Of a stretch of DNA of 26,196 nucleotides, positions 1 to 26,196 are shown piece after piece. The notes under the pieces were generated by a model. That model saw nothing but the letters and a program-made list of their open reading frames with translations. It ran no database searches and had not been told where the DNA came from. Every line of letters begins with the position of its first letter. Within the stretch, counting starts at the first letter, position 1. Origin of the DNA: a virus; IMG/VR virus record IMGVR_UViG_3300029989_000137, positions 1 through 26,196 of that record; one strand, 5' to 3'. A program made the position numbers and the translations under genes.

Positions 1-252
1 GATTACTATGGAGCTGGATCAACAGGAGTAGGAAGAATCGGTGGTTCTACGAATCTAGTTAACTTGTCATATTCTAAAAAGATTGGAATCGACATTATGA
101 CACAAGATTCTTCAGTTTTCTCATTCGACATTCAAGTTTACGCAAAATATAAAGCAGATACTCCAGCTGAAGCATCTACATTAGCAGTTAAAAATACATC
201 AGCATTAAATTCTAAATTCAGAGAATATGATACCAACCACGGCCTCATATAA
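1..252 (+). CDS. 3' end of a probable virion structural gene (partial)
   Basis: The reading frame is open from base 1 and closes at TAA 250-252, so the window holds the last 83 codons of a longer gene. The segment is rich in Ala, Ser, Thr and Gly. It reads as a beta-rich ending (GIDIMTQDSSVFSFDIQVYA) followed by an Ala-rich helix-like stretch. No catalytic motif is visible. It lies 14 bases upstream of a giant structural-type gene and in the same orientation, which suggests a tail or baseplate protein. Specific identity (sheath, tube, baseplate) cannot be assigned from this fragment. A Met codon at 64 would give a 62-residue ORF, but the frame is open further upstream, so that is not the true start. 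Confidence 0.6.
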   Translation, partial: DYYGAGSTGVGRIGGSTNLVNLSYSKKIGIDIMTQDSSVFSFDIQVYAKYKADTPAEASTLAVKNTSALNSKFREYDTNHGLI

Positions 253-266
253 AATAATATACAAAT

Positions 267-3200
267 ATGGCTTCTAAGATTAAAGTCGTTAGCCCATACA
301 TGCAACAAAACGGAGGAGACTCCGTTTTGTCTGCTATTGAACTCAGTTCTCCACTTTCAACAAGAGAACTGACGATCGAGCTTGGACCTACTGCTTCACA
401 ACCTCATTTATCAGAGGCTTTTCAAATAGCTTTATCATCTAGTGACGGAATTGAGATGTCTCCTAATGGAATATCTAACGAACTCGATAATATCATATTT
501 CACGATCAACGTATAAGTGTAGCATTAGATTCTACTGCTTCTCATGATACAGTGCTTACTCTTTCCTCATCTAATGGAACAGTAAGTCCTTTATTTTCTG
601 ATGCAGGAGTAACATTTACAGATATACATGTAACAAATACACATCATGACATCGTAACAGACCGTGATCTAGCATATATGCATAATTTCAATGGTCAAGA
701 ATATGTAGTTAAACAAGATGACCAAATGTTATTAGATGCTGATACATCTTTTTTAATTCTTAGAACAAACCCTAAATTAACGGGTAATGTAAAAGTTACA
801 GTAGACAATAAAAGCAAAATTTGGTTGAATTCTATTGATGCGGTAAAAGAACTTGCAGATAGTAGATTTAAGAAAGTCAAAGTTAATCCGAATTCTAATT
901 ACGCAATAGACATACATAAATTTTTCGATGACGGTAAAACACCAGCGGAAATAGTATACGCGTTACATGAAGAAAGTGCTAGTTATTTTTCTACACAACG
1001 TACATTAGACAAACAACACGATCATTTTTACACAACTGGAGGTTATCAATTAATCGACAAAATGTATGATGAAGATTTCGCATATTTCGCTCCATTAAAA
1101 CTTAATAAAATACTACCTGAATATTTCGTAATATTTAAAGCTGACGGTGCTGTAAATGAATTTACTTATGCATCAGATAAGAGCGACTGGATGAATCATG
1201 TATCTGAAGATATCTTGAACAATGCTAAAATAGTTAAGTCATACGATCTTACAGAACGATCTAATATCGGAAAATATATTCGTAACTTATTGAATCATCC
1301 AGCAAAAAAGGAAGAAGAACTTACAGTTTCTTTTCAAGCTAATAGCTATACATCTTTCAATGGAATTGCATACGATAAAGGGTCATTTGCTCAAATGGGC
1401 GAGATATTGAGTGATTATTTTTCTACACCTAACCCTCTTATAAGTGTAGAAGAATATCTGTCATTAGGATTCGAACGTAATCATCTAATTACACCATCTA
1501 TTTTAAACTTAGAGTTTTTATTTTTTGATGAAGAAGCAAAAGAATATGAAATAAACAGATACTTCGGACTATATGTTTCAGCTAATGAATTATCAAGATT
1601 TAATCTAAGCTTATCTGGTATTGAACAATTCTCAGGTGTAAATAATCAATTGCCTATTCCTACACTAGGAAAATATGGACAGAACTTCTCAAAAAAGAAG
1701 TTTGTACAAACTAATGCGAACGGAATTAAGCTTTATGGTGATATGAGTACGTTAGAATATACTGATATAGATGTGTACTCTGCGAGAATAGATGCAGTAG
1801 GATTCGGTTACATAGAATTTAGTGGAGATTGGACATTATCACCTTATTTAACTATAGGCTCTACTATCACAGTAAGCAATGAAAATTCGCAATTTGTCAC
1901 TACAGTAGTATCTATTGAACAATTAAGCAATAAAGCCCGCATTCATACAGTAGATCAGATAATAGAAATTTATGTTGGTCATACAGCACATTTCAATGGC
2001 ACAGTAGATCGTTGGAAAGAAAAAGTCTTATTGAAAGATACTTCAAATAGAATTTTTTATTTACAAGACAAGCTAAATGATTTATACAAAGTAAATGATA
2101 CTAAAATTGTTCAAACATCTACTGGAAGTTTCGAGTTCAGAGATGATCTAGAAATAGATTTGACAAATACACAAATTGACTTATCTAAATTTACAGGTGA
2201 GTTAGAAATGACTTCTCAAACTGAAGCTGTCATTCAAGGCACTATGGGGCATTCTGTAGCAATGTTGGAGATTATAGATGCATTAAAAGAAGGAGATTCT
2301 ATCATTATAGAATGGAGCTTATTAAGTGATGAAACTCCTATGAGATGGGAAGTTAATGTTTCTACTCCTTATTTGAATGACTATGAAGTTTGGCCAGAAG
2401 CTAATGAGCATATGTTCACAGATGTAGATAATAGACAATATAAATGCTATTCAAATATAGTTAATACTGGAACTACGAATGATTCAATCAGTCTAGCTAA
2501 AATAGCAGATACTATAAAAAGAGCTTTCGATACATTCCCATTCAAGATATTTAAAGTCATTGCATCGGATAATAAACTGTTCTTTAAGAGCATAAATAGT
2601 GGAGATACAACTAATGAGCTTTACGTTAAATTGCATATTACAACTAATTCTATCCGTTCATTAGACTATAATGCACCAATAGGAGATAGTAAATTTAACT
2701 TCATGGGTGGTTCTACTAGACTTAATAATAGAGTACGAATATCTTCAGATGTAGCAAAAGGTATTACAGAGGATGAATGGTTTAGAGTTGTAGGTAGTTT
2801 TTCTTCATTAGAAAGCTATAATCTATGGGGAAATAAAGTACTTTACTATCCAAGTTTAATAGATGAAGTATATACTGATGATGTATTAGTAGATTTCTCA
2901 GACAAATCATATTCAATGATTAAGCTTTCTACTGATTCAAAGTTTGATCTTACATATGACGATAAAGTAACAGCATATAATGTATTTAAGCCAAAACTAG
3001 GCATTCTAAGTATATTTCCAGTTAAAGATTTCGATAATGATTACTTTTACTCTGATTATTCAAAGAGCTATGACAAAGAGCTTGAAAACTTCTTTAAGAA
3101 TAACGGCGTATTCACAATAGTAAATATAGACTATACATTAAATACAGTTGAATTAGATAGACCATTTTACCGATCAGGTGAAGTAGATATTCTAGGAGTA

Positions 3201-5828
3201 TATAATGATGGACGAAATCCAAAAAGCTATAACGGTAAACTTAAATTGAAATTTCAGACTGCAAGTACTACAGCTGAAATAATCTACTATAAAGGACCGC
3301 TTGGTACATGGGATTTGACATCTGCAGAATTAGATTTCGGTATACTGAACGTATCACCAGAAAGATTAGTTCTATTAGATGGTGATCAGATTCTATATTT
3401 TGATGAAAGTGATTTGTCTAAATTCAAAGGATTCTTGACATTAAGTAACGTAAACTCAGAACACGATTTTACTACATTTAAAGAGAAAGAGTCAATCTGG
3501 AGTTACGATAGATTCATATTTGATCATGTAAGCTCAGAGTATATGAGAAACTATGAAAATTTCACTACTGAATATGCTTTGACTTCTAAAGTAGTTCCGT
3601 ACATCTGCAAATGGGTATCTAAAGATAAAGATATCAGAGATAATGCATACCGATTAAATTATAATCGTGCATTTGGTACAATGAATTTTACACCATCATC
3701 AAATATTACAGTATCTGATACAAGATACCATACACATGAATGGTCATACATTGGAAATGTACCGAGTTATTTTGACATAAATGAACTTGAGAATACGTAT
3801 TCATATATGTTCGAGTCTATTGATGACTATGATTTCACTTCTATTACTAGAGACTGGTTCATAGAATACTTCTCTATTGGATATCCAGTAGAAAGAACTT
3901 CAAATAAGCTTAACATAGACAGAACAGAAAGATTTTCAACTTTTAAATATGATGACGTAGAAGGTAAAACTTATACTATGTTTAGAGGAGCTAAATTTTC
4001 AATTTCCGATCTTGTAAATAGTGAAAATGTTAATCAATCATTATATGATGGGTATAAGTTTGCGTCTGTTATCATTTCTAAGAATGAAAACGATAAGAAA
4101 TATGAAAATCCAGTAGATTTTAAACTGATCATAAACGATAAATTCAAGTTTATTGTTAACGTGATATACGTTAATTTATCTACATACAAAAATCCAAACG
4201 GTAACATTTCATATGTGGATTTATATACTATGCAGAATAGAAGAGATAAAGCTACTTATACATTTGATCTAGCAAAAACGAATGTTAATATATTGACCGA
4301 TGTAGTAGGATTTAACTATAATCTCGGTATACCATCTGATGTGATTTTGAATACTCAATCTAGATTAACTACAGGTGCAATTTTAACTGGTAGTAATATT
4401 ACAGAACGTATAAATCCTGCATTAAGCGGTGAATATTCATATTTGTATGGTCTATCTGCTATCGGCGTAAATAATCCTGAAGTAAGTGCTATAACTCCTA
4501 CGTTATTAAATTTTGATGAAACACGATTCATATTTAATGACGGTGAAACTTTCATATTCAATCCAGTTACAAAACTTGCATATAATGCAAACTTATTACC
4601 AGATAATACGTGGTTATTATTTAAGAATTTTTATGCATCAGGAGGAGATAATTTATACGAATATACACGTAAATTGTTATCATTCTTTGAGATATCTAAA
4701 GCTTTAAATAAAAACTCTGATAAATTAATAACAGATATTACTAGAGTAAGCAAAAACGGTATAAAAACTTCAGAATCTGCTATACGAATCGAGCATGTAC
4801 AGCCTGAAAAGATTCTGCAAACATACGATCTATTGCCTGTATCAGATACAAATAAACCTTCACAACTTTATTCAAAAGATGTAATAGGTGTAGAAATTCA
4901 GGTAATAAAAGATCCGAAATATATCTACAGATATCAAGGAAACTTTTCACCTAAGTTTAAAGATTTATTCTTCTTTGCTTCACGTGAAGATAAAGATTTT
5001 GCACTATCTCATAATAGAGACTACAAATTTAGAAACACTCATTTATTAGTGAAGCCTACAAGCTATACAAATAGAAATCTTTACTTTAATAAAGTAGCAG
5101 ATGAGGAAATTTTGAATATTCCATTGAACAGTGGATATAAAAGTCTTTATCCTTTAGTAGATGAGATATCGATAGACAGGATGAACAATTTCATTTGGAA
5201 TTCAACATGGGATAACTTACAGTACCAGAAATATTCTTCTATTTCTAATTTCAGTACATTAAAAGGTACAACAGAAATGAAAGAAAATAAGTCATTTTTG
5301 GGTTCTAAGATGATGAAGGTACCAGAAACATTCGAGCTATTTGAATTTTTATCTTCTGAATATTCTTTTAGAGAAGTGACAACTAGCGGTGCTACTAAAT
5401 ATATAGTAGAAGTCAATATAGCTAATAGATTGCTTAGAGAACTATTAGGCACAGATAATTCTAAAGCTAAGAAAATATTTTACGACATTGCCCAGAAAAA
5501 TGCAAACATTATAAGTCCAGATGAAGTAGAAAGCAAATGTATAGATTATTTACAGAAGAATATTCTGCCAGTATATGATATAAGTAATGTAAACTTCTAT
5601 CTATTAGAAACTGGTAACAAGGGTACTATACCTAGTGAAAATGAAAGACCTGTAATAGAAAGTATGAACGATAAGACTTTATCTAAAATAGAGCTTTTGA
5701 AAAAATATCAAGTGAAAAAAGATCTAAAAGTTAGTATCAGTAACGATATGAGTATAACATTAGAATTTACACCTGACACAAGATTTTATACATCAGTAGG
5801 GTTTGGTATAAACGTTAAGCGTATATAG
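267..5828 (+). CDS. Giant (1853 aa) putative tail/baseplate structural protein
   Basis: This is the largest gene in the window. It has no signal peptide, no transmembrane segment and no enzymatic motif that I recognise. The composition is that of a large beta-rich virion protein: many Asn, Asp, Ser, Tyr and Phe, few Cys. It starts 14 bases after the preceding stop behind an A-rich leader without a Shine-Dalgarno sequence. It is followed 53 bases later by a collar-domain fibre gene. In T4 the large baseplate wedge proteins (gp6, gp7, gp10) precede the short tail fibre gene gp12, so a baseplate-wedge role is plausible by position only. At 1853 residues it is well above the T4 wedge proteins. 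It could instead be a tail-fibre or whisker scaffold. A perfect GNRA-loop hairpin sits within its first 25 codons. Function is not recognised. Confidence 0.8.
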   Translation: MASKIKVVSPYMQQNGGDSVLSAIELSSPLSTRELTIELGPTASQPHLSEAFQIALSSSDGIEMSPNGISNELDNIIFHDQRISVALDSTASHDTVLTLSSSNGTVSPLFSDAGVTFTDIHVTNTHHDIVTDRDLAYMHNFNGQEYVVKQDDQMLLDADTSFLILRTNPKLTGNVKVTVDNKSKIWLNSIDAVKELADSRFKKVKVNPNSNYAIDIHKFFDDGKTPAEIVYALHEESASYFSTQRTLDKQHDHFYTTGGYQLIDKMYDEDFAYFAPLKLNKILPEYFVIFKADGAVNEFTYASDKSDWMNHVSEDILNNAKIVKSYDLTERSNIGKYIRNLLNHPAKKEEELTVSFQANSYTSFNGIAYDKGSFAQMGEILSDYFSTPNPLISVEEYLSLGFERNHLITPSILNLEFLFFDEEAKEYEINRYFGLYVSANELSRFNLSLSGIEQFSGVNNQLPIPTLGKYGQNFSKKKFVQTNANGIKLYGDMSTLEYTDIDVYSARIDAVGFGYIEFSGDWTLSPYLTIGSTITVSNENSQFVTTVVSIEQLSNKARIHTVDQIIEIYVGHTAHFNGTVDRWKEKVLLKDTSNRIFYLQDKLNDLYKVNDTKIVQTSTGSFEFRDDLEIDLTNTQIDLSKFTGELEMTSQTEAVIQGTMGHSVAMLEIIDALKEGDSIIIEWSLLSDETPMRWEVNVSTPYLNDYEVWPEANEHMFTDVDNRQYKCYSNIVNTGTTNDSISLAKIADTIKRAFDTFPFKIFKVIASDNKLFFKSINSGDTTNELYVKLHITTNSIRSLDYNAPIGDSKFNFMGGSTRLNNRVRISSDVAKGITEDEWFRVVGSFSSLESYNLWGNKVLYYPSLIDEVYTDDVLVDFSDKSYSMIKLSTDSKFDLTYDDKVTAYNVFKPKLGILSIFPVKDFDNDYFYSDYSKSYDKELENFFKNNGVFTIVNIDYTLNTVELDRPFYRSGEVDILGVYNDGRNPKSYNGKLKLKFQTASTTAEIIYYKGPLGTWDLTSAELDFGILNVSPERLVLLDGDQILYFDESDLSKFKGFLTLSNVNSEHDFTTFKEKESIWSYDRFIFDHVSSEYMRNYENFTTEYALTSKVVPYICKWVSKDKDIRDNAYRLNYNRAFGTMNFTPSSNITVSDTRYHTHEWSYIGNVPSYFDINELENTYSYMFESIDDYDFTSITRDWFIEYFSIGYPVERTSNKLNIDRTERFSTFKYDDVEGKTYTMFRGAKFSISDLVNSENVNQSLYDGYKFASVIISKNENDKKYENPVDFKLIINDKFKFIVNVIYVNLSTYKNPNGNISYVDLYTMQNRRDKATYTFDLAKTNVNILTDVVGFNYNLGIPSDVILNTQSRLTTGAILTGSNITERINPALSGEYSYLYGLSAIGVNNPEVSAITPTLLNFDETRFIFNDGETFIFNPVTKLAYNANLLPDNTWLLFKNFYASGGDNLYEYTRKLLSFFEISKALNKNSDKLITDITRVSKNGIKTSESAIRIEHVQPEKILQTYDLLPVSDTNKPSQLYSKDVIGVEIQVIKDPKYIYRYQGNFSPKFKDLFFFASREDKDFALSHNRDYKFRNTHLLVKPTSYTNRNLYFNKVADEEILNIPLNSGYKSLYPLVDEISIDRMNNFIWNSTWDNLQYQKYSSISNFSTLKGTTEMKENKSFLGSKMMKVPETFELFEFLSSEYSFREVTTSGATKYIVEVNIANRLLRELLGTDNSKAKKIFYDIAQKNANIISPDEVESKCIDYLQKNILPVYDISNVNFYLLETGNKGTIPSENERPVIESMNDKTLSKIELLKKYQVKKDLKVSISNDMSITLEFTPDTRFYTSVGFGINVKRI
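305..330 (+). other. Perfect 11-bp hairpin with GAGA tetraloop at the start of the giant gene
   Basis: Bases 305-315 (ACAAAACGGAG) pair without mismatch with 320-330 (CTCCGTTTTGT), enclosing a GAGA loop (a GNRA tetraloop). The A-tract/T-tract arms and the GNRA loop resemble the terminator after the gp32-like gene. It lies about 39-64 bases after the ATG at 267. It may act as an intragenic partial terminator or attenuator for transcripts from the upstream gene, as an RNA 3'-end stabiliser, or as a processing site. Which of these applies is inference. Confidence 0.55.
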
Positions 5829-5851
5829 TATGTCAACCCATTGCACGAAAC

Positions 5852-5860
5852 GATATATAA
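5852..5860 (+). promoter_or_regulatory. Candidate phage promoter element GATATATAA
   Basis: The 53-base gap between the giant gene and the fibre gene contains GATATATAA followed by an A-rich leader up to the ATG at 5882. Close variants occur in other gaps (15311, 19788, 13312). The motif resembles the T4 late-promoter box TATAAATA. In AT-rich DNA such words are common, so this is only a candidate. Confidence 0.3.
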
Positions 5861-5881
5861 AAAAAGAAAAAAACACGTCAA

Positions 5882-8800
5882 ATGTCACAATTAAATTTGC
5901 GTCCATTATTATCTGGTGATGATAATTCGTCACTAATAAATAAAGTAAACTATAACTTTCAACAAATAGCGTTAAATGGCGGTGGCCCAGACGGTGAGAA
6001 AGGTCTATTGGGAGCTCCGGGATATCCTGGTCCAGTTGGTCCAACAGGTCCTATCGGTCCAACCGGCCCTAATGGTACACATACTTACACAGGTATAACA
6101 GCACCAAACGATAGATTGGATTTAGTTCCACCACCTAGAATAAACGACATCTATATACAGACTAATACATTCAACGGTGAGATCATAACATGGGTTAAAA
6201 CTACTGATGCACAAGATGGCTGGGTTCAAGAATCTAGTATCGATACATCAAATAGTTTTTTCAATATAACGTATGCTGCAGGATCGGGATCACAATCTGA
6301 GAAAGCATTAACTCCTTCTATAAGTAGAGCACAGAGAATCTTATTTGCAGATATTGCAACCTCGAGTATAGAAGGTACAATCTATTCTACTTTAGACACA
6401 TTAGATTTAGCTAATTTCTTAAAACCTTCTCCAGCAAGTGATTGGTTAGCAGCTTTTGCCAACCCTGGACAGCAAATAAGACTTATTAATACGCATACAG
6501 TAGGAGGTGTACCATCACAGATTACCGCAGATAATAATGTAGAAAAACAAGGTAAATATGCTGGAGCATATATTTCTCTAGAATCAGTATTTGATGCATC
6601 AAGCTTATTATTCAATATTAAAGATGCGGGTCTTCCTCTTGGATATACCCCAAATAAGTATTTTGCAGTAAAGTTGAACACAGATGCTCATGATACTACA
6701 TCTTTATATTCTGATACTCATAACAATACAGGTATAGGAGCAGTTTTAGGTGAAACTCTATTAGATAGATTGAACGTATTCGGTAATCAGTCTGTATTTA
6801 ACCCTTATGATGCTACTACAATTTTAAACATTGATGGAAAAACAGCTGGTTCAGCTGCTAGACTATCACTATCTTTAGGTAGACATCAGAATGCTATTAA
6901 TAAAATTTGGAATTTCGACATATCTCCTAATTATGAAGGTGTAAAAATATTCGGATTAGAAAATTCAATTGATCATGCTGTTTTACATATGAACGTACTT
7001 CCAGGTATCGATAGTGCACCTACAGGTAGATTAAGTGTAGGTAACGAAGATGGTGTAGCAAGTTTAGAAGTAGGTACAATCACACATGGTAGAGTAAGTA
7101 TGGGACAAATACCAGCTTCTCTAACAGATGGTTGGGCTGATTCATATATTGGATTCAATGCAAGAAGAAATGTAGCAGCTAACGGAACATGGTATTTTGA
7201 CACAGATGGAACAAACAATGCAGGTTCTGTACTTTGGAATTCAGTAAAAGATTCTGTTACCGGACTCAATATAAATTCTACAACTGGTAACACACAATCT
7301 ACAAAAAGTGATACTTGGTTATTAGACGGCAGTGTTTTATTCAAAAAAGGCACAGTATCTAATGATTCTGTGAAAATTCTTTTAAATTCTGCCAATCTTA
7401 TAGAAAGTAATGCAAATAAATTACCGGATTTAGTTATCGGTGCAGATTATACATTTAACTTTAACGATAAGACATCAGGTATCGGTTTAGGAAATGGTGT
7501 ACCAATAGAATGGCTTGGTTCGCATGGAGGTAATCCTATTCAAGCATCTGGTTTCAGATTAGTGAATACCGAAGTAAATGACACAAGCTCTATATTTAGC
7601 ATACAAAATAGAACTAAAGAAGACACTTGGTGGAACGATATCATAAGATTCTACGGCGGAAATAACACAAAAGCTAAAACGTATCAAGGCTCTGTTGTAA
7701 TAGGAGGTATTACTAATACATCTACACCAACAGATACTTTTACAGATGCTATGCTAAATATTGTTGGTAATTATGCACTAACAGGAGGTAAAGACTTATT
7801 AAGTATAGTAACTAATACGTTTGATACAGCATTAACTGTACTATCTAACGGTGATTTCCAACTTAATAAATTAGTGTATCTTACAGAATATCAGAATAAT
7901 GTATTAGTAACATCCGGAGGAGATTTATTGAATACTTATTCATTACCCGATACTCCCAATAAAGTAGATGTGTCAAAAGCTACAGTTCCAGATACTACAA
8001 CAGATGCTGCAAATCTTATTGCATCTCTAGATGACTTAGTAACTGATCCAACTTTATTGGCGCCACTAATAGATGAACATAATATAGCAACTAATGAATC
8101 ATTAAAATGGCTCATTGACTTTGCTAATGCAGTAAAACTTAGATTCAAAGACACGTATGCTAAGACCGAAACTTATGCTAAGACCGAAACTTATACTAAA
8201 GATGAAGTCGATGCAGAACTAGCAGCCGGAACAGATAAAACACCGGTTGGTGTAATAGTTGCATGGCCTGGTCCTGTAATACCTACTGGATGGCATGAAT
8301 GTGAAAACACAACACTCTTCCAGCATCCAAGTTATGGAGCACCGGGTAATCAGGCTTTATTTGACGCAATAGGAGGTGATAGCTCACCTTATGGATTCGG
8401 AGCAGGACTTTATTCACATGCATTTAGACTGCCATATATTCCACCAATGGGAGCTCCTACTGTAGCAGACCCAACCAGAGTTGTAAGTTTAACTTTAGTA
8501 AATGGAGGAACAGGATATGCAACAGGTTCAGCCACGGTAGGTAACATATCATATGGTGGAACGTATCCAAAGGCGCATCTTACAGTTAGTGGAGGTATTA
8601 TTACTGCTATAGAACTTTTAGATTCACAAGCAGGTTTTGCAGATGGTATAGTTGGTACTATTATACAGGGTTCGGCTAATAATGCTACATGTATAATGCA
8701 TACAGCTAAGATTGGATATGTAGGAGGTGTAATAAATCAAGGATTACGTATTGAACAAACACCAGCTCATATACACACAGTAAATGGCATAAGATTGGAA

Positions 8801-9532
8801 ACGATAGATGGTACAGGTAGTCAATCTGGACCAGAAGGTGGTATATCTGGAGGTAGTGCAATTACTACAACTTCAGTAGGTAATGACATGACACACAATA
8901 ACTTGAGCCCATTTGCATCTATGAAATGGATCATAAAAACAGGAACTCTAACTTTAGCTACTCCTACATATACTCCTCCTACTGTATTTACTTATGCTGC
9001 TACGACTGTATTAGCAGAAAGCGCAATAGCAAATGGTAACGTATCAGATGATGGTGGTTCTACTGTATCAGCTAAAGGATTCGTAGTTAATACTACTGGT
9101 AATCCTACTATGTCAGATACTGTAGTACCCGGAGGTTCAGGATTAGGATCATTCTTCGTAACGTTATCAGGATTGACAGTAGAAACTACATACTATATTA
9201 AAGCATTTGCTACTAATACAACTGGCACAAGCTTTGGTGCAGAACAAACCTTTACTACAACTGCCGCAATAGTAGATAACTACATAAATGTTGCCCAGAC
9301 AGGCCCAGATAGTGTACAAGTATATAGTACATTCTTCGTTAACAGTAATATCGAAGCACATGTAAATGTGACATATGATGATTCTTCAACATCTACTGAA
9401 TTTATCACAATTAACTATGGCGATACATCAGCTAATGCATATGGCCTAGGATCAGGATCTAATATAGTAGCAGTATATATAAATTCTTTGAATATAACAT
9501 CAGATAGCATGTACAATTACATAATCTTATAA
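5882..9532 (+). CDS. Tail fibre: collagen-like, phage tail-collar and Fn3-like domains
   Basis: Domain order: a short N-terminal segment (residues 1-32, with NKVNYNFQQI, resembling baseplate-attachment ends of phage fibres). Then about ten Gly-X-Y triplets (35-64), typical of trimeric collagen-like shafts. A long beta-rich shaft follows to about 740. Next is a YAKTETYAKTETYTK repeat (about 759-775), then a phage tail-collar domain starting PVGVIVAWPGPVIPTGW (788). The collar is apparently split by a 100-residue Gly-rich insertion (about 860-958) and resumes with PAHIHTV and ends SPFASMKWIIK (about 1009-1019). A fibronectin-III-like domain (about 1035-1130) and a C-terminal beta domain complete it. 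The collar resembles T4 gp12, the short tail fibre, whose His-X-His residues bind metal; HIH is present here. It probably binds the host surface. The exact receptor is unknown. Confidence 0.88.
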   Translation: MSQLNLRPLLSGDDNSSLINKVNYNFQQIALNGGGPDGEKGLLGAPGYPGPVGPTGPIGPTGPNGTHTYTGITAPNDRLDLVPPPRINDIYIQTNTFNGEIITWVKTTDAQDGWVQESSIDTSNSFFNITYAAGSGSQSEKALTPSISRAQRILFADIATSSIEGTIYSTLDTLDLANFLKPSPASDWLAAFANPGQQIRLINTHTVGGVPSQITADNNVEKQGKYAGAYISLESVFDASSLLFNIKDAGLPLGYTPNKYFAVKLNTDAHDTTSLYSDTHNNTGIGAVLGETLLDRLNVFGNQSVFNPYDATTILNIDGKTAGSAARLSLSLGRHQNAINKIWNFDISPNYEGVKIFGLENSIDHAVLHMNVLPGIDSAPTGRLSVGNEDGVASLEVGTITHGRVSMGQIPASLTDGWADSYIGFNARRNVAANGTWYFDTDGTNNAGSVLWNSVKDSVTGLNINSTTGNTQSTKSDTWLLDGSVLFKKGTVSNDSVKILLNSANLIESNANKLPDLVIGADYTFNFNDKTSGIGLGNGVPIEWLGSHGGNPIQASGFRLVNTEVNDTSSIFSIQNRTKEDTWWNDIIRFYGGNNTKAKTYQGSVVIGGITNTSTPTDTFTDAMLNIVGNYALTGGKDLLSIVTNTFDTALTVLSNGDFQLNKLVYLTEYQNNVLVTSGGDLLNTYSLPDTPNKVDVSKATVPDTTTDAANLIASLDDLVTDPTLLAPLIDEHNIATNESLKWLIDFANAVKLRFKDTYAKTETYAKTETYTKDEVDAELAAGTDKTPVGVIVAWPGPVIPTGWHECENTTLFQHPSYGAPGNQALFDAIGGDSSPYGFGAGLYSHAFRLPYIPPMGAPTVADPTRVVSLTLVNGGTGYATGSATVGNISYGGTYPKAHLTVSGGIITAIELLDSQAGFADGIVGTIIQGSANNATCIMHTAKIGYVGGVINQGLRIEQTPAHIHTVNGIRLETIDGTGSQSGPEGGISGGSAITTTSVGNDMTHNNLSPFASMKWIIKTGTLTLATPTYTPPTVFTYAATTVLAESAIANGNVSDDGGSTVSAKGFVVNTTGNPTMSDTVVPGGSGLGSFFVTLSGLTVETTYYIKAFATNTTGTSFGAEQTFTTTAAIVDNYINVAQTGPDSVQVYSTFFVNSNIEAHVNVTYDDSSTSTEFITINYGDTSANAYGLGSGSNIVAVYINSLNITSDSMYNYIIL
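5984..6073 (+). repeat. Collagen-like Gly-X-Y coding repeat
   Basis: Ten consecutive Gly-X-Y triplets are encoded here, several of them GPT, GPI or GPV. The DNA is visibly richer in G and C than its surroundings because of Gly and Pro codons. Such tracts form trimeric shafts in phage fibres and can vary in length by recombination. Confidence 0.85.
8156..8191 (+). repeat. Exact 18-bp tandem direct repeat inside the fibre gene
   Basis: TATGCTAAGACCGAAACT occurs twice in tandem (8156-8173 and 8174-8191), followed by a degenerate third unit. It encodes the YAKTET repeat, a type common just before receptor-binding heads in phage fibres. Exact nucleotide identity suggests recent duplication. Confidence 0.9.
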
Positions 9533-9546
9533 AAATTAAATAAATT

Positions 9547-10323
9547 ATGAAAACTTATTTTTTAATATTCGCAGTAATAATGTCATTATTATTTCTTAGA
9601 CAATGTCAGACTAATAAAGATAAAGATCGAGAAATTACACGTCTTAATCAAAATCTCACGGCACAAAATGATACAATATCTAAATACGTTGCTAGTAATG
9701 GCAACTTAGTAACAAAGATCAATGGGTACGTGTTCGATATTAAAAAAGACAAAGCCACTATACAAGAACTTGCTGGTGAAAACTATAAGCTAAAAGGCAC
9801 TGTAGCAGTATTAGATGCTAAGATAGTTGAACTTACAAATAAAAAGATACCTAGTACAGTCGTTTCTACGTCTGATTCAACCGGGAATATTTTAATGGCT
9901 GATTCTACTGTATACAATAAGAATAATTACGTTAAGTTTTATGCAAGCGTACCATACAGTATCATAAATAAGAAGATTGATTCTCCTAACAAATCTGATA
10001 TACATCCAATTTTGACAACAGGTGATGTTACATATAGAAGAGAATCTGCTATGGAATTATTTGCAAGATTTCAAGAAGAAAAAGGAGCTATGAAATTAAT
10101 CGTAGAATCTCCAAATAAAAGCATCATAATAACTGACATAAAAGGAGGAGTAATTAGAGGAGAAGATTTGCCATCATCTATGAGAATGGAAGCAAGAAAA
10201 AACTGGGGATTCGGTTATTCAGTCGGCGCAGGCTTAGGATATGATCCATTTTCAACAAGAATGATGCCAGTTATATATGTCGGCATAGGTATAAATTATA
10301 CACCAAAAAAGATACAGTTTTAA
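9547..10323 (+). CDS. Putative spanin-like, membrane-anchored coiled-coil protein
   Basis: The 258-residue product begins with a hydrophobic segment (about residues 4-17, YFLIFAVIMSLLFL), then RQC and a charged coiled-coil-prone stretch (about 22-95). Its C-terminus (about 222-258) reads NWGFGYSVGAGLGY and YVGIGINY, alternating aromatic and Gly residues like strands of an outer-membrane barrel. An inner-membrane anchor, periplasmic helix and outer-membrane-like tail match the plan of Rz-like or single-protein spanins. I recall similar tails in Bacteroidota phage proteins annotated with DUF6808-type domains, which was not checked. Cys20 follows LRQ, which is not a canonical lipobox. The start is chosen by the A-rich leader; its stop overlaps the next ATG (TAATG). 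It may alternatively be a virion component, given its position among tail genes. Confidence 0.6.
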   Translation: MKTYFLIFAVIMSLLFLRQCQTNKDKDREITRLNQNLTAQNDTISKYVASNGNLVTKINGYVFDIKKDKATIQELAGENYKLKGTVAVLDAKIVELTNKKIPSTVVSTSDSTGNILMADSTVYNKNNYVKFYASVPYSIINKKIDSPNKSDIHPILTTGDVTYRRESAMELFARFQEEKGAMKLIVESPNKSIIITDIKGGVIRGEDLPSSMRMEARKNWGFGYSVGAGLGYDPFSTRMMPVIYVGIGINYTPKKIQF

Positions 10324-12290
10324 TGAGATCATCAACGCTCTTACAACTTTCACCATATATTCTTCTTGAATATATTTACGGTGATGCAACAAGCACTTAC
10401 GCAGCATCATCTGTAAAATTGTCAAGATTGACTAATGAGTATACAGGAGAACGAACATTCCTAAATGGACATGCATCTAAAAACGTCACTGGAAATGTAC
10501 TAGATAACACTGGTACAAATCTTAGTGGTGCAAACTGGGTGTCTCTAGATAGAGATGTTCCAGTTCCCTATATTTCTCAGGATGCTAAAATGACATTCAC
10601 TGATCTTACACCAATTCTATCATCTTTAAATGTTGTATATGATACTGTAAGATTCCATATACAGAGCGGATATAATTTTGATAATGTAGAAGGATTACTA
10701 CTTCAATCATATGTAAGAGAAGCTAAAACTAGTAAGATGGCTAATCTGACTAGCAGTTTTGTTTTGAAAAGTACAGATCGTATCCTGTTTAATGCAACAC
10801 CATTCTATATGACTGATCGTGTATATGATCGTTACATCGATATTCTTATACCCTCAGTTAAAGTAGCAAATGATGACTATTATGCTAATCCTGCGAATAA
10901 AAATTCAATCGGAGGACAATATTCATCAGATGGAAATGGATTCTTGATAAACAGTAACATTTATGTAAAAGCTACAGAAATTGATTCTATTAGTAAGAAA
11001 AATGGCATAACATATTTTAAGACTAATGCTGCTTATACTGTAACAATTAGACAGGATGACATCTATAATTCAGTATCTGCTATAGTAAAAGAAGCTGCAG
11101 ACGGTGATTACTTTGAGTTTTATCCGACTAATAATGGATCATTCATAGAAGAACTTATTTTTGACTTAAATTCACAAGGAGGAAATTATGTAGTCATAAA
11201 TCAGATAGACATTATAGAGCAAGTAGGATTTGAATTTGTTAATACATTCTCATTTACTAATATGCAAAGTACAGGTTTTGATGCACCTTACACATTCAGA
11301 CCAATTTTGAAATATGCCGATGTATCACCTTCTTTTTCTATTGAGTATACTGCACGTATTTACAATACTGAAAATGCATTCCAGATAATAAAAAAGGCTG
11401 CAACTACATCGTATAATCCAAAGAAGTATGGAAAGAATATGGAAAGAATTGCATTAAGTAATGTTACATCTCCATTAAAAGTCTATAACAAAGTGTATAG
11501 CGGACAAAAAATTGAATATGCTGCTTCTAGCACCACTCAATTTAATACGATCTATGTACCTGTATATTATGACAGTAAAAATCTATTTGTTGGATCAAAG
11601 AATGTGTTAGCTGAAGGAGCAAATCCTCTTAGTCCAAACTTTAATGCGAATGATGTATTCTTCGGTCAAGGATATGCTAGAATCTATTTGGGTAACTTTG
11701 ATCAATACTTTAAATTTTCAATTCACCAATTAGTATCAAAAACAAATTCATTAGATGATGTCGATCTTTCTAAATTGGACGTAAGTATAGCATTTGAAGA
11801 TATATACGGCAAGCTATTTACAATTCCTGCATTGCCAAGTACTACAGAAAACGATAAATATCATGGAGAAGTCGTATTTAAAATAGATGCAAATGTGAAA
11901 ACAAGAATTGGTCTAACAACTGGTTCTACAAAATCATTCTATATTCTTAGTACTACTAATACATCAGAAAATATAAAGCTTTATTCTGGCACTGTACAAA
12001 CTGACGATAATATGACTAATGAAGCAAGTAGAATCACATCTATTGGATCACAAGCTATAACTCTAAAAGATTTAGCTACTATAAATAGTACTGCTACAAC
12101 CCAGACAATTGATACAAACCTAAATATAGCTACTTCAAGCAATTCTATACTTTCTCAGATAAATCAAATGAATGTTGCTACAGTACAAACTAGTTCTAAT
12201 ACACAAGTCATAAATCCAGTGATACCAGGTTTCACGACAGATGATAACGCACAAAGCATGATGGCTATATCACCAATAACAACTACTTAA
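10323..12290 (+). CDS. Putative virion structural protein, 655 aa, unknown
   Basis: Start and preceding stop share one base (TAATG), indicating translational coupling with the spanin-like gene. The product is beta-rich (Ser, Thr, Asn, Tyr, Asp), almost Cys-free and lacks signal or membrane segments. The C-terminal 100 residues are low-complexity Thr/Ser/Asn/Gln with many short hydrophobics. It sits between a fibre gene and a tail-tube-like gene, so a baseplate or fibre role is likely. I do not recognise a family. A bulged inverted repeat lies within codons 10-21. Confidence 0.65.
   Translation: MRSSTLLQLSPYILLEYIYGDATSTYAASSVKLSRLTNEYTGERTFLNGHASKNVTGNVLDNTGTNLSGANWVSLDRDVPVPYISQDAKMTFTDLTPILSSLNVVYDTVRFHIQSGYNFDNVEGLLLQSYVREAKTSKMANLTSSFVLKSTDRILFNATPFYMTDRVYDRYIDILIPSVKVANDDYYANPANKNSIGGQYSSDGNGFLINSNIYVKATEIDSISKKNGITYFKTNAAYTVTIRQDDIYNSVSAIVKEAADGDYFEFYPTNNGSFIEELIFDLNSQGGNYVVINQIDIIEQVGFEFVNTFSFTNMQSTGFDAPYTFRPILKYADVSPSFSIEYTARIYNTENAFQIIKKAATTSYNPKKYGKNMERIALSNVTSPLKVYNKVYSGQKIEYAASSTTQFNTIYVPVYYDSKNLFVGSKNVLAEGANPLSPNFNANDVFFGQGYARIYLGNFDQYFKFSIHQLVSKTNSLDDVDLSKLDVSIAFEDIYGKLFTIPALPSTTENDKYHGEVVFKIDANVKTRIGLTTGSTKSFYILSTTNTSENIKLYSGTVQTDDNMTNEASRITSIGSQAITLKDLATINSTATTQTIDTNLNIATSSNSILSQINQMNVATVQTSSNTQVINPVIPGFTTDDNAQSMMAISPITTT
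10351..10383 (+). other. Imperfect hairpin near the start of the 655-aa gene
   Basis: ATATATTC (10355-10362) and GAATATAT (10368-10375) pair around a TTCTT loop. Outside a 4-base bulge (10376-10379), CACC (10351-10354) pairs with GGTG (10380-10383). The AT-rich core is weak and may be chance. It is listed because it is one of several inverted repeats close to start codons in this window. Confidence 0.3.
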
Positions 12291-12291
12291 T

Positions 12292-12840
12292 ATGATACTT
12301 AACGCAAAAAATAATGCATTCGTATTTACTTTACCGAAAGGATTTATAAGTGATAAGCTTGAAGACAAATATAGCTTTTATCTAAAGAGATTGCCAACAC
12401 CTTTCGATACTATATCTACATATTTAAGTCATACAATACAATCTGTAACTTTTCCTCAAGTTAGTGCTACACCAGTAGAACAAACATTGGATAAAGTACC
12501 ACAGTATTACAGACAATCTTTCGATATTGAACGATTAATATCGAAAGAATTTACTGTAAACTTTAAATTAGCTGACGGATACTTAAACTACTGGATTCTT
12601 TTTGAACAATTCATGGAGAATATGCAGATGACAAAGAAGACACCTGAATATTCACCCGATATGAATCTTCGTTTTCTAGACAGGGATGGATATCAATTAG
12701 TAAGTGTCAATTTTGTTCAACCGTTCATTCTTAACATAGATTCAATAGACATGTCATATGCATCAGTAGGATATGAATTTAAAACCTTTGGAATGACATT
12801 CAAGTATAATCAATTTAAAATAAATGTAGATTTAGACTGA
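12292..12840 (+). CDS. Tail-tube-fold-like baseplate/tail protein
   Basis: The 182-residue product has alternating polar/hydrophobic strands, a QSVTFPQVSATPVEQ segment (about 44-58), a DGYLNYW helix start (about 95-101) and a final strand FKTFGMTFKYNQFKI (about 162-176). This layout fits the gp19-type tail-tube fold, which T4 gp54 and gp48 baseplate-tube proteins share. No sequence identity to T4 can be claimed by eye, so the call is structural inference. The gene starts one base after the preceding stop, and its TGA shares a base with the next ATG (TGATG). Alternative: another small baseplate protein. Confidence 0.5.
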   Translation: MILNAKNNAFVFTLPKGFISDKLEDKYSFYLKRLPTPFDTISTYLSHTIQSVTFPQVSATPVEQTLDKVPQYYRQSFDIERLISKEFTVNFKLADGYLNYWILFEQFMENMQMTKKTPEYSPDMNLRFLDRDGYQLVSVNFVQPFILNIDSIDMSYASVGYEFKTFGMTFKYNQFKINVDLD

Positions 12841-13304
12841 TGAGTGAAAATTGGAAAGATAAAGTACAGAAAGATATTTATGAACATGATTTCTATTTGA
12901 TAACTTTCGAAGAGTATGGGAGTAAATATTATGAAGAAATTAATAGATATGTCAAAGAGGGCGGCGGTGCTTTGTATAATATACAGTATGAAACTGATCA
13001 GCAAGGTGTACATTCTACACTTGTGATACAAGTTATGGAAAATGAATTAATAACTCGACAATATCGTATAGATATAAAGAATGATAAATTGATTACTGTC
13101 GCAGTCAATATGGGGCATAAAACAAATCTTATGACAGAAAAACTTAGACCACTGATTAACTATATCAGAAATTCCGATGAGATTCAATGGTATCTGTCTG
13201 GAGTAGCAAATAGATGTACGTTAAATGATTGGACAGAAAAAGGAAAATCATGGGCTATGCATGAATATAGAGGAGCTGCATTAAGCAAGAAATATGGGTT
13301 TTGA
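12840..13304 (+). CDS. Hypothetical protein ending in RGAALSKKYGF
   Basis: The 154-residue product is a soluble-looking, mixed alpha/beta protein with a charged helical N-terminus and a beta-rich middle (about 40-95). No family was recognised. Its last 11 residues, RGAALSKKYGF, are nearly identical to the end of the protein encoded at 14769-15278 (RGILLSKKFGF). It is translationally coupled to the tube-like gene by a TGATG overlap. A 31-base gap with an AT-rich GATATATAC word separates it from the next gene, so it probably ends the upstream run of structural genes. Confidence 0.7.
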   Translation: MSENWKDKVQKDIYEHDFYLITFEEYGSKYYEEINRYVKEGGGALYNIQYETDQQGVHSTLVIQVMENELITRQYRIDIKNDKLITVAVNMGHKTNLMTEKLRPLINYIRNSDEIQWYLSGVANRCTLNDWTEKGKSWAMHEYRGAALSKKYGF

Positions 13305-13311
13305 CATTATA

Positions 13312-13320
13312 GATATATAC
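13312..13320 (+). promoter_or_regulatory. Candidate promoter-like element GATATATAC
   Basis: The short gap 13305-13335 contains GATATATAC followed by an A-rich leader (TAAAAATTAAATATA) to the ATG at 13336. It differs in the last base from GATATATAA at 5852 and 19788. Its position at a functional boundary between structural genes and small genes makes a promoter plausible, but it is weakly supported. Confidence 0.22.
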
Positions 13321-13335
13321 TAAAAATTAAATATA

Positions 13336-13674
13336 ATGCAAATGAAAACGTTTAATGAAATGAGAGAAGAAAAAACTCTCAATGAATATATCGTTATCAA
13401 CGAAGATGAATTTCAATTTCTTAACGAATCTGAAAAACAAGAACTGTCAGAAGTTCTAAAAGAGTTTGGAGATAAGAAAATATCTGAATTGGATGAAGGA
13501 ATATTAGGCAGAATCTTTGGTGGAGTAACAGGATTTATAGTAGGACCAGCTATAGGTAAAGTTATAGCTTCAGCTCTAGGAGTAGATAAAGGTATCATAT
13601 ACGATATGCTTACATCTAGACTTGTGAGTACAGCACTAGGATCAGCTATAGCAAAACATATTGGCTCTAAATGA
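13336..13674 (+). CDS. Small glycine-rich protein with a capsid-targeting-like N-terminus
   Basis: The product is 112 residues, or 110 if translation starts at the ATG at 13342, giving MKTFNEMREEKTLNE. That start resembles the capsid-targeting N-terminus of T4 internal proteins (MKTYQEFIAEA in IPIII). Residues about 12-60 are acidic and helical and contain several Leu/Ile-X-Glu sites (TLNE, FLNE, ISE, LDE). These match the T4 gp21 prohead-protease rule, which cuts after that Glu. After LDE comes a Gly-rich hydrophobic half (about 56-112, with GRIFGGVTGFIVGPAIGK) resembling glycine-zipper membrane peptides. It may be a prohead core or internal peptide released on maturation. Its TGA overlaps the next ATG (ATGA). 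Function is inferred. Confidence 0.65.
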   Translation: MQMKTFNEMREEKTLNEYIVINEDEFQFLNESEKQELSEVLKEFGDKKISELDEGILGRIFGGVTGFIVGPAIGKVIASALGVDKGIIYDMLTSRLVSTALGSAIAKHIGSK

Positions 13675-14291
13675 CATACATCGGAATAGATATGTCAAAA
13701 AATTCACCTGGTGTTTGTATACAGACTTCTGATGGATACAGATTTCTCTCTTTTATACGTGGTCAAGACAAAGGGAAAATAGCTACTCACTATACAACTA
13801 TGAAAGATAGAGGGGTAGAAATTTATTTTTACCCTAGTGTACAACCAGCTAAAATGGAATATTCAGAATCTGAAGTTTGGAAAGCTAATGATGCTATGGA
13901 ATATGCAGAATGGATAATTTCTCATTTACCAGATGAAGCTGATGGAGTAGGAATAGAAGGATTCTCATACGGTTCAAGTGGAAACTCATTCATAGACATT
14001 GTAGGATACGGATATGCAGTACGTACCGCAATAGTAAAAAAGTACGGTAAAGATAAATTTTGTGTATTTTCGCCAGGAAATGTAAAGAAAATGGCAGGTA
14101 AAGGAAATGCGAATAAAGAGCTTATCATGGAATTTTTCATGAATTTAACGGAAGATAATAATGTTACGCATACTTTCTTTTGGAAAGGATTACATTCAGG
14201 AGAGATTGATAGAACTAAAAAACCTGTCGATGACATTGTCGACTCATATTATATACAGAAATGTACATACGAAAAATTTACTAGCATTTAA
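13671..14291 (+). CDS. RuvC-family (RNase H-like) Holliday-junction resolvase
   Basis: The 206-residue product has the RuvC layout. A first strand YIGIDMSKNSPG carries Asp7, a second acidic site VGIEGFSYG carries Glu96, and a C-terminal helix KPVDDIVDSYYI carries Asp188 and Asp191 in D-x-x-D spacing, as at D138/D141 of E. coli RuvC. These four acidic residues coordinate two metals to cut branched DNA. In T4 that task, needed before packaging, is done by gp49, an unrelated endonuclease VII. A RuvC-type enzyme may replace it here. The gene overlaps its neighbour by ATGA and abuts the next ORF directly. Specificity for four-way junctions versus other branches is not shown by the sequence. Confidence 0.85.
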   Translation: MTYIGIDMSKNSPGVCIQTSDGYRFLSFIRGQDKGKIATHYTTMKDRGVEIYFYPSVQPAKMEYSESEVWKANDAMEYAEWIISHLPDEADGVGIEGFSYGSSGNSFIDIVGYGYAVRTAIVKKYGKDKFCVFSPGNVKKMAGKGNANKELIMEFFMNLTEDNNVTHTFFWKGLHSGEIDRTKKPVDDIVDSYYIQKCTYEKFTSI

Positions 14292-14699
14292 ATGAAAGCT
14301 TTTGTCCCATTTCATCAACATCTTTTAGTACGTGGAACTATGAGAAACCCAATTATCGATCCATTAAAGTTAAACCTCTGGTTTAAATCTTTAGTTGAAC
14401 TAGTAGACATGGAAATCTTAATGGCTCCGTGGTCTATCTACGTAAACGATTTGGGAAATGAGGGCATAACGGGTATAGTTTGTCTTTCTACATCACATTC
14501 ATCCCTACATGTGTGGGATAAACTTGAAGAACCTTTATTTCAATTCGATCTATATTCATGTAAACAATATGATGTAGATATTGTTATTTCATGGCTAAAT
14601 GAAATGGACTTAATAGAATACGATTGGATGCTAATAGACAGAAATTCAACGCTTTCATTACAAAAAACAGGTACAAATGGAACCGCTTTATCTCATTGA
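14292..14699 (+). CDS. speD: SpeD-like S-adenosylmethionine decarboxylase family protein
   Basis: At 135 residues the length fits bacterial class 1b SpeD. A GITGIVCLSTSHSSLHVW block (residues 58-75) aligns with the family block SGVVVISESHLTIHTW. Ser68 corresponds to the serine that becomes the pyruvoyl cofactor, His73 keeps the +5 spacing of the catalytic His, and DLYSC supplies Cys90 (catalytic Cys in the family). The early HQHLLV segment also matches the family start GRHLV. SpeD decarboxylates S-adenosylmethionine for spermidine synthesis after self-cleavage before that serine. Here the usual Glu before the serine is Thr67, and two residues are inserted before the Cys. Processing or substrate may therefore differ, or the protein may be inactive. 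It directly abuts the RuvC-like gene. Confidence 0.7.
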   Translation: MKAFVPFHQHLLVRGTMRNPIIDPLKLNLWFKSLVELVDMEILMAPWSIYVNDLGNEGITGIVCLSTSHSSLHVWDKLEEPLFQFDLYSCKQYDVDIVISWLNEMDLIEYDWMLIDRNSTLSLQKTGTNGTALSH

Positions 14700-14772
14700 T
14701 AACGATCACGACTATATTACATGGGATAAGATTTGGTTTAACGTTGATGCAAATTATACAATTAGATCATGA
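14677..14772 (+). CDS. 31-codon micro-ORF bridging two genes
   Basis: An ATG at 14677 opens a 31-residue frame (MEPLYLIDNDHDYITWDKIW...) that ends TGA 14770-14772. That stop overlaps the next gene's ATG in the ATGA arrangement used elsewhere here. It fills the otherwise empty 69-base gap after the SpeD-like gene and overlaps that gene's last 23 bases in another frame. The product is acidic and aromatic, with no recognised family. It could be a real small protein or only a coupling leader. Confidence 0.4.
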   Translation: MEPLYLIDNDHDYITWDKIWFNVDANYTIRS

Positions 14773-15278
14773 AATTAGAAATTGAGAAAGAGAATAGTAT
14801 TCTAGCAATTATAGAAGCTAGACCTAAGTTTAAAGCTCTGACTGATATGGGAATAAACTTAACGTCTACTAAAAGACAAATAGATAATTGTTCATTCTTA
14901 TTTACTATCAATCAGGATTTCATAGCTTTTACAGGTGAAGAAATTAAATCTACAAACTCGAAGATACCTTGGACATATGATCCATATAATCTACCCAATA
15001 ATCCATGGGTAGTATGGCTTACACCAAGAGGTAAAATAATGAATGGCCACAAAGACGGTATACAAACGGGTGGATATACTAGCTGTGGCGAAAAAATCAC
15101 AGATTTAACAAAACCTACACTTACTACTGACGATATAGATAATGCATTAGACTCGATTATAAAGGCGTGGAAGTTAAGAATAGAACGTATGCAAAAGAAT
15201 GGTTGGAGTGTATTCACTTCACTTAAAGATAGACATGACCATAGAGGAATACTTCTAAGTAAAAAATTTGGGTTTTGA
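14769..15278 (+). CDS. Hypothetical protein ending in RGILLSKKFGF
   Basis: The 169-residue product has no recognised domain. It contains a Trp/Pro-rich middle (about 68-86, WTYDPYNLPNNPWVVWL), a GYTSCGE segment (about 102-108) and a long C-terminal helix (about 120-150). The end is DRHDHRGILLSKKFGF, whose last 11 residues match the tail of the protein at 12840-13304. The bodies of the two proteins are not obviously alike. It is the last gene before the gp32-like unit. Start chosen because ATG 14769 overlaps the upstream micro-ORF stop and no nearer ATG is better placed. Confidence 0.65.
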   Translation: MKLEIEKENSILAIIEARPKFKALTDMGINLTSTKRQIDNCSFLFTINQDFIAFTGEEIKSTNSKIPWTYDPYNLPNNPWVVWLTPRGKIMNGHKDGIQTGGYTSCGEKITDLTKPTLTTDDIDNALDSIIKAWKLRIERMQKNGWSVFTSLKDRHDHRGILLSKKFGF

Positions 15279-15441
15279 ATAAAATAGAGAACTTTTTTTA
15301 AAATAACACTAATATATAAACAAATCAATTAATTATTCACCTAAAAGAAAGTCATTAAGTTAGATGATTTTCAACTAAACGAGCAAATCAGAACATTTTT
15401 TTAGGCATTCTAGAATAAATGTAAAACAACAAATTAATTAA
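15279..15441 (+). promoter_or_regulatory. Promoter and long AT-rich leader of the gp32-like gene
   Basis: This 163-base stretch is the longest non-coding interval in the window. It contains AATATATAA at 15311-15319, similar to the candidate elements at 5852 and 19788, and then about 120 bases of A-rich leader up to the ATG at 15442. T4 gene 32 represses its own translation by binding an unstructured AT-rich leader next to a pseudoknot. A leader of this size before the same gene suggests a similar control. I do not see a convincing pseudoknot by eye. Confidence 0.45.
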
Positions 15442-16380
15442 ATGGGCATTATGGAAAACTTTCAAGACATTTTCAATCTCGACTCACAAGACTTCGTCGA
15501 AAAAACCACATCAAAGGAATCTGACCTTTACAAACCAAACGCTAAAGACGGTAAAGACAACACGTACAAAGCTTTAATCAGATTCATCCCTTTTTGGAAA
15601 GACCCCAAAAAATCAAAGATCAAAAAATTCTCTTATTGGCTAGAAGATCCATTGACTGGAGACGGTTTCTCTGTCGACTGTCCTTCTACTATCAACCAGA
15701 AATCTGTATTACAAGATACTTTCTGGAAGCTTAAGAAATCTCAATCTGTAGCAGAACAAAAACTCTCAGATAAGTTTAAGAGAAGAGAAAATTATTATGC
15801 ATTAATTCAAATCTTAAAAGATGATCAACGTCCTGAAATGGTCGGTAAAATCAAGATTTTGAAATTTGGTCAAAAATTAAATGCAATAATTCAATCAGAA
15901 TTGCAACCAGAGTATGGCCAACCATACAATCCATTCGACCTAATTAAAGGTAGACCAATGGCACTTCACGTTACATTGAATGCTGGGTTTAACAACTACG
16001 ATCTTTCGAAATTCATTGGTGATGCATTTCCAGCAATAATGAATAGTAAACAAATAGAAGGCACGCAAGAATCAATGCGAGCATTCTTTGAACACTTAAA
16101 AACTGCTTCACCTGACCTTTCAATGTACGATTACAGAGAATGGGATGATGACACTCACAGCAAAGTTAAAAGCATTATTGAAAATACTGTTCCTTCAATG
16201 AGAACATCAGAAAATATTGCTAGAGAATCTGCTTCTGCATCAAGAACTTCAAGACCTTCAGTAGACATCGATTTAACTCCTTCTACTGTAGACGAAAAAC
16301 CTTTCGATATCAATAACATTAACTTCGATGGATTGGAAGAAGGCGGAGATTTTGAAAAAGATTTATACGCAGGACTTTAA
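15442..16380 (+). CDS. 32: T4 gp32-like single-stranded DNA-binding protein
   Basis: The 312-residue product follows the gp32 plan. It has a short N-terminal region for cooperative contacts and an OB-fold core with YKALIRFIPF (T4: QAVIRFLPS). Next comes RRENYYALIQILKDDQRPEMVGKIKILKFGQKL (T4: [30 protein letters not shown]), with matching spacing, and LNAGFNNYDLSKF (T4: VSGFSNYDESKF). A Ser-rich linker and an acidic tail (DGLEEGGDFEKD) complete it; in T4 that tail recruits replication proteins. The zinc site of T4 gp32 (His and three Cys) is absent: only one Cys is present in that region. Translation may start at 15442 or at the ATG at 15451. Many C-ending codons suggest high expression. Confidence 0.9.
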   Translation: MGIMENFQDIFNLDSQDFVEKTTSKESDLYKPNAKDGKDNTYKALIRFIPFWKDPKKSKIKKFSYWLEDPLTGDGFSVDCPSTINQKSVLQDTFWKLKKSQSVAEQKLSDKFKRRENYYALIQILKDDQRPEMVGKIKILKFGQKLNAIIQSELQPEYGQPYNPFDLIKGRPMALHVTLNAGFNNYDLSKFIGDAFPAIMNSKQIEGTQESMRAFFEHLKTASPDLSMYDYREWDDDTHSKVKSIIENTVPSMRTSENIARESASASRTSRPSVDIDLTPSTVDEKPFDINNINFDGLEEGGDFEKDLYAGL

Positions 16381-16401
16381 TTTTTAATTCTGAAATATTC
16401 T

Positions 16402-16436
16402 AAAAAAGAGCATAAAGAAATTTATGCTCTTTTTTT
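16402..16436 (+). terminator. Intrinsic terminator after the gp32-like gene
   Basis: GAGCATAAA (16408-16416) pairs with TTTATGCTC (16421-16429) around a GAAA tetraloop, flanked by an A-run on the left and a T-run on the right that extend the stem. It ends the single-gene unit. An ATG at 16424 lies inside its right arm and therefore is not the start of the next gene. Confidence 0.88.
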
Positions 16437-16453
16437 CTCTATACACTTATTTT

Positions 16454-17605
16454 ATGGAAAATATCGAGCAAACGAATTTAGTTTTTTCTTTTACACCTAT
16501 GGATGTCGAACAACCTTTCGATGATGTATCTTTATGGCGAAAAATAGAAAAATCATTACGCAATATAGTAAATAGACGATTTGCAGATAACGTTAAACAC
16601 GGTGTAAAAATGTATACTGACAGACTAGCAATAGCTTGTCCATACTGTGGTGATTCTGTACAATCTCCTTCAAAGAAACGTGGGAATATATTCTTAGATT
16701 CTGCTAACTTTCATTGCTTCAACGGTAGTTGCGATGCACATGTATCAGTAGTTCAATTACTGAAAGATTACGGCGAACTCAACGACTATAATGCTGATGA
16801 GTTAATGTATCTTAGAAGAAAAAATAAAGAGAGCAATAATTCAGTCTCAGGTAAAAAGATACGTATATTTCAAAGTGTAGATAATCTATTCTCAGAAGAA
16901 GCTATGAATTTGACAGTTTCTCGTGAATATTTTGTGAAAACATTACGCTTACAAGAAATTAGAGGTTCTAGAATACAAAGATATTTAGAACAACGCTTGC
17001 AGAAAGATTTTCATAAATTTGCATTCGATCCTAAAACAGGACAACTTTATGTAATGAACTTAACTGCTGACGGTACTAGAATTCTGGGATTTCAAATAAA
17101 GACGTTCAATAAGAAGGCACCGTATATAACTTATAAAGCATCAAAAGTTCGAGAATATGTTGGATTAAGTGATGGTGACCCAGAATTGCTCGAAAAGTTA
17201 GATACAATATCTACCACATTCGGTATCATGAATATAGATTTAGGTCGATATATCACGGTATTTGAAGGTCCATTAGATAGTTTCATTTTTCCAAATTCAG
17301 TTGGTGTATGTTCAGCTAAGAACGATTTTCCATTCGAAATAGATGAAATACGTTATTTTTACGACAATGATAAGACAGGTAAAGAATGGGCTATGAAAAA
17401 GATGAATGAAGGCTATCCAGTATTTCTCTGGAAAAAGTTCATAGAAGAAAATGAACTTTATGAATACGCATCTAAAATAAAAGACTTAAATGATTTACTT
17501 ATCATGATAAAACGTCACAATCTCAAGATAAAACCTCTAGTCAATTACTTTAGTGGTAATGCTAAGGATGACGAAAGCTCACGATACGATATTATTTGGA
17601 TATAA
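16454..17605 (+). CDS. 61: T4 gp61-like DNA primase
   Basis: The 384-residue product has an N-terminal zinc-binding motif CPYCGDS (Cys62, Cys65) completed by HCFNGSC (Cys88, Cys93). A central region follows, then a TOPRIM-type catalytic core: VFEGPLDS with Glu271, then IRYFYDNDKTGKE carrying the Asp-x-Asp. This is the T4 gp61 arrangement, the primase that makes primers with the gp41 helicase. The start at 16454 is preferred over the in-frame ATG at 16424, which sits in the upstream terminator hairpin. No helicase gene is in this window. The stop shares a base with the next ATG (TAATG). Confidence 0.87.
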   Translation: MENIEQTNLVFSFTPMDVEQPFDDVSLWRKIEKSLRNIVNRRFADNVKHGVKMYTDRLAIACPYCGDSVQSPSKKRGNIFLDSANFHCFNGSCDAHVSVVQLLKDYGELNDYNADELMYLRRKNKESNNSVSGKKIRIFQSVDNLFSEEAMNLTVSREYFVKTLRLQEIRGSRIQRYLEQRLQKDFHKFAFDPKTGQLYVMNLTADGTRILGFQIKTFNKKAPYITYKASKVREYVGLSDGDPELLEKLDTISTTFGIMNIDLGRYITVFEGPLDSFIFPNSVGVCSAKNDFPFEIDEIRYFYDNDKTGKEWAMKKMNEGYPVFLWKKFIEENELYEYASKIKDLNDLLIMIKRHNLKIKPLVNYFSGNAKDDESSRYDIIWI

Positions 17606-17832
17606 TGAAAGAGTACATTTTAGGAATAACGGAAGACTATAAACCTGATCATATTGACATGATTATGGAAGATAAAATAGCTACAGTTGTAGCATTTAAC
17701 TGTGATTCTCTAGAAATAGAATATACAGAACTTGAAATGAGTTTTTCTGAGCCTAAATTAAAAGTTAAATCTGAACCAATAATACAACATGTCGAACTTA
17801 CCTCAAGAAAATCAAAATCAGAGCTCTTCTGA
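17605..17832 (+). CDS. Small acidic hypothetical protein
   Basis: The 75-residue product (MKEYILGITEDYKPDHIDMI...) is acidic, with a beta-strand-like middle, and has no recognised family. The start at 17605 shares a base with the primase stop (TAATG); an in-frame ATG at 17596 would overlap the primase by ten bases. Its 3' end overlaps the next gene by 44 bases, a larger overlap than usual here. One of these boundaries may be different, but both frames look coding. It lies between primase and UvsY, so it may assist recombination or replication. Confidence 0.6.
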   Translation: MKEYILGITEDYKPDHIDMIMEDKIATVVAFNCDSLEIEYTELEMSFSEPKLKVKSEPIIQHVELTSRKSKSELF

Positions 17833-18253
17833 AAAATCATTTGCTGATGTCTTTGCAGATGAAAGAATAGAATGGATGGAAAAACTAAAAGACACATCCG
17901 CAAGATTTAGAAAAATAGAAGATATGGCAGAAGTGCAAGTCATTCTTTATTCAGATCGACAGATAGCATTAGAATATATGTTCAAGCTTATGAGCATACA
18001 TACTAAGCTTAAGAAAGTTATGTTAGAGGCTTGGAAAAAAGCATACGATAACTTAGAGAATGCAGATATACGCTATAATGACAAAGAACGTATGAAAATG
18101 GCAGATAATGCAATATCGGCAGTGAAATATAAAACAGATACTGTAAGCAATCATATTGAATACTTCAGAGAGACAATAAAGACTATCGATAATATGATAT
18201 TTGGAGTTAAACACAGAATAGATATTGAAAACTATAAAGCAGGATTAAAATAA
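17789..18253 (+). CDS. uvsY: UvsY-like recombination mediator
   Basis: The 154-residue product is almost entirely helical and charged. Its second half (LMSIHTKLKKVMLEAWKKA, then ADNAISAVKYKTDTVSNHIEY, then FGVKHRIDIENYKAGLK) parallels T4 UvsY (HSSIKKEMLRIEAQKK, LSADKDVLKVDTSLQYW, IKSRGFAIKHIQDMRAFEAGK) in order, spacing and C-terminal ending. UvsY loads UvsX recombinase on gp32-coated ssDNA. The neighbours fit: a gp32-like gene upstream and UvsW directly downstream, as in T4 where uvsY and uvsW are close. The N-terminal 15 residues are Ser/Gln/Asn-rich and extra relative to T4. The start overlaps the preceding gene by 44 bases; a later Met is possible. Confidence 0.75.
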   Translation: MSNLPQENQNQSSSEKSFADVFADERIEWMEKLKDTSARFRKIEDMAEVQVILYSDRQIALEYMFKLMSIHTKLKKVMLEAWKKAYDNLENADIRYNDKERMKMADNAISAVKYKTDTVSNHIEYFRETIKTIDNMIFGVKHRIDIENYKAGLK

Positions 18254-18265
18254 GATTCTTATTGA

Positions 18266-19786
18266 ATGAAATTTAATGTAACCGAAAACTGTAAATTTTT
18301 AAGATTAATAGAAGCTACTGATTTAGAACTTGAGCAATTGCATCACAGTTTAAAGAAAAAGATCAGAGGACATTTCTATAACCCGCTAGTGAAGAAAAAG
18401 TTGTGGGATGGATCTATCTCTTTCATAAAGGATGGATATATTCAGATTGGGTTGTGGAATGAACTATTCATTATCGGTGAGCAGTTTGGTTATCCTGTTG
18501 AAATATACGGTTTAGATAAAATAGTTGATTCAGAATTTGATGCTCAACGCTTCAAAGATTGGTCAACAAAACATTTCGAAGGCAATAAATATCAGCCTAG
18601 AGACTATCAATTAGATGCGGCTATTGCAATCATGAAGCACAGAATCACTTCTTCTGAAATTGCAACATCATCTGGAAAGACACTTATCACTTTCTTAGTC
18701 TACGGTTATTTGAAAAGTATCGGTCAGCTAAATAAAATGCTCATTATTGTACCTAATGTTACGCTTGTAATGCAATTAAATGATGACTTTGACGAGTATA
18801 ATAATGGCAAAATCGATATGCAAATTAGGATGGTATACGGTGGAGCTAAAGATAATGATCCAAGCGCTGATATAATAGTTGGTACCTTCCAATCTTTGTC
18901 TAGAAAAACCATCGATTACTACAAAGGAATTGACGTAGTATGTGTTGATGAAGCTCACCAAGGAAAAACTGTATCAGTTAAAAATGTATTGGACAAATGT
19001 AAAGACTCCAGAGTTAGATTTGGTCTTACTGGTACATTATGTGTAGATAATTCTGCTGACTATTATACGATAACTGCATATTTAGGTCCTTTGGTCAATA
19101 CTATTTCACCAAAATTCCTATTCGATGAGGGATATGCTACTCCTGTAAAAGTAAAAATCATAAAACTTAACTATAAGAACACTGAAATACGGGAAAAACT
19201 TTACGAGTTAAGAAAATCGAAGGCTCAATTAGACGGTAGTCAGTTATTAGCATTAGAAAAGAAGATAGTTGTACAACATAAAGGACGTACAAGATTTATC
19301 ATAGACTTATTAGCTAAAACTTCTAAGAATACGTTAGTCATGTTCTCTAATATAAAAGATAACTATGGCAGATCTATCTATGATGCATTAAGAGAAGAAA
19401 CTGAAAAAGTTTGTTATTATGTAGATGGCGGTGTAAGTAAAGACCACAGAGAATATTACAAGAAAGATATGGAGAATGGAGACAATAAAATTCTTATTGC
19501 TTCATTTACTACATTCTCCACTGGTATATCGATAAAGAACATTCATAATATCGTATTCATTGAATCATACAGATCAGAAATAATCATTAAACAGTCTATC
19601 GGTAGAGGAATGAGATTATTAGATGGAAAAGAAAAGGTAAATATTGTCGATATAGTTGATGATTTATCTTGGCAAACAAAATCTGATAAACAGAGTGACA
19701 ATTATCTACTCAAGCATGGTAAAGCAAGACTAGAATTCTATAAGCAGTATACTGAAGAGATTTCAATGCATAATGTTTCATTGTAA
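18266..19786 (+). CDS. uvsW: UvsW-like superfamily 2 DNA/RNA helicase
   Basis: At 506 residues it has nearly the length of T4 UvsW. The N-terminal domain with FYNPLVKKKLWDGSI corresponds to the T4 segment FNPRFRYGNWDGRI. RecA-like domain 1 carries YQ(L)DA, Walker A SSGKT (Ser136-Gly137-Lys138-Thr139), DEAH at 228-231 and GLTGTL. Domain 2 carries VMFSNIKD, ASFTTFSTGISIKN and QSIGRGMRLLDGK with the motif VI arginines. UvsW unwinds and migrates branched DNA and R-loops, shutting off origin replication in favour of recombination-dependent replication. It follows UvsY by 12 bases. All helicase motifs look intact. Confidence 0.93.
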   Translation: MKFNVTENCKFLRLIEATDLELEQLHHSLKKKIRGHFYNPLVKKKLWDGSISFIKDGYIQIGLWNELFIIGEQFGYPVEIYGLDKIVDSEFDAQRFKDWSTKHFEGNKYQPRDYQLDAAIAIMKHRITSSEIATSSGKTLITFLVYGYLKSIGQLNKMLIIVPNVTLVMQLNDDFDEYNNGKIDMQIRMVYGGAKDNDPSADIIVGTFQSLSRKTIDYYKGIDVVCVDEAHQGKTVSVKNVLDKCKDSRVRFGLTGTLCVDNSADYYTITAYLGPLVNTISPKFLFDEGYATPVKVKIIKLNYKNTEIREKLYELRKSKAQLDGSQLLALEKKIVVQHKGRTRFIIDLLAKTSKNTLVMFSNIKDNYGRSIYDALREETEKVCYYVDGGVSKDHREYYKKDMENGDNKILIASFTTFSTGISIKNIHNIVFIESYRSEIIIKQSIGRGMRLLDGKEKVNIVDIVDDLSWQTKSDKQSDNYLLKHGKARLEFYKQYTEEISMHNVSL

Positions 19787-19787
19787 T

Positions 19788-19796
19788 GATATATAA
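19788..19796 (+). promoter_or_regulatory. Candidate promoter element GATATATAA
   Basis: The word GATATATAA overlaps the end of the uvsW stop region and lies 13 bases before the ATG at 19810. It is identical to the element at 5852. If it is a promoter box, the downstream transcript would have a very short leader. The alternative is that this is simply the A-rich translation leader. Confidence 0.25.
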
Positions 19797-19809
19797 GAAA
19801 AAATCTAAT

Positions 19810-20649
19810 ATGAAATTACTGAAATTTAATGAGTTCCTCAATGAAGATAAAATGCCATTGAGTGATCAATTCGAAGAATATACAGTTAATGACATGGGTG
19901 AAGGTAAGTTTATTGTCAATATAGATAATGTAGATCGTCAATTTTCAGTAGTTCCCATTCCAGATGACATGGACACTTACGTTAATCTTTATCATGACTT
20001 AAATAATGCTATTAATTCAAAAAGTCCTCTAGCTATTTACAATCTCATAAAGAGAGCAGAGAAACTGCCATACAAATTCGGCAATTTATTTCCACTAGAA
20101 TTATCGTTGAATAACATAAGTGAACTTAGTACTACTTTAACTGAAGATCAACAGAATCAACTTAAGTTGTCTGAACATGATTTCTTGAAGAATAACTTTG
20201 CTACATTAGATAAGTCTCTACGTGCTACCATCATGAAATATCTATACGATATATCGAAAATGTATGCGATCGTATTAGAGTCATTATTCTATTACACAAG
20301 AACCGGAAAATCAGATACTTTCTATGATAGTATGGATTACAGTCAGATTATTAAGACGTATGACGATTTGATTAAAAAGTATTTGTCTGATGCCAAAGGT
20401 CCTTTCGATATAAAAGGACAAACTATTGATTCTCCATCTGAATTTGCGTATTGGTCTTTCAATAAAGATACGTACTATATCAGAGCTACCACATCTCCTA
20501 GTGATTTAAACTCAGAAGAAAATATACGTGGTGTAAAAGGACTTAGCTTAACTATTCTGGATAGTGACAAACAAGAAATTTCAAAAGAATTTGTATCTAT
20601 ACCGTTAGATAGTTTTCCGTCAGCATTGAAAAAATTAAGAGATAGATAA
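19810..20649 (+). CDS. Hypothetical protein with a capsid-targeting-like N-terminus (MKLLKFNEFLNE)
   Basis: From the ATG at 19810 the product is 279 residues; an upstream in-frame ATG at 19786 (TAATG with the uvsW stop) would add eight Lys-rich residues. The internal start is preferred because MKLLKFNEFLNEDK resembles the N-terminal capsid-targeting sequence of T4 internal proteins and has a Leu-Asn-Glu site fitting gp21-type cleavage. The body is mostly helical (about 55-190) with a beta-rich end. No enzymatic motif is seen. It might be injected into the host with the DNA, as T4 Alt and the internal proteins are. That role is inferred from the N-terminus alone. Confidence 0.65.
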   Translation: MKLLKFNEFLNEDKMPLSDQFEEYTVNDMGEGKFIVNIDNVDRQFSVVPIPDDMDTYVNLYHDLNNAINSKSPLAIYNLIKRAEKLPYKFGNLFPLELSLNNISELSTTLTEDQQNQLKLSEHDFLKNNFATLDKSLRATIMKYLYDISKMYAIVLESLFYYTRTGKSDTFYDSMDYSQIIKTYDDLIKKYLSDAKGPFDIKGQTIDSPSEFAYWSFNKDTYYIRATTSPSDLNSEENIRGVKGLSLTILDSDKQEISKEFVSIPLDSFPSALKKLRDR

Positions 20650-20697
20650 TTTATCTTTTGATCATTTTTATGTTATTTTATCAAAAATGAAATAGAA

Positions 20698-21903
20698 ATG
20701 GGTGGAAATTCAAGAATAATAGATAGACAAACAGGAGATATTAAAGGTTATGCCGAAAAAGTAGATCTGACCATGTTCAATAGAACAGAATTGACTCGAC
20801 GTATGTTGGGTCTTTTTTCGTATATAAATGTTGAATTCTTTAAGAATTACGGCGTATTTATTTGGAAGTTCGAAGACTTAACTGAAGCATTAGTTTTTAC
20901 AGGTAGTTCAAAACACTTATTCAACTCTGAAATCACAGATCAAGATTTCATAAAGCATAAACCCATAATCGGTGATATAGACATTGCATTTCCAAAAGAT
21001 TATTATACTGATCTTGCTGAATTGTTACAAAGCCTTGAAGGTGAAACATTAGTAGAAGGCATAACATATCTTGGACAAGACCGCAATAATTTCAATACTA
21101 CTTTTCTGTCAGTATTCGAATACAAATCTGGCAAAGATAAGGTTAACATTCAGATAGACTTTGAATCGAATGAGTGGGATATGGAGAAAAATGAACCTAC
21201 AGAATGGACATTATTTTCTCATAGTTCTTCATGGGAAGACATATGTCTTGGATTCAAAGGTGTTCATCATAAATTCTTACTTATAAATCTTGTTCGAGCA
21301 TTATCTTCTAATCCAAATGCAGTTGTTGCTACTAAATCATCTACACCAGACAATATAAAATTATGTACGGGTAAGAAAGCTGATTTAGTTCCGAGAATGT
21401 TAGCATTTTCTGTTGACAAAGGATTACGTCAAAAATACGCTCCCATGATAGATAAGAATGGCTATAATGTATATAAAGATGGAAAATTAGTTATTCAAGA
21501 GATTCCAGTCGAGAATTCTACTTATACAACAGCTGTGAGTGAAATCGTATATGGATTAGTTGATAGTGTCTTCGATATCTATAAACCCGGAAATGACACA
21601 TGTATTCTAGAAGTTAGTAAAGAAGAGATAGAAGACTTCTATTCAGTTATAGGTCTATTAGATTTTATGAAGAAACGTCTATTAAGAGAAGATATAGCAA
21701 AATGTTTCATGTTTATTGTACATGAAAATCTTTTTGGAACACATGCACAACTACTAGAAAAAGAGGACTTGGAGCTAGATCGAAAAATAAAAGACAAGCT
21801 TTGGATAGCGTTAATGAATAAATTTTTCTATTTGCATGATGAATATTACGATATAGTACTAACTTTAAGAAAAAAATATTATCAAGATAATGCTAAGATA
21901 TAA
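20698..21903 (+). CDS. Pol-beta-superfamily nucleotidyltransferase
   Basis: The 401-residue product shows the minimal nucleotidyltransferase signature: TGSS (Gly69-Ser70), then GDIDIAFP with Asp93 and Asp95, then VNIQIDFE with the third acidic residue Asp154. These bind two metals and catalyse NMP transfer from an NTP. A conserved-looking stretch WEDICLGFKGVHHKFLLINLVRAL (about 180-203) follows, and the remainder is helical. The substrate (tRNA end, other RNA, protein or small molecule) cannot be read from the sequence. It precedes a CxCxxC mini-protein and a ligase-NMNAT fusion, with overlaps that imply one operon. A terminator-like hairpin lies in codons 33-41. Confidence 0.72.
   Translation: MGGNSRIIDRQTGDIKGYAEKVDLTMFNRTELTRRMLGLFSYINVEFFKNYGVFIWKFEDLTEALVFTGSSKHLFNSEITDQDFIKHKPIIGDIDIAFPKDYYTDLAELLQSLEGETLVEGITYLGQDRNNFNTTFLSVFEYKSGKDKVNIQIDFESNEWDMEKNEPTEWTLFSHSSSWEDICLGFKGVHHKFLLINLVRALSSNPNAVVATKSSTPDNIKLCTGKKADLVPRMLAFSVDKGLRQKYAPMIDKNGYNVYKDGKLVIQEIPVENSTYTTAVSEIVYGLVDSVFDIYKPGNDTCILEVSKEEIEDFYSVIGLLDFMKKRLLREDIAKCFMFIVHENLFGTHAQLLEKEDLELDRKIKDKLWIALMNKFFYLHDEYYDIVLTLRKKYYQDNAKI
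20793..20818 (+). other. Terminator-like hairpin plus T6 inside the nucleotidyltransferase gene
   Basis: GACTCGAC (20793-20800) pairs with GTTGGGTC (20805-20812), eight pairs including G-T wobbles, around a GTAT loop. It is immediately followed by six T residues (20813-20818). The arrangement is that of an intrinsic terminator, about 95 bases into the coding region. It may attenuate transcription into the accessory block. The wobble pairs make it weaker than the two clear terminators here. Confidence 0.4.
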
Positions 21904-22105
21904 TGACATATTGCATGCACAAAAACGTGGAAAACGTTGGGATGCATTGAAACTTACATATAAATCACTGAACCAGTTAAGTAAAACACATTCATTAAAA
22001 TGCAACTGTTCACAATGTAGAATGATCACATATTTGAAAAGATTAGAGAATAAACAACAAAGATTGCAGCTAAAAACAGATTTAAAGAACGAATTGAATG
22101 ATTAA
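21890..22105 (+). CDS. Small basic CxCxxC protein
   Basis: The 71-residue product is Lys/Arg-rich and contains LKCNCSQCRM (Cys38, Cys40, Cys43), a possible partial metal site, followed by a helical charged tail. It overlaps the preceding nucleotidyltransferase stop by 14 bases and the next gene by 8 bases, so it is embedded in the same operon. A small nucleic-acid-binding or adaptor role for the flanking enzymes is possible but unproven. With only three Cys, metal binding would need a fourth ligand or a partner. No family recognised. Confidence 0.6.
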   Translation: MLRYNDILHAQKRGKRWDALKLTYKSLNQLSKTHSLKCNCSQCRMITYLKRLENKQQRLQLKTDLKNELND

Positions 22106-23612
22106 AGGTATGTTAGATTTGTCTATCAAAAACGTAATGAAAGTGATAGACAATGAAGAAAAAGCTGAAAAATTCTTAGATGAAGAATTCGATACTATAT
22201 CTGAAAAGATAGACGGTATAAAAATAAATATGTACAGAAAGTATGCACCATGGAATGCTGAAGATCTGTTTTCTAATTTTGTCATCTCTTATAAAAAGAT
22301 GATTCTATATCCAGAAGATATGTCAGAATATTTGTTTGGCATTCTTAAATTAGATATTGAAAACGAATCTATAGGAGATGCACAATTCTATTACATATTT
22401 GAATTACTTAGAAAGTCAGAGAAATATTTATCGATGCTTCCTCAAAATACTGAATTCTTTTTTGAATATGTGGTAAGAAAACCTACTATTTCTAGAGAAT
22501 ATAAAAAGCTTCATAAACTTATACTTTTAGGGTATGCTAATTCCTCAGCTATAGCGCGATTTGGTTATGTTACCACTTTTCCAAATCAGATGGAAACTAT
22601 AAATAATAAAGAATATGCAGCTCTTATAGGATGTGATACTCCTAAAGTATTTTTTAAGAATTTTAAGTTTCATACTAATCATCTATTACCTCATGGTGTC
22701 TCTATAACTAATTTATCGAAAATAACTGCTATCAGGAAATATCTACTTGACTTGCCGTCAGCTTATGGTGGCAAAATAGAAGGGGTGGTATTACAGAAAG
22801 GGAATGAATATTACAAATTTGTTCAAGATGACCAATACGATAAAATCCATAGAGCAACTATAAAAGATAAATATGAAATGCCAAAAGATGAAGAAAATCT
22901 TTATTTTCTTAAATTGAAGGCACTAGCAAATAAGACATTTGAAGATTTTGCAATACATACAGATATTCAAAATCCGGAGAAATGTTTAGCTATACTTTCT
23001 AGTTTAGCTTATATGAGAAAGCAAGATCTGCCTTTTCATTCGAAAAAGACGAATTTCCAAATTAGAGAAGATTTCTTTCATGTTTTAAAATACTTATATA
23101 TTCATAAACATGATGATAACACGAATACTCTATTCATTGGTAGAATGCAACCTCCAACCTCTATACATATAAACATAATCAAGAATCTGTTATTAAAGTC
23201 AAAAGGAGTATGTGTGGCTATAGTAAAAGGCAAAAAATCTGAACAGAAAAATAATCCTTTTAGTTTCGAAACGATAAAAGAAATTATAGAATACGTATTC
23301 CCTGTAGGTGTAGAAGTAATAGAAGTATCTACTGGCAATATTATAACTGCTATTAATACGTCGACTCTTGTAATATCGAAAGTAGCAGCAGGATCTGATA
23401 GAATCGAAACATACAGAAATCAACTCTTAAATAACCCTGAGATACAAGTTATAGAATTTGTAAGAGAAGATGATGTATCAGCTACTAAACTTCGAAAAGC
23501 ACTTGCAGACAAAGATATAGAAACTTTTAAAAAATATACTGATGAACAAACATGGATATTCTATGAAAGCTTGCAATCCTTGTACACAGAAAACAATATT
23601 TGTATTAGCTAA
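22098..23612 (+). CDS. Fusion of ATP-grasp-unrelated nucleic-acid ligase domain and NMNAT-like nucleotidylyltransferase
   Basis: This 504-residue protein joins two catalytic modules. Residues about 25-260 carry covalent-nucleotidyltransferase (ligase) motifs: EKIDG with the candidate nucleophile Lys37, FFFEYVV with Glu123 (motif III/IIIa type), IEGVVLQKG with Glu228 (motif IV) and YYKFV with Lys240 (motif V, second Lys replaced by Val242). Residues about 343-495 carry a cytidylyltransferase/NMNAT fold: GRMQPPTSIH (T-x-x-H, His357), KNNPFSFETIKEII, AGSDRIETYRNQL and VSATKLRKAL (Ser461-Arg466). The ligase half resembles phage RNA ligases. The second half resembles NMN or other nucleotidyl adenylyltransferases. 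It might seal or modify RNA or make NAD+-like products. An inverted repeat lies in codons 8-19. Substrates are unknown. Confidence 0.75.
   Translation: MIKGMLDLSIKNVMKVIDNEEKAEKFLDEEFDTISEKIDGIKINMYRKYAPWNAEDLFSNFVISYKKMILYPEDMSEYLFGILKLDIENESIGDAQFYYIFELLRKSEKYLSMLPQNTEFFFEYVVRKPTISREYKKLHKLILLGYANSSAIARFGYVTTFPNQMETINNKEYAALIGCDTPKVFFKNFKFHTNHLLPHGVSITNLSKITAIRKYLLDLPSAYGGKIEGVVLQKGNEYYKFVQDDQYDKIHRATIKDKYEMPKDEENLYFLKLKALANKTFEDFAIHTDIQNPEKCLAILSSLAYMRKQDLPFHSKKTNFQIREDFFHVLKYLYIHKHDDNTNTLFIGRMQPPTSIHINIIKNLLLKSKGVCVAIVKGKKSEQKNNPFSFETIKEIIEYVFPVGVEVIEVSTGNIITAINTSTLVISKVAAGSDRIETYRNQLLNNPEIQVIEFVREDDVSATKLRKALADKDIETFKKYTDEQTWIFYESLQSLYTENNICIS
22119..22153 (+). other. Perfect 10-bp inverted repeat at the start of the fusion gene
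   Basis: TTGTCTATCA (22119-22128) and TGATAGACAA (22144-22153) are exact reverse complements separated by 15 bases. An inverted repeat of this length could occur by chance once in a window of this size and composition. Its place just after the start codon could matter for translation. Confidence 0.4.
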
Positions 23613-23853
23613 AAATGTCTCTGATTTTTATCGGTATATGACCACGTTAGAATATACAGATGATGCAATTTATTACATAACGTGTATGGGAAATTTACGA
23701 GGAAGACGCAATCCTGATGAAATAGTTTTTCTAGACAATTTTTATGAAAGTAAAGATACAATAGAAGCATTCTGGCAATTAATGGATAGATATCCGAATT
23801 TTTTCATTTTCAAGAATATAAAAACACAATATACAAAAATACCGATAATATGA
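23563..23853 (+). CDS. Small conserved-type hypothetical protein (LRGRRNP motif)
   Basis: From the ATG at 23563 the product is 96 residues; an ATG at 23542 would add seven and deepen the overlap with the fusion gene to 71 bases. The core reads KTIFVLAKNVSDFYRYM, then AIYYITCMGNLRGRRNPDEIVFLDNF. It is a strand, helix, strand layout with a central LRGRR. I recall small proteins with the same plan and an LRG[RL]R motif in many phages, without known function; this was not checked. Its TGA overlaps the thioredoxin ATG (ATGA), so it is co-translated with it. An N-terminal CNPC is present if either start is right. Confidence 0.6.
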   Translation: MKACNPCTQKTIFVLAKNVSDFYRYMTTLEYTDDAIYYITCMGNLRGRRNPDEIVFLDNFYESKDTIEAFWQLMDRYPNFFIFKNIKTQYTKIPII

Positions 23854-24152
23854 AAGAAGAAGTAATGAAACAATTTTTAGAAGATACCGAAAAGGGTAAC
23901 GTAATAGTAGATTTTTGGGCTACTTGGTGTGGTCCTTGTAAGACAATTTCACCTATTTTAGATGAGTTATCTAAAGAAGCTGGTATCAAAGTGGTTAAAA
24001 TTAACGTAGATGACATTTCAAATACTGCCCTTTTAAAGAAGTTTAATGTTAGAAATATTCCTACATTAATTTGTTTCAAAGATGGTGTAGAAATAGACAA
24101 GAAAATAGGGATGCAAAGTAAAGAAGCTTTATTAACGGTTTTTTCTAAGTAA
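23850..24152 (+). CDS. Thioredoxin
   Basis: The 100-residue product is a complete single-domain thioredoxin. It has VIVDFWATWCGPCK with the redox pair Cys27 and Cys30, then KINVDD and the cis-Pro segment NIPTLICFKDG (Pro before Thr). It is a cytoplasmic dithiol reductant with the classical CGPC centre. In T4-like phages such proteins supply electrons to ribonucleotide reductase; in T7 host thioredoxin clamps the polymerase. No reductase gene lies in this window. The start overlaps the previous TGA (ATGA). The second Met, six codons in, is less likely because it would lack the coupling. Confidence 0.92.
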   Translation: MKEEVMKQFLEDTEKGNVIVDFWATWCGPCKTISPILDELSKEAGIKVVKINVDDISNTALLKKFNVRNIPTLICFKDGVEIDKKIGMQSKEALLTVFSK

Positions 24153-24154
24153 TC

Positions 24155-24937
24155 ATGGAAGAAAAGTTTGGCACTATAGCCGATTTTGGTGAAAAGGTGA
24201 CATTGTATAGAAGTATGGATAGAAAACAAGCATCGGGTTTTTTTACATATTCCGATGCTTCTGATCTATATTTCGATATATTAATAGTTCGAGGAAATAG
24301 ACGTGTCTATATTAAATATCCAGGAACTGAGCATTTTATTGAGATGTTTGGTGGAACCTCCGGTGCTCATTATAAAGGTAAATGTGGAAATCAGGAGAAC
24401 TATGTTATCGAAAATGTATGGGAAGATGCTACATATAAACGTAAAATATCTCTACATGTTTCTGACACGTATGCATTTTTGAAAACTTTTTCTGCCTTTG
24501 ATTTTTTACAAGTCGTTACAGATTTAGATACAGTTTTTCCGATTTATCAGTGCAAGTATTTAAAACTTCCTACTGATGTAAGAGGTATTTCATATTGTTT
24601 CAATCTTCCATTTGAACTAAATGGCTATGGGGTAATCGATTATCCTGCCTTCAATTTTGATTATAACAATCAACGTTTACAAATAGTGATAGATAAGTCT
24701 GTTCAAGAATGGAAAATAACTTCTTTTTCTAGATACAGAGATGGCGGAACGACAATTATAGAAGCTACAGATTCTAAAGGTGATAGTCATAAGCTTTATT
24801 TTCCTAGTCCTTGGAAAAAGGAAGCAGTACCGGATTTCGACGGTATCGAAATAGAATATGTGTCCGATATAAAACGTGAAGAATTAATAAAGATTTTAAG
24901 TTTAACAGTTTTACCAGATAAAGATGATAGCAAATAA
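24155..24937 (+). CDS. Hypothetical protein, 260 aa
   Basis: It starts two bases after the thioredoxin stop, so it belongs to the same transcript. The product is beta-rich with many aromatic residues, four Cys and no membrane segment. Segments such as FGGTSGAHYKGKCG (about 69-82) and WKITSFSRYRDGGTTIIEATD (about 186-206) suggest strands and loops, not an obvious enzyme. No family was recognised. Its 3' end overlaps the next gene by 14 bases. A 9-bp perfect inverted repeat with a T-rich loop is present in codons 25-36. Confidence 0.65.
   Translation: MEEKFGTIADFGEKVTLYRSMDRKQASGFFTYSDASDLYFDILIVRGNRRVYIKYPGTEHFIEMFGGTSGAHYKGKCGNQENYVIENVWEDATYKRKISLHVSDTYAFLKTFSAFDFLQVVTDLDTVFPIYQCKYLKLPTDVRGISYCFNLPFELNGYGVIDYPAFNFDYNNQRLQIVIDKSVQEWKITSFSRYRDGGTTIIEATDSKGDSHKLYFPSPWKKEAVPDFDGIEIEYVSDIKREELIKILSLTVLPDKDDSK
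24228..24260 (+). other. 9-bp perfect inverted repeat with T-rich loop
   Basis: AAGCATCGG (24228-24236) and CCGATGCTT (24252-24260) are exact reverse complements around a 15-base loop containing a T7 run. No T-run follows, so it is not a canonical terminator on this strand. It may be chance, or an RNA structural element near the start of the 260-aa gene. Confidence 0.38.
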
Positions 24938-25805
24938 TCGTATAACACTTCTAAATAACATAGAAGTCGATTTCAATTTACCGAAGTATAAAGATCGAGA
25001 AAATCCTACATCAGTAAATACTTGGGGAGTTATATCTTCAAATGTAAATAGATTAACTGAAGATTCACATTTGGAGTATCTCAAGTATCTCTATGCCAAT
25101 GCTCCTACGGTATATCTGAAGTTTAAGATATGGCTCTACAGAAAAATGTATGGACATAATTTTGATGCTAAACTGCATAAAATATCGAAGTTTAACCATA
25201 TCAAGTCATTCTTCGATTCGATCAAGAATAATGTACGTGAGCTTGAAAAATCCACTATTGAGGAAGTTCTGAATAAATATGATACTGTACTACAGAATGC
25301 GAAAGATAATAATCAAGTGGCACTAGTAGAAAAGATTGAAGCATTTGCGGAAACTCTAAAATATGAATTGACATTAAGTGTAGCAAAATATGGTAAGAAA
25401 TATTTAACAGAAGCAGATATTGTAGCTTTTCATAGTAAAGCTTCTGTTCACGATAAATATAGAACTGGATTATGTCTAACGTATATCAAGAATTTCGTAA
25501 AAGTTATTCCTGAGTCTGTTTCAAAAAAGAAGAAGGCCGCTGATACATTAAATGTCTTCGACAACTATGTCATATTACATTACGATCCTCTCGGATCGGC
25601 AAGTGCTGATACTAATGCAGAAAAAGAAAAGAAAAAAGATCCTATTCTGTTCGGTGTAATAAAAAACTCTAGAAACCTCTATTTCATAGATGATTGGATA
25701 GATGACTATTGTGATCTTACTTTAGATACAATCATAAAAACGATAGGTAAAGAAGCTTCTGAAATAACAGAAGATAGTATTCTTATTGAACTAGATAATA
25801 TCTAA
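24924..25805 (+). CDS. Hypothetical protein, 293 aa, last gene of the plus-strand run
   Basis: The product is largely helical in its first 180 residues, with Lys/Glu-rich stretches (about 85-150) that may form coiled coil. A Lys-rich loop (EKEKKKDP, about 233-240) is followed by a compact C-terminal region LFGVIKNSRNLYFIDDWIDDYCDLTLDTII with many Asp residues. I could not name the family; the acidic DDWIDDYCD segment might bind metal. It overlaps the preceding ORF by 14 bases and is followed at once by a strong terminator, so it closes the operon that includes thioredoxin. Confidence 0.68.
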   Translation: MIANNRITLLNNIEVDFNLPKYKDRENPTSVNTWGVISSNVNRLTEDSHLEYLKYLYANAPTVYLKFKIWLYRKMYGHNFDAKLHKISKFNHIKSFFDSIKNNVRELEKSTIEEVLNKYDTVLQNAKDNNQVALVEKIEAFAETLKYELTLSVAKYGKKYLTEADIVAFHSKASVHDKYRTGLCLTYIKNFVKVIPESVSKKKKAADTLNVFDNYVILHYDPLGSASADTNAEKEKKKDPILFGVIKNSRNLYFIDDWIDDYCDLTLDTIIKTIGKEASEITEDSILIELDNI

Positions 25806-25808
25806 AAC

Positions 25809-25841
25809 AAAGGGACGGAAATTTAATTTCCGTCCCTTTTT
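25809..25841. terminator. Bidirectional intrinsic terminator between converging genes
   Basis: AAAGGGACGGAAA (25809-25821) pairs perfectly with TTTCCGTCCCTTT (25827-25839) around TTTAA. The A-run on one side and the T-run on the other let it stop transcription from both strands. It separates the plus-strand operon from the minus-strand endolysin, whose stop codon (25840-25842) abuts it. Confidence 0.92.
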
Positions 25842-26196
25842 ATTTGAGTATGTCATAATACTTTTTAAATCTTGCCAATCGATCATCTAGTCCAATCGTA
25901 CCACCGTTTATACGTTTAGTTAATTGTATTACTACATTATTTGTAGCACCTTGATCGCATATTTTCCACAGATTGTTCTTACTGAAATAAAAAGCTGCAG
26001 ATGATAACGGATATTTAGTAGCTACTAATCCTGGAGATTCCATGATGTCTTCAGTGACTAATTTATCAAATTCTGCATAGTTGACTCTTCCTGTAAGTTG
26101 GATATATCCTCTTCCTGAATATTTGTATCCGTCTCCACTTGCTTCATTTCCATTTCCATTCTGATTAGCATATACGAAATTGCCTATCTTATCTGG
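25840..26196 (-). CDS. GH19-family endolysin, C-terminal part (partial)
   Basis: The frame is open from the window edge at 26196 down to TAA at 25842-25840, 118 codons. It contains YKYSGRGYIQLTGRVNY, the GH19 chitinase/lysozyme substrate-cleft signature (RGxxQLTGRxNY). It is followed by ESPGLVATKYPLSSAAFYF and a final LTKRINGGTIGLDDRLARF (family: ITRRINGG..GLxDR), in the order expected of phage GH19 endolysins. These hydrolyse the glycan strands of peptidoglycan. The catalytic Glu pair and N-terminus lie beyond the window. An ATG at 26043 is internal and not the start. It is the only minus-strand gene here and probably has its own promoter outside. Confidence 0.9.
   Translation of the reverse strand, partial: PDKIGNFVYANQNGNGNEASGDGYKYSGRGYIQLTGRVNYAEFDKLVTEDIMESPGLVATKYPLSSAAFYFSKNNLWKICDQGATNNVVIQLTKRINGGTIGLDDRLARFKKYYDILK

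Follow-up and report, generated by a model that had tools for sequence, protein, structure and literature searches.

A recurrent phage protein joining a ligase-type and an NMNAT/PPAT-like domain, with a possible place in nucleic-acid end repair

What would a phage do with one polypeptide that carries two different nucleotidyltransferases? The question is raised by an open reading frame in the IMG/VR record IMGVR_UViG_3300029989_000137, a 26-kb fragment analysed here over positions 1-26,196 (the window). The reading frame is surrounded by phage genes, including those for a DNA helicase and for UvsY-like and RuvC-like proteins, as recognized by PHROG matches in the window. Exactly this 504-aa protein is encoded on two further IMG/VR contigs as well, and an assembly join is therefore disfavoured. 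The features of the locus are as follows.

20698..21903, plus strand: companion, a putative Pol-beta-like nucleotidyltransferase of 401 aa (phrog_19290), with the N-terminus G2G3N4 and the motifs G69S70, D93xD95 and D154
21890..22105, plus strand: ORF of 71 aa between the companion and the fusion, overlapping both neighbours by a few bases
22098..23612, plus strand: fusion protein of 504 aa (phrog_27149), a ligase-type covalent nucleotidyltransferase followed by a HIGH-type (NMNAT/PPAT-like) nucleotidyltransferase
22110..22952, plus strand: ligase-type domain, residues 5-285, with motifs I (K37, codon 22206), Ia (Y65K66), III (E119/E123), IV (E228G229) and V (K240 without a second Lys); Foldseek match to T4 Rnl2 (2hvr), E 3.6e-5
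22953..23117, plus strand: linker, residues 286-340, mostly helical in the AlphaFold model
23118..23597, plus strand: HIGH-type nucleotidyltransferase domain, residues 341-500, with GRMQPPTSIH357, GSDR (432-435) and SATKLR (461-466), assigned by VIA-align and NF003787

The motifs from which a preliminary description of this DNA had read a ligase-NMNAT fusion are all present: K37xDG, E119FFFE123, E228G229VV, K240 (in YYKF), G348RMQPPTSIH357, NPF, G432SDR and S461ATKLR. The fold was modelled by AlphaFold with the relatives supplied (alignment A3), giving a pLDDT of 86.3 and a pTM of 0.82; AlphaFold run on the single sequence reached a pLDDT of only 33.8. In the model with relatives, the C-terminal half is clearly predicted to have an NMNAT/PPAT fold. 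VIA-align matches residues 341-500 to a PPAT (3pxu, Z 17.3) and to an NMNAT (4yp6, Z 17.0), and the match to the HIGH-type Rossmann fold extends over 150 residues with an rmsd of 2.5 (Z 17.3). With fold scores of about 17 and the motifs in place, the HIGH-type assignment of this half is firm.

In profile searches, the C-terminal half of the window protein matches the NMNAT/Nudix model NF003787 with E 2.4e-7 and CoaD with E 0.048, the scores against NMNAT models being far below the curated cut-off. Against CTP_transf_like, the window scores 14.4 bits and the C-terminal half alone 17.8, the cut-off being 21. The window has both [HT]xxH (T354..H357) and SxTxxR (S461ATKLR), and labelling this copy 'NMNAT-like' seems fair as judged from its sequence. 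In most members of the family the HIGH motif is no longer GRxQP, which the window keeps, but a variant such as GKFR. The Arg of ISxTxxR is found in 11 of 37 members, the window among them.

The assignment of the N-terminal half as ligase-type stands on its motifs together with a weaker fold match. KxDG, containing the nucleophilic Lys of motif I, is kept in all 37 members that reach it, E123 and E228 in 38 of 38, and E119 in 37 of 38 (20 of 21 in a smaller alignment). The first Lys of motif V is present in 37 of 37 members and the second in none of them, its place being taken by Q (19), L (10), V (7) or M (1). Alignments of 33 Rnl1 and 28 Rnl2 sequences were made here for comparison. The residues kept in at least 95% of the sequences are K99xDG, K119, E159, E227G and K240xK242 in Rnl1, and K35xHG, R55, E99, E204G and K225xK227 in Rnl2. 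The KxDG, YK, E, EG and K of the fusion resemble K99, K119, E159, E227 and K240 of Rnl1.

The model of the N-terminal half appears to resemble T4 RNA ligase 2, more weakly than the C-terminal half resembles NMNAT and PPAT. In Foldseek, T4 Rnl2 (2hvr) is the last of the best 50 matches listed, with an rmsd of 23.4 over 352 columns. Six models named RNA ligase occur among the 50 viral fold matches listed, and the VIA-align rows hardly reach outside residues 340-500. The Pfam RNA_ligase family has no match in the window at E up to 1; it matches 3 of 21 members at E up to 0.1 (best E 0.0043) and yields no fusion match over its cut-off in 11 records. Searched against the PDB, the profile of the N-terminal half has no hit at E 10 or below, and the predicted fold is a somewhat better tie to RNA ligases than the sequence profiles are. 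When this half was compared by hhalign with single T4 Rnl2, Rnl1 and DNA ligase, nothing significant was obtained, the same as with an unrelated portal control. Comparison with the Rnl1 and Rnl2 alignments gave nothing as well; Rnl1 against Rnl2 also failed, and this test is therefore uninformative.

The missing second Lys of motif V can be viewed against what is described for other ligases. In T4 Rnl2 this Lys contacts the AMP phosphate, and the K227Q change in truncated T4 Rnl2 abolishes AMP back-transfer, while a reduced joining of 5'-adenylated donors remains (PMC3149579). The archaeal ligase MthRnl has a Thr (T248) at this position, yet it uses ATP, and PAB1020 has a Val (PMC3514331). The preliminary description had noted the loss and thought that it could mean altered chemistry. 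The loss is real and family-wide, and it is suggestive of such a change; altered chemistry is unproven, as MthRnl and PAB1020 lack this Lys too, and the natural Thr of the ATP-using MthRnl means that the motif-V change by itself is no proof.

The fusion is not peculiar to one window but recurs, as a family, in phage and IMG/VR records. It matches phrog_27149, which is functionally unassigned, with E 2.9e-57 over residues 1-488. By tblastn, the fusion has matches in 38 phage records, of which 21 (15 Campylobacter and 6 Vibrio) cover at least 80% of its length with 30-34% identity. In IMG/VR, 27 loci were found by full alignment and 49 by the ligase half; the 27 include two twins of the window, L033, which was found through its HIGH half alone, and the interrupted L029. 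The non-redundant set has 38 members with the window, L115 being left out and proteins at least 95% identical being collapsed. The ligase half is followed by the HIGH half in all 37 members that reach it (H357 in 37 of 37); L156 is an interrupted gene. K37, D39, G40, K66, E123, E228, G229, K240, G348, H357, D434, R435 and S461 are invariant in the 21 aligned members. The conservation of KxDG and EGVV, on which the preliminary reading depended, is borne out by the core residues K37, E228 and G229 in this alignment. Judged by sequence, the fusion with its conserved motifs is beyond chance, and it is a real, recurrent phage enzyme family. A pattern search of genome_contigs gave 155 matches, among which no relative was confirmed.

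In the phage records that give a product name, the gene is called 'hypothetical protein', and the CP220 record notes a nucleotidylyl transferase domain only. No description of a ligase-HIGH fusion was found among the titles and abstract openings listed; a key survey of RNA repair may mention one. Separate homologues of the two halves had been anticipated in T4-like cyanophages. For the HIGH half they exist, as free NMNAT in Stenotrophomonas phages and as NMNAT-like proteins in cyanophages; for the ligase half the case depends on the weakly supported Mendera_050. The free NMNAT of the Stenotrophomonas phages adjoins a KxDG protein. Mendera_050 is a KxDG protein, its motifs read by eye, encoded immediately ahead of the NMNAT gene and one gene after the companion. 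It aligns locally with the N-terminal half in hhalign (E 0.0026, probability 11%), and a search of three records with the N-terminal-half profile did not match it.

The gene upstream of the fusion provides a further clue; like the kinase and phosphoesterase genes and the N-terminal prefixes of some relatives, it was passed over in the preliminary description. The few-base overlaps suggest that the companion, the 71-aa ORF, which has no PHROG match, and the fusion might lie on one transcript. In 17 companion members G69S70 is near-invariant and D93xD95 and D154 are invariant; by this motif signature the companion is assigned as a putative Pol-beta-like nucleotidyltransferase. Pfam searches found no relevant family and no RlaP in the companions of the window, L005 and Mendera at E up to 1, nor in ten more at E up to 0.5. 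The companion occurs in 21 phage records, of which 19 also contain a near-full-length fusion and two are sister contigs from phage IBB_35; every phage behind the 21 near-full-length fusion records thus has it. Among 35 loci chosen for roughly at least 1.5 kb of upstream flank, a substantial companion lies within the flank near the fusion in 33, mostly upstream and on the same strand. In L129 and L131 the companion is truncated where the contig stops, and that of L029 is interrupted; L009 carries it on the opposite strand, L158 downstream of the fusion and L147 within the same ORF. Just a 60-residue piece occurs in L011, whose 183-kb contig has no phrog_19290 match. In CP220 (L004) the companion is about 65 kb from the fusion. 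The companion of Mendera, where the genes are split, was detected by tblastn (E 4e-4) and by the A6 profile, which contains this very sequence; the phrog_19290 profile misses it. Another recurrent neighbour gene is phrog_1462, which may be nuclease-like according to a reading of its sequence.

Other modules are associated with the fusion in some relatives, in several cases within one ORF. L122 is a single ORF with a kinase (3-139), the ligase (179-447) and the HIGH domain (481-657). In L158, a kinase (8-170) and Pol-beta (186-549) form one ORF next to the ligase-HIGH gene, with a metallophosphoesterase gene between the two. L147 has an ORF that runs off the contig; its 1291 or more residues contain the ligase, the HIGH domain, a GDIDI-bearing region that is Pol-beta-like by eye, and a companion-like domain (969-1273, E 3.5e-44). 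In L010, L022, L024 and L026 a kinase gene separates the companion from the fusion; Pfam AAA_33 is over its cut-off in L010, L022 and L026, the three kinases scanned. A metallophosphoesterase gene is found near the companion in some loci. With profiles built from four seeds each, a kinase is found in 12 of 45 loci and a phosphoesterase in 11 of 45, seeds included; these profiles find neither in the window. A ligase, a Pol-beta nucleotidyltransferase (RlaP), a kinase and a phosphoesterase make up the phage RNA repair sets described in PMC7824862.

Because the ligase-HIGH protein is linked or fused to Pol-beta, kinase and phosphoesterase modules in relatives, the components of its setting are those of a system that heals and seals ends. 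The fusion is probably, if by no means surely, the enzyme that does the sealing in a phage module for the repair of nucleic-acid ends, most likely those of RNA. RNA sealing, one of the roles first put forward for the protein, is supported as the leading one by this gene make-up. The substrate could be, for instance, tRNAs cut by host defence nucleases. The phosphoesterase and the kinase would tidy the ends, the Pol-beta enzyme would restore lost nucleotides, and the ligase half would seal. Several findings weigh against this reading: the weak sequence relation of the ligase half to named RNA ligases, the rmsd of 23.4 in the 2hvr alignment, kinase and phosphoesterase genes close by in a minority of loci, the fragmentary companion of L011 and the loss of the ISxTxxR Arg in most members. 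Less certainly, the ligase half might depend less on its own ATP-driven adenylylation, the second motif-V Lys being gone. The HIGH half, whose chemistry would be the transfer of AMP from ATP onto a 5'-phosphate, might then provide an activated 5'-5' AMP, either on the strand or as NAD+. Such an AMP donor is not forced by the data, since MthRnl and PAB1020 also do without the second Lys. A T4 Rnl1-type ligase scores over the cut-off in six of nine fusion-bearing records, and in Mendera as well, and the fusion is therefore not simply the sole RNA ligase of its phage.

The same modules might instead work on the DNA of the phage or its host, where they would mend or prepare ends or nicks, perhaps immediately upon injection. 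DNA end-joining sets, too, are built from Pol-beta, kinase and ligase modules, and the possibly nuclease-like phrog_1462 would fit such a set. The ordinary DNA ligase of CP220 matches PF09414 better than the fusion does (E 9.9e-6 against 0.003), and this family therefore does not discriminate between the two substrates. A DNA substrate is nevertheless rather unlikely: the ligases named among the listed fold matches are RNA ligases, and a possible DNA ligase is already annotated in CP220.

The preliminary description had also considered NAD+ repair. The C-terminal half would then be a functional NMNAT opposing defences that deplete NAD+, with the ligase half as an accessory. The window copy agrees with this proposal in that its best profile matches are NMNAT models (NF003787, E 2.4e-7) and both GRxQP and SATKLR are retained, and Mendera, with its free-standing NMNAT, does have NadV. 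Against it, NadV (PF04095, NAPRTase) is found in 0 of 9 fusion-bearing records, namely the complete genomes of CP220, phiKT1024 and Va1 and six possibly incomplete IMG/VR records other than that of the window; every phage with NadM also has NadV in the survey of PMC9503650. Moreover, the companions are nucleic-acid-type modules. The case for NAD+ repair is weak, and a role in NAD+ salvage is the less likely one, improbable as the main function.

NAD+ might alternatively be consumed by the ligase half itself, which would take AMP from NAD+ while the HIGH half remade NAD+ from the released NMN and ATP. This coupling would account for the constant fusion of the two halves (37 of 37) and for a motif V that can do without its second Lys, a residue that NAD+ DNA ligases lack as well. 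On the other hand, NAD+ ligases carry an NAD+-binding Ia domain (PMC9503650), and the 0-43 residues that precede the core in 36 members (a kinase occupies this place in L122) leave no room for it; the NMNAT-type Arg of ISxTxxR is also lost in most members. The coupling is accordingly more doubtful still. Just as doubtful is that one half is a pseudo-enzyme retained for binding only, as the loss of the second motif-V Lys in 37 of 37 members and the drifted HIGH motif in most of them might suggest; against this, K37, E123, E228, K240, H357 and S461 are the same in all 21 aligned members.

If RNA end repair is taken as the preferred role, it may be asked when the enzyme acts, and the N-termini of the relatives offer a hint. 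The motif [LI]xE is that of cleavage by the T4 gp21 prohead protease, and prefixes containing it target proteins into the T4 head (PMC9026906). Thirty-six fusion members have an (L/I/M)(D/N)xS core near the start, the start codon of L131 being ambiguous. In 24 of these, at least eight residues precede the core; 22 of the 24 contain [LI]xE in this prefix, and the other two read FVE and LNKE. Most companions have a Met directly ahead of the conserved GGN. All eight complete companion prefixes (L009, L019, L022, L031, L118, L122, L150 and CP220) end exactly in [LI]xE before GGN; the companion prefix of L131, cut by the contig end, shows NE, and L140 has Ile before GGN. There is no prefix in the window copies of fusion and companion, in the Vibrio copies or in the CP220 fusion. 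Two cyanophage NMNAT-like proteins examined have a similar N-terminal start.

A first scan for such prefixes counted 9 of 20 fusions, 2 of 17 companions and 13 of 291 background proteins by a strict rule, and 18 of 20, 14 of 17 and 165 of 291 by a lenient one. In a second scan, with ORFs of at least 100 aa as background, [LI]xE alone was found in 11 of 20 fusions against 73 of 242 (p 0.02) and in 4 of 17 companions (p 0.80); with added conditions the counts were 11 of 20 and 4 of 17 against 16 of 242. The rules were tuned after looking at the sequences. These counts are weak because other genes of these phages have similar N-termini and because the members are related; the fixed place of [LI]xE before GGN seems the stronger point. 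The gel legend for CP220, with 11 virion proteins, includes neither the fusion nor the companion, the numbers looked for being CPT_0100 and CPT_0026, the latter derived from APL47_gp026 (PMC2853527).

The prefixes on the relatives hint that the fusion may be packaged in the head. It is even conceivable, if unlikely as a whole, that many T4-like relatives carry a pre-loaded kit. The fusion, the Pol-beta enzyme and sometimes the kinase would be packed, trimmed by the prohead protease and injected, and would mend cut tRNAs before phage expression, with the HIGH half giving AMP such that the ligase would need no ATP-driven self-adenylylation.

The family ties three types of nucleotidyltransferase, ligase, HIGH and Pol-beta, into one phage system. 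RNA sealing with AMP from a separate HIGH domain, if true, would mean that a ligase can be driven in a new way, and a ligase naturally weakened in step 1 would be useful in RNA library work. Injection, if true, would make RNA repair one more task of ejected phage proteins beside those already known, and would suggest how such phages resist tRNA-cutting defences from the very start of infection. Specialists would be surprised by the coupling of ligase with HIGH chemistry and by the possible head packaging.

Several known systems share parts of this arrangement. Like T4 Rnl1 and Rnl2, the fusion has motifs I, Ia, III and IV and the first Lys of motif V in order. Unlike them, it lacks the second Lys, which is kept in at least 95% of the Rnl1 and Rnl2 sequences aligned, has a HIGH nucleotidyltransferase as its C-terminal partner and gives no Pfam match over the cut-off. 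With NadM/NadR and PPAT (CoaD) it shares the fold (Z about 17) and, in the window, [HT]xxH and SxTxxR. It differs from NadM/NadR in that the HIGH domain follows a ligase-type domain rather than being joined to a Nudix or kinase domain (PMC9503650), in the drifted motif of most fusion relatives and in the lack of NadV in the nine fusion-bearing records. Many fusion relatives carry [LI]xE prefixes like those of the T4 internal head proteins IPI-III and Alt (PMC9026906). In contrast to the T4 proteins, the window, the CP220 fusion and the Vibrio copies have no prefix, and the relatives that do have one are candidate head proteins. The RlaP repair systems, as described in PMC7824862, make no mention of a HIGH domain fused to the ligase, and the companion of the fusion matches no relevant Pfam family. 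As in the RlaP systems (PMC7824862), a Pol-beta-type nucleotidyltransferase is tied to a ligase, with a kinase and a phosphoesterase nearby in some members.

The comparison of two loci of relatives suggests that domains have been swapped within the fusion family. The ligase halves of L010 and L024 are alike, and the HIGH-type nucleotidyltransferase parts attached to them differ in flavour (GRFQP with the Arg of ISxTxxR versus GKFRI without this Arg).

Loci of relatives
L147, 2509-6381: single ORF, at least 1291 aa, running off the end of its IMG/VR contig (21,868 bases)
L122, 2467-4443: single kinase-ligase-HIGH ORF
L158, 3988-5637: single kinase-Pol-beta ORF
L029, 760-7620: interrupted companion (Pol-beta-like nucleotidyltransferase) and interrupted fusion
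L035 (Stenotrophomonas phage Mendera), 3381-6498: four genes side by side
L014, 4580-5941; L022, 7476-8873; L009, 7463-8686; L036, 3494-4930: phrog_1462

In the L147 ORF the ligase and the HIGH domain are accompanied by a pair of Pol-beta-like regions; the earlier one of the pair was assigned by eye. In L029, additional ORFs separate the pieces of the companion and the fusion. The adjacent Mendera genes encode the companion, one further protein, a KxDG protein, which did not match the ligase-half profile in a profile search of 3 records, and a free NMNAT. Phrog_1462, which may be nuclease-like as judged by eye from its sequence, is a repeated neighbour of the fusion and is also found near the NMNAT-like genes of cyanophages.

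Genes around the fusion in the window
19786-20649: gene upstream of companion and fusion
23850-24152: thioredoxin-like gene (phrog_22), directly downstream of the fusion

From its second Met, the upstream gene has a prefix-like stretch containing the T4 prohead-protease motif [LI]xE.
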